A stretch of 42,632 nt of DNA, taken from the NCBI GenBank assembly GCA_007122335.1, contig SKTZ01000036.1, forward strand, positions 1 through 42,632. Direction: 5' to 3'. The notes under the pieces were generated by a model that ran no database searches, was not told the DNA's origin, and was given only the letters and a program-made list of their open reading frames with translations. The stretch is from Bacillota bacterium. Lineage in GTDB: Bacteria; Bacillota; Halanaerobiia; B1SED10-174. Numbering within the stretch: the first letter of the stretch is position 1; the number at the start of each line of letters is the position of its first letter. This document shows, piece by piece, positions 1 through 42,632 of this stretch. Position numbers and translations under genes: made by a program.

Positions 1-66
1 GAAAAGAAAGAAAAGAAAGAAGAACAAGAAAAGCAGGAAACCTCTGATAATAAACAGGAAGAATAG
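1..66 (+). CDS. C-terminal tail of a Glu/Lys-rich protein, possibly TatA (partial)
   Basis: The window opens inside a reading frame ending in TAG at 64-66. The 21 visible codons are almost all Glu, Lys and Gln, ending in DNKQEE. TatA proteins end in a charged, low-complexity Glu/Lys tail, and tatC lies two genes downstream, so the last residues of TatA are the natural reading. The transmembrane and amphipathic helices that would prove this lie outside the window. Another protein with a charged tail cannot be excluded. Confidence 0.4.
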   Translation, partial: EKKEKKEEQEKQETSDNKQEE

Positions 67-69
67 AAA

Positions 70-696
70 ATGGATTTGAAAAGGTTGAAGGATGTGACGG
101 GAGTTATTCTTGCAGGGGGAAGCAGTCGCCGGATGGGCAGGAGCAAATGGAGTTTAAAACTTGCCGGTAAGGAACTAATTTTCTGGACTGTTCAGGCCCT
201 GCAACCTGTTGTTGGGGAAATAATTATAGTAAAAAGGCCCGAGCAAAGGATAGAAGTCCCCGGGGTAAAAGCTGTTAATGACGATTTGTCCTATCCGCCG
301 TCCGCTCTCCGGGGCATTGTGGCTGGCCTGATGGAAAGCAAAACCGGCTGGTCTTTTTTTTGTGGTTGTGACATGCCTTTCATTCAGCCAGAGTTGGTAA
401 AATTTCTTTTTGATTTGACTCCGGGATATAAGGGAGTTATCCCTGTTTTAGAGGATGGTCCCCATCCTTTGCATAGTTTTTATCATAAAGACCTAATAGG
501 GCAGATCAGAGAGAACCTCGAGACAAAGTCTTTAAAGCTTTTGGAAATTGCCGGGGAGCCTGAAATAAGAAGGGTAACGCTGAAAGATTTGGATGGGTTC
601 AATCTTGATCCCACGTCTTTTTTTAATATAAATACTCCTGAAGATTTCCGGCGGGCAGAAATAATGATAGCGGCGCGGAGGGATGGAAGTGGATGA
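70..696 (+). CDS. mobA: Molybdenum cofactor guanylyltransferase MobA
   Basis: MobA transfers GMP from GTP to molybdopterin to make the guanine-dinucleotide cofactor of DMSO-reductase-type enzymes, in the cytoplasm. The 208-residue protein begins with the nucleotidyltransferase signature ILAGGSSRRMGRSK (about residues 13-26). Further in are the GIVAGL segment (about 82-87) and the metal-binding CDMPF motif (about 100-104), as in MobA/CTP-transferase folds. The length is normal. An AGGAAG ribosome site precedes the ATG. The gene sits three bases after the upstream charged-tail protein and overlaps tatC by 14 bases. The context links cofactor synthesis with Tat export, the route taken by folded molybdoenzymes. 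No molybdoenzyme is visible here. Confidence 0.85.
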   Translation: MDLKRLKDVTGVILAGGSSRRMGRSKWSLKLAGKELIFWTVQALQPVVGEIIIVKRPEQRIEVPGVKAVNDDLSYPPSALRGIVAGLMESKTGWSFFCGCDMPFIQPELVKFLFDLTPGYKGVIPVLEDGPHPLHSFYHKDLIGQIRENLETKSLKLLEIAGEPEIRRVTLKDLDGFNLDPTSFFNINTPEDFRRAEIMIAARRDGSG

Positions 697-1408
697 AATA
701 GCAAAGATGTCCCTGATTGAACACCTGGAAGAACTCCGCTACCGTTTATTTGTTATTGTAGGTTTTGTTTTCGGGTTCAGCCTGATTTGTTTTGTTTTTG
801 TTGACTTTCTTCGAGGGATTATACTTTTGCCGGCTCATGACCTTTCCCTGGTTTATCTTTCTCCTCCCGAAGCTTTTCTGGCTAACCTTCGTCTTTCTTT
901 TACAGCCGGATTATTTTTTTCTCTGCCGATAATTTTATATCAGATCCTGGCGTTTATGCTTCCGGGGTTTTACAAAGAGGAGAGAAAGGTTCTTATCCCA
1001 TCGTTTTTAGCTATAGGGTTTCTTTTTTACCTGGGGCTAGTTTTTAGCTATTTTGTTGTTTTTCCCCTGGCAATAAATTTTTTCCTGGGTTTTGCCGGAG
1101 AAAAACTGGTTCCGATGTTTACATTCCAGAATTACCTGGGCTTTTTCTCCCGTTTTCATTTTGCTTTCAGCATTGTTTTCCAGTTGCCACTGGTTTTATT
1201 AATCCTGGGTATTCTGGGTGTCGTTTCTTACGTTTCCCTGGCAAGAATTAGAAAATATGCGGTATTAATAATTATTATTGTCTCTGCTGTGCTTACTCCT
1301 CCCGACTTTTTTTCTCAATTGCTGATGGTAGGTCCCCTTTATTTGCTTTTTGAATTCGGTTTGATTTTAATTCGAATAATTGAAAAAAGAAGGAAACAGA
1401 TTCAATAA
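683..1408 (+). CDS. tatC: Twin-arginine translocase subunit TatC
   Basis: TatC is the membrane receptor that binds twin-arginine signal peptides and recruits TatA to export folded proteins. The 241-residue protein opens with the diagnostic cytoplasmic motif SLIEHLEELRYRLF (about residues 10-23). It is followed by about six hydrophobic helices, with FVVFPLAINFFLGF and the Pro-rich ILTPPDFFSQ loop in their usual places. The size is typical. Its ATG lies inside the end of mobA (14-base overlap), so the two are probably translated together. A probable TatA tail precedes mobA, making a tatA-mobA-tatC order. Confidence 0.95.
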   Translation: MEVDEIAKMSLIEHLEELRYRLFVIVGFVFGFSLICFVFVDFLRGIILLPAHDLSLVYLSPPEAFLANLRLSFTAGLFFSLPIILYQILAFMLPGFYKEERKVLIPSFLAIGFLFYLGLVFSYFVVFPLAINFFLGFAGEKLVPMFTFQNYLGFFSRFHFAFSIVFQLPLVLLILGILGVVSYVSLARIRKYAVLIIIIVSAVLTPPDFFSQLLMVGPLYLLFEFGLILIRIIEKRRKQIQ

Positions 1409-1435
1409 TTTCCGTAAGGGAGCGGAGGCAGAAAA

Positions 1436-2341
1436 ATGAAAAGGCTAATCCTTTGTGTTTTTATAATTTTTTTTCTTACCTTTCCCCTCCAGGCTGAAAT
1501 TGGCGATTGGTTTGTGGAAGGAGAACTCGAGCTTTATTTCGAATACTGGCCGGCTGCTTCTGATGTCCAGGGCAGCCTTCTTTTAATCCACGGACTGGGA
1601 GGTTCAACTTTTAGCTGGCGAAAAATCTCTCCTGCGCTTGCGGAGGCAGGCTTTAATGTTTATGCAGTGGATCTGCCTGCTTTTGGGCGGAGTCCGGGCA
1701 AGGAAGAACTGGATTTATCCCGGGCGGGCTACGCCGAGAAAATGTGGAGTTTCTGGAAGGAGCAGAAGCCGGCAAAACCCTGGTATTTTTTTGGCCATTC
1801 CATGGGCGGGGGAGTTGCCCTGCAGATGTTAGCACAAAAGGAGGATGAAGAAATTGCTGGCCTGGTTCTTGTAGCTCCAGCTATCGGGCATAGGGAAGCG
1901 AGTTTTTGGAGCAATATTTTTCGGCTTCGGCCAATAAGGCGACTTGGTGGCTGGATAATGGAAAGTTTTTTCCTGAACGAGGACCGGGTTGAAGAAACTC
2001 TTTTTTCTGCATATGGCCGGGCCCCAACCCCGGAAGAATTCGCTGCATATTATAAACCCCTGGCCAGGCCGGGGGCTTTGGAATTTATTTTTAAAATGAC
2101 CGCGGATAACCTGAAAAGACCGGCCAAATTACCCGAGCAAATTGAAGAAAAAGTTCTTTTAATCTGGGGGGAAGAGGATACCTGGGTTCCGCCTCCTGCC
2201 CAGGAAGAATTTAAACTTTTTTCGAGCTATGAACTGCAAATAATTCCCGGCGGGGGACACCTGATAATGGAAACCCACTGGGAGGAAGTAATAGCACATA
2301 TTTCATCTTACCTGGGAGGCTTTAAAAATGATCCCCATTAG
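1436..2341 (+). CDS. Exported alpha/beta-fold hydrolase
   Basis: This is a 301-residue alpha/beta hydrolase of the lipase/esterase type; the substrate cannot be told. The first 20 residues form a signal peptide ending in PLQA, so the enzyme probably acts outside the cytoplasm. The oxyanion segment LIHGLGG is at about 50-56. The nucleophile elbow GHSMGGG puts the serine at 122. The acid Asp lies in WGEEDTWVP (about 248) and the catalytic His in GGGHLIMETH (about 275), so the triad is complete. A GGGAGCGGAGG-like ribosome site lies ahead of the ATG. The stop overlaps the rhomboid gene start by 14 bases. A thioesterase or haloperoxidase-like role is possible. Confidence 0.8.
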   Translation: MKRLILCVFIIFFLTFPLQAEIGDWFVEGELELYFEYWPAASDVQGSLLLIHGLGGSTFSWRKISPALAEAGFNVYAVDLPAFGRSPGKEELDLSRAGYAEKMWSFWKEQKPAKPWYFFGHSMGGGVALQMLAQKEDEEIAGLVLVAPAIGHREASFWSNIFRLRPIRRLGGWIMESFFLNEDRVEETLFSAYGRAPTPEEFAAYYKPLARPGALEFIFKMTADNLKRPAKLPEQIEEKVLLIWGEEDTWVPPPAQEEFKLFSSYELQIIPGGGHLIMETHWEEVIAHISSYLGGFKNDPH

Positions 2342-2990
2342 AGATGACGTTCCCCGCAGACGAGTACCGGTTGTTACCTGGTTTTTGATTATTATTAACG
2401 TGGGGATTTTTATCTGGCAAACTCAGTTTTCCCAGATGGAACTGATGAGGTTTTTTTATACGTACGGGATTGTTCCCAGAATATTTCTAACCTCAATTCC
2501 ACCAGAATTTACGGTCCTAATTAGTTCCATGTTTTTGCACGGTAATATTGGGCACCTTGTAGGCAACATGTGGATTTTGGGGCTTTTTGGAGACAATGTG
2601 GAGGACCTCCTTGGCCGTTTTTCTTTTCTGCTTTTTTACCTTGCTGCAGGAATTTTTTCAGGTCTTTTTCACATTATCTTTAACCCAGTTTCAATGGTTC
2701 CGACAGTTGGAGCATCAGGAGCAATTGCGGGAGTAATGGGGGCTTACCTTTTCTTATTTCCTCTGGCCCGGGTTACTGCTGTAATTCCAATAATCTTTAT
2801 CCCTTATTTTTTCCGAGTTCCTTCTTTTTTGTATATCGGAGCCTGGTTTTTAATTCAGTTATATTACGGGACCCTGGCCCTGGGTATGGGAGCTGTTTAC
2901 GGGGGGATTGCCTGGTGGGCCCATATAGGGGGGTTTGTTTTTGGGATGATTTTTTACCGGTTTTTTCGAAGTAATCCTAAGCGTATTTAG
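2328..2990 (+). CDS. Rhomboid-family intramembrane serine protease
   Basis: Rhomboids cut transmembrane helices inside the lipid bilayer. The 220-residue protein has about six hydrophobic segments. It shows the HGNIGHLVGNMW stretch (71-82), the catalytic serine in GASGA (Ser130) and the partner histidine in AHIGGFVFG (His199), so it should be active. The N-terminal MIPIRDD resembles the MIPLRD opening of a Clostridia/Thermotoga subgroup. Its ATG lies 14 bases inside the upstream hydrolase, implying a two-gene unit. It converges with and overlaps the ywlG-like gene at the 3' end. Its substrate is unknown. Confidence 0.9.
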   Translation: MIPIRDDVPRRRVPVVTWFLIIINVGIFIWQTQFSQMELMRFFYTYGIVPRIFLTSIPPEFTVLISSMFLHGNIGHLVGNMWILGLFGDNVEDLLGRFSFLLFYLAAGIFSGLFHIIFNPVSMVPTVGASGAIAGVMGAYLFLFPLARVTAVIPIIFIPYFFRVPSFLYIGAWFLIQLYYGTLALGMGAVYGGIAWWAHIGGFVFGMIFYRFFRSNPKRI

Positions 2991-3522
2991 CCCTTTCCCC
3001 ACCAATCAGTTTGGGGCGGGTTCTGGCCATTGTAAGGTGTGCTGACCCTATGGAAAGGTGGGGAGGCCGGACGGGGACAACTACCGGTTTCAGGTGCATG
3101 CCAATAAAGGTATCGCCAATATCCAGGCCGGCATGGCCCTGGATTTTTTCCACCAGAACGGGGTTTTTCAACCTGGTCATTGCTGTTGTTGCTGTTGCTC
3201 CCCCTGCTTGCAAATGAGGAATAGCGTTGACAACCTCCAGGTTATATTTGCTGGCGCAGTCCTCTTCTACCACCAGTGCCCGGTTCAGGTGTTCGCAACA
3301 CTGAACGGCAATGAATAATCCGTTTTTTTGAGTTTCTTCATAAACTATTTGAAAAATGTGTTCCGCAACTTCCAGGTTGGAGGCGGAACCTATTTTTTCA
3401 CCAAGGACTTCACTGCTGCTGCACCCCAGGACGAAGATGTCGCCTTTTTTCAAACTGGCAGCCGGGAGGAGAGTCTCCACAGCTTCCTTGATTTTTTCCT
3501 GTAAATTTTTGTAGTCAACCAT
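2977..3522 (-). CDS. ywlG: DUF436/YwlG family protein (TIGR01440)
   Basis: This belongs to the UPF0340/DUF436 family (YwlG in Bacillus), whose biochemical role is not established. Family marks are FVLGCSSSEVLG near residue 29, the central QCCEHLNRALV and the C-terminal GGERAKYA. At 181 residues the length is normal. The frame stays open upstream, but that extension runs into the divergent DJ-1 gene and has no family similarity. The ATG at 3522 is preceded by a strong GAAAGGAGG site, so I chose that start. Its 3' end overlaps the rhomboid gene by 14 bases, tail to tail. Confidence 0.85.
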   Translation of the reverse strand: MVDYKNLQEKIKEAVETLLPAASLKKGDIFVLGCSSSEVLGEKIGSASNLEVAEHIFQIVYEETQKNGLFIAVQCCEHLNRALVVEEDCASKYNLEVVNAIPHLQAGGATATTAMTRLKNPVLVEKIQGHAGLDIGDTFIGMHLKPVVVPVRPPHLSIGSAHLTMARTRPKLIGGERAKYA

Positions 3523-3649
3523 TTTATCAGCCTCCTTTCTATTATCAGGATACAACATCTTTCTTGTTATTTCCACTTTTTTTGCTGGAATGAAGGAATC
3601 CCATTTTTTTGTGCGAATAAAGCAATAAAAGTTTTCAAGGAGGGTTAAA

Positions 3650-4165
3650 ATGAGTTTGCGGGGAAAACACGTTTTGGTTCTTGCTGAGGCGGAATTTGAA
3701 GATATTGAACTCTGGTATCCATTGCTCCGGCTTAAAGAAGAAGGTGCCCGGGTTTCGGTCGTGGGAAATAAAGAAGAGTACATGGGGAAAAAGGGTATGC
3801 CGGTAAAAGTAGATGCCAAACCAGAGGATCTTAATATTTCCAAGGTTGATGGAGTAATTGTTCCTGGAGGCTGGGCTCCCGACCGCCTCAGGAGGCAGGA
3901 GAATATTTTGAAGCTTGTTAAGGATTTATATAATGACAAAAAACTGGTAGCAACAATCTGTCACGGGGGCTGGGTTTTGATTTCTGCGGATATAGTTTCC
4001 GGGCATCAAATGACCTCTTTTGCAGCAATTAAGGATGACCTGAAAAATGGTGGAGCAGATTTCGTTGACGAAGAGGTGGTTGTTGACTATAACATAATTT
4101 CCTCCAGGACACCCGCTGATCTTCCGGCTTTCATGCGGGAGATAATAAAATTTTTGGAAAAATAA
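3650..4165 (+). CDS. DJ-1/PfpI family protein (protease or glyoxalase/deglycase type)
   Basis: This is a 171-residue DJ-1/PfpI-fold protein. The nucleophile elbow ATICHGGW places Cys104 next to His105, and the acidic partner is in the N-terminal AEFED motif, the arrangement of the PfpI/YhbO subgroup. Members act on reactive carbonyls or as stress proteases, and the exact activity cannot be read from sequence. VPGGWAPDRLR (about 71-81) is also typical of the group. An AAGGAGG site lies 7 bases before the ATG. The gene is monocistronic, divergent from ywlG, and ends in a strong terminator. Confidence 0.88.
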   Translation: MSLRGKHVLVLAEAEFEDIELWYPLLRLKEEGARVSVVGNKEEYMGKKGMPVKVDAKPEDLNISKVDGVIVPGGWAPDRLRRQENILKLVKDLYNDKKLVATICHGGWVLISADIVSGHQMTSFAAIKDDLKNGGADFVDEEVVVDYNIISSRTPADLPAFMREIIKFLEK

Positions 4166-4167
4166 TG

Positions 4168-4195
4168 GAGGGGCAAAAGCCCCTCTTTTTTATTT
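4168..4195. terminator. Rho-independent terminator after the DJ-1 gene, possibly bidirectional
   Basis: A perfect 7-bp stem GAGGGGC/GCCCCTC with an AAAA loop is followed by TTTTTTATTT on the plus strand. In the other direction it directly follows the stop of the small minus-strand ORF, so it could serve both. Confidence 0.85.
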
Positions 4196-4387
4196 CCAAC
4201 CACTTTTTCGAGTCGATATCATGCAGCTCCAGATTGTTCCACCTGCAAAGAAGAGAAGTCCAATAATGAGGGAAACGACTACAGAGGTTTCCCAAGCTAT
4301 CTGCAGAACCAATTGCTGCAAAGACAAATGTCGTTCTTCATGACCATCTTTCGCGCAGATTGGCCAAATAAACTTTACGATTGGCAA
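4190..4387 (-). CDS. Small hypothetical membrane protein (doubtful)
   Basis: This is a 65-residue frame starting with TTG. Its only notable content is one hydrophobic helix (about residues 36-56, SVVVSLIIGLLFFAGG) after an amphipathic stretch, and a basic C-terminus. For the gene: its stop abuts a terminator that also works in its direction, and it would fill a gap of about 375 bases between two confident genes. Against it: there is no convincing ribosome site, and the start is TTG. I recognise no family. The rest of the gap (4388-4512) shows only A/T-rich sequence and an inverted repeat near 4369-4393. Confidence 0.3.
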   Translation of the reverse strand: MPIVKFIWPICAKDGHEERHLSLQQLVLQIAWETSVVVSLIIGLLFFAGGTIWSCMISTRKSGWK

Positions 4388-4393
4388 AGTTTA
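4369..4393. repeat. Short inverted repeat upstream of the small minus ORF
   Basis: TAAACTTT and AAAGTTTA form an 8-bp perfect inverted repeat with a 9-base spacer, overlapping the first codons of the doubtful 65-residue ORF. It could be an operator or a chance A/T-rich match. Confidence 0.3.
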
Positions 4394-4512
4394 ATTTCGA
4401 GGCAGGAAAAAATCCTTTTATTTTGATCAAGTTTTTTGGAAAAATCAAAATAGAGATTTTTGAGGATGCAAAGGTTTTTTCGGGGTTAAAAAAGATGTTA
4501 AGGGTTTTTTTG

Positions 4513-4540
4513 AAAAAAAAACTCCGGAAAAATCCGGAGT
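4513..4540 (-). terminator. Rho-independent terminator of the rubrerythrin-like gene
   Basis: Reading the minus strand, the TAA stop is followed at once by ACTCCGGA, a four-base loop, TCCGGAGT and a run of eight T. This is a textbook terminator. Confidence 0.92.
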
Positions 4541-5056
4541 TTAAACCATCCAGTTCCATACTTCACTTTCAGTTTCTGAGTACCAGTGCTCGCGATTGGT
4601 AAGGTAAAAATAGACATTTTGTAGAGCATCAAAATGCCTTTTCTCCTCTTCCTTCATTTTCTGGAAAAAGGTTTTGGCTTTTTCATCTTCAGCTTCTTTT
4701 AAAAACTTGTCGTACATTTCGTACCCTTTATTCTCTATTTCCATTGCCATTTCATAGCCGTCAAGGTTGCTCATTTTTTTCTCCTGCAATTGTTCAGGGT
4801 CAAATGCGCTGAAAAATTGTTTCATCTGGTCTTCAATTGTAGTTTTCATGAGAGGGTCTTTTCCCAGCTCTTCCCCGCGATCCAGTTTTCGACGGATATC
4901 ATCAATTATCAGGATATGTTCAACTTCTTCTTTGGCCAGGGTGTAAAAAAGGCGGCGCCCCAGTCGATTTTCGGTTTGAGAAGCAAGCTCCATGTAAAAA
5001 GAAACGCCTTTTCTTTCAAAATTAACTGCTCCCTTTACGGCTTCTTCAATATTCAC
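4541..5056 (-). CDS. Rubrerythrin-like ferritin-fold diiron protein
   Basis: This is a 171-residue four-helix ferritin-like protein. Two internally similar halves carry the diiron ligands: FERKGVSFYMEL with KEEVEHILII in the first half, and EIENKGYEMYDKF with KEEEKRHFDAL in the second. There is no rubredoxin domain, so it is an erythrin/YciF-type relative rather than full rubrerythrin. The family is usually tied to peroxide reduction or iron handling in anaerobes. An upstream TTG is possible, but the AAAGGGGG site lies only 2 bases from it and 8 bases from the GTG at 5056, so GTG is the better start. Transcribed alone, with a strong terminator. Confidence 0.8.
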   Translation of the reverse strand: MNIEEAVKGAVNFERKGVSFYMELASQTENRLGRRLFYTLAKEEVEHILIIDDIRRKLDRGEELGKDPLMKTTIEDQMKQFFSAFDPEQLQEKKMSNLDGYEMAMEIENKGYEMYDKFLKEAEDEKAKTFFQKMKEEEKRHFDALQNVYFYLTNREHWYSETESEVWNWMV

Positions 5057-5135
5057 AGTCAAATCCCCCTTTGATTATTATGTTTATAGGTACTAATTCT
5101 TCTTGTTTATTCTAATCCCTTTAATCCGGGTTGAA

Positions 5136-6722
5136 TTATTCCCTAAATATGCCCAGACCATTGGGTGAAAGGTTGAGCTGTTTTTTTTGCCTTTCGATAC
5201 CAGCTTTTTTCTCGGGAAAAACCAGTTTTAACCCTGATAATTCAGAGGGGAGGACCGCAGTTTGTTTTCTGGAGGAAAAGTTGAGAATAATTAGGAGTTT
5301 TTCTAACTCATACTGGCGCCTAAAAGCCAATACCTGGGGATTATTTATATCCAGGAACTGAATTTCCCCTTTTTGCAGAGCCATGGAATTATTGCGAAAA
5401 GTAATTAAAGTGCGATAAAAATGGAAAAGAGAATTAGGATCCTTTTTTTGAGCTGCAAGATTAACCTCTTTATAGTTCTGGTTAACGGGGAGCCAGGGGT
5501 TAGCAGAACTGAAACCCGAGTTCCGGTAACCATTCCACTGCATTGGAGTTCGGCAACCATCTCGCCCGTGATGAAAAGGCCAGTACCTCTTGCCAACGGG
5601 ATCGAGAATCCTGAAGCGGGGGATTTTCCCCTGAGACATTCCAATTTCCTCCCCGTAGTAGAGGAAAGGGGTGCCTCGCAGGGTTAAAAGCAAAGTAGCT
5701 GCAACTCTCGCTCGTGCTTCGCAATTTCCGAAACGGGTGAAATGCCGGGGGACGTCGTGATTGGAAAGGGTGTAAACGGGCCAGTTTTCAGGGCCGAGGA
5801 GTCCTTCCCATTCTTCGATAGCTTTTTTGAAGGCTGCTGCTTTCCAGGGTTGTTCCAGGAAATTGAAATTAAAATTTATATGAAGTCCATCATTTTCAGG
5901 CCCATAATAAGAAGCTGCAATCTTCGCATTCCTCTCAGCAACCTCTCCCAGGGCAATTTTTTCCGGATAATCCTCTAAAAGGTTGCGGATCTCTTTCATT
6001 ATTTCAATATTTTCGGGACGGTTTTTATCAAAAATGTGTTTTTGCATTTCATATGGGCGGCGGCCGGGGCAATAGGGATTTGACCTTAACTTTTCATCTT
6101 TAAGATAAAAATCAACCACGTCCAATCTAAAGCCATCCACGCCTTTTTCCAGCCAGGAACGGAGGATTTTAAAAATCTGCTTTTTTACTTCCGGATTACG
6201 CCAGTTTAAATCGGGCTGTTCAGGAAGGAAGGAGTGGAGGTAAAATTGTTTTCTTTGCTCTGACCAGCTCCAGGCCGGACCACCAAAAACAGATTTCCAG
6301 TTATTGGGTCGTCTTTTCAGGAGCCGTGGTTCTGCCCATATGTACCAGTCTGCTTTGGGGTTGTCCCGGGAAGAAGATGATTCAATAAACCAGGGGTGGA
6401 GGTGGGAGGAATGATTTAAAGCAAGGTCAAGGAGAATGCGGATTTTTTTCTCGCGGGCTTTTAAAAGCAACTCGTCGAAGACCTCCATGGAGCCAAAAAG
6501 AGGTTCAATATTATAATAATCGGAAGTATCATAGCCAAAATCGTACATGGGGGAAGGAAAGATGGGGCAGAGCCATATCCCTGCTACTCCCAATTCTTTT
6601 AGGTAATCCATTTTTTTAATAATTCCTTTCAGGTCACCAACGCCATTGTGCGTGGTGTCGAGAAAAGAACGGGGATAAATCTGATAGATAACTCCTTTTT
6701 GCCACCAGGGTTGATGTTCCAT
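5136..6722 (-). CDS. GH13 alpha-glucosidase (oligo-1,6-glucosidase type)
   Basis: A 528-residue cytoplasmic alpha-glucosidase of glycoside hydrolase family 13, the group that releases glucose from short malto- or isomalto-oligosaccharides or sucrose/trehalose-type substrates. The four family regions are present: LDLALNHSS (about 98-106), GFRLDVVDF (nucleophile Asp201), IALGEVAE (acid/base Glu260) and LSNHDVPR (Asp323). GRDGCRTPMQW is the usual alpha-glucosidase motif before the C-terminal beta domain. The ATG at 6722 has GGAGG eight bases upstream. The frame extends 37 codons further, but that part is unrelated hydrophobic sequence and nearly reaches the divergent gene. No sugar transporter or regulator is adjacent. 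Confidence 0.9.
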   Translation of the reverse strand: MEHQPWWQKGVIYQIYPRSFLDTTHNGVGDLKGIIKKMDYLKELGVAGIWLCPIFPSPMYDFGYDTSDYYNIEPLFGSMEVFDELLLKAREKKIRILLDLALNHSSHLHPWFIESSSSRDNPKADWYIWAEPRLLKRRPNNWKSVFGGPAWSWSEQRKQFYLHSFLPEQPDLNWRNPEVKKQIFKILRSWLEKGVDGFRLDVVDFYLKDEKLRSNPYCPGRRPYEMQKHIFDKNRPENIEIMKEIRNLLEDYPEKIALGEVAERNAKIAASYYGPENDGLHINFNFNFLEQPWKAAAFKKAIEEWEGLLGPENWPVYTLSNHDVPRHFTRFGNCEARARVAATLLLTLRGTPFLYYGEEIGMSQGKIPRFRILDPVGKRYWPFHHGRDGCRTPMQWNGYRNSGFSSANPWLPVNQNYKEVNLAAQKKDPNSLFHFYRTLITFRNNSMALQKGEIQFLDINNPQVLAFRRQYELEKLLIILNFSSRKQTAVLPSELSGLKLVFPEKKAGIERQKKQLNLSPNGLGIFRE

Positions 6723-6836
6723 TTGCTGGCCTCCGTTTGCCAAAGAAGTAAATATGCAGGGTAAAAGAATCCAACCCCGAATATAGTAAAAAAGCCCTAC
6801 GGAAAAATAAAAGAGATAAGAAAGGATGAGCAAACA

Positions 6837-7733
6837 ATGGTGGAAATTAAAGCAAACACTTCGATTTATTCATTTTCTCCGGATAATAAACCTGCGGCAA
6901 CTGTGCAACCGGGTTCAGTTGCAGTTTTTGAGACCCGGGATTGTTTTAGCAACCAGATTGAAACCGAAGATCAGCTATTTGAAAGTGCTGACTGGTCTAC
7001 AATAAACCCTGCGACCGGCCCTCTGGCAGTTGAAGGGGCGGAAAAAGGTGATGTTCTGGTAGTGGATATTTTGGATATTGAAACTGCTGAATTTGGGGTA
7101 ATGACCGCAGTTGCTGATATGGGCGCTATCCCCCACCTTCTCGATGGCTCCGAAACCAGGATTATCCCTATAAAAGACGGCTGGGCTGAATTCAACAATG
7201 AATTAAAATTCCCGATCAAGCCGATGGTAGGAGTGATTGGAGTCGCCCCGGCTGAGGAAACAATACCCTGTGGAACTCCTGGAATTCACGGCGGGAACAT
7301 GGACACCAAAGAGATCAGAAAAGGGACAAGGCTTTACCTTCCGGTCTGGCAGGAAGGAGGGCTTCTTTCCATGGGAGATTTACATGCCCTGCAGGCAGAT
7401 GGGGAGGTGCTTTTCTGTGGGATTGAAGTAGCGGGAAGAGTTACAGTCAAGGTAGACGTTGTAAAGGGGAAAGAATTGGCCACTCCCATTCTGGAAACAG
7501 AAAGCCATTTTTACGTTATTGGGTCTGCAGAAAATCTGGAGGAAGCGGCAAAAGTTACCATGGACTGGACCCATTCCTTCCTTAAAGAAAGAACAAATCT
7601 GACCAACAATGAGGTGGGAATGTTAATGAGCCTGCTTTGTGACCTGCAGATTAGCCAGATTGTGGATCCTCTTATTACCTGCCGCATGGCCATTCCTAAA
7701 GCCTCTTTTTCTGCTTATAAAATTTCTTTTTAA
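6837..7733 (+). CDS. Acetamidase/formamidase family protein
   Basis: A 298-residue member of the FmdA/AmdA family, which hydrolyses formamide, acetamide or related small amides to ammonia and the acid. Family landmarks are the N-terminal VQPGSVAVFETRD, the NPATGPLAVEGAEKGDVLVV block (about 59-78), GIHGGNMDTKEI with its metal-ligand region (about 149-160) and SMGDLHALQADGEVLFCGIEV (about 178-198). The length fits the short form of the family. The ATG follows an AAAGGA site about 10 bases upstream. It is divergent from the alpha-glucosidase, and its last 38 bases overlap the convergent HPP gene. The true substrate is unknown. Confidence 0.87.
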   Translation: MVEIKANTSIYSFSPDNKPAATVQPGSVAVFETRDCFSNQIETEDQLFESADWSTINPATGPLAVEGAEKGDVLVVDILDIETAEFGVMTAVADMGAIPHLLDGSETRIIPIKDGWAEFNNELKFPIKPMVGVIGVAPAEETIPCGTPGIHGGNMDTKEIRKGTRLYLPVWQEGGLLSMGDLHALQADGEVLFCGIEVAGRVTVKVDVVKGKELATPILETESHFYVIGSAENLEEAAKVTMDWTHSFLKERTNLTNNEVGMLMSLLCDLQISQIVDPLITCRMAIPKASFSAYKISF

Positions 7734-8229
7734 AGCCGGGGAATTCTGTAAGGTCAATCAACCAGTGTCTCAGTAAATATCGCATAATAGATAGATATAT
7801 TATGGCTCCCCATATTACCAAAAGGGTTTCTAATCTCCAGGGATTAAAAATTAAACCAACTGCAAGCCCTGCTGCAGGTGGATGCTCGGCATTGGTTGCC
7901 GCCATGAAAAAAAGTGTTACCCCTGCTGCAAGTGCCCCAATTAAAATTGCGGAGAAAGAAAAAGCTCCAGGGAGCAGGACCAGGTAATGAGCAAGGATTC
8001 CAATTACTGTCCCCCAGAAATACCCTCCCAGAATTCTGCGGGGCTGAGAAGAATAAGAATGAGGCAGGGAAAATACCACAAATATTGTAGCGCCAAGAGT
8101 GCTGAGAATAGCTGAGTGTTGATTGAGGTCAAGAATTAGAAAGAGAACAAAGACAGAACCCGTTGCCAGCAGGCATTGAATTAGATATTGCTTCAGGTTT
8201 TTTTGTAGTTTAGGGTCCCAGAATATCAC
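7696..8229 (-). CDS. HPP family membrane protein
   Basis: A 177-residue integral membrane protein of the HPP family, identified by the signature NAEHPPAAGLAVGL (about 112-125) and about four to five hydrophobic helices, with GATIFVVFSLPHS in the expected place. Some HPP proteins in cyanobacteria and plastids transport nitrite; for Firmicute members the role is not established. The start is GTG at 8229 with AAGGAG eight bases upstream. The gene is divergent from pstS and overlaps the amidase tail to tail by 38 bases. Confidence 0.82.
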   Translation of the reverse strand: MIFWDPKLQKNLKQYLIQCLLATGSVFVLFLILDLNQHSAILSTLGATIFVVFSLPHSYSSQPRRILGGYFWGTVIGILAHYLVLLPGAFSFSAILIGALAAGVTLFFMAATNAEHPPAAGLAVGLIFNPWRLETLLVIWGAIIYLSIMRYLLRHWLIDLTEFPGFKKKFYKQKKRL

Positions 8230-8340
8230 TTTAAAAACTCCTTCAGGGTCTACTGTCCTTCGGTAGATCCTTTTATTGTTTGTACCGGTAAATTATTTTT
8301 ATTATTTCCGTATATCCGTTTTTTCTCCTTTATTTTTTCT

Positions 8341-8393
8341 TTAACACAAACTTAACATAGGCATAAAACTCCCCTTACAACTTCCGGTTAAAC
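8341..8393 (+). promoter_or_regulatory. Candidate PhoP/PhoB (Pho) box repeats upstream of pstS
   Basis: TTAACA occurs at 8341 and again exactly 11 bases later at 8352, the spacing of Firmicute Pho-box direct repeats. Looser matches follow: TTACAA at 8375 and TTAAAC at 8388. Placement 40-90 bases before pstS supports phosphate-starvation control. No convincing -10 box could be fixed. Confidence 0.5.
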
Positions 8394-8431
8394 TGTAACC
8401 AGAAAGTAAAAAAACTAAGGGGGTTTTTAAT

Positions 8432-9319
8432 TTGCGCAGATCATTTGTTTTGGTTTCCTTGTTGGTGCTGACTTTTCTAATGGTTGGTTCGTTGCAGGTT
8501 TCTGCTGATATGGTCCAGATCCGGGGCTCGGATACCGAGGTTAATCTGGTTCAAAGGTTGACTGAAGTTTTTATGGACGAAAATCCCGGAAGCTATTTTG
8601 CTGTAACCGGTGGAGGTTCAGGAACTGGAATTGCAGGTTTAATTAACAAACAGATTGATATTGCTAATTCATCCCGCGCGATGTCTGAAACGGAAATTGA
8701 ACAGGCTCGTAACAACGGTGTGGAACCGGTCCCCTTCATTTTTGCCCAGGATGGCCTGGCAGTTATAGTAAATTCTTCCAATTCGGTTCAAGAATTAACT
8801 ATTGATGAAATCGGTGCTATTTTCCGGGGTGAGATAACTAACTGGAAAGATGTTGGCGGAAACGACCAGGAAATTTCTCTATACGGTCGGCAGAGTAACT
8901 CTGGAACTTTTGTCTATTTCCGGGCCAACGTTGTAAAAGGTGATTATTCTCCCCAGAAAAAAATGATGAACGGAAATGCACAGATAGTTGAAGGTGTACT
9001 TGCCGACCAGGCCGGTATTGGTTATATCGGAATTGGTTATGCCGTTGATGGCGGCGTGGTTGTTCCTGGTCTCAATGTTTTGAAAGTTGCAGCAGATGAA
9101 AATTCTCCAGCGGTGACTCCCCTTGAACTGGAAAACATTATGCAGGGTCTCTATCCAATAGTTCGCCCGCTCTTCCATTACACCGACGGGAAACCGGAAG
9201 GCCATGTAAAAGGCTACCTTGAATTTATTATGACCGAAGCAGGCCAGAATATTGTAATCCAGGAAGGTTTCTTCCCTATTACCGATGATTACCGGGAACA
9301 GAACAAAGCAAACTTGTAG
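8432..9319 (+). CDS. pstS: Phosphate ABC transporter substrate-binding protein PstS
   Basis: PstS captures phosphate outside the membrane and hands it to PstCA. The 295-residue protein has an N-terminal signal peptide (cleavage likely after VSA, about residue 25). The mature part starts IRGSDTEVNL and has the phosphate-binding serine/glycine loop GGGSGTGIAGL, then NSSRAMSETE and YGRQSNSGTF, all typical of PstS. No cysteine occurs in the signal region, so it is not a lipoprotein, unusual for a monoderm Firmicute. The start is TTG with AAGGGGG eight bases upstream. It is first in pstS-pstC-pstA, behind possible Pho boxes and ahead of a strong intercistronic hairpin. Confidence 0.92.
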   Translation: MRRSFVLVSLLVLTFLMVGSLQVSADMVQIRGSDTEVNLVQRLTEVFMDENPGSYFAVTGGGSGTGIAGLINKQIDIANSSRAMSETEIEQARNNGVEPVPFIFAQDGLAVIVNSSNSVQELTIDEIGAIFRGEITNWKDVGGNDQEISLYGRQSNSGTFVYFRANVVKGDYSPQKKMMNGNAQIVEGVLADQAGIGYIGIGYAVDGGVVVPGLNVLKVAADENSPAVTPLELENIMQGLYPIVRPLFHYTDGKPEGHVKGYLEFIMTEAGQNIVIQEGFFPITDDYREQNKANL

Positions 9320-9346
9320 AAACAAGATGTAAAAGAATTTTGAAAA

Positions 9347-9370
9347 GGCCTGCCCCATTGGGGGCAGGCC
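9347..9370 (+). other. Intercistronic stem-loop between pstS and pstC
   Basis: GGCCTGCCCC and GGGGCAGGCC form a perfect 10-bp stem with a 4-base loop. No T run follows, so it is more likely an mRNA 3'-end stabiliser or partial attenuator favouring pstS over the permeases than a full terminator. Confidence 0.75.
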
Positions 9371-9404
9371 CGAGGAGTTATAGGTATTTTGGGAGGTGGG
9401 AAAA

Positions 9405-10289
9405 ATGAATTACAGAAGATTTAAAGAAAGGGCCATTGCCCTTTATTTTGCTGGAAATGGAGTAGCGGTTATTATTTTCCTTCTGGCAATACTTGCCCTG
9501 CTCTGGCAGAATAGCTGGCCTTTTTTTAAAGAAGTGGGCCCTTTGAAGTTACTGACAGATCATCAGTGGAACCCGACCTCTTACTTTGGCCCAATCTTTG
9601 GGATCCGGCCAATGTTGGTTAGCACTCTAATGGTTACAGGGGGGGCTCTTGCTCTGGCTTTCCCCCTTGGAGTTGCCTGTGCTGCTTATTTAGGCAAAAT
9701 GGCTTTTTCCTGGGAACGGGAAATTTTGAAACCAATAGTTGAAATTCTTGCGGGGATTCCCTCGGTGGTTATTGGCTTTTTCGGGCTGGTAGTTTTAAAC
9801 CCCATAATTGCCCGGGTTTTTAATCTTTCCAATGGTCTTAATATCCTGAACGGCAGTATCCTTCTGGCCATTATGGCTTTACCTACAATAATTTCTTTAA
9901 CTGAGGACGCAATTACCGCTATTCCGAGGAGCTTTGAAGATGCTTCCCTGGCCCTGGGTGCAACCTCCTGGCAGACTTTGTGGAGGGTAATCCTTCCCGC
10001 TGCAAAATCGGGAATTGCTGCTGCTTTTATGTTGGGAATGGGGAGAGCCATCGGGGAAACAATGACAGTTTTGATGGTTATGGGTAATGTTCTCTCGCTT
10101 CCCAGTTCTTTTTTAGATCCAGGAATGACCATGACTGCCGTTATTGCAATTGAACTCGGCGAGGTTCCCTTTAATACTACGCATTACTATGCACTTTTTG
10201 CCGTTGGACTTGTCCTTTTTATCATGACCTTCCTGGTTAACCTTACATCTGATATTATCCTTAACCGGTTCCAGGGGGTGGAAAAATGA
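9405..10289 (+). CDS. pstC: Phosphate ABC transporter permease PstC
   Basis: PstC is one of the two membrane channel subunits of the high-affinity phosphate importer. The 294-residue protein has about six transmembrane segments. It shows the PstC stretch WNPTSYFGPIFGIRPMLVST near residue 50, the LAGIPSVVIGFFGL segment, and the permease loop EDASLALGATSWQTLWRVILPAAKSG that docks the ATPase. An upstream in-frame GTG at 9396 lies inside the GGGAGGTG ribosome site, so ATG 9405 is the start. The stop overlaps the pstA start by 4 bases (ATGA). Confidence 0.93.
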   Translation: MNYRRFKERAIALYFAGNGVAVIIFLLAILALLWQNSWPFFKEVGPLKLLTDHQWNPTSYFGPIFGIRPMLVSTLMVTGGALALAFPLGVACAAYLGKMAFSWEREILKPIVEILAGIPSVVIGFFGLVVLNPIIARVFNLSNGLNILNGSILLAIMALPTIISLTEDAITAIPRSFEDASLALGATSWQTLWRVILPAAKSGIAAAFMLGMGRAIGETMTVLMVMGNVLSLPSSFLDPGMTMTAVIAIELGEVPFNTTHYYALFAVGLVLFIMTFLVNLTSDIILNRFQGVEK

Positions 10290-11155
10290 GGGTAACTAAC
10301 GGAAAGCTGCATGAAAAATTGGGTTATTTTCTCTTCCGAATGTCAATGCTTCTGGTAATAGCAATTGTTTTCTACATCACTTTTGATATCGTAAGCAAAG
10401 GTATCGGTTCAATTAACTGGCAATTTCTTACCGATAGACCCAGGGACGGAATGACTGCTGGGGGGATCTTTCCTGCCATAATTGGAACAGTTTATCTAAC
10501 TATTTTAACTACTCTGGTATCGGTTCCCCTTGGAGTAGGTGCTGCAATTTTTCTCAATGAATACTCCCGGGAAAGTTTTTTAACCAGAATAATAAGGATG
10601 GCTCTTCGCAACCTTGCCGGAGTTCCTTCAATCGTCTTCGGGCTTTTTGGAGTGGCTTTTTTCATTCAATATATGGGTTTGCGCCCTTCTCTCCTTGCCG
10701 CAGGTTTAACCATGGGCATCCTTACGCTACCAGTAACAGTTACCGCCAGTGAAGAAGCTTTAAAAACAGTTCCGGCCAGTTTCCGGCAGGGGGCACTTGC
10801 CCTGGGGGCATCTCCCTGGCAGATGATCAGGAGTATTGTTCTGCCCCAGGCCATGCCGGGTATGCTGACTGGGGCCATTCTTGGTTTAGCCCGGGCAGCA
10901 GGAGAAACGGCCCCCATATTATTTACGGGAGCCGCCTTTTTCCTTCCGTTTTTACCGAACTCTATTCACAGCCAGTTTATGGCGTTACCCTACCACCTTT
11001 ATATTCTTGCTACTCAGCACCATGCCATCTCAAGAGTCCGGCCTCTTGCTTATGGAACCGCTCTTGTTCTTTTGCTGCTGGTAATACTCCTAAATGGAGC
11101 TGCAATTATTTTAAGGTTTTATTACCGGAACAAAATGAGAAAAGGTGGAATTTAA
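10286..11155 (+). CDS. pstA: Phosphate ABC transporter permease PstA
   Basis: PstA is the partner permease of PstC. The 289-residue protein has six hydrophobic helices. Typical PstA blocks are TDRPRDGMTAGGIFPAIIGT, LRNLAGVPSIVFGLFGVAFF, and the ATPase-coupling loop RQGALALGASPWQMIRSIVL followed by GLARAAGETAPILFTGAAFF. Translation is coupled to pstC through a 4-base overlap. Unexpectedly, no pstB ATPase or phoU follows: the gene runs straight into the convergent rnfD-like gene with overlapping stops. The ATPase must be encoded elsewhere if the transporter works. Confidence 0.93.
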   Translation: MRVTNGKLHEKLGYFLFRMSMLLVIAIVFYITFDIVSKGIGSINWQFLTDRPRDGMTAGGIFPAIIGTVYLTILTTLVSVPLGVGAAIFLNEYSRESFLTRIIRMALRNLAGVPSIVFGLFGVAFFIQYMGLRPSLLAAGLTMGILTLPVTVTASEEALKTVPASFRQGALALGASPWQMIRSIVLPQAMPGMLTGAILGLARAAGETAPILFTGAAFFLPFLPNSIHSQFMALPYHLYILATQHHAISRVRPLAYGTALVLLLLVILLNGAAIILRFYYRNKMRKGGI

Positions 11156-12000
11156 GTATTTTGGGGTTTGGTTTTTTTCAGGTATTTATCAATTGCGGGA
11201 ACAACCAGATTCATCCCCAGAATTGCAAAGGTTGTTCCTTCAGGAAGCCAGCCCCAGAGTCGCATGGCCATTACAATGAAACCGATGCCAGCACCGAAAA
11301 CAAACCGCCCGGATTGACTTTTGGGGGAAGTGACAGGATCTGTAGCCATGAAAAGAGAGCCCAAAAGAAGGCTTCCGGAAAGAATATGGAAAAATGGGTT
11401 CTCGCCTGCGAGTAGAGAAATTATAAAAACTGTTGCTAAAATGCTGACAGGAATACGCCAATTGGCATATTTCTTGTATATCAGGTAACCTCCCCCCAGC
11501 AGGAGCAAAAGAGCCGAGGTTTCCCCTATACTGCCGGGTATGTTCCCCAGGAAGAGAGATATATAGCTAGCAGGTTCCCCTCCTAGAGGGGTTGCAGTAG
11601 TTGTTAAATCAAAAGGAGTTTTCCAGGGAGAAAAGGACCCCGGGAAAGCGTATACTATAAAAAGCCTTCCGGTCAGGGCGGGATTTAAAAGGTTGCGCCC
11701 GAACCCACCAAAAAGCTGTTTGCCTACCACAATGCCAACAACACTGCCTGCAGCAGCAACGTACAGCGGGGTTGAAGGGGAAAGAGACAGGCCCAGCAAA
11801 AGCCCGGTAACTATCGCACTCAAATTTTTTAAAGGGATTTTTTTCCCTGTTAGTTTGCAGTAAACATATTCCGCAATGACAGCGCTAACAACACTAACTA
11901 TCAAAAGGAAAAGGGCTGGCAGGCGAAAGAAAAAGATAGAAGCCAGAGCCAGTGGAGTTAAAGCGATGAGCATACCTCTATTCATGGGCAATGCGATCAT
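11152..12000 (-). CDS. RnfD/NqrB-family membrane subunit (solitary)
   Basis: A 282-residue membrane protein of the RnfD/NqrB family, the subunit that carries covalently bound FMN in Rnf (ferredoxin:NAD) and Na+-NQR complexes. It has about nine to ten hydrophobic segments. The flavinylation region reads DLTTTATPLGG (about 136-146), retaining the Thr-Pro-Leu of RnfD. The family blocks GGFGRNLLNPALTGRLF and SLFMATDPVTSPKS are clear. No rnfA, B, C, E or G lies nearby and no FMN transferase is seen. The ATG at 12000 abuts its GAAAGG site; the TTG three codons on (11991) has better spacing, so the start is uncertain. Confidence 0.85.
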   Translation of the reverse strand: MIALPMNRGMLIALTPLALASIFFFRLPALFLLIVSVVSAVIAEYVYCKLTGKKIPLKNLSAIVTGLLLGLSLSPSTPLYVAAAGSVVGIVVGKQLFGGFGRNLLNPALTGRLFIVYAFPGSFSPWKTPFDLTTTATPLGGEPASYISLFLGNIPGSIGETSALLLLLGGGYLIYKKYANWRIPVSILATVFIISLLAGENPFFHILSGSLLLGSLFMATDPVTSPKSQSGRFVFGAGIGFIVMAMRLWGWLPEGTTFAILGMNLVVPAIDKYLKKTKPQNT

Positions 12001-12059
12001 CCTTTCTTTTTAATATTAATTTTATTAATTCGAGGAAGGTTTTCCTGCTCCTTCCCGGG

Positions 12060-12088
12060 TTGACAGGAAGAAAATGAAAGATTAGAAT
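12060..12088 (+). promoter_or_regulatory. Sigma-A promoter of the rhodanese gene
   Basis: TTGACA (12060-12065) and TAGAAT (12083-12088) are separated by 17 bases. Transcription would start near 12095, leaving a leader of about 45 bases before the TTG start. Confidence 0.75.
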
Positions 12089-12141
12089 ATAAGAGCAGGA
12101 AAACTACCGGAATACCGGTTTTTGGATAGGGGGACCAACCC

Positions 12142-12558
12142 TTGCAGAAAAGAATAATTTTACCCATTGGGATGATAGTTTTATTTGCAGCTTTCCTTAT
12201 TTTAAATACAGGGGAAGAAATAAAAAATGCCGACCTGGAGGTTTCCGAAGCCTGGGAGCTGATGGGAAAAAATGTTGGAAAAGAAAATTTTATTTTGCTT
12301 GATGTTAGGACTCCAGAAGAATTTAAATCCGGACACCTTGAAGGAGCAGTTAATCTCGATTTTTACGCCGCTGATTTTAAAGAGAGCCTTTCTCAAATGG
12401 ATACTGGAAATATCTATCTTGTTTATTGTCGTTCGGGGAACAGGAGTTCAACGGCTTTGGGGATAATGGGGGAGCTTGGTTTTAAAGAAGCCTACAATCT
12501 CCTGGGAGGAATAATAGCCTGGGAAGGGGAAGGGTTGCCCGTAGTTAAACCCGATTAA
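12142..12558 (+). CDS. Membrane-anchored or exported rhodanese-domain protein
   Basis: A 138-residue single-domain rhodanese behind an N-terminal hydrophobic anchor (about residues 5-22). Rhodanese domains carry sulfane sulfur on a cysteine. Here the active loop is CRSGNR (Cys96), preceded by LLDVRTPEEFKSGHLEGAVN (52-71), and the domain is complete. Topology suggests work outside the cytoplasm; the partner is unknown. The start is TTG, with AGGGGGA about 8 bases upstream. It has its own promoter and a bidirectional terminator shared with ferritin, so it is monocistronic. Confidence 0.85.
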   Translation: MQKRIILPIGMIVLFAAFLILNTGEEIKNADLEVSEAWELMGKNVGKENFILLDVRTPEEFKSGHLEGAVNLDFYAADFKESLSQMDTGNIYLVYCRSGNRSSTALGIMGELGFKEAYNLLGGIIAWEGEGLPVVKPD

Positions 12559-12588
12559 ATTCTCAATAAATTTAATAGAAAAAAATAA

Positions 12589-12621
12589 ACCCGCCCTGAA
12601 TTTATTCAGGGCGGGTAACTT
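12589..12621. terminator. Bidirectional terminator between rhodanese and ferritin genes
   Basis: ACCCGCCCTGAA and TTCAGGGCGGGT form a perfect 12-bp stem with a TTTA loop. T-rich tracts lie on both sides: CTTTTTATT on the plus strand and TTTATTTTTTTC on the minus strand, so it can end both convergent transcripts. Confidence 0.88.
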
Positions 12622-12622
12622 T

Positions 12623-13123
12623 TTATTCAGCAGAAAACTTCCTCTTGCCAAGTTCTCCGTCGAGGAAAAGGGTCCCGGGAGAATTTTCCCCAACCATTTT
12701 GATTTTATCCAGAATTTGACTCATTGTATCCTCTTCTTCCACCTGTTCATCAACGAACCACTGCAGGAAAGAAACTGTGGGGTGATGTTTCTCCTCCTGG
12801 GCGATTTCGAGGATATCATTGATTAAGCTGGTAACAAGCTTTTCGTGTTCAAGGCTCAACTGGAAAACTTCCTCCAGGGAAGAAAAGTCTCTTTTGGGAT
12901 CATCGAAACCGGTTATTACGGGTGTTTCACCAATTTCGGTAAGGAAATCAAAAAATTTCATGGCGTGAAAACGTTCTTCTTCGGCCTGGGCAATGAAAAA
13001 GTTAGCAAACCCATCAAGGCTTTTTTCGGTGCAAAAAGCGGCCATTGCAAGATAATAGTGAGCGGAAAAGAATTCGTGCTTGATCTGTTCATTTAGCTTA
13101 TTAATCAATTTTTTGCTGGGCAT
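12623..13123 (-). CDS. ftnA: Ferritin (bacterial non-heme, FtnA type)
   Basis: A 166-residue ferritin that oxidises and stores iron in a 24-subunit shell. The ferroxidase ligands are recognisable: LNEQIKHEFFSAHYYLAMA (Glu at helix A), AEEERFHAMKFFDF (Glu and His of helix B) and SFLQWFVDEQVEEE (helix C). The length is normal for FtnA and there is no heme-binding Met of bacterioferritin. Two ATGs are in frame; GGAGG abuts the first (13129) but sits six bases from the second (13123), which I chose. A long palindrome just upstream could be an iron- or peroxide-responsive operator. Confidence 0.92.
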   Translation of the reverse strand: MPSKKLINKLNEQIKHEFFSAHYYLAMAAFCTEKSLDGFANFFIAQAEEERFHAMKFFDFLTEIGETPVITGFDDPKRDFSSLEEVFQLSLEHEKLVTSLINDILEIAQEEKHHPTVSFLQWFVDEQVEEEDTMSQILDKIKMVGENSPGTLFLDGELGKRKFSAE

Positions 13124-13142
13124 TTTCATCCTCCTTTAAATG

Positions 13143-13170
13143 TTTAAGTAATAAAATTTTACCACTTAAA
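13143..13170. promoter_or_regulatory. 28-bp near-palindrome upstream of ferritin (operator candidate)
   Basis: The arms TTTAAGTAATAAAA and TTTTACCACTTAAA match as an inverted repeat at 12 of 14 positions with no spacer. It lies 20-47 bases upstream of the ferritin start and about 110 bases before the divergent amidohydrolase. It is not a clear Fur or PerR box. Confidence 0.45.
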
Positions 13171-13277
13171 CTCAGTTAATGCAAATTATTATCAAATTTA
13201 GGGCAGGTGCAGCAGGAAAAGAAGCGGAAAAATTTAAATGGATTAGTAAAAGAAAAACATTTCCGGGAGGGAATATT

Positions 13278-14702
13278 ATGGGTTCTTTTCTGATTGCGGG
13301 TAGATTTATGCTAACAATGACCGGTTCAGGGATTGGCATAATTGAGAATGGAGCAGTTGTGGTGGAGGGGCAGGAAATAAAAGAAGTGGGAGCGAGTTCT
13401 GAATTAGAAAAAAAGTACCCTGGCCTTCCCCGGCTCGGAGGCCGGGACAAAATTGTAATGCCGGGATTAATTGATGCTCATATACATACGGGAATTGCTC
13501 TCTTAAGGGGTACTGCCCAGGATACGAAGAACTGGATGCAACAGGGCATTGCACCTTTTAAAAGACACATGCAGCCCCGGGATATTCGCCTGGGGTCAAT
13601 GGTAAATATTATGGAAGGGTTAAAGAATGGAACAACAACCTTTGCCGATTATGATTTTCCCCTGGATGATATAATAGAAAACTATCTTGAAATTGGAGCC
13701 CGGGCCTGCCTGGCCTCAACGATCAATGAACTTTCCCCCGGGATGGACAAATTAAAAATCGGAGAACTTTATCCCCTCGATGAATCAATCGGGAGAGAAC
13801 GCCTGGCAAAAGCCCTGGAACTTATTGAAAAATGGGAAAGCAGAGGAGAAGGGCGATTGACCTTTCTCCTTGGACCCCAGGGTCCGGACATGTTGGGGGA
13901 AAAGCTGCTGGGAGAAATCAAGGATTTGAGTCGGAAACAGGGCTATAAAATTCATATGCACGTGGCCCAGGGAGACAGAGAAATTGATCAAATGGAGAAG
14001 CGTTATGGGATTAGATCGGTTCCCTTCCTGGAAAAGCAGGGGTTGATTGATGAGGACCTGATTGCCGTTCATTTAACCGAAGCCACAGATTTAGAAACCC
14101 GCCTCCTTGCCGAAAAAGGAGCGAAAATGGTCCATTGCCCGGGGAGTATTGGAATAATTGATGGCCTGGTTCCTCCGGTTTTGGAATTTTTACAAGCAGG
14201 TGGTCAGGCAGCCCTGGGAAGTGACCAGGCCCCCGGGAACAATTGCAATAATATGTTTAACGAAATGAAAATGGCGTGTGTTCTGAACAAAGTAAAAAAA
14301 GGAGATCCAACTGTTATGCCGGCCTGGAAGGCATTGCGAATGGCTACAATAGAGGCTGCAAATGTCCTTGGACTCGAGAATATTCTGGGGTCCCTGGAGC
14401 CTGGGAAAAAGGCAGACCTATTAATAATCGATCTAAACCAACCAACTCTGGTCCCGGCTCTTTCCCATCCGGTCCGCAATATTGCTCCCAACCTTGTTTA
14501 TTCAGCTCGGGGTAACGAGGTTGAAACAGTTCTGATTAATGGTGAAATTGTTGTGGAGAAAAGGAAAATTAAAAAGGTGGATGAAGAAGAAATTTGCCGG
14601 GAAGCCAACAAGGCCGGGGTTGAACTTGGGGAAAGAGCGGCAGAAGATATCCTTTCTTCGGCAAATGAAATGGTAAAAATGATGGAAGAAGGTTACCTCT
14701 AA
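13278..14702 (+). CDS. Amidohydrolase family metal-dependent hydrolase
   Basis: A 474-residue amidohydrolase of the MtaD/chlorohydrolase branch, cytoplasmic. Metal ligands are seen in DAHIH (His68, His70), KIHMHVAQ, AVHLTEATD and LGSDQAPGNN. In adenosine- and SAH-type deaminases the motif after the third His is HVAE; here it is HVAQ, so plain deamination is doubtful and the substrate is open. PGLIDAHIHTG, the C-terminal GSLEPGKKADLLIIDL and the closing beta-sandwich are family-typical. The frame stays open to 13179, but GGGAGG lies 7 bases before the ATG at 13278, where similarity also starts. Monocistronic. Confidence 0.8.
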   Translation: MGSFLIAGRFMLTMTGSGIGIIENGAVVVEGQEIKEVGASSELEKKYPGLPRLGGRDKIVMPGLIDAHIHTGIALLRGTAQDTKNWMQQGIAPFKRHMQPRDIRLGSMVNIMEGLKNGTTTFADYDFPLDDIIENYLEIGARACLASTINELSPGMDKLKIGELYPLDESIGRERLAKALELIEKWESRGEGRLTFLLGPQGPDMLGEKLLGEIKDLSRKQGYKIHMHVAQGDREIDQMEKRYGIRSVPFLEKQGLIDEDLIAVHLTEATDLETRLLAEKGAKMVHCPGSIGIIDGLVPPVLEFLQAGGQAALGSDQAPGNNCNNMFNEMKMACVLNKVKKGDPTVMPAWKALRMATIEAANVLGLENILGSLEPGKKADLLIIDLNQPTLVPALSHPVRNIAPNLVYSARGNEVETVLINGEIVVEKRKIKKVDEEEICREANKAGVELGERAAEDILSSANEMVKMMEEGYL

Positions 14703-14707
14703 AAGAA

Positions 14708-14734
14708 AGCCCGTCGGAAATTTTCCGACGGGCT
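14708..14734. terminator. Hairpin after the amidohydrolase gene
   Basis: AGCCCGTCGGAAA and TTTCCGACGGGCT form a long perfect stem with almost no loop, six bases after the stop. A weak tail (AAAATCTAG) follows; the T run is inside the 3' arm. It probably ends the amidohydrolase transcript, possibly also the convergent one. Confidence 0.6.
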
Positions 14735-14759
14735 AAAATCTAGCATTTGGGGCAGTACT

Positions 14760-15548
14760 TTATTTATCATACCTGTAATAGGTGGTTTTATCGCTGAGGG
14801 GTTTTACCCTGCGCTTGGGCATTTTTTCGTGGATTAACTGGGCTAAACGGTCTGGGTAATCGGTGATTATCCCATCGACTCCCACCCTTAAAAGACTATA
14901 CATGTCGTCCAGATTGTTAACAGTAAAAGGGTTAACAAAGAGCCCGTTATTGTGGGCGCCTTTTACCAGTGCTCCATCAACCCCCATCCAGAAGGGATGA
15001 ATTCCGTCGACTTTGACTTCGGAAGTGTATTTCCAGGGTTTATACATTCGAGCAAAATATAATAGTGCTGTTTTTATATTGGGATTATGATCCTTTACTG
15101 TTAAAAGACTGGGGTGGTTAAAGGAAGAAATGATGACCTGGTGGGCCAGGCTGAATTTTTCAACCATTTCAATTACCTTTTTTTCCAGGTTGGGATAGGG
15201 AATTACTCCATTTTTTAATTCAATATTCAAAACAATATCTCTATTTTTTATCAGTTCCAGGAGATCTTGCAGGCGGGGTATTCCCTCGCCCCTGAATTTT
15301 TCACCTTTATGCCGGCCTGCATCCATCCTGGATATCTCATTCCAGGAAAAATCCTTTACTAAACCGCGGTCCCCGGTTATTCGATAAACTTCTTCGTCGT
15401 GAAAAATAATAATTTCTCCATCTGCGGTTAACTGGACATCACATTCCAATCCAGTTGCTCCATTGGCTAGGGCTTCCCGGAAAGCGAGCATAGTATTTTC
15501 GGGAAAAAGGGAAGAGAAACCGCGGTGGGCGATAATTCTGGTTGTCAT
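14760..15548 (-). CDS. Glycerophosphodiester phosphodiesterase
   Basis: A 262-residue GDPD that splits glycerophosphodiesters into glycerol-3-phosphate and an alcohol; with no signal peptide it should be cytoplasmic (UgpQ-like). The active-site motifs are HRGFSSLFPENT (His8, Arg9), LECDVQLTADGE (Glu35, Asp37), FHDEEVYRITGDRG (His50) and NIELK in mid-protein. The C-terminal VDGIITDYPD is the usual closing motif. AAGGAGG stands 8 bases before the ATG. The gene is convergent with the amidohydrolase and divergent from tRNA-Ala. No glycerol-3-phosphate transporter lies nearby. Confidence 0.92.
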   Translation of the reverse strand: MTTRIIAHRGFSSLFPENTMLAFREALANGATGLECDVQLTADGEIIIFHDEEVYRITGDRGLVKDFSWNEISRMDAGRHKGEKFRGEGIPRLQDLLELIKNRDIVLNIELKNGVIPYPNLEKKVIEMVEKFSLAHQVIISSFNHPSLLTVKDHNPNIKTALLYFARMYKPWKYTSEVKVDGIHPFWMGVDGALVKGAHNNGLFVNPFTVNNLDDMYSLLRVGVDGIITDYPDRLAQLIHEKMPKRRVKPLSDKTTYYRYDK

Positions 15549-15603
15549 AATTTTTCCTCCTTAATCAGACGGGGTTCCCAGTTGGTTCAAAAGAAAGAGG
15601 TGG

Positions 15604-15632
15604 TTGACCCCTTTCTCAAGTGATGGTAAACT
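15604..15632 (+). promoter_or_regulatory. Sigma-A promoter of tRNA-Ala
   Basis: TTGACC (15604-15609), a 17-base spacer and TAAACT (15627-15632). The expected start near 15639 is about 14 bases before the mature tRNA 5' end. Confidence 0.7.
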
Positions 15633-15652
15633 AAAAGCGGAATAAAAGGTTT

Positions 15653-15727
15653 GGGGGTATAGCTCAGTGGGAGAGCGCCTGCTTCGCAAGCAGGAGGTCG
15701 GCGGTTCGAATCCGCCTATCTCCACCA
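15653..15727 (+). tRNA. tRNA-Ala (anticodon CGC)
   Basis: All cloverleaf arms fold. The acceptor GGGGGTA pairs with TATCTCC through two G-U pairs, one of them G3-U70, the alanine identity pair. The D stem is GCTC/GAGC. The anticodon stem is CCTGC/GCAGG with loop TTCGCAA, giving anticodon CGC for codon GCG. The T arm is GGCGG-TTCGAAT-CCGCC. The CCA end is encoded, and total length is 75 bases. Confidence 0.95.
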
Positions 15728-15733
15728 AAATTT

Positions 15734-15753
15734 GGGGCTCGCCCCCTTTTTTT
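15734..15753 (+). terminator. Terminator after tRNA-Ala
   Basis: GGGG, the loop CTCG, then CCCC(C) and a run of seven T, six bases after the CCA end. Confidence 0.8.
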
Positions 15754-15781
15754 ATCTAAAAATCCTTGCAGTAATATATTT

Positions 15782-16309
15782 CTATTTTCTTAATTTATTA
15801 TCTAAAGAATAAAAAGCGGTCTTCAAAAGGCTAAATAAGCCCCAGCCCAATAAAAGACCGGTAAAAGCATATATAATTCCCTCTATATTTGTTGGGATGC
15901 CCGGGGTGTAAAAATTCAGGGTTTGTTTTGCAATTTCCCACTCTACTTCCTGGAAAAAAATAATCCACCTGGTGAAAGGCCCGGCTTGCTGTAGCTGGGA
16001 AAATGAATTCTGAAGGTTTTCAAAACGGTTGATCAGACCTACAATAACTTCTCCGGATGTTTGAAAAACTCTTTCTTCTGCGGTCAGGTGCTGGCTTAAG
16101 AATTCTTCAAAACTTATTCCCAGGGATTCTGCTGCCTGTTCATATTTATTGATTGTCCTGCGGATTTCCTGCAGGTGTCCGCCCAATCGTTGCAGGTACT
16201 GGCTGAAAAACTGGGGGAACTGAGCCATCACTACTGCTCCGAGGATAGAAATTAAACGGTCAGCAAAGCCGGAGAAAAAGGTGCTTAATTTTTTAATAAT
16301 TTTCTGCAT
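15782..16309 (-). CDS. DUF2937-like membrane protein of unknown function
   Basis: A 175-residue protein. The AQFPQFFSQYLQRLGGHLQE stretch (about 29-48) resembles the DUF2937 family, for which no function is known. A basic, amphipathic N-terminal segment precedes it, the centre is helical and coiled-coil-like (about 46-110), and a hydrophobic helix lies near the C-terminus (about 143-163, IIYAFTGLLLGWGLFSLL). AGGAGG lies 9 bases before the ATG. It stands alone between tRNA-Ala (convergent) and the VOC gene (divergent). The family assignment is from memory of the motif only. Confidence 0.65.
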   Translation of the reverse strand: MQKIIKKLSTFFSGFADRLISILGAVVMAQFPQFFSQYLQRLGGHLQEIRRTINKYEQAAESLGISFEEFLSQHLTAEERVFQTSGEVIVGLINRFENLQNSFSQLQQAGPFTRWIIFFQEVEWEIAKQTLNFYTPGIPTNIEGIIYAFTGLLLGWGLFSLLKTAFYSLDNKLRK

Positions 16310-16400
16310 CCATTTTTCCTCCTCTTATAATATGAGGATTACGTCAAGGGATGGTTTTTTCCTTCAAAATTTATCATTAAAAAGGGAAGGAGGGCACAAT

Positions 16401-16754
16401 ATGGCCTGGGATGGAACTATTGTGTTTTTGGGAACTGATAACCTGGATGATAACGCTGTTTTCTACAGGGATACTCTCGGTCTAAAATTATATAAAGATC
16501 AGGGGGTATGTCGTATCTATGAAGTTCCAGGAGGAGGATATCTGGGTTTCTGCACCCACCTGGAAAAAACTCAAAAAGGGAAAGCCCCAATAATAACTCT
16601 CCTGGCAGATGATGTTGACCGGTGGTATCAGAAAATTGTTGATTGCGGGTGGGAAGTTGAAAGAGAACCGCAACACAATCAGAAGTTTAATATCTATCAT
16701 TTCTTTACAAAAGATCCGGATGGATATTCTGTGGAAATCCAAAAGTTCCTTTAA
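16401..16754 (+). CDS. VOC-superfamily (glyoxalase/bleomycin-resistance fold) protein
   Basis: A 117-residue single VOC domain. It shows the beta-alpha-beta-beta-beta pattern with FLGTDNLDDNAVFYRDTLGL at the start (8-27) and the closing FFTKDPDGYSVEIQKFL, where the final Glu is the usual metal ligand. VOC proteins include glyoxalase I, dioxygenases and antibiotic-binding proteins; none can be chosen here. The frame stays open further upstream, but AAGGAGG sits 7 bases from the ATG at 16401. It appears monocistronic and no clear terminator follows. Confidence 0.8.
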   Translation: MAWDGTIVFLGTDNLDDNAVFYRDTLGLKLYKDQGVCRIYEVPGGGYLGFCTHLEKTQKGKAPIITLLADDVDRWYQKIVDCGWEVEREPQHNQKFNIYHFFTKDPDGYSVEIQKFL

Positions 16755-16989
16755 AATTGGAGCAGGGAAGAAAACCTCCTCGCTTATTGGGCTTATCTTT
16801 AAATTACAAACAGGCAGCCCTTGTAATAATGAGCGGTTCTAAGAATTAGTAATTGGCAAAATAACCCAAAAAACCTGTTATGAATTAAAATTCAAAAATT
16901 TTAAAGAAGGAATCTACCCTTTTATATTGAAAAATAAATGAGGAGGGAGACCGTTAATAATACTATTAATTTAAAGGGGGAAATTTTAA
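16755..16989. other. Intergenic leader upstream of the peptide transporter operon
   Basis: This stretch holds no gene. It contains an inverted repeat ATTACAA/TTGTAAT (16803-16809 and 16821-16827), a possible promoter (TTTAAA at 16900, 17-base spacer, TATATT at 16923) and a small palindrome TTAATA-ATAC-TATTAA (16954-16969) just before the ribosome site. Any of these could regulate the operon; none matches a known operator. Confidence 0.35.
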
Positions 16990-18609
16990 GTGAAAAAATT
17001 AGTGTTGTTTCTTTTGATTATGGCGCTGGTTCTCCCGGCAACCGCTGCCATAGCTCAGGAAGAGCCGGTTGAAGGTGGGACCTTCCACCGGGGTATGGTT
17101 ATCAGTCCCCGCGGAATGTTCAACCCAATCCTTTATACTGAGACTTATGATAACGAAGTAATTGTTGCTGTTTATGACGGGTTGGTTACTATTAACCGTG
17201 AACTGCAACCCGTTCCTCAGATTGCTGAAAGCTGGGAATTTTCTGATGATGGGCTTTCACTGACCTTCCACTTGCGTGAAGGAGTAAAGTTCCATGATGG
17301 TGTTGAGGTAACAGCCCGGGACGTTGAGTACACCTACAAGACCATCCTTCATCCACACTATACAGGCGTACGTTACGGAACTTTTGCTGTTATCAAGGGT
17401 GCTGAAGCTTACCACGATGGTGAAGTTGACTATGTTGAGGGAATTGAAGTAATTGACGATTACACAATCCGCTTTACCACGGAAAGAATTCATGCTCCTC
17501 TTCTGGCTGAGTTCATCTATGGTATTCTGCCTTCCCATATCCTTGAGGATGTTCCCGTCGCAGAATTAGAAGCACATGAATTTAACCAGAACCCGATTGG
17601 AGCAGGACCTTTTAGGTTCGTTGAATTCCGTCCTGACCGGTATGTGGTCCTGGAAGGATTTGATGACTATTACCAGGAAGGTCCTTACCTGGATCGGATG
17701 GTTTATCATGTAATTGACGACGAAGCCCGTCCGGTTTATCTGCGACAGGGGCGGATTGATTTTGTGGGGATTTCATCAGAGCAAATCCCCATGGTTGAGC
17801 AACTGGACTTTGTTGATGTTTTTGACTTTGAAGCAATGGGTTATAGTTATATCTGCTTTAACCTGCGGCAGGAACGTTTTGATGACAAGCGAATCCGCCA
17901 GGCAGTTGCTTATGGATATGACCGCCAGACCGTTGTAGATATTATCCTGGATGGTTATTCCAAGGTTGCTAACGCACCTATGCCCACTGTATCCTGGGCT
18001 TATACTGACGAGGGAATTAACGAATATCCCTATAACCCTGATCGTTCCATCGAACTGATGCAGGAAGCCGGGTGGGAACGCGGAGCCGACGGTGTCTGGG
18101 AAAAAGACGATATGCGGATGGAGTTTGAGTTTATTTACACTGAAGCTACCAGGGCACAGGAGCAAATGATGATGCTCTTCCAGCAGAACATGGAAGATAT
18201 TGGCTTCAAAGTTCACCTTCGCCCAATGGAATTCTCCGCAGCTGTTGACCGCATTGATGCCCGTGAATTTGATGCCTTTACCCTGGGCTGGGGCCTCGGT
18301 GTTGACCCCGATCCCCACGGTATCTGGCATTCAACATCGGTATGGAATGATGCCGGGTGGGTCAATGAGCGCTCTGATGAACTAATAGAAAAAGGCCGTA
18401 CTACCGTTGACCAGGATGAAAGGGCAGAAATTTACGCCGAATGGCAGCGTTTGATGAACGAAGAATTACCCAACGTATTCTTCACTTACACAGTAAACGT
18501 TGCGGCAATGAACGAAAGGGTTCAGGGCGTAGACCGTGATCCCGGACCACAGGGATTGTTCTGGTCCGAGATTCTCAACCAGCTCTGGATACCCGCTGAA
18601 CGCCAGTAA
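16990..18609 (+). CDS. Peptide ABC transporter substrate-binding protein (DppA/OppA family)
   Basis: A 539-residue family-5 extracellular binding protein for peptides or related ligands. The signal peptide (residues 1-22) ends in AIA before QEEP. The mature protein has the family blocks AESWEFSDDGLSLTFHLREGVKFHDG (85-110 region), NPIGAGPFRF and RIRQAVAYGYDR. There is no lipobox cysteine, as in PstS. The start is GTG with AAAGGGGG about 10 bases upstream. The next two genes encode its permeases, separated from it by a strong stem-loop. No ATPase genes (dppD/dppF) are present. The ligand cannot be told. Confidence 0.9.
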   Translation: MKKLVLFLLIMALVLPATAAIAQEEPVEGGTFHRGMVISPRGMFNPILYTETYDNEVIVAVYDGLVTINRELQPVPQIAESWEFSDDGLSLTFHLREGVKFHDGVEVTARDVEYTYKTILHPHYTGVRYGTFAVIKGAEAYHDGEVDYVEGIEVIDDYTIRFTTERIHAPLLAEFIYGILPSHILEDVPVAELEAHEFNQNPIGAGPFRFVEFRPDRYVVLEGFDDYYQEGPYLDRMVYHVIDDEARPVYLRQGRIDFVGISSEQIPMVEQLDFVDVFDFEAMGYSYICFNLRQERFDDKRIRQAVAYGYDRQTVVDIILDGYSKVANAPMPTVSWAYTDEGINEYPYNPDRSIELMQEAGWERGADGVWEKDDMRMEFEFIYTEATRAQEQMMMLFQQNMEDIGFKVHLRPMEFSAAVDRIDAREFDAFTLGWGLGVDPDPHGIWHSTSVWNDAGWVNERSDELIEKGRTTVDQDERAEIYAEWQRLMNEELPNVFFTYTVNVAAMNERVQGVDRDPGPQGLFWSEILNQLWIPAERQ

Positions 18610-18638
18610 AAAATTTAAAAATCAAAAGAGAAGATATC

Positions 18639-18669
18639 GGAATGGCAGGCGGTATCCGTCTGCCATTCC
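18639..18669 (+). other. Intercistronic stem-loop between binding-protein and permease genes
   Basis: GGAATGGCAGGCGG pairs with CCGTCTGCCATTCC over 14 bp (one G-U) around a TAT loop. No T run follows. As after pstS, it probably raises the binding protein's mRNA level relative to the permeases. Confidence 0.75.
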
Positions 18670-18694
18670 CATTAATTAGCTGGAGTGATTGATT

Positions 18695-19654
18695 ATGGTG
18701 ACTTATCTGATCCGGCGAGTTCTTTTTCAGGGGGTTCCTGTTTTACTCGGGTTTACCTTTTTGGTTTTTTTAATGATCAATTTTGCTCCCGGAGATCCGG
18801 TAACCCACTTGCGAGGAGTTCCAGATTTAGATCCAAGGGTAATTGAAGACAGGAAAGCTCAACTGGGCCTGGATAGACCTTTAATTGTTAGGTACTTTGA
18901 TTGGTTGGGTGAATTGTTGCAGGGTAATCTAGGGCGTTCTTTTGATAGCGCTCGAAGACCTGTAGCGAATTTGATCCAAGAACGGCTTCCGGTAACTATT
19001 TTATTATCGGTTTCCAGTATAATTATCGGTTGGGGGATAGGTATCCCCGTCGGGATATATTCGGCTCGACGGCAGTACCATCTTTCGGATTATACAATTA
19101 CCTTTTTAGCTTTTGTGGGGGTTTCCGTTCCGAATTTCTTCTTCGGAATGCTTTTGCTTTATATTTTTGCTTTGATTTTAAATGTTCTCCCGGCGGGAGG
19201 TTATTTTGGCCCGGGAGAGGAGTTCACAATTTTAAGAATGCTGAGCTATTTAATAATGCCGGCTTTTACCCTGGGGCTGGCCAGTATTGCCAGTATTACC
19301 AGGTATATGCGGAGCAGTTTGCTGGAGGTTATCCGCCAGGATTACCTGCGTACTGCTCGAGCAAAAGGTTTGCGGGAAAGGGTAGTTATATACAAGCATG
19401 CTTTGCGAAACGCCTTAATTCCCATTCTTACCCTGATGGGTTTTATGGTTCCGATAATTTTCTCCGGAGCTGTAATTACCGAACAGGTTTTTTCCTGGCC
19501 CGGGTTGGGCCGGATGGCCATTGACGCAACCCATCAGAGGAATTATCCCCTGATGATGGGTATTACCCTAATGTTTGGCGTTCTTACCTTTCTGGGGAAT
19601 GTAGTTGCAGATGTTGCCTATGCTATTGCCGATCCGCGAATTCGGTATGATTGA
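18695..19654 (+). CDS. Peptide ABC transporter permease (DppB family)
   Basis: A 319-residue inner-membrane permease of the DppB/OppB family. It starts TYLIRRVLFQGVPVLLGFTF, with LMINFAPGDPV and the RYMRSSLLEVIRQDYLRTARAKGL segment that meets the ATPase, then KHALRNALIPILTLMG and TEQVFSWPGLGRM, all diagnostic. It has six transmembrane helices. A TTG at 18689 is in frame, but GGAG is better spaced for the ATG at 18695. The next permease starts 14 bases after its stop. Confidence 0.93.
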   Translation: MVTYLIRRVLFQGVPVLLGFTFLVFLMINFAPGDPVTHLRGVPDLDPRVIEDRKAQLGLDRPLIVRYFDWLGELLQGNLGRSFDSARRPVANLIQERLPVTILLSVSSIIIGWGIGIPVGIYSARRQYHLSDYTITFLAFVGVSVPNFFFGMLLLYIFALILNVLPAGGYFGPGEEFTILRMLSYLIMPAFTLGLASIASITRYMRSSLLEVIRQDYLRTARAKGLRERVVIYKHALRNALIPILTLMGFMVPIIFSGAVITEQVFSWPGLGRMAIDATHQRNYPLMMGITLMFGVLTFLGNVVADVAYAIADPRIRYD

Positions 19655-19668
19655 GGAGGGAGATTTAC

Positions 19669-20556
19669 ATGGCTGAATATAATGAAGAACAGGTAATGTC
19701 CAGAAGAAATATAGAATCTCCCTGGGCGGTTGGCTGGCGCAGGTTCAAAAAGAACCGGGTTGCCTTGCTTGGGGCCATATTTCTTGTTATTTTTATTTTC
19801 CTTGCGGTTTTTGCGCCGTTTTTAACCCCTTATGATCCCACCAGGGCAGATTTTTTAAGGAGAAATCAGGCTCCTTCCAGCGAACACTGGCTTGGTACCG
19901 ATGAGATGGGAAGAGATGTTCTGACCCGGACCCTTTATGGAGGGAGGATTTCCCTTACTGTCGGTTTGGTTGCTGTTTCAATTATGATGATTATCGCCCT
20001 CATCCTGGGTTCGATAGCTGGATATGCAGGAGGGTTTACTGATACGGTGATAATGAGATTGGCGGATATTTTTTTGAGCTTTCCTTTTTTGATCCTTGCA
20101 ATAACGGCCTCGGCACTTCTTGGGCCGAGTATCTATAATGTAATGATTATACTGGGAGTAATTTCTTGGCCAGGTCCCTGCAGACTTTTAAGAGCGGAAT
20201 TTTTGAAGTTGAAAACCCAGGACTTTGTCCAGGCAGCAATAGCTCTGGGAGGAGGGCACAGGCGAATTATTTTGATCCACCTCCTGCCCAATGCAATTCC
20301 ACCCCTTTTGGTTGCTGCAACTCTGGGAGTGGCAAGTACCATTATTGGCGAAGCCGGCTTAAGCTTTTTGGGACTGGGAGTTCCACCGCCAGCACCTTCC
20401 TGGGGAAATATGCTTAACTCCGCCAGGGCACTGCATATAATGGAGGGTATGCCCTGGATGTGGCTGCCTCCGGGAATTGCGATTTTCCTTGCAGTGCTGA
20501 GTATTAATTTCCTGGGCGATGGTCTGCGTGACGCTCTAGACCCCAAACAAGAATGA
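19669..20556 (+). CDS. Peptide ABC transporter permease (DppC family)
   Basis: A 295-residue DppC/OppC permease, partner of the preceding gene. Typical blocks are WRRFKKNRVALLGAIFL (N-terminal helix), HWLGTDEMGRDVLTRTLYGGR, and FVQAAIALGGGHRRIILIHLLPN (ATPase-docking loop), then GEAGLSFLGLGVPPPAPSWG and a C-terminal LGDGLRDALDPK. The frame extends six codons upstream to a TTG, but that codon precedes the GAGGAGGGAG ribosome site, so ATG 19669 is the start. No ATPase gene follows, so the complex must borrow its nucleotide-binding subunits from elsewhere. Confidence 0.94.
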   Translation: MAEYNEEQVMSRRNIESPWAVGWRRFKKNRVALLGAIFLVIFIFLAVFAPFLTPYDPTRADFLRRNQAPSSEHWLGTDEMGRDVLTRTLYGGRISLTVGLVAVSIMMIIALILGSIAGYAGGFTDTVIMRLADIFLSFPFLILAITASALLGPSIYNVMIILGVISWPGPCRLLRAEFLKLKTQDFVQAAIALGGGHRRIILIHLLPNAIPPLLVAATLGVASTIIGEAGLSFLGLGVPPPAPSWGNMLNSARALHIMEGMPWMWLPPGIAIFLAVLSINFLGDGLRDALDPKQE

Positions 20557-20571
20557 TAGGAGGCATTGGAA

Positions 20572-21024
20572 TTGATTGAAAGCAGGGACTTCCCCAACCC
20601 CAAGGTCAAGCTCTATCACTTTGTTGCCAGAGAAAAAATAAATGATGTCCTCGAATATGGTTTAAAACCGGAGAAACCTGCTTATATTCTGGATTCAGAA
20701 CTTCGGAAAAAACCTGCTGTTTTTTGCTATTTGCAGCCTGAAGATGACCTCTGGGGACTGGCAAATAATGGTGGTTATTCTTTATTAGAAGTCAGGGTAG
20801 ACCCCCGCTTATGCACTGTCGCCGATCAGGCCTTGTTTTTTGAGGGCTGGCGATGCTTGAATGGGGGGTATCCTGCCGATGATGATTTTGGAAAAGCAAT
20901 GGAGTTAATTAAACAATATGACCAACAGGCTTTACCTCTAAAGATTTACCGCCAGGGGATGCTGCAGGCTCCTGAAGTTCTAGTTCGAGGGACAATTCCT
21001 CCCCATGAAATTGAAGAAAATTAA
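20572..21024 (+). CDS. Hypothetical protein, possible ADP-ribosyltransferase-like fold
   Basis: A 150-residue cytoplasmic protein I cannot place firmly. Its opening KLYHFVAREKINDVLEYGLKP resembles the first strand and helix of ART-like proteins (KptA, DarT/DUF4433 and similar), which start with a Y-H pair and end the helix with GL. A later GYSLLEVRVDP resembles their third conserved strand with its Glu. The likeness is by eye only. AGGAGG is 8 bases from the TTG at 20572, better than the upstream TTG (2 bases). It lies 15 bases after the permease gene, so is probably the last gene of that operon, and is followed by a terminator. Confidence 0.6.
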   Translation: MIESRDFPNPKVKLYHFVAREKINDVLEYGLKPEKPAYILDSELRKKPAVFCYLQPEDDLWGLANNGGYSLLEVRVDPRLCTVADQALFFEGWRCLNGGYPADDDFGKAMELIKQYDQQALPLKIYRQGMLQAPEVLVRGTIPPHEIEEN

Positions 21025-21025
21025 T

Positions 21026-21051
21026 AAAGGGACAGGATATCCTGTCCCTTT
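21026..21051 (+). terminator. Terminator after the peptide-transporter operon
   Basis: A perfect 26-base palindrome, AAAGGGACAGGAT followed by ATCCTGTCCCTTT, then TAAATTTG, right after the stop of the 150-residue protein. Confidence 0.7.
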
Positions 21052-21091
21052 AAATTTGTAATTCTTTCTGACTCTTGAAAATATTATTTAA

Positions 21092-21125
21092 AAGGTCCCC
21101 AAATTTATTTGGGGACCTTATTTTT
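21092..21125. terminator. Terminator between the transporter operon and the HIT gene
   Basis: AAGGTCCCCAAAT and ATTTGGGGACCTT pair perfectly. ATTTTTAA follows on the plus strand and TTTTAAATAAT on the minus strand. It mainly serves the convergent HIT gene, whose stop lies in it. Confidence 0.75.
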
Positions 21126-21498
21126 AATAATCCACGATATTTTCTTTAAAGTTCCGGATGCCTCCCCTGGGATTTTTTACATCTCCCAGGTAACGGGGAA
21201 TAATATGAATGTGCAGGTGAAAGATGGTCTGTCCTGCAACTTCCCCAATGTTTATACCGAAATTAAAACCGTCAGGGTTATACTTCTCCAGCAAATAGTC
21301 CCGCGCTTTTTCTGTCAGCTGATGTAGGTCCAGGACTTCTTCGGGAGTCGCAGAAAAAATATCGGGGAAATGCCTTTTTGGAATGAGCAGCATGTGACCC
21401 TGATTGACGGGGTATTTATCATAAATGGCGAAGGCCATTTCATTCTCCATGATAATTTTTCGCCGGGGATAGTTACAGAAAACACAGTCTTTTTTCAT
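21124..21498 (-). CDS. HIT-family nucleotide-binding hydrolase
   Basis: A 124-residue histidine-triad protein of the Hint/HIT branch, which hydrolyses nucleotide phosphoramidates or dinucleoside polyphosphates. The triad is HLHIHIIPR (His94, His96, His98), with the N-terminal zinc pair CVFC (Cys5, Cys8) and GHMLLIPKRHFPDI (34-47). The frame could start at TTG 21513, but that codon is part of the GAGGAGG ribosome site of ATG 21498. It follows the lipoprotein gene by 11 bases on the same strand, so the two likely form an operon. Confidence 0.92.
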   Translation of the reverse strand: MKKDCVFCNYPRRKIIMENEMAFAIYDKYPVNQGHMLLIPKRHFPDIFSATPEEVLDLHQLTEKARDYLLEKYNPDGFNFGINIGEVAGQTIFHLHIHIIPRYLGDVKNPRGGIRNFKENIVDY

Positions 21499-21509
21499 AA
21501 GCTGCCTCC

Positions 21510-22118
21510 TCAATTAGACGGGGGATAAGGGTGGGTATTCATTTTTTCAACTGAGATGCTGTAGGTAAAACCCTCCTGGTTTTTCCCAGTTATTTCCCCG
21601 TCAATTTCAGCCAGGGCGGGGAGCTCATCTGGGATGGTAACATTTGTTAAATTCAGGCGGTTTAAATCTTCGGAAATCAGAACAAGAAAATTATCTTTGT
21701 ACTCCAGCCTGCCCTTAACCTGAATTCTGTCGCCTGTTTCCAGGGAGGGAAGGGGTTTGGGGTGGCGGAAAATATTGCCCAGGCCCCGGCCGTTATGGAA
21801 GAGGAGAACGGGTTGAGAATTTTCAAGAATTATTTCTCCCCATAACTGCAGGGTGGTCCTTTCAGGTGGGATCCAGTCCAGCACTTTCCCTCGAACTGGG
21901 ATTTCGTTACCTTCCTGTTGCAGTATTCCCTGAATTTCGTGGGGTTCAAGACGGGGGTCCCTCTGATATGTTCCGCTGAGACGGATCCTCCGTCCGGTAA
22001 AGGCTTCAGGATCTTGAAGAACTGACCCTATGGTGGTAAAGGGGTAAACCGATTCTGTGGGAGCGCAGCCTCCAAGGATAAAAAGAGCGATTAATATTGA
22101 AAGATATTTTAACTTCAT
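21510..22118 (-). CDS. Putative lipoprotein with OB-fold-like repeats
   Basis: A 202-residue exported lipoprotein of unknown function. The signal peptide ends in a good lipobox, FILGGC (Cys about 18). The mature part has two beta-rich segments, each with an FTGRRIRLSGTY-like or GDRIQVKGRLEY-like strand pair and an LLFHNG or FLVLIS strand. Such patterns occur in OB-fold nucleic-acid or sugar binders, but the likeness is loose. The frame extends to 22184, yet ATG 22118 has AGGTGA upstream and is followed at once by the signal peptide. It lies 11 bases before the HIT gene. Confidence 0.7.
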   Translation of the reverse strand: MKLKYLSILIALFILGGCAPTESVYPFTTIGSVLQDPEAFTGRRIRLSGTYQRDPRLEPHEIQGILQQEGNEIPVRGKVLDWIPPERTTLQLWGEIILENSQPVLLFHNGRGLGNIFRHPKPLPSLETGDRIQVKGRLEYKDNFLVLISEDLNRLNLTNVTIPDELPALAEIDGEITGKNQEGFTYSISVEKMNTHPYPPSN

Positions 22119-22296
22119 TTTATCACCTACTATTACCACGTTTTCGCAAACCCTTAAGCTTGTTATCAACTTTACTTTTTCCACAAAACCTTCTTTCTTC
22201 CTTCAATGGAATACAAAAAATATAAAAAGGCAGGATAGGAAGAGAAGATGAAGAAATAGAAAAATAGCGAATACGGTTTTACTGGGAGGAATAAAA

Positions 22297-22746
22297 ATGA
22301 TGCCGGAAAAAAGAAAATTTGGTCAACTGCTGCGCCAGAAGATAAAAAGTCGCCACCACCTTTTTGATAGGGATAAGGTCAGCGGCTCCGAATGCCGAAA
22401 TTATGTTGATGATATGGATAGGATATGGGATGAACTGGGCTCCTTAACAGAAAATTTTAAACTGGAAATTTTAGAAGGTAAAAAAATTTGTTTTTTTAGA
22501 ACTGTAAGCCGGGAAGAGAGGAAAGAATATGAACTGGCTAGAGTCCCCGTTGAAACAGGTAGAGAAACACATGGAGGAGATCTGCTTCAGTTAACCTGGC
22601 TATTAATTCTTGAATCCTGGGATCAACTTTTTGCCCGCAGGCTGGAAAAGGAAAAGGGAGAAATCCACCTGGACTGGCTAATTTCTTTCCAGGAAAAGGA
22701 GTATTCCAAAATGATTGAAGAACTGGAGGGGAAAAAAGATGAGTGA
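22297..22746 (+). CDS. Hypothetical protein coupled to ferredoxin-thioredoxin reductase
   Basis: A 149-residue cytoplasmic protein rich in charged residues, mostly helical by appearance, with no motif I recognise. There is a tryptophan-rich centre (QLTWLLILESWDQLF, about 97-111) and a lysine/glutamate C-terminus. It has one Cys in SGSECRNY and one in KKICFF, not arranged as a redox pair. GGGAGG precedes the ATG. Its end overlaps the FTR gene start by 8 bases, so the two proteins are probably made together and may interact. I cannot assign a function. Confidence 0.65.
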   Translation: MMPEKRKFGQLLRQKIKSRHHLFDRDKVSGSECRNYVDDMDRIWDELGSLTENFKLEILEGKKICFFRTVSREERKEYELARVPVETGRETHGGDLLQLTWLLILESWDQLFARRLEKEKGEIHLDWLISFQEKEYSKMIEELEGKKDE

Positions 22747-23029
22747 ACAGGAAAAGGAAATGAAAAAAATGAGGACCTTTGCTGAAAAATATGCGGAAAA
22801 AGCAGGTTACAGGCTAAATCCTGATCAGGAAATAGTTGAAATGATTCTCAAGGGTCTGGTAGAAAATAAAAAACAATACGGTCGGCAGTACTGCCCCTGC
22901 AGGTCAGTTACCGGAGACAAAGAGGAAGACAGAAAAAAAATTTGCCCCTGCCACTGGCACAAAAAAGAAATCGAAGAGGACGGTATGTGTCACTGCCAGT
23001 TATTTGTTGCTCCGGAAAATAATGATTGA
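22739..23029 (+). CDS. Ferredoxin-thioredoxin reductase catalytic (beta) chain
   Basis: A 96-residue FTR catalytic subunit, the [4Fe-4S] protein that reduces a thioredoxin-like disulfide with electrons from ferredoxin. The cysteine pattern is complete: YCPC (Cys52, Cys54), CPCHWH (Cys69, Cys71) and CHC (Cys84, Cys86). The variable alpha chain of plants and cyanobacteria is absent, as usual in anaerobic bacteria and archaea. GGAGGGG lies 6-7 bases before the ATG. It overlaps the upstream unknown gene. No ferredoxin or thioredoxin gene is beside it. Confidence 0.92.
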   Translation: MSEQEKEMKKMRTFAEKYAEKAGYRLNPDQEIVEMILKGLVENKKQYGRQYCPCRSVTGDKEEDRKKICPCHWHKKEIEEDGMCHCQLFVAPENND

Positions 23030-23090
23030 AATTTAGTCAACCCTAGCCTAAAATAAATAGAAAACCTGTTATATTCAGGGAGGAAAGGAC

Positions 23091-24503
23091 ATGGACCTTT
23101 ATATTTTTAACACCAAGACCAGGGAAAAAGAAAAGTTTAAACCTCAAAAGCCCCCCTGGGTCGGCCTTTATACCTGTGGCCCCACGGTTTATGACTATGC
23201 TCATATTGGTAATATGAGAGCATATGTTTTTTCGGATATTCTCCGGCGGGTTCTGGAGTTTAATAATTTTAAAATCCGCCACGTTATGAATATTACAGAT
23301 GTAGGGCACCTGGTTTCTGACGCAGACGAGGGCGAGGACAAGGTGGTCTTGGAAGCCCGAAAACAAAAGAAAACTCCTTATGAAATCGCAGAATTTTATA
23401 CTGATGTTTTTTTCAGGCATTCTGCCAAATTAAATATTAAAGACCCCACAATTGCCTGTAAGGCCACGGACCATATCCAGGAAATGATTGATTTTGTTAA
23501 GGTCTTAGTGGATAATGGTTACGCCTATGAAATCAGCGATGGGATATATTTTGACATTTCTACTTTCCCCAACTATGGGCAGCTATCGGGAATTGACCTC
23601 GAAGAACAAAGAGAAGGGGCTCGGGTTGAAGTTAACCCGGAAAAAAGACATCCTGCAGACTTTGCCCTATGGAAAAAAGCTCCCAAAAACCATATCATGC
23701 AGTGGCCCAGCCCCTGGGGGATGGGCTATCCCGGCTGGCACATTGAGTGCTCGGCCATGGGTTTAAAATACCTTGATGCTTTTTTTGATATCCATACCGG
23801 TGGAGTGGACCACATCCCCATTCACCATGAAAATGAAATTGCTCAGAACTGGGGTTTTAAGGGTAGAGAGATCGTGAAATACTGGGTACACAGCGAGTTT
23901 TTGCAGGTTGACGGAGGGAAAATGGCCAAAAGTCTTGGCAATTTTTACACCCTGGATGATATTGAAGAAAAGGGCTATGACCCCATTGCTTTTAGATATT
24001 TTCTTCTGAACGCCCACTACAGGAAAAAAGTTAATTTTACCTGGGAAGCCCTGCAGGGGGCGCAGAAAGCAATCGAGCGATTGACCGAGCATGTCCTGAA
24101 ATTTAAAGAAGCTCCGCCCATGGAAGGCGGTGAACCAGGCCTGGAGGGCTACAGAAAAAGCTTTAAAGAAGCGGTTAATGATGACCTGAATGTTCCCCGG
24201 GCTATTGCTCTAATCTGGGATATACTCCGGGGCGAAGAACCCAGCCAGGATTATTACCAGTTTCTTCTTGAGTGTGACCGGGTTCTGGGGCTGGGTCTGG
24301 CAGAAATGGAAAAAAAGGGAGAAGAAGAAATTTCCGAAGAAATCAGGGAATTGATTGAACGGCGGGAAGAAGCCAGAAAAAAAAGAAACTGGGCAGAGGC
24401 TGACTCCATAAGAGATCAACTCCTTGAAAAAGGGATCCGTTTGATGGATACCCCTGAAGGTGTTCGCTGGGAAAAAATTAAAGGTGGAGAAAATAATGAT
24501 TAG
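23091..24503 (+). CDS. cysS: Cysteinyl-tRNA synthetase
   Basis: Charges tRNA-Cys with cysteine. The 470-residue class I synthetase has the zinc/substrate start YTCGPTVYDYAHIGNMR (Cys29, HIGN at 38-41), the GWHIECSAMGLKYLDAFFDI block and the second signature GGKMAKSLGNF (a KMSKS variant with Ala), then a DALR-type helical C-terminus. The length is normal. AGGGAGG precedes the ATG. In many Clostridia cysS sits in the gltX block; here it lies about 14 kb before gltX, next to the FTR gene. Confidence 0.97.
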   Translation: MDLYIFNTKTREKEKFKPQKPPWVGLYTCGPTVYDYAHIGNMRAYVFSDILRRVLEFNNFKIRHVMNITDVGHLVSDADEGEDKVVLEARKQKKTPYEIAEFYTDVFFRHSAKLNIKDPTIACKATDHIQEMIDFVKVLVDNGYAYEISDGIYFDISTFPNYGQLSGIDLEEQREGARVEVNPEKRHPADFALWKKAPKNHIMQWPSPWGMGYPGWHIECSAMGLKYLDAFFDIHTGGVDHIPIHHENEIAQNWGFKGREIVKYWVHSEFLQVDGGKMAKSLGNFYTLDDIEEKGYDPIAFRYFLLNAHYRKKVNFTWEALQGAQKAIERLTEHVLKFKEAPPMEGGEPGLEGYRKSFKEAVNDDLNVPRAIALIWDILRGEEPSQDYYQFLLECDRVLGLGLAEMEKKGEEEISEEIRELIERREEARKKRNWAEADSIRDQLLEKGIRLMDTPEGVRWEKIKGGENND

Positions 24504-24513
24504 CCTTGAAGAT

Positions 24514-24540
24514 AGAAAAGGTCCGGAATGGACCTTTTCT
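24514..24540 (+). terminator. Terminator after cysS
   Basis: AGAAAAGGTCC and GGACCTTTTCT form a perfect 11-bp stem with a 5-base loop, 10 bases after the stop. The T run is inside the 3' arm and ACTTTAAAG follows. Confidence 0.65.
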
Positions 24541-24607
24541 ACTTTAAAGTAAAAGGAAAAAAAGAAATAAAATAGAAATTAATGGGCAGAAGAAGGGAGG
24601 GGAATAA

Positions 24608-26518
24608 ATGGGAGAGGAAAAAATTTTGACCAGGGCCCCCCAGGAAAATTTAGGGGCAGAGGTCCTGGTTACCGGAAATGAGTTTTTGGCGCTTCCCGCC
24701 CTTTTTCAGCAGGGCCTTGTAGAAAGCGTGAACCTTTTGAGCGAGAAGGCCCGAGGGCTTTTGGAATTTAGGCCCGAGGCCGGGAAATATTTCCTTGTCC
24801 CCTTTTGCCGCCAGCAGGATCGAGTTTTACAGCCAAAAAAATGGAACTGGAAACAACTGGATCACTGGATCCCAGTAGTTGAAATTTCCTGCCCGGGAGG
24901 GAAAATGGAAATAACCTACGTCTTTCCCCCTGAAGAAAGGGGAGGGGTGTTAATTTTTAGTTATAAAAATGAAGGTCTTTTTGACCAGGAAATTTCCCTT
25001 GGGTTTAAAGGGAACTGGGTGGGCTGTAACCAGACTATCTACAGGTCACGCCGTATATCTGGAGAGAAACGGATTGTCCAGGATAACTGGACTCAAACGC
25101 TGAACCTGGAATTTTCCAGCGGCTTATCACTTGGTGCTATAGCAATTAAAGGTGGAGAAGGAGGGGACAGGATTCAGGTCGGGGGAGGAGAAAAAACGAG
25201 GTTGCTGCAGGAAGGGGAGGGTATTTCGACAGGGAGAGAAAAAATTGAGTTTGTCCTGGAGCAGGATTTTTCAGTTAAACCCGGGGAAAAAGTAACCTGG
25301 CCCCTTTACTTTGCGGTTGGTGCTGATCCCGACGCCGCAGCAACGACCTGTATTCACCTGCAGCGGCAGGGCTGGAAGGAATTGCTTTCAATAAGCAGGG
25401 ACTGGCTTCAGGAAAGAAAAGTTGTGGCCCGCCCCCCTGCTCTGGAAAGAAAATTAAATTACAATCTTTTTTTCAACTATTTTTACGCTCAGGGCCGTTC
25501 CATTGAAAAAGGAGAGCTCTACCTCCTTACTTCCCGGAGTCCACGCTACTATGTAAGTGGGGCATACTGGCCCCGAGATTCTCTGCTCTGGAGTTTACCG
25601 GGAATTATGGAAATAGACCGGGACAGGGGAAAACAATTATTTAAGCTCGCTGTTAACAGACACTGGAATGAGGGAGGGACCCACAGCCAGTACATTACCG
25701 GGGGAGAACTTTATCCCGGTTTTGAGGTTGACCAGCTATGTGCATATTTTATTGCCATGGAAAGATTCTGGAATCTCCCCGGAGGCAAATTGCTTGTTGA
25801 GGGAATGCCGATTAATCGTATGGCAAAGGATTTTTTCCGCTGGCTGTATGCCTGGAAACACGAAGAGGAATTCCTTTTTGCTACATTCCTAGACCCAGCA
25901 GATGATCCTCCTACCTATCCCTTTGTTACTTACAATCAAGTTTTAATCTGGCGGGTTTTAGGTTTCTTCAGGGAACTGGCCAGGGCCAATTTACTGGGGC
26001 TTCCCGTATCCTGGTTAAAAAGGCTGCGGGAAGGAATAGAAAAATCCATTTACGAACATGCAGTTGTAAAAACGGATGACGGCAGAGAAATCCTGGCCGG
26101 AACTTTTGATGCCCGGGGCAACCATGAACTTTATGAAAATCCACCCGGTGCTCTTTCGCTTTTACCTTACTGGGGTTTTCTTGACCTGGAAGATCCTCTT
26201 TATCAGGATACCTTGGAATGGATCAACTCCACCCAGAATCAATATTACCTGGAAGAAGGAAAGTTTTGTGGCATTTCTTCTGCTCATGCTGACGGCGCCT
26301 GGGTTTTAGCAGTAGTAAGTGAACTTCTCTCGGGTTATCGGGCAGAAGAGAACAGGGAATGGTTAAAGAAAGCACCTCTTGATGGAGAACTTGCCTGTGA
26401 AACTGTAGATCCCCAGACAGGAAAAGCAAAGACTGGCCTGGCGTTTGCTACCTGTGCTGGTTTTCTGGGATATGCTCTGGCAACTGACTGGAGGAGGCAG
26501 GCTAATGAACCCAACTGA
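24608..26518 (+). CDS. GH125-like glycosidase with (alpha/alpha)6 barrel
   Basis: A 636-residue cytoplasmic protein. The N-terminal 250 residues are beta-rich (beta-sandwich like). The rest looks like a six-hairpin (alpha/alpha)6 barrel. Blocks similar to GH125 exo-alpha-mannosidases are GAYWPRDSLLWSLPGI (about 317-332, with the Arg-Asp pair), GISSAHADGAWVLAV near 555 and ETVDPQTGKAKTGLAFATCAGF near the C-terminus. The protein is longer than GH125 enzymes (about 430 residues); GH63 or debranching-type families are alternatives. AGGGAGGGG precedes the ATG. Its last 14 bases overlap the next gene, heading a three-gene operon with two nitrilase-fold proteins. Confidence 0.65.
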   Translation: MGEEKILTRAPQENLGAEVLVTGNEFLALPALFQQGLVESVNLLSEKARGLLEFRPEAGKYFLVPFCRQQDRVLQPKKWNWKQLDHWIPVVEISCPGGKMEITYVFPPEERGGVLIFSYKNEGLFDQEISLGFKGNWVGCNQTIYRSRRISGEKRIVQDNWTQTLNLEFSSGLSLGAIAIKGGEGGDRIQVGGGEKTRLLQEGEGISTGREKIEFVLEQDFSVKPGEKVTWPLYFAVGADPDAAATTCIHLQRQGWKELLSISRDWLQERKVVARPPALERKLNYNLFFNYFYAQGRSIEKGELYLLTSRSPRYYVSGAYWPRDSLLWSLPGIMEIDRDRGKQLFKLAVNRHWNEGGTHSQYITGGELYPGFEVDQLCAYFIAMERFWNLPGGKLLVEGMPINRMAKDFFRWLYAWKHEEEFLFATFLDPADDPPTYPFVTYNQVLIWRVLGFFRELARANLLGLPVSWLKRLREGIEKSIYEHAVVKTDDGREILAGTFDARGNHELYENPPGALSLLPYWGFLDLEDPLYQDTLEWINSTQNQYYLEEGKFCGISSAHADGAWVLAVVSELLSGYRAEENREWLKKAPLDGELACETVDPQTGKAKTGLAFATCAGFLGYALATDWRRQANEPN

Positions 26519-27251
26519 GATTGGAGTAATTTCCTGGGAGCAACAGCCCCCCGGTTTTGAGAGCTATCTGCAGAGGGCAAAAAAAGAAGTGGAGAAATTA
26601 AAAGAACAGGGGGTTGATCTGATTCTCCTGCCGGGAAATACAGGGGGAGAAAAAAACTTACCTCCAGAAGACTGGTTTTCTGCCCACGGGGAGCTGGCTA
26701 GGAATTTTAATGTTTTTCTTGTTCCCGGCCCGGTAAAAAACCCTTCAGGGAAAAGTATCAGTGTGATTTATGATAATTCGGGAAAAGAAATCGGGAAGCA
26801 GGTCGAAGTCGGGAGTAAAAACGGGGGGGATATTAATATTTTTCCCACTGAATTGGGCAACCTGGCCCTATCCCTGGGTAAGGATGTTTATACTCCCGAA
26901 TACGGTAGGGTTCTTGCCGGGATGGGTGCGGATATCCTTTTAGCCCCATTAACTGATCGGAAAAAACTGGGTGGGTGGCGTTGGGAATTGTCTGGTTTGT
27001 GGAGAGAAGTCCAGCAAAACCAGTTCTGGGGAGTTGAGGCGGGATGTGAAGCCCGTCCCGGAGCAGTTTTTGCCCCCTGTGAAGCCACAAAAGATAGGAC
27101 TGGCATACTTAAAAAAGGATGGGGTTCTATAAGGGCTTCTCTAGAAGAGAGAAAAAGGGAAGAAGCCCGGGAAATTTTTCCTGTTGGTTCCCAGCTAAGC
27201 CACCCCACGATAGAGAATTTCTTAGAAAAGTTATCCGGAGGTGGTCAATGA
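26505..27251 (+). CDS. Carbon-nitrogen hydrolase-fold protein lacking catalytic Glu and Cys
   Basis: A 248-residue nitrilase-superfamily fold, seen from GVDLILLPGN (about 36-45), KSISVIYDNSGKEIGKQ (83-99) and LALSLGKDVYTPEYGRVLAGMG (120-141), then ADILLAPLT. Aligned with its neighbour, the catalytic Glu is Gly44 and the nucleophile Cys is Gly125 (LGKD instead of VCMD); a Lys near 98 may remain. It should be inactive as a nitrilase and may act as a structural or regulatory partner of the active paralogue. GGAGGAGG precedes the ATG. It overlaps the glycosidase gene by 14 bases and the next gene by 4. Confidence 0.7.
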   Translation: MNPTEIGVISWEQQPPGFESYLQRAKKEVEKLKEQGVDLILLPGNTGGEKNLPPEDWFSAHGELARNFNVFLVPGPVKNPSGKSISVIYDNSGKEIGKQVEVGSKNGGDINIFPTELGNLALSLGKDVYTPEYGRVLAGMGADILLAPLTDRKKLGGWRWELSGLWREVQQNQFWGVEAGCEARPGAVFAPCEATKDRTGILKKGWGSIRASLEERKREEAREIFPVGSQLSHPTIENFLEKLSGGGQ

Positions 27252-28258
27252 TGTTGCCTCTGGTTAAAGCCCTTATGCAGTGGAAAACCAGGCCAGGTGT
27301 AATTAAAAAAGCTCTTGCAGACAAGAAATTTCCTGTCTGTCCTCCTCCCCCTGGTTCAGAGGGATTGAGAGTTGCCTGCGCTCAAATGGAATTAATATCT
27401 GCTCGAAATATCAGCGAGTATGTTGACTGGCTCTATCAACCCCTTCTGGAAGCAGTGAAAAGGGGAAATCAGCTTTTTCTTTATCCAGAATATGTAACGC
27501 TGCCTCTTTTAGGGTTGCTTCCGGTAGTTGATGAAGAAGATGGAAAGAAAATTGATCCAGGGGAAGTTTTTCGATTTGTGGCCCCCTTTTTAAGCCAGGT
27601 CTACCACAAAGTTTTTAGCGGACTTGCCCGGGAAGCCGGGATATATATAGCTGCGGGAAGCATGTTTGCTGTCCAAAAAGAAAAATTGTATAATACAGCT
27701 CACCTGTTTGACCCGGAAGGGAATTTGATTCTGACCCAAAGGAAAATGAACCTGGTTCCACTGGAGAGCCAATGGGGGGTTGAAACCGGTTCGGAGCTGG
27801 AGGTAGTTGAAATTGATGGCGGGTGGCGACTGGCAATGCCGGTTTGTATGGATGCAACTTACTTTGAAATTTTTCGGCTGGCGGGAGCCCGGGGAGCCCA
27901 TCTGGTCCTGGTCCCAATTGCCGATATTAATCCCGATTACAGTGAGCACATGGCTTTACGGGGTGTCTGGGCCCGGGTCCAGGAGGAACCGGTTTTTGGA
28001 ATTAAAAGTGCTCTTGTTGGAAATTTTTTCGGTTTTAAGTTTACCGGGAAAGCAGGGATTTATGCTCCCGGAGAGATTACTTCTGATGGGGAGGGAGTAA
28101 TTGCCGAATCCCAAAACCCAGAACAGGGAAATCTGGTGCAGGCCAAACTTTGCCGGTCTTTACTGGAAAAAGCTCGGGCCAAAAAGCTCTCTCCTCCCGG
28201 AGAACTATACCGGGACTACCTGGCAGAAAGTTATGAAAACCTTCTTAAAAGGAAATAA
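27248..28258 (+). CDS. Carbon-nitrogen hydrolase (nitrilase superfamily), intact triad
   Basis: A 336-residue nitrilase-superfamily enzyme expected to split an amide, carbamoyl or nitrile bond. The triad is intact: Glu81 in FLYPEY, Lys166 in ILTQRKMNLVPLE, and Cys200 in MPVCMDATYFEIFR. ARGAHLVLVPIADINPDY follows the nucleophile as usual. The N-terminal 40 residues are an extension beyond the core. ATG 27248 overlaps the upstream stop (ATGA) with GGAGG just before it; the open frame further upstream lies inside the preceding gene. It ends the operon before a terminator. The substrate is unknown and may be linked to the glycosidase. Confidence 0.82.
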   Translation: MMLPLVKALMQWKTRPGVIKKALADKKFPVCPPPPGSEGLRVACAQMELISARNISEYVDWLYQPLLEAVKRGNQLFLYPEYVTLPLLGLLPVVDEEDGKKIDPGEVFRFVAPFLSQVYHKVFSGLAREAGIYIAAGSMFAVQKEKLYNTAHLFDPEGNLILTQRKMNLVPLESQWGVETGSELEVVEIDGGWRLAMPVCMDATYFEIFRLAGARGAHLVLVPIADINPDYSEHMALRGVWARVQEEPVFGIKSALVGNFFGFKFTGKAGIYAPGEITSDGEGVIAESQNPEQGNLVQAKLCRSLLEKARAKKLSPPGELYRDYLAESYENLLKRK

Positions 28259-28289
28259 AGTGAAGTGAAAACTGCATAATACCAAAAAG

Positions 28290-28320
28290 AGCCCGCTAAT
28301 TTTAATAAACGGGCTTTTTT
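28290..28320 (+). terminator. Terminator after the glycosidase-nitrilase operon
   Basis: AGCCCG and CGGGCT form a 6-bp stem with a 14-base A/T loop, followed by a T run, about 30 bases after the stop. Confidence 0.75.
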
Positions 28321-28335
28321 GCTCTAATATAGGTT

Positions 28336-28364
28336 TTGCAAGCCTGGGTAAAAACAATTAAAAT
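28336..28364 (+). promoter_or_regulatory. Sigma-A promoter of the ctsR operon
   Basis: TTGCAA (28336-28341), a 17-base spacer and TAAAAT (28359-28364). The start near 28371 falls inside the CtsR operator. Confidence 0.75.
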
Positions 28365-28367
28365 AAA

Positions 28368-28390
28368 AGACAAAGAAAGTCAAAGTCAAA
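28368..28390 (+). promoter_or_regulatory. CtsR operator (heptad direct repeats)
   Basis: AGACAAA-GAA-AGTCAAA matches the CtsR consensus RGTCAAANANRGTCAAA with a single mismatch, and a further GTCAAA follows at once. Lying over the transcription start, it implies that CtsR represses its own operon, as in Bacillus. Confidence 0.88.
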
Positions 28391-28403
28391 GGAGGGGCTG
28401 GTC

Positions 28404-28874
28404 TTGGATACCCTGGTAACCAGGATTGAATACTATCTGAAAAAGATGCTGGAAAAACAGGGTCGACTCCGCATTCAGAGGAATGAAGTGGCGGCCCGCT
28501 TTGATTGTGCACCCTCCCAGGTTAGCTACGTTTTGCAAACCAGGTTTTCCCTGGACCGGGGCTACCTGGTCCAGAGCCAGCGAGGTGGTGGGGGTTACGT
28601 GGAGATTGTAGAAATTCCCCGCGAAAAAAGGAAAGAATACCTCTCTCGTTTGCATAGCTCTCTTGGAAGCGGCATAACTCAACAGGAAGCACTGGATATT
28701 TTACACCGTCTGGAGAGGGATAAGCTTTTAACCAGGAGAGAATGCCTCCTTTTACAGAATATAGTCAGGAGAGATATCCTGGATATTTCTCTTCCCCGCC
28801 GGGATATTTTACGTGGTAAAATTTTGAAAAGTGTTATTGAAAGCCTTTACTGGAACTTACACAAGGAGGGTTGA
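28404..28874 (+). CDS. ctsR: Transcriptional repressor CtsR
   Basis: CtsR is the dimeric repressor of class III heat-shock genes (clp genes) in Firmicutes. The 156-residue protein has the winged-helix N-terminus with RNEVAARFDCAPSQVSYVLQTRF and the glycine-rich wing ESQRGGGGYVEI-like segment (here QSQRGGGGYVEIV), where arginine phosphorylation by McsB inactivates it in Bacillus. The C-terminal helical dimer domain is present. The start is TTG with GGAGGGG 6-8 bases upstream. It is first in ctsR-mcsA-mcsB-clpC, behind its own operator. Confidence 0.96.
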   Translation: MDTLVTRIEYYLKKMLEKQGRLRIQRNEVAARFDCAPSQVSYVLQTRFSLDRGYLVQSQRGGGGYVEIVEIPREKRKEYLSRLHSSLGSGITQQEALDILHRLERDKLLTRRECLLLQNIVRRDILDISLPRRDILRGKILKSVIESLYWNLHKEG

Positions 28875-28877
28875 GTC

Positions 28878-29393
28878 ATGCTTTGCCAGGAATGCGAAAA
28901 GAATAAAGCGACTGTTCACCTGACCAAGATAGTCAACAATCAAAAAACTGAAGTTTATCTCTGCCAGGATTGCGCCCAGAAAAAAGGAGAATTTAGCTTT
29001 GCCGATGATCCCCTCTCCCTGCATAATTTTTTAACCGGGTTTTTGGGCGGGGAGTACCCCCAACAAAAAACTCCTGAAGGAGGGCTGGTTGGAGTTTCGG
29101 ATTGTCCGAATTGCGGGCTCTCCTATAGTGAATTCCGGGAAAAAGGCCGCCTGGGCTGTGCAGTGTGTTTTGATAATTTTGAAGAACAGGTAACTCCCCT
29201 GATTAAAAGGATCCACGGTCGCGAGGAACACCGGGGCAAGGTGCCTGCTCGGACCGGCGGTTTAATACGGAAAAAACGTGAAATTGAGAAAAAGCGCCAG
29301 GAGATGGAAAAGGCTGTCCGGCAGGAAAACTTCGAAGAAGCTGCTCGGATCAGAGATGAGATAAAGAAACTGGAGAAGGAATTGGAGGGGTGA
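28878..29393 (+). CDS. mcsA: McsA, activator of the McsB arginine kinase
   Basis: A 171-residue zinc-finger adaptor. Two CxxC pairs lie in MLCQECEKNKATVHLT and YLCQDCAQ (1-35), and two more in DCPNCGLSY and LGCAVCFDNF (about 75-100). A C-terminal UVR motif follows: EKAVRQENFEEAARIRDEIKKLEKEL is the ClpC/UvrB-type helix. McsA binds and stimulates McsB in CtsR control and in marking proteins for ClpCP. The length is normal. It starts 3 bases after the ctsR stop, with AAGGAGG upstream, and is followed by mcsB after 6 bases. Confidence 0.95.
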   Translation: MLCQECEKNKATVHLTKIVNNQKTEVYLCQDCAQKKGEFSFADDPLSLHNFLTGFLGGEYPQQKTPEGGLVGVSDCPNCGLSYSEFREKGRLGCAVCFDNFEEQVTPLIKRIHGREEHRGKVPARTGGLIRKKREIEKKRQEMEKAVRQENFEEAARIRDEIKKLEKELEG

Positions 29394-29399
29394 GGAAAG

Positions 29400-30464
29400 A
29401 TGTCCCTGGATAAAAAATTTCAAACAGAACAGAGCAAATGGATGCAGGGTAAGGGTCCGATGAACGATGTTGTAATTTCCAGCCGGGCCAGGTTGGCTCG
29501 CAATCTTGCCGATTATTCTTTCCCCAGCCGTGAGGATGCAAAACAACTCCACCAGGTCAGAGAAAAGGTTAAACAGGTCCTGGAAGATTTACAGTATAAG
29601 CTGGATTTTCTGCAGATGGAAGATCTTTCTGAACTGGAAAAAAGAGCCCTGGTGGAAAGACACCTGATCAGTATTAATCACGCTTCCCAGGGCCCTGAAA
29701 AAGGACTTGCTATAGATAAAGACCAGATGATAAGTATTATGGTCAATGAAGAAGACCACCTCAGGATTCAGGTCCTTTACCCGGGAATGCAGTTGCAGGA
29801 TGCCCTGCGCCTGGCCGAAGAAGTTGATGATGCCCTGGAGAAAAAACTGGAATATGCCTTCCAGGAGAAGTGGGGCTACCTTTCCTGCTGTCCAACAAAT
29901 TTAGGAACAGGACTCCGGGTTTCAGTAATGGTTCATCTGCCGGGATTAGCACTGGCAGGAAACCTCAAGCAGACCCTGCAGCTGGTTACCCGCCTGGGTT
30001 TAGCCGTGCGAGGTCTTTATGGGGAAGGAAGCGAATCGGCAGGTAATATATTTCAGCTTTCCAATCAAACAAGCCTGGGCTTAAAGGAAGAGGAGATAAT
30101 AGACAATATCTCTGGAGTAATTGGCCAGGTAGTGGAGCGAGAAAGAAAGGCCAGACAGTATCTATTGCGGGAAAGAGAAGTGGAGATAAAAGACAGGGTC
30201 TGGAGGGCTTACGGTACTCTGGCTTATGCCCAGAAAATAACAAGTGAAGAGGCAGTTTCCCTTTTATCCGATTTAAAACTCGGTATCGACCTGGAAATAA
30301 TTAAAGAGATAGATCCGGCGATTTTAAGCCAGTTGATGGTTTTGATCCGCCCCGCCACTCTGCAGAGAATAAATAACAGGGAACTGGATGAAATTGAAAG
30401 AGATATCAAGAGGGCGGAATTAATTAAGAAGAAGCTTGATGGAGGTGTCCAAAATGTTCGGTAG
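29400..30464 (+). CDS. mcsB: Protein-arginine kinase McsB
   Basis: McsB phosphorylates arginines on CtsR and on damaged proteins, which become ClpCP substrates. The 354-residue protein belongs to the phosphagen-kinase family. [15 protein letters not shown] (22-36, phosphate contacts), NEEDHLRIQ (117-125, the active-site Glu region) and [21 protein letters not shown] (about 163-183, the Cys loop) are all present. [23 protein letters not shown] (about 207-229) is the other family block. The stop lies 11 bases inside clpC, so translation is coupled. Confidence 0.96.
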
Positions 30465-32889
30465 ATATACAGAGAGAGCCCAGAAAGTGCTAATGTTGGC
30501 GGAGAAAGAAGCCAGACGCTTAAACCATAATTATATAGGGACTGAGCACCTGCTTTTGGGATTGATCCAGGAGGGGCAGGGAGTAGCAGCGAAAGCCCTG
30601 CGGTCCATAGGCATCAACCTGGACCAGGTCCGCCAGAGCGTGGAAAGGTATGTGGGGGAAATGGAAGCAGGGCAGAATCCCGAGATTACCCTAACCCCCC
30701 GTTCCAAGAAAGTCTTGAATCTGGCCCTGGATGAAGCCCGCCAGTTAAACCACAATTATATAGGAACTGAACATCTTCTCCTGGGACTAATCAGGGAAGG
30801 TGAAGGAGTTGCAGCCAGAGTTTTAACCGAACTGGGAGCAGACCTGGAAACCCTGCGTAATGAAGTAATGAGCCACCTGGGGGGAGTTTCGGGAGAACAA
30901 CCTGCCCGGAGCCAGGCCAAAACCAATACCCCTACCCTGGATGAATTTAGCCGGGACCTCACCCAGCAAGCCCGGGACAATAAATTGGACCCGGTAATAG
31001 GTCGTTCCCGCGAGATCGAGCGGGTTATCCAGATATTGAGTCGGCGAACCAAAAATAACCCTGTTTTAATTGGGGAACCTGGAGTAGGGAAAACCGCAAT
31101 AGCCGAAGGCCTTGCCCAGAGAATTGTGGAAGGAAATGCTCCAGAAATTCTCCTGAACAAGAGGGTGATTCTGCTGGACCTGAGTGCCATAGTTGCCGGT
31201 TCCAAGTATCGGGGTGAATTTGAAAAGAGAATGAAGTCCGTAATGGAGGAAATCCGCCAGGCCGGAGACGTTGTATTATTTATCGATGAGCTGCATACCC
31301 TTGTTGGCGCGGGAGCTGCAGAGGGAGCAATAGATGCAGCCAACATTTTAAAACCGGCCCTGGCTCGAGGAGAACTGCAGTGTATTGGAGCGACAACCCT
31401 TGATGAATACCGCAAGTATATTGAAAAGGATTCCGCCCTGGAAAGGCGCTTCCAGTCAATACTCGTGGAGGAATCGACCCCTGAAGAAACAAAGAAAATC
31501 CTGGAAGGATTGAGAGATAACTACGAAGCCCACCACCGGGTAAAAATACTGGACTCTGCCATTGAAGCTGCAGTAAATCTTTCCCACCGTTATATCACAG
31601 CCCGTTATCTTCCCGACAAAGCAATTGACCTGATTGACGAGGCCGGTTCCAAGGTGAGGCTCAAAAAGAACACCAGGCCTCCGGAAATAAAGAGCCTGAA
31701 TGAAGAACTGGAAAAAGTCGAACATGAAAAGGAAGAAGCAATTCGCGCCCAGGAGTTTGAAAAAGCTGCTCAACTCCGGGACCAGGAGAGAAAACTAAAA
31801 GAAGAACTGGAAGAAAAGAAAGAAGCCTGGAACAAACAAAAAGGCCGGGATGAATTAACCGTTGACGAAGATGATATTGCCCAGATTGTCTCCCAGTGGA
31901 CGGGTATTCCGGTAACCAAACTCGCCAGCGAAGAAACCCAGAAACTGCTTCACCTGGAAGATGAGCTGCACAAGAGAGTAATCGGCCAGGATGAGGCAGT
32001 CACAGCGGTTTCGCGTGCTGTCCGGCGGGCCAGAGCAGGTTTAAAAGACCCGGGCCGCCCCATCGGTTCATTTATCTTCTTAGGGCCCACAGGTGTAGGT
32101 AAAACCGAACTGGCCAGGGCTCTGGCTGAAGCGCTTTTCAATGACGAAGATGCCCTGATTCGGATTGATATGTCCGAGTATATGGAAAAACATGCTGTAT
32201 CCCGCCTCGTTGGTTCTCCTCCGGGTTATGTAGGGCACGAAGAAGGGGGGCAACTAACTGAAAAGGTAAGAAGGCGTCCTTTCTCGGTGGTTCTGTTTGA
32301 TGAAATTGAGAAGGCTCACCCGGATGTGTTCAATATCCTGCTGCAGATTCTCGAGGATGGAAACCTGACTGATACCCACGGAAGAAGGGTTGACTTTAAA
32401 AATACTGTAGTAATTATGACCTCAAACGTTGGAGCAACCCTTATTGAAAAACAGGGGGGACTTGGGTTCCAGCCTGCTGATGTAGAAGAAGACGAAAAAC
32501 AACTTTACGAAAAAATGAAAGAAAAGGTCACCAGCGAACTTCGCCGGACCTTCCGGCCTGAATTCCTGAATCGGGTTGACGAAAGCATTGTTTTCCATGC
32601 CCTGAACCAAAAGCACATCGAGCAAATAGTGGACCTGATGCTGGAAGAACTCCAGGAACGTTTGAGCGAGCAAAAATTAAAACTGGAGGTAACTCCTGAG
32701 GCCAAGGGACACCTGGCTAAAGAAGGATTTGACAGGCAGTTTGGAGCCCGGCCTCTGAGGAGAACTATTCAGCGGTTAATTGAGCATCCCCTGGCAGACA
32801 AAGTTCTGGGTGGAGAATTCCAGCCAGGAGAAACAATCAAGGTAAAAATCGATGATGGTAAGATTAATTTTGATAAAAATAGTGCCTAG
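30454..32889 (+). CDS. clpC: ATP-dependent Clp protease ATPase subunit ClpC
   Basis: An 811-residue Hsp100 unfoldase that feeds proteins to ClpP. Order of domains: two N-terminal Clp repeats (1-145; [13 protein letters not shown] occurs twice), AAA1 with GEPGVGKT (about 208) and FIDELHTL, a middle coiled-coil with a UVR motif ([15 protein letters not shown], about 430-445) that meets McsB/MecA, AAA2 with GPTGVGKT (about 548), and the C-terminal D2-small domain. The frame starts earlier at 30436, but GGAGG is 8-9 bases before ATG 30454, where similarity begins ([10 protein letters not shown]). It overlaps mcsB by 11 bases. The CtsR operator controls it. Confidence 0.97.
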
Positions 32890-32892
32890 ATC

Positions 32893-32921
32893 TTGTAAGA
32901 GGGCGAAAAACTTGCTATAAT
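32893..32921 (+). promoter_or_regulatory. Sigma-A promoter of radA
   Basis: TTGTAA (32893-32898), a 17-base spacer with an extended-10 TGC, and TATAAT (32916-32921). It lies just after clpC and gives radA-disA their own transcript. An in-frame ATG at 32920 falls inside the -10 box. Confidence 0.88.
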
Positions 32922-32952
32922 GGAGAAGGACGAGAATATCGGGAGGCCCTCA

Positions 32953-34275
32953 ATGAAAAAGGGAAAAAATAGCTTTGTATGTAAGGAGTGTGGCTACAAG
33001 AGTATTAAGTGGCTGGGGCAGTGCAGTTCCTGCGGAGAATGGAACTCCTTTGTATCTACCAGTGAACTTTCTGGTCCTGTTAGCCAACCTAAATCAATAG
33101 ATGAAATAACCGGGGCCCGCGAAGAACGCCTCCCCTCCAGTATCGGAGAACTTGACCGTGTTCTGGGGGGAGGCCTGGTCCCCGGTTCTCTAATTTTAGT
33201 GGGAGGAGATCCGGGAATCGGCAAGTCAACCCTGCTTTTACAGGTAGCAGGGAGAATGACTTCGAATGGCCCGGTTCTTTATGTTTCGGGAGAAGAATCC
33301 CTGGGCCAGTTAAAATTAAGGGCCCAGAGGTTAAGTATTTCTGGAAATACCCTTAAGGTTCTTTCCCTTACCGACCTGGGGGCTCTTGATCAAATATTGC
33401 AGGACCTGGAACCGGGGATGGTTATTATTGATTCAATTCAAACGATGTCTTTTCCCCATATAGATTCCATGCCCGGAAGCGTTAGTCAAATCAGGGAAGT
33501 AGGCTCTTATTTCCTCCGTTATTCGAAAGAAAATGATGTTCCTGTTTTTCTTGTTGGTCATGTAACCAAAGATGGTTCCCTGGCCGGGCCGAAAATTTTG
33601 GAACACCTGGTTGACTGCGTCCTTTATTTCGAGGGAGATCAGCATTATTCCTTTCGGATTTTACGCAGCACGAAAAATCGCTTTGGCTCTGTTAATGAGG
33701 TGGGAGTTTTCCGCATGGAAAATGCTGGTTTGCTTGAGGTAGCAAATCCTTCCTCGATTTTTATTGAAGAAAGGCCAAAGCAGGCTCCCGGAAGCGCAAT
33801 TTTCCCTTCCATGGAGGGTAGCAGGCCGATAATGGTTGAGGTCCAGGCCCTGCTCTCACCGACTACTTTTGGACAACCGCAGAGGATGACGGCAGGGGTT
33901 GACCACAGGAGGGTTTCCATGCTGATGGCTGTCCTGGAAAAAAGGGCAGGGCTGGAAATAGGGTGGCAGGATGTTTATGTGAATGTCGCCGGAGGGATCC
34001 GGCTGAGCGAACCCGCTGCTGACCTTGCGGTTCTTGCTGCCATGGGCAGTTCTTTTTTGGAAAAGCCCATTCCCGATGACGTTATTCTTTGTGGGGAGAT
34101 TGGATTAACCGGCGAATTGAGAGGGGTTCCCCGCCTGGGGGAAAGATTACGTGAAGCAGAAAAAATGGGCCTGAGCAGAGCATTGTTACCTGCCAAGGCC
34201 CGGGTTGAAACCGGTATGGAAGTTGTCCCCCTGGCTTCAGTCCAGGAGTTGATCCAGTATCTTTTTGCTGAATAA
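32953..34275 (+). CDS. radA: DNA repair protein RadA (Sms)
   Basis: RadA is a RecA-like helicase for branch migration in recombination and repair. The 440-residue protein has a C4 zinc finger (Cys10, Cys13, Cys24, Cys27), Walker A GGDPGIGKST (about 90), the RadA-specific KNRFGSVNEVGVF motif, and a C-terminal Lon-like domain with GLTGELRGVPRLGERLREAEK. The ATG at 32920 lies in the promoter -10 box, and GGGAGG is 6 bases before ATG 32953, so the latter is the start. It precedes disA, whose product scans DNA and is controlled by RadA in Bacillus. Confidence 0.96.
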   Translation: MKKGKNSFVCKECGYKSIKWLGQCSSCGEWNSFVSTSELSGPVSQPKSIDEITGAREERLPSSIGELDRVLGGGLVPGSLILVGGDPGIGKSTLLLQVAGRMTSNGPVLYVSGEESLGQLKLRAQRLSISGNTLKVLSLTDLGALDQILQDLEPGMVIIDSIQTMSFPHIDSMPGSVSQIREVGSYFLRYSKENDVPVFLVGHVTKDGSLAGPKILEHLVDCVLYFEGDQHYSFRILRSTKNRFGSVNEVGVFRMENAGLLEVANPSSIFIEERPKQAPGSAIFPSMEGSRPIMVEVQALLSPTTFGQPQRMTAGVDHRRVSMLMAVLEKRAGLEIGWQDVYVNVAGGIRLSEPAADLAVLAAMGSSFLEKPIPDDVILCGEIGLTGELRGVPRLGERLREAEKMGLSRALLPAKARVETGMEVVPLASVQELIQYLFAE

Positions 34276-34296
34276 ATTTTAGGGAGGTGCGTATTT

Positions 34297-35385
34297 TTGG
34301 ATGAAAGGGGCATTGCCAATAAAGCCTTTTTGCCAATATTAAAACTGGTTGCCCCGGGGACTCCTTTGCGAGAAGGGTTAGAGAATATTCTGCGGGCCAA
34401 AACCGGTGCTCTTATTGCACTGGGTGACAGTGAAGAGCTTTTGGGTATTGTTGACGGGGGCTTTAACATAAATTGCGAATTAACCCCAGCCCGAATTTAC
34501 GAACTGGCCAAAATGGATGGTGCCATTCTTTTAAGCAAGGACGGGACCCGGATTCTGGTGGCAAATGCTCACCTGGTTCCTGACCCATCTCTGCCTACTG
34601 ATCAAACCGGCACCCGGCACAGGACTGCGGAGAGGGTTAGCAAGCAAACCAGGGACCTTGTTATTTCCATTTCCCAGAGGCGGGATATAATTTCCCTTTT
34701 TTACGGTGAAGAACACTACATTCTGGAAGACATAAGGGTGATCCTTACCAAGGCCAATCAGGCCCTGCAGACTCTGGAAAAGTACCGCAATGTACTTGAT
34801 CAGACAATTACCAACCTCAGCGCCCTTGAATTTGAAGATATGGTTACGGTTTCTGACGTTGTGCTCGTAGTTCAGCGCGCTGAAATGGTCCTTGATATCC
34901 AGAGAGAAATCGAGAGATATGTAAATGAGTTAGGTGATGAAGGTCGTTTAATAAGGATGCAGCTGGATGAGCTGGTTGCCAATGTCTGGGAAGAAACACT
35001 TATGATTATCCGAGATTACGGAATGGACGAAGAAGGAAACGAACCCGTGGATGCCGAAAGTATTCTTAATGAGCTCCTTGAATGGACCAGTGAGGATCTG
35101 GTTAATATGCCCAATATCAGTAAGATTCTTGGGCACGGTGGAAACATTTCCTCGCTGGAGAACCCTGTTTCTCCCAGGGGTTACCGTCTCCTGAGGAAAA
35201 TACCGCGCCTACCGCTCCCGGTAATAGAAAACCTCATCCAGGAGTTTGGTAGATTCCAGACCGTTTTAGGGGCCAGTATCGAAAAACTGGATGAGGTTGA
35301 TGGTATTGGTGAAGTCCGGGCCAAAGCCATAAAAGATGGCCTGCACCGGCTTAAAGAACAGGTCTTTTTGGACCGGCAAATTTAG
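34297..35385 (+). CDS. disA: Diadenylate cyclase DisA (DNA integrity scanning)
   Basis: DisA makes cyclic di-AMP from ATP and stops when it meets branched DNA. The 362-residue octameric protein shows the DAC domain motifs DGA (74-76) and RHR (107-109) at their usual places, a helical linker, and a C-terminal helix-hairpin-helix DNA-binding part (LDEVDGIGEVRAKAIKDGL, about 333-351). The start is TTG with GGGAGG 9 bases upstream; a nearby ATG is out of frame. It follows radA by 21 bases, and its end overlaps the convergent 139-residue protein gene by 4 bases. Confidence 0.97.
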   Translation: MDERGIANKAFLPILKLVAPGTPLREGLENILRAKTGALIALGDSEELLGIVDGGFNINCELTPARIYELAKMDGAILLSKDGTRILVANAHLVPDPSLPTDQTGTRHRTAERVSKQTRDLVISISQRRDIISLFYGEEHYILEDIRVILTKANQALQTLEKYRNVLDQTITNLSALEFEDMVTVSDVVLVVQRAEMVLDIQREIERYVNELGDEGRLIRMQLDELVANVWEETLMIIRDYGMDEEGNEPVDAESILNELLEWTSEDLVNMPNISKILGHGGNISSLENPVSPRGYRLLRKIPRLPLPVIENLIQEFGRFQTVLGASIEKLDEVDGIGEVRAKAIKDGLHRLKEQVFLDRQI

Positions 35386-35801
35386 CGAAGATTAAAAATG
35401 CCCAGAGTGGACATTCGGTTTAATTCTTTCTCCATTATTTCAGAAAGATTTAAGTTCAAAACATCACAAAGGGCCGCGAGATAAAAGAGAGTTTTCCCAA
35501 TCTCGTCCTCCAAAACTTCGCAACAATCTTCGCAAAGCCGTCCCGACAGGTGATTATCCATATACTCTTTCATCTGGGTGAAGCTAATATCATCTGGCAT
35601 TTGCTGTTTTTCAGCACTCACCTTTAAACAGCCGCAGCTGGTGATTGATTTAACTACTGCTCGGTTGGTTCTGCTTGATGCTTCCTGTAGCTTGGAAATA
35701 ATGTCCAAAACGCTCTGATGGCGGATAAGATACTGGGAAACAATGTCCTGGAAGCGACAACATAGCTCTTCCCTGGCAGTTTGATCCTTGGGATCTGTCA
35801 T
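35382..35801 (-). CDS. Conserved Clostridia protein next to disA (often labelled DUF1573)
   Basis: A 139-residue, mainly helical protein with many cysteines (EELCCRF, TSCGCLK, LCEDCCEVL). I recall close relatives next to disA/carD in Thermoanaerobacter-type genomes carrying a DUF1573 label, without known role. The C-terminal EIGKTLFYLAALCDVLNLNLSEI resembles the last helices of MazG-like nucleotide pyrophosphohydrolases, but the acidic metal motif is not evident. ATG 35801 has GAGGAGG 8 bases upstream; the longer frame to 35852 does not. It is the only minus-strand gene in this block and overlaps disA by 4 bases. Confidence 0.7.
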   Translation of the reverse strand: MTDPKDQTAREELCCRFQDIVSQYLIRHQSVLDIISKLQEASSRTNRAVVKSITSCGCLKVSAEKQQMPDDISFTQMKEYMDNHLSGRLCEDCCEVLEDEIGKTLFYLAALCDVLNLNLSEIMEKELNRMSTLGIFNLR

Positions 35802-35884
35802 TCTGATCTCCTCCTCGGGACGAATTAACTTTCTAATATCAATTATAGTCATTCCTTCGTTGCTTTGTCAAGTTAGCGGCTCGT

Positions 35885-35913
35885 TTGACCCCCGGGTGGG
35901 TTAGTGTTATAAT
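35885..35913 (+). promoter_or_regulatory. Sigma-A promoter of the carD gene
   Basis: TTGACC (35885-35890), a 17-base spacer ending in an extended-10 TG, and a perfect TATAAT (35908-35913). One of the strongest promoters in the window. Confidence 0.9.
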
Positions 35914-35945
35914 TATTAAGTATGATTTTTATGGAGGGGTTTTCC

Positions 35946-36428
35946 ATGTTTGAAGTTGGGGATAAGGTTGTCTACCCCATGCACGGGGCCGGGACAATAA
36001 CTGCGATAGAAGAAAAAGAATTTTTGGGTAAAACGAAAAGATATTATATCATGGAGATGCCCCTTGGTGATATGCGGGTTATGGTTCCCATGGATAAAGT
36101 GGATTCACTCGGCTTGCGATATATTATTTCTGCCGAAGAAGCCCGGGAAGTTCTGCGGGAACTCTGCCACGACCATGAGCAGGGAAGTAAAAACTGGAAC
36201 CGCCGCTATAGGGCTAATGTTGATAAGATTAAAACAGGAGATATATTTGCAGTAGGAGAAGTGGTCCGCAGTTTGAGCAGGAGAGAAATGGAAAAAGGCC
36301 TCTCTACAGGGGAAAAAAAGCTTTTAAGCAACGCGCGGCAGATTCTGGTTAGTGAACTTGTTCTTGCCCAGGAATCCTCTGAAGAAGATGTCCTCGAAGA
36401 ACTTGAAAAAATATTTGCTCTGGACTAA
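35946..36428 (+). CDS. CarD-family transcription regulator
   Basis: A 160-residue CarD/CdnL-type protein that binds the RNA polymerase beta subunit and stabilises open complexes at rRNA and housekeeping promoters. The N-terminal Tudor-like domain is clear (MFEVGDKVVYPMHGAGTITAIEE region, then RYYIMEMPLGDMRVMVP), with a helical C-terminal domain (NRRYRANVDKIKTGD...LSRREMEKGLSTGEKKLL) that contacts DNA. The frame begins at 35922, but GGAGGGG precedes ATG 35946, where similarity begins. It has a strong promoter and a probable terminator. Confidence 0.93.
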   Translation: MFEVGDKVVYPMHGAGTITAIEEKEFLGKTKRYYIMEMPLGDMRVMVPMDKVDSLGLRYIISAEEAREVLRELCHDHEQGSKNWNRRYRANVDKIKTGDIFAVGEVVRSLSRREMEKGLSTGEKKLLSNARQILVSELVLAQESSEEDVLEELEKIFALD

Positions 36429-36429
36429 A

Positions 36430-36460
36430 AAAGGCCTCAGTTTTTTCTGGCTTTTTTTTA
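36430..36460 (+). terminator. Probable terminator after carD
   Basis: AAAAGGCCTCAG, a T-rich loop, CTGGC and eight T. The stem is imperfect (CAG/CTG plus GCC/GGC with bulges) but sits just after the stop. Confidence 0.5.
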
Positions 36461-36572
36461 TCCATTTGACCAAAGAAAAGAGATTTGAAAAGAATTTAAA
36501 TCAATAAATTTTTGGACTGCCTGTCCTCAAAAGGAGGATTACCGCTAATGATTGGAAGGAGGTGAGGGCGAA

Positions 36573-37691
36573 TTGAAAGTCCTCAGGGCAATTTTCCGCC
36601 TGGTTTCTGCTCTTGTTGGAGCAAGTATCGGGCATCAGGTTTCCCTGATTTTTGCACCACCAGGAGAAGATGTCCTTTGGGCGCTGGCGGGAATTGAAAT
36701 CGGAAACATTCAGGTTTTTGGTATCATTTTGGGAGCATTGGTTGGTTTTATTATTTTCCCCCTTGGGGCGGAGCAAATTGTTAAAAGCCTTTTGCGCCTT
36801 GAAAAACACCTAGCTAAACTTCCTTCCCAGGAAATTGTGGCTGGTTCACTTGGACTAATAATTGGTTTATTAATAGGTTTATTAATAGTTTTTTCCTTTC
36901 CAATCGATGCTATTCCCACTTTTGGCATATATATTAGGTTATTTATTAATTTATTCACCGTTTACCTCGGGGTAAGTCTGGCCTTAAGGAAAAAGGAAGA
37001 AATAGCCGCTTTTTTTCGGCGGGTTCCTTCTCCCACGGTTCGCAAAACTGCCGAAAAAGAAGAGAGTTCCCCTCCAAAAATCCTCGATACAAGCGTAATA
37101 ATTGATGGGCGGATTGCGGATATTTGCCGGAGCGGTTTCCTGGAGGGAACCCTGGTTATTCCTGAATTTGTTCTGGAAGAACTCCGCCATATTGCAGATT
37201 CCTCTGATTTGCTCAAGAGAAACAGGGGGCGGCGGGGCCTGGATATTTTGAACCGGATTCAAAAGGACCTTGATGTCAAAGTAGAAATAATCGGTAAAGA
37301 TTTTGAAGATTTAAGTGAAGTTGACAGCAAACTGGTTAGGCTGGCCCAGAGCACTGGAGGGAAAATTCTTACCAATGACTTTAACCTCAACAAAGTTGCT
37401 GAACTTCAAGGAGTTGCAGTCCTGAATATTAATGAACTTGCCAATGCTGTGAAACCTGTTGTTCTTCCCGGTGAAGAAATGATGGTAAAAGTGGTTAAAG
37501 AAGGAAAAGAACAGGGACAGGGTGTTGCTTACCTTGATGACGGAACCATGATTGTTGTGGATGAAGGGAAGAAATATATTAATGAAGAACTGGAAGTTCT
37601 GGTAACCAGTATTCTCCAGACCGCAGCGGGTCGGATGATTTTCGCAAAACCCAAAAAGGACCATCTTGTGGAAAGGACCGTAAATCAATGA
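36573..37691 (+). CDS. yacL: PIN/TRAM-domain membrane protein (YacL family)
   Basis: A 372-residue membrane-bound PIN nuclease-like protein. Four hydrophobic helices fill residues 1-140 (GIILGALVGFIIFPLG, GLIIGLLIGLLIVFSF). A PIN domain follows, with ILDTSVIIDGRIADI, EFVLEELRHIAD and KILTNDFNLNKVA (acidic metal residues kept), then a C-terminal TRAM domain (KEGKEQGQGVAYLDDGTMIVV region). RNA is the likely target; the in vivo role is unknown. The start is TTG with AAGGAGGTGA 10 bases upstream. It is the first gene of a unit with ispDF and gltX, overlapping ispDF by 4 bases. Confidence 0.93.
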   Translation: MKVLRAIFRLVSALVGASIGHQVSLIFAPPGEDVLWALAGIEIGNIQVFGIILGALVGFIIFPLGAEQIVKSLLRLEKHLAKLPSQEIVAGSLGLIIGLLIGLLIVFSFPIDAIPTFGIYIRLFINLFTVYLGVSLALRKKEEIAAFFRRVPSPTVRKTAEKEESSPPKILDTSVIIDGRIADICRSGFLEGTLVIPEFVLEELRHIADSSDLLKRNRGRRGLDILNRIQKDLDVKVEIIGKDFEDLSEVDSKLVRLAQSTGGKILTNDFNLNKVAELQGVAVLNINELANAVKPVVLPGEEMMVKVVKEGKEQGQGVAYLDDGTMIVVDEGKKYINEELEVLVTSILQTAAGRMIFAKPKKDHLVERTVNQ

Positions 37692-38869
37692 AAGCTGCGG
37701 TAATTATCGCTGCTGCTGGAAAAGGGCAGCGGATGGGTTGCAAAAAACAATATTTATCAATAAAGGGCACGCCGATGCTGATCAGGGCCACTCAGCCCTT
37801 CACCGGATTGCCCTTTATTTCCCAGATAATAATATGTGTTCCCCGGGAAGATAAAGGGTGGGTGGAGCGAGAACTCCTTCCTCCCTTTTCTTTGCATCCA
37901 GCACCGGTGATCGTGGCCGGCGGGGAGACCAGGCAGGAAACCATTGCCCTGGCTCTGCAAGAACTGGACTCCGAGATTGATATTGTTCTAATCCATGACG
38001 GAGCCCGGCCGGATATATCAGAGCAGCTTGTACGAAAGGTTTACTCTGAAACAGGGGAAAAAGGCGCTGTGATTCCCGGAGTTCCGGCCCGGGATACGGT
38101 AAAAGTTATAAGCAGGGAAAAAAGAGTAGAAAAAACTCTGGACAGGGAAAGGCTTCGTCTTATCCAGACTCCCCAGGGTTTCCAAAAAAAACTGCTCATC
38201 GAGGCCTATAAAAAAGCAAAGGAATTTGGTTGGGAAGTAACTGATGATGCTGCAATAATGGAAAAAGCCGGCCATTCCGTTTTTATAATTCCCGGAGAGG
38301 AGAGGAATATTAAGGTGACCACCAGAGATGACCTCGACCTTTTCTTTCCCCGTGAGGAAGCGCGAACCGGGCTGGGAGTCGATATTCACCCCCTGGTCTT
38401 GGGTCGAAAATTAATACTCGGGGGGGTGTTGCTCCCGGGAGAAAAAGGATGTGGGGCTCACTCAGATGGAGATGTCCTCGTCCATGCTCTGATGGATGCT
38501 CTTTTGGGTGCCGCAGGACTCCCAGATATTGGCCATTTTTTCCCGGACACCGAGGAAAAATACCGGGGCGCAGACAGTATTAAACTTCTTGGGGAAGTTG
38601 CTGTGATTTTAAAAGAACAGGGCTGGCGTTTAAACAACGCGGATTGCACAGTCATTTTGGAAAAACCCAAAATTGCTCCGTATATTCAGAATATGAAGGA
38701 AAATATCGCTAAAACCCTGGGAGTTCCTACCCCAAGGATTGGAGTAAAGGCAACAACGGCAGAAAAACTTGGTTTTATCGGGAGGGGTGAGGGAGTTTTA
38801 GCCCAGGTAGTAGTTACAATTAATCGTGACGCGAAAGAGGGAGGTAATTCTGGTGAATGTGAGAGTTAG
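37688..38869 (+). CDS. ispDF: Bifunctional IspD/IspF (MEP isoprenoid pathway)
   Basis: A 393-residue fusion of two non-consecutive MEP-pathway enzymes. Residues 1 to about 225 are IspD (2-C-methyl-D-erythritol 4-phosphate cytidylyltransferase) with IIAAAGKGQRMG and HDGARPD. From about 233 it is IspF (2,4-cyclodiphosphate synthase) with GLGVDIHPLVLGRKLILGG, CGAHSDGDVLVHALMDAL (zinc ligands) and PDIGHFFPDTEEKYRGADS. Both halves look complete. The ATG overlaps the yacL stop (ATGA), and its end overlaps gltX by 17 bases. Separate ispD and ispF genes are the rule in Bacillus; fusions occur in several bacterial groups. Confidence 0.97.
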   Translation: MKAAVIIAAAGKGQRMGCKKQYLSIKGTPMLIRATQPFTGLPFISQIIICVPREDKGWVERELLPPFSLHPAPVIVAGGETRQETIALALQELDSEIDIVLIHDGARPDISEQLVRKVYSETGEKGAVIPGVPARDTVKVISREKRVEKTLDRERLRLIQTPQGFQKKLLIEAYKKAKEFGWEVTDDAAIMEKAGHSVFIIPGEERNIKVTTRDDLDLFFPREEARTGLGVDIHPLVLGRKLILGGVLLPGEKGCGAHSDGDVLVHALMDALLGAAGLPDIGHFFPDTEEKYRGADSIKLLGEVAVILKEQGWRLNNADCTVILEKPKIAPYIQNMKENIAKTLGVPTPRIGVKATTAEKLGFIGRGEGVLAQVVVTINRDAKEGGNSGECES

Positions 38870-40301
38870 GTTTGCCCCAAGCCCGACGGGAGAAATTCAT
38901 ATCGGTAACATAAGAACGGCTATTTTCAACTGGTTGTATGCCCGGAAGGAAGAGGGAACTTTTATACTTAGAATTGAGGACACGGACAGGGAACGCTCTA
39001 CCGAGGAATTCAAGGAGATTATTTTTCGAGAGCTTAAGTGGCTGGGCCTTGATGTAGATGAAGGTGTTGGCGCTGGAGGCGGTTATGGCCCCTATCAGCA
39101 GATGGAGAGACTGGAAATATACCGGGAGTATGCCCGAATTCTGGAACAGAAAGGGCTTGCCTATCCCTGTTTTTGTTCCCCCGAAGAACTGGAAACTGAA
39201 AGAGAAAAAGCCATGCAGGAAGGCAGGGGATCTCGATACAGTGGAAAGTGCCGTAACCTTTCTCCTGAAAAAAGAGCCAGAGCCCGGGAACAGAAAACTC
39301 CTGAAGCTCTCCGTTTTTTAAACAGGTTTGAGGGTCCGGTTAGTTTCCCGGATATTATTCGGGGAGAGATTTCCTTTGAAGCTGAAACCCTGGATGATTT
39401 TGTCCTGATGAAATCAGATGGTTCGCCCACCTATAATTTCGCCTGTGTTATTGACGATTATACCATGGAGATTTCCCACGTAATTCGGGGAGAAGATCAT
39501 ATTTCCAATACACCAAAGCAAATCCTTTTATATAAGGGTCTGGGCTGGGAGTTGCCTGAATTTGCCCATTTACCCCTTATCCTGGATAAGGACCGCAGGA
39601 GAATGAAGAAAAGGTCCGGAGAAGCAGAAGTTTTTATCAGTCGTTACAGAGATATGGGCTATCTTCCTGATGCGATGCTGAATTATCTGGCTCTTCTGGG
39701 CTGGTCTGACCAGAGCGGGGAAGAAGTTCTCACCAGGGAAGAGTTAATCGCCGGTTTTTCGTTGGAAAGAATAAAGCACAGCGGAGCTATTTTTGATCGG
39801 GAAAAACTGGACTGGATGAATGGTGTATATATAAGGAAGTTAAATCTGGAAGGCTTGAGGGAAAAAGCGGTGCCTTTTTTCAGGAAGAAAGGTATTGAGC
39901 TTTTTGGGGAAAAAATGGATTATCTTCTCCTGGCTCTGCAGGAAAAGGTTTCGACCCTTGAGGAAATGGGGGCAATGGCTGCTGATTTTACCGGAGACCT
40001 GGAATACGAGAACAGGGAAAAAGCAAAGGAAATTTTCAGCCAGGACCGAGTGGATGAAGTTCTTAAAGCCCTGCAGGTAAAGCTTAAAGGGAAAAAAGAA
40101 GTTCCCCCCGAGGAAGGAAAAGGTTTCCTCAAGGAAATAGGAAAAGAACTGGGAGTTAAGGGAAAACTTGTTTTCCAGCCGGTCCGCTGGGCCCTTACAG
40201 GTAAAGGTTCTGGCCCGGATTTGAATTTTATTATGGCCTTTTTAGGGCCGGAGGAAGCAGTTAGCCGCCTGGGAAAAGCTCTTGAATTGAGAGAGGATTG
40301 A
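38853..40301 (+). CDS. gltX: Glutamyl-tRNA synthetase
   Basis: A 482-residue class I synthetase that charges tRNA-Glu (and perhaps tRNA-Gln). The N-terminus reads [22 protein letters not shown], with the HIGH motif as HIGN. [13 protein letters not shown] and the [18 protein letters not shown] block are present. The KMSKS region reads [13 protein letters not shown], an unusual RMKKR form. The C-terminal anticodon domain is complete. The frame extends to 38826, but GGGAGG is 8 bases from GTG 38853. It overlaps ispDF by 17 bases and is followed closely by thyX. Confidence 0.95.
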   Translation: [482 protein letters not shown]

Positions 40302-40306
40302 TTATA

Positions 40307-41014
40307 ATGAGTACCTATTCCCAGATGCACGTTGAAATCCTGAGCCACACCCCTGACCCGGAAAGGGTAGTCGCCCTGGCCGCCCGCCTCTGTTATTCTC
40401 CTTTGAGCGGCGAACAATTAAAGGCTGCCCTGACTCCAGAAAAAGTAGAAAGTTTACTGGAAAAGGTTTTGGGGATGGGCCATTTTTCCGTCCTCGAACA
40501 TGTCTCTTTCACCTTCCTTATTGAAGGGATATCCCGTGTAACCACTCATCAACTGGTCCGACACCGCATCGGTTGTTCCTACTCGCAAAAATCGCAACGT
40601 TATGTCCGGGAAACTGAACCCGAATTTGTTGTGCCCCCAAAAATTGAGAAAGATCCGGTAAAAAGTGAAGAGTTTTTAAAAACCTGCCGGGAAGCTTTCT
40701 CAACGTATTGTGATCTTGTTGACCGGGGAGTTCATCAGGAGGAAGCCCGCTACCTTCTTCCCCAGGCTCTGGAAAGTAAAATTGTAGTGACAATGAATGG
40801 AAGAGCATTACACCATTTCTTTTCCCTGCGCTGCTGTACCAGGGCCCAGGGAGAAATCAGGACCATGGCCCGGAAAATGTTGAAACTGGTTAAAGAAAAA
40901 GCACCCCTCCTTTTTGAGACTGCGGGAGCAGCATGCGAGAGAGGGCCCTGCCCCGAAGGAGATAAATCCTGCGGGCGGTGGCGGAAGAAAGGTGAAGTTA
41001 ATGGAAACCATTAG
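40307..41014 (+). CDS. thyX: Flavin-dependent thymidylate synthase ThyX
   Basis: ThyX methylates dUMP to dTMP using methylenetetrahydrofolate and FAD/NADPH, replacing ThyA. The 235-residue protein has LEHVSFTFLIEGISRVTTHQL and the signature RHRIGCSYSQKSQRYV, a clostridial form one residue longer than the textbook RHRxxSxNxxSxR. The C-terminal FFSLRCCTRAQGEIRTMA holds the FAD contacts. ATG 40307 lies five bases after the gltX stop; the TTG at 40298 is inside gltX. It overlaps rlmB by 14 bases. Many cysteines cluster near the C-terminus. Confidence 0.95.
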   Translation: MSTYSQMHVEILSHTPDPERVVALAARLCYSPLSGEQLKAALTPEKVESLLEKVLGMGHFSVLEHVSFTFLIEGISRVTTHQLVRHRIGCSYSQKSQRYVRETEPEFVVPPKIEKDPVKSEEFLKTCREAFSTYCDLVDRGVHQEEARYLLPQALESKIVVTMNGRALHHFFSLRCCTRAQGEIRTMARKMLKLVKEKAPLLFETAGAACERGPCPEGDKSCGRWRKKGEVNGNH

Positions 41015-41726
41015 TGGGAGAAACCCGGTCCTTGAAGCTTTAAGATCGGGTCGGGAAATTAAAGAGATATTTATCCTCCGCGATGGCCGGGGGCCGGCGG
41101 TTGAAGAAATTAAAAGAATGGCGGCCCGAAAGAGAATAACTCTGCAGGAGGTTGACCGGAGAAAACTTGATCAGATGGCTACAGGAAACCATCAAGGAGT
41201 TCTTGCCCGGGTCAGGCCCCGTTCCCCCTGGAAGATGGAGGATATATTAAATAAGGAAGATTTAAGTTTGATTATTGCCCTGGACCAGATTCAGGATCCG
41301 CAAAATTTAGGAGCAATTATTCGCTCAGCCGCATTTATGGGAGTCGATGGAATTTTATCCCCTAAGGACAGGTCTGCTCCTCTGACTGAAACTGTACAAA
41401 GGGCCAGCTCCGGCGGGTTGGAGTGGGTTCCGGTTGTAGAAATCACCAATCTGGCCCGGACCATTGATGAATTTAAGGATAGGGGTTTCTGGATTACAGC
41501 GGGAGATCAAAATGCTAAAACTCAACCCTGGCAGGTGGATTTTACTTATCCAACACTTATTGTTATCGGGAGCGAGGGAAAAGGTGTTCGCCCGCTGGTC
41601 AGGAAAAAATGTGACCACTTTATCCGTATCCCGGGAACAGGGAACTTAGAATCCTTAAATGCTTCGGTGGCTACAGGGATAATACTTTATGAGATTATGA
41701 GGCAGCGAAAAACGGAGCAGGAATAA
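41001..41726 (+). CDS. rlmB: 23S rRNA 2'-O-methyltransferase RlmB (SpoU family)
   Basis: A 241-residue SpoU-type methyltransferase for 23S rRNA G2251 (E. coli numbering). The N-terminal substrate-binding part opens ISGRNPVLEAL. The knotted catalytic domain has LDQIQDPQNLGAIIRSAAFMG (motif 1), IGSEGKGVRPLVRKKCD (motif 2) and IPGTGNLESLNASVATGIILYE (motif 3). The frame is open upstream inside thyX, but AAAGGTGA lies 5-6 bases before ATG 41001. It overlaps thyX by 14 bases. In Bacillus the homologue YacO stands in the same neighbourhood before sigH. Confidence 0.95.
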   Translation: METISGRNPVLEALRSGREIKEIFILRDGRGPAVEEIKRMAARKRITLQEVDRRKLDQMATGNHQGVLARVRPRSPWKMEDILNKEDLSLIIALDQIQDPQNLGAIIRSAAFMGVDGILSPKDRSAPLTETVQRASSGGLEWVPVVEITNLARTIDEFKDRGFWITAGDQNAKTQPWQVDFTYPTLIVIGSEGKGVRPLVRKKCDHFIRIPGTGNLESLNASVATGIILYEIMRQRKTEQE

Positions 41727-41730
41727 TGTC

Positions 41731-41759
41731 TTGACGATTTTTATGCTAATAAGTATAAT
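41731..41759 (+). promoter_or_regulatory. Sigma-A promoter of sigH
   Basis: TTGACG (41731-41736), a 17-base spacer and a perfect TATAAT (41754-41759), four bases after rlmB and about 40 bases before the sigH start. Confidence 0.88.
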
Positions 41760-41802
41760 ATAAGGGAGACTTTGGACCGAATTTTTTCTGGGGGGTATAT
41801 TA

Positions 41803-42456
41803 TTGAAGGGTAATCTGCAGCAGCAGAAGGAAGAAAAGGTTTTATGTTACAGTGAGCGGTGTGATGACGAACTGGTTGAATTCTGTCATCAAGGAGATTC
41901 ATACGCCCTCGATCATTTAATCCGCAAGTATAAAAACTTTGTTAGAGCTAAATCAAGATCATATTTTTTGATTGGAGCAGACCGAGAAGATATTGTCCAG
42001 GAGGGCATGATCGGTTTGTATAAGGCTATCCGAGATTATCGGCCTGATCGCCTTGCTTCTTTTAGGGCCTTCGCCGAATTATGTATTACCCGCCAGATTA
42101 TTACTGCTATTAAAACTGCAACCCGCCAGAAACACCAGCCATTAAATTCTTATGTTTCATTAAACAAACCAATTTATGATGAAGAATCTGACCGCACCCT
42201 TTTAGATGTTCTGCGGGGAAGCAAGTTAACCAATCCAGAAGATTTATTTATTAGCAAAGAAACCTATAGTTTAATTGAAAACAAGATTACCGAAATGCTC
42301 AGCGAACTGGAGATGAATGTTCTCCAGGAATACCTTGACGGGAAATCCTATCAGGAAATTGCTGATCATCTCGACCGCCATGTTAAATCGGTGGACAATG
42401 CATTGCAGAGAGTTAAAAGGAAGCTGGAAGTTTTTTTGCGCAAACACAATATTTAG
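41803..42456 (+). CDS. sigH: RNA polymerase sigma-H factor (SigH family)
   Basis: A 217-residue sigma-70-family factor of the SigH/Spo0H group, which drives early-stationary, competence or sporulation genes in Firmicutes. Region 2 is clear (ALDHLIRKYKNFVRAKSRSYFL, DREDIVQEGMIGLYKAIRDY), as is region 4 (LSELEMNVLQEYLDGKSYQEIADHLDRHVKSVDNALQRVKRKL). The position after rlmB and before tuf matches sigH of many Clostridia. The start is TTG with GGGGGG 8-9 bases upstream. It has its own consensus promoter. Whether this organism sporulates cannot be judged from the window. Confidence 0.94.
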   Translation: MKGNLQQQKEEKVLCYSERCDDELVEFCHQGDSYALDHLIRKYKNFVRAKSRSYFLIGADREDIVQEGMIGLYKAIRDYRPDRLASFRAFAELCITRQIITAIKTATRQKHQPLNSYVSLNKPIYDEESDRTLLDVLRGSKLTNPEDLFISKETYSLIENKITEMLSELEMNVLQEYLDGKSYQEIADHLDRHVKSVDNALQRVKRKLEVFLRKHNI

Positions 42457-42512
42457 GAGCTCAGAACTGATTAATTTACTGCACAATTGTGTAAAAGGAG
42501 GAAGAAGAATCT

Positions 42513-42632
42513 ATGGCCAAAGCTAAGTTTGAAAGAAAGAAACCGCACGTTAATGTGGGAACCATCGGACACATCGACCACGGAAAAACCACCCTTACTG
42601 CAGCAATTACCCGGACCCTTTCCAGCAAAGGA
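42513..42632 (+). CDS. tuf: Elongation factor Tu, N-terminal part (runs off the window)
   Basis: The first 40 codons of EF-Tu, the GTPase that brings aminoacyl-tRNA to the ribosome. The N-terminus reads [20 protein letters not shown], directly followed by [12 protein letters not shown], which is the P-loop (GHIDHGKT). AAAGGAGG lies 13 bases before the ATG. The gap to sigH is only 56 bases and shows no obvious promoter or terminator. The order sigH-tuf is known from Clostridia, where rpmG, secE and nusG usually follow. Confidence 0.97.

Follow-up and report, generated by a model that had tools for sequence, protein, structure and literature searches.

The closest described relatives of the proteins considered here include two groups of enzymes. 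The GH125 exo-alpha-1,6-mannosidases, such as SP_2144, CPE0426, and BT3781, are single-domain proteins of about 430 residues. In loci for N-glycans, GH125 genes are frequently found together with GH38 (PMC5215778). The nitrilase-superfamily amidases, such as the Pyrococcus horikoshii amidase (1j31/6ypa), Nit2, and the formamidases, have a common fold, a Glu-Lys-Cys catalytic triad, and a second Glu. Our search, which covered the open literature, found no description of a GH125-type glycosidase combined with a member of the nitrilase superfamily, and the pairings of pseudoenzyme with nitrilase and of bacillithiol with nitrilase returned incidental mentions only. Here, we describe three adjoining genes that encode such a combination, located in a 42,632-nucleotide stretch of DNA from a bacterium of the Halanaerobiia (contig SKTZ01000036.1; hereafter, the window). 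The trio is a real and conserved module that has apparently escaped description, and we regard the mechanism proposed below as moderately supported.

All the features discussed lie on the forward strand of the window. The first gene, GH (24608..26518), encodes a GH125-related glycosidase of 636 residues, in which an N-terminal region of about 270 residues precedes a helical catalytic region; the second, N2 (26505..27251), encodes a nitrilase-fold pseudoenzyme of 248 residues; and the third, N3 (27248..28258), encodes an intact nitrilase-superfamily amidase of 335-336 residues. The three open reading frames are present at the positions given in the initial annotation, which also described overlaps of 14 and 4 bases between them. 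The 14-base overlap of GH and N2 stands. The 4-base overlap of N2 and N3 holds only if N3 starts at the ATG at 27248, and shrinks to 1 base with the ATG at 27251. In the relatives at loci L008 and L009, the codon matching the ATG at 27248 encodes Ile and Val, respectively, and Met comes next in both. Because these relatives have no ATG at that codon, the conserved start is more likely the ATG at 27251, with the 1-base overlap. Upstream of the trio, a hairpin between cysS and GH (24508..24545; -20.5 kcal/mol, z -5.5) is probably the cysS terminator. Just past N3, a second hairpin followed by a U-run (28285..28320; -13.9 kcal/mol, z -3.3) is the probable operon terminator, and agrees with the earlier suggestion that the genes share one end. 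A scan for consensus terminators listed neither hairpin; the loop of 14 in the downstream hairpin exceeds the loop limit of the scanner.

The GH protein matches the GH125 profile PF06824 with 62 bits, against a gathering score of 23.4 (E 5e-17), and the match is confined to residues 424-587, corresponding to profile positions 208-373 of 414. When a profile of 28 GH homologues was compared with known structures, those of GH125 were the sole significant matches (best 2nvp, E 1e-23), the aligned part being mainly C-terminal, and all 28 homologues match the GH125 family. In the alignment to 2nvp and 3p2c, Asp432-Asp433 (25901..25906) in the PxDDP motif of GH falls on the PSDD motif of GH125, and the structure alignment also places Glu598 (26399..26401) on the Glu of the GH125 HE(G/S)F motif; both sites are invariant in 41/41 homologues. 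In GH125, PSDD marks the position of the catalytic acid, and the Glu of HE(G/S)F that of the catalytic base. The initial annotation had treated the protein as GH125-like rather than as a debranching or GH63 enzyme, and this assignment is borne out. The GH63 profile matches none of the 28 family members, and the amylo-alpha-1,6-glucosidase profile GDE_C gives one weak match among them (E 0.0026), which, beside the GH125 match in 28/28, speaks against a known debranching enzyme.

In its catalytic-region profile and in its PSDD-like and Glu motifs, GH resembles the GH125 mannosidases, but it carries about 270 additional N-terminal residues, and members of its family mostly measure 600-670 residues rather than about 430. 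Its neighbors are amidases and a GPH symporter, unlike the GH38 genes frequently found beside GH125. Because the match does not extend over the whole GH125 domain and the protein exceeds the single-domain size, we classify GH as GH125-related, even though the profile and the catalytic Asp and Glu are present, and it looks like a separate glycosidase family next to GH125. The first 270 or so residues have no significant match in Pfam or among PDB sequences. In a low-confidence AlphaFold2 model from a four-sequence input (pLDDT 42), this region consists mainly of strands and is followed by helices. An N-terminal sandwich joined to a helical barrel is a known layout among related glycosidases, and the modeled N-terminal region of GH would fit it.

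N3 is, from its sequence, a nitrilase-superfamily cysteine amidase with predicted activity. It matches the CN_hydrolase profile PF00795 (E 3e-14), and its predicted catalytic Glu81 (27488..27490) and Lys166 (27743..27745) are each present in 59/59 homologues, and the predicted nucleophile Cys200 (27845..27847) in 58/59, with the triad complete in 58/59. The second Glu (E173) is invariant across the 59 N3 sequences. None of the NCBIfam equivalog cut-offs is reached by N3. The fold, the triad, and the second Glu are common to N3 and the described amidases; what sets N3 apart is the possession of its own motifs, PVCMDATYFETF and RGIWPRVQE, and of a triad-less paralogue as its partner.

This paralogue, N2, matches PF00795 exactly at the cut-off (E 5e-5), and its nitrilase fold is also seen in a profile of its homologues, which matches nitrilases (E 4e-26), and in a partial AlphaFold2 model, which matches nitrilase-2 (E 4e-9). 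In the alignment, the catalytic Glu, Lys, and Cys positions are occupied by Gly44 (26634..26636), Glu101 (26805..26807), and Gly125 (26877..26879), so that the middle protein is indeed degenerate, as had been proposed. Among 57 N2 sequences (the mis-assigned row L112 having been taken out), none has the full triad: Lys is replaced in all 57, in most cases by Gln, and some of the sequences retain Glu or Cys. The loss of the triad could be taken to mean that N2 is a functionless duplicate in decay, and N2 does evolve faster than its neighbors, with dN/dS values (omega) of 0.16-0.22, compared with 0.08-0.15 for N3 and 0.04-0.07 for GH. We consider this reading highly improbable, given the omega of 0.16-0.22, and given that N2 has invariant residues of its own, that it adjoins N3 in 67-68 of 68 loci, and that it is joined to N3 in one open frame in five genomes. 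Because N2 keeps its own invariant residues and this omega despite the loss of the triad, it is read from these sequences as a conserved pseudoenzyme under purifying selection. The tree of N2 and N3, which includes two outgroups, is poorly rooted. A conserved dead paralogue of this kind offers a clean case for studying pseudoenzyme control of a nitrilase-superfamily amidase.

The host is a close relative of Halobacteroidaceae MAGs. The trio is found in all five genomes of the host family with adequate assemblies (the host, three of its genus, and one of its family), and one further genome of the family, 57% complete, gave no match to it. To this we can add a phylum-wide sample of 399 Bacillota genomes, 345 of which (86%) encode Spo0A, too large a share for Spo0A to inform on a link of the trio with sporulation. 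N3 orthologues were accepted above 180 bits; GH matches occurred in 71 of the 399 genomes, and 60 were accepted as family members on reading. GH and N3 occur together in 51 genomes, GH alone in nine, N3 alone in 19, and neither in 320, giving an odds ratio of 95 and a Fisher P of 6e-39, a value that ignores relatedness and overstates independence because the genomes are related. N2 lies beside N3 in 67 of 68 mapped N3 loci, and the exception, L105, does have an N2 frame, which overlaps another and was discarded when the ORFs were picked. GH lies within 6 kb of N3 in 45 of these 68 loci, which were partly picked for having or lacking GH. The order and orientation of the genes differ between lineages and the linkage stays: in a genome labeled Thermaerobacter, for example, the order is N2-N3-GH, followed by a 2-hydroxyacid dehydrogenase, with all the genes overlapping. 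N2 and N3 form single open frames at L094, L095, L104, L110, and L111, and N3 and GH form one at L046, some of these joined frames stemming from high-GC draft genomes. Viral contigs, searched with the profiles of GH and N3, yielded no relatives. The conserved triplet for which the initial annotation proposed a search is thus present in other genomes.

Nevertheless, GH was undetected in 19 of the 70 genomes with N3 (some of these assemblies are fragmented), and N3 is absent from nine genomes with GH. Such genomes would be expected if GH and N2-N3 served two independent functions and were merely clustered. This explanation seems quite unlikely in view of the odds ratio, the linkage preserved through changed gene orders, the translational overlaps, and the open frame that unites N3 with GH; the linkage and the joined frames argue instead for one functional unit made up of the glycosidase and the paired degenerate and intact nitrilase-fold proteins, as the initial annotation had supposed. 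Because 19 of the 70 N3 genomes have no detectable GH, the N2-N3 pair may also have a role without it.

The genes that accompany the trio point to the uptake and breakdown of a carbohydrate, with a substrate that carries an amide or N-acyl group. The commonest companion, in 19 of 68 loci, is a GPH-type symporter (PF13347, TIGR00792), which matches the GPH:cation symporter family, yet scores below the curated cut-off of TIGR00792. In the window, no transporter adjoins the trio, and the GPH orthologue of the host is located elsewhere in the genome. A PIG-L N-deacetylase gene occurs in about 7-8 trio operons, and in one clade lies between N3 and GH. Some GH loci contain ABC sugar transporters, an Amidohydro_2 protein, or a ROK kinase. 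These neighbors fit the idea, put forward before, that the substrate is a glycoside bearing an amide.

On balance, we favor the view that the trio is the core of a widespread intracellular module of the Bacillota that dismantles an amide-bearing or N-acylated glycoside, with N2 as a non-catalytic partner of N3. In many carriers, the GPH sugar:cation symporter would import the substrate; N3 would hydrolyze the amide of the glycoside; N2 would join N3 as its partner subunit and influence the active site, specificity, or assembly of the amidase; and GH would act as an inverting exo-glycosidase of the GH125 type, probably on an alpha-linkage. In one clade, the PIG-L deacetylase would take off an N-acetyl group. 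By eye, no obvious signal peptide was seen in the trio proteins, and because of this we infer a cytoplasmic site, where the module would serve catabolism or salvage; the order of the steps is likewise presumed. A bolder version of this model, which we find possible but doubtful, is that N2 and N3 form an obligate heteromer of enzyme and pseudoenzyme, an architecture new to the nitrilase superfamily, which with the new GH125-related family makes up a channeling complex for an amide-bearing glycoside common in the Bacillota. The naturally joined N2-N3 and N3-GH versions should ease the expression and testing of the complex. Given that about 18% of the 399 sampled genomes have N3 (with N2) and about 15% have GH, current knowledge seems to lack both a common metabolite and the pathway that handles it.

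One candidate substrate is bacillithiol (Cys-GlcN-malate), a related aminosugar thiol, or their conjugates: N3 would cleave the amide, GH the alpha-glucosaminyl-malate bond, and the GPH symporter would move the conjugate. The GPH orthologue of the host shares 51% identity with the trio-linked GPH and is located downstream of bshC, bshB1, bshA, and the gene for a MATE-type exporter; in genomes G002 and G004, too, bshC is found at a similarly short distance from GPH. At L048, the order is GPH, N3, N2, GH, and then a true BshB1 gene, and the PIG-L genes in about 7-8 operons are BshB-like. The trio thus shares with the bacillithiol pathway (BshA/B/C, BshB-like deacetylases, and amidases) a PIG-L/BshB-like gene in some operons and, in the host, a GPH gene beside the bsh genes. 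Across the phylum, however, the trio is only weakly tied to BshC, which occurs in 21 of 70 genomes with N3 and 56 of 329 others (odds ratio 2.1, P 0.019), and the genomes of the PIG-L operon clade have no BshC. In addition, a long distance separates the trio from bshC in the remaining genomes of the comparison, and the GPH orthologue of G005 does not adjoin bsh genes. We consider bacillithiol breakdown unlikely, and prefer the more general amide-bearing or N-acylated glycoside as the substrate.

The substrate might also be a glycosylglycerate or glycosylglyceramide compatible solute, from which N3 would cut the amide and GH would free the sugar and glycerate. In keeping with this, a glycerate kinase gene is found directly upstream of GH at L071, and GH at L010 overlaps the gene for a 2-hydroxyacid dehydrogenase that resembles hydroxypyruvate reductases, but each hint comes from one locus, and the L071 genome carries its N2-N3 pair on a different contig from GH. 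Moreover, mannosyl-3-phosphoglycerate synthase (MpgS; PF09488) is absent from nine carriers including the host, an absence that still allows uptake of the solute from outside. A role in degrading such solutes therefore seems improbable, and the mannosyl-amide solute offered as an example in the initial annotation finds no support: the synthase is missing, and the hints of glycerate at L071 and L010 are indirect and weak. For the other example given there, an N-linked sugar, we found evidence neither in favor nor against.

Two further loci show related arrangements. At L093, the N2-N3 pair is accompanied by an SGNH-type esterase, a LacI-type regulator, and an ABC sugar transporter, as identified by eye. 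At L055, an ABC sugar transporter and GH are followed by an apparently exported CN-hydrolase, a separate pairing of an amide hydrolase with GH.

One Bacillota genome (G446) carries a remnant (locus L106, 9752-10147) of GH, the GH125-related glycosidase gene, next to the genes for the nitrilase-fold pseudoenzyme N2 and the intact amidase N3, and its intact GH (L071, 8862-10652) lies on a separate contig from N2-N3, adjoining a glycerate kinase gene. At another locus, L107, GH is present only as a remnant. Altered copies of N3 were also seen. In G190 (L101, 6483-7658), the catalytic Cys of N3 is replaced by Gly, so both nitrilase-fold proteins appear to be catalytically dead in this genome. At L117 (4342-5576), N3 is shared between two ORFs, reflecting either a sequencing error or real breakage.

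N2-N3 without GH occurs at L093 and L109, where the neighbours are an SGNH-type esterase, LacI-type regulators, and an ABC sugar transporter. L055 shows a pairing with GH that is distinct from N2-N3: after GH and an ABC sugar transporter comes a CN-hydrolase (nitrilase-superfamily) gene (9905-11014) whose product has an apparent signal peptide. The host orthologue of the trio-linked GPH symporter is located downstream of the bacillithiol pathway genes bshC, bshB1, and bshA and a MATE-type exporter gene (L121, 6579-12798, on host contig C116).

The window that holds the trio contains a further case, identified by eye, of a glycosidase gene adjoining an amidase gene (5136-7733): a GH13-like alpha-glucosidase gene (5136-6833, minus strand) and an acetamidase/formamidase-like gene (6837-7733, plus strand) are arranged head to head, with their ORFs 3 bases apart.
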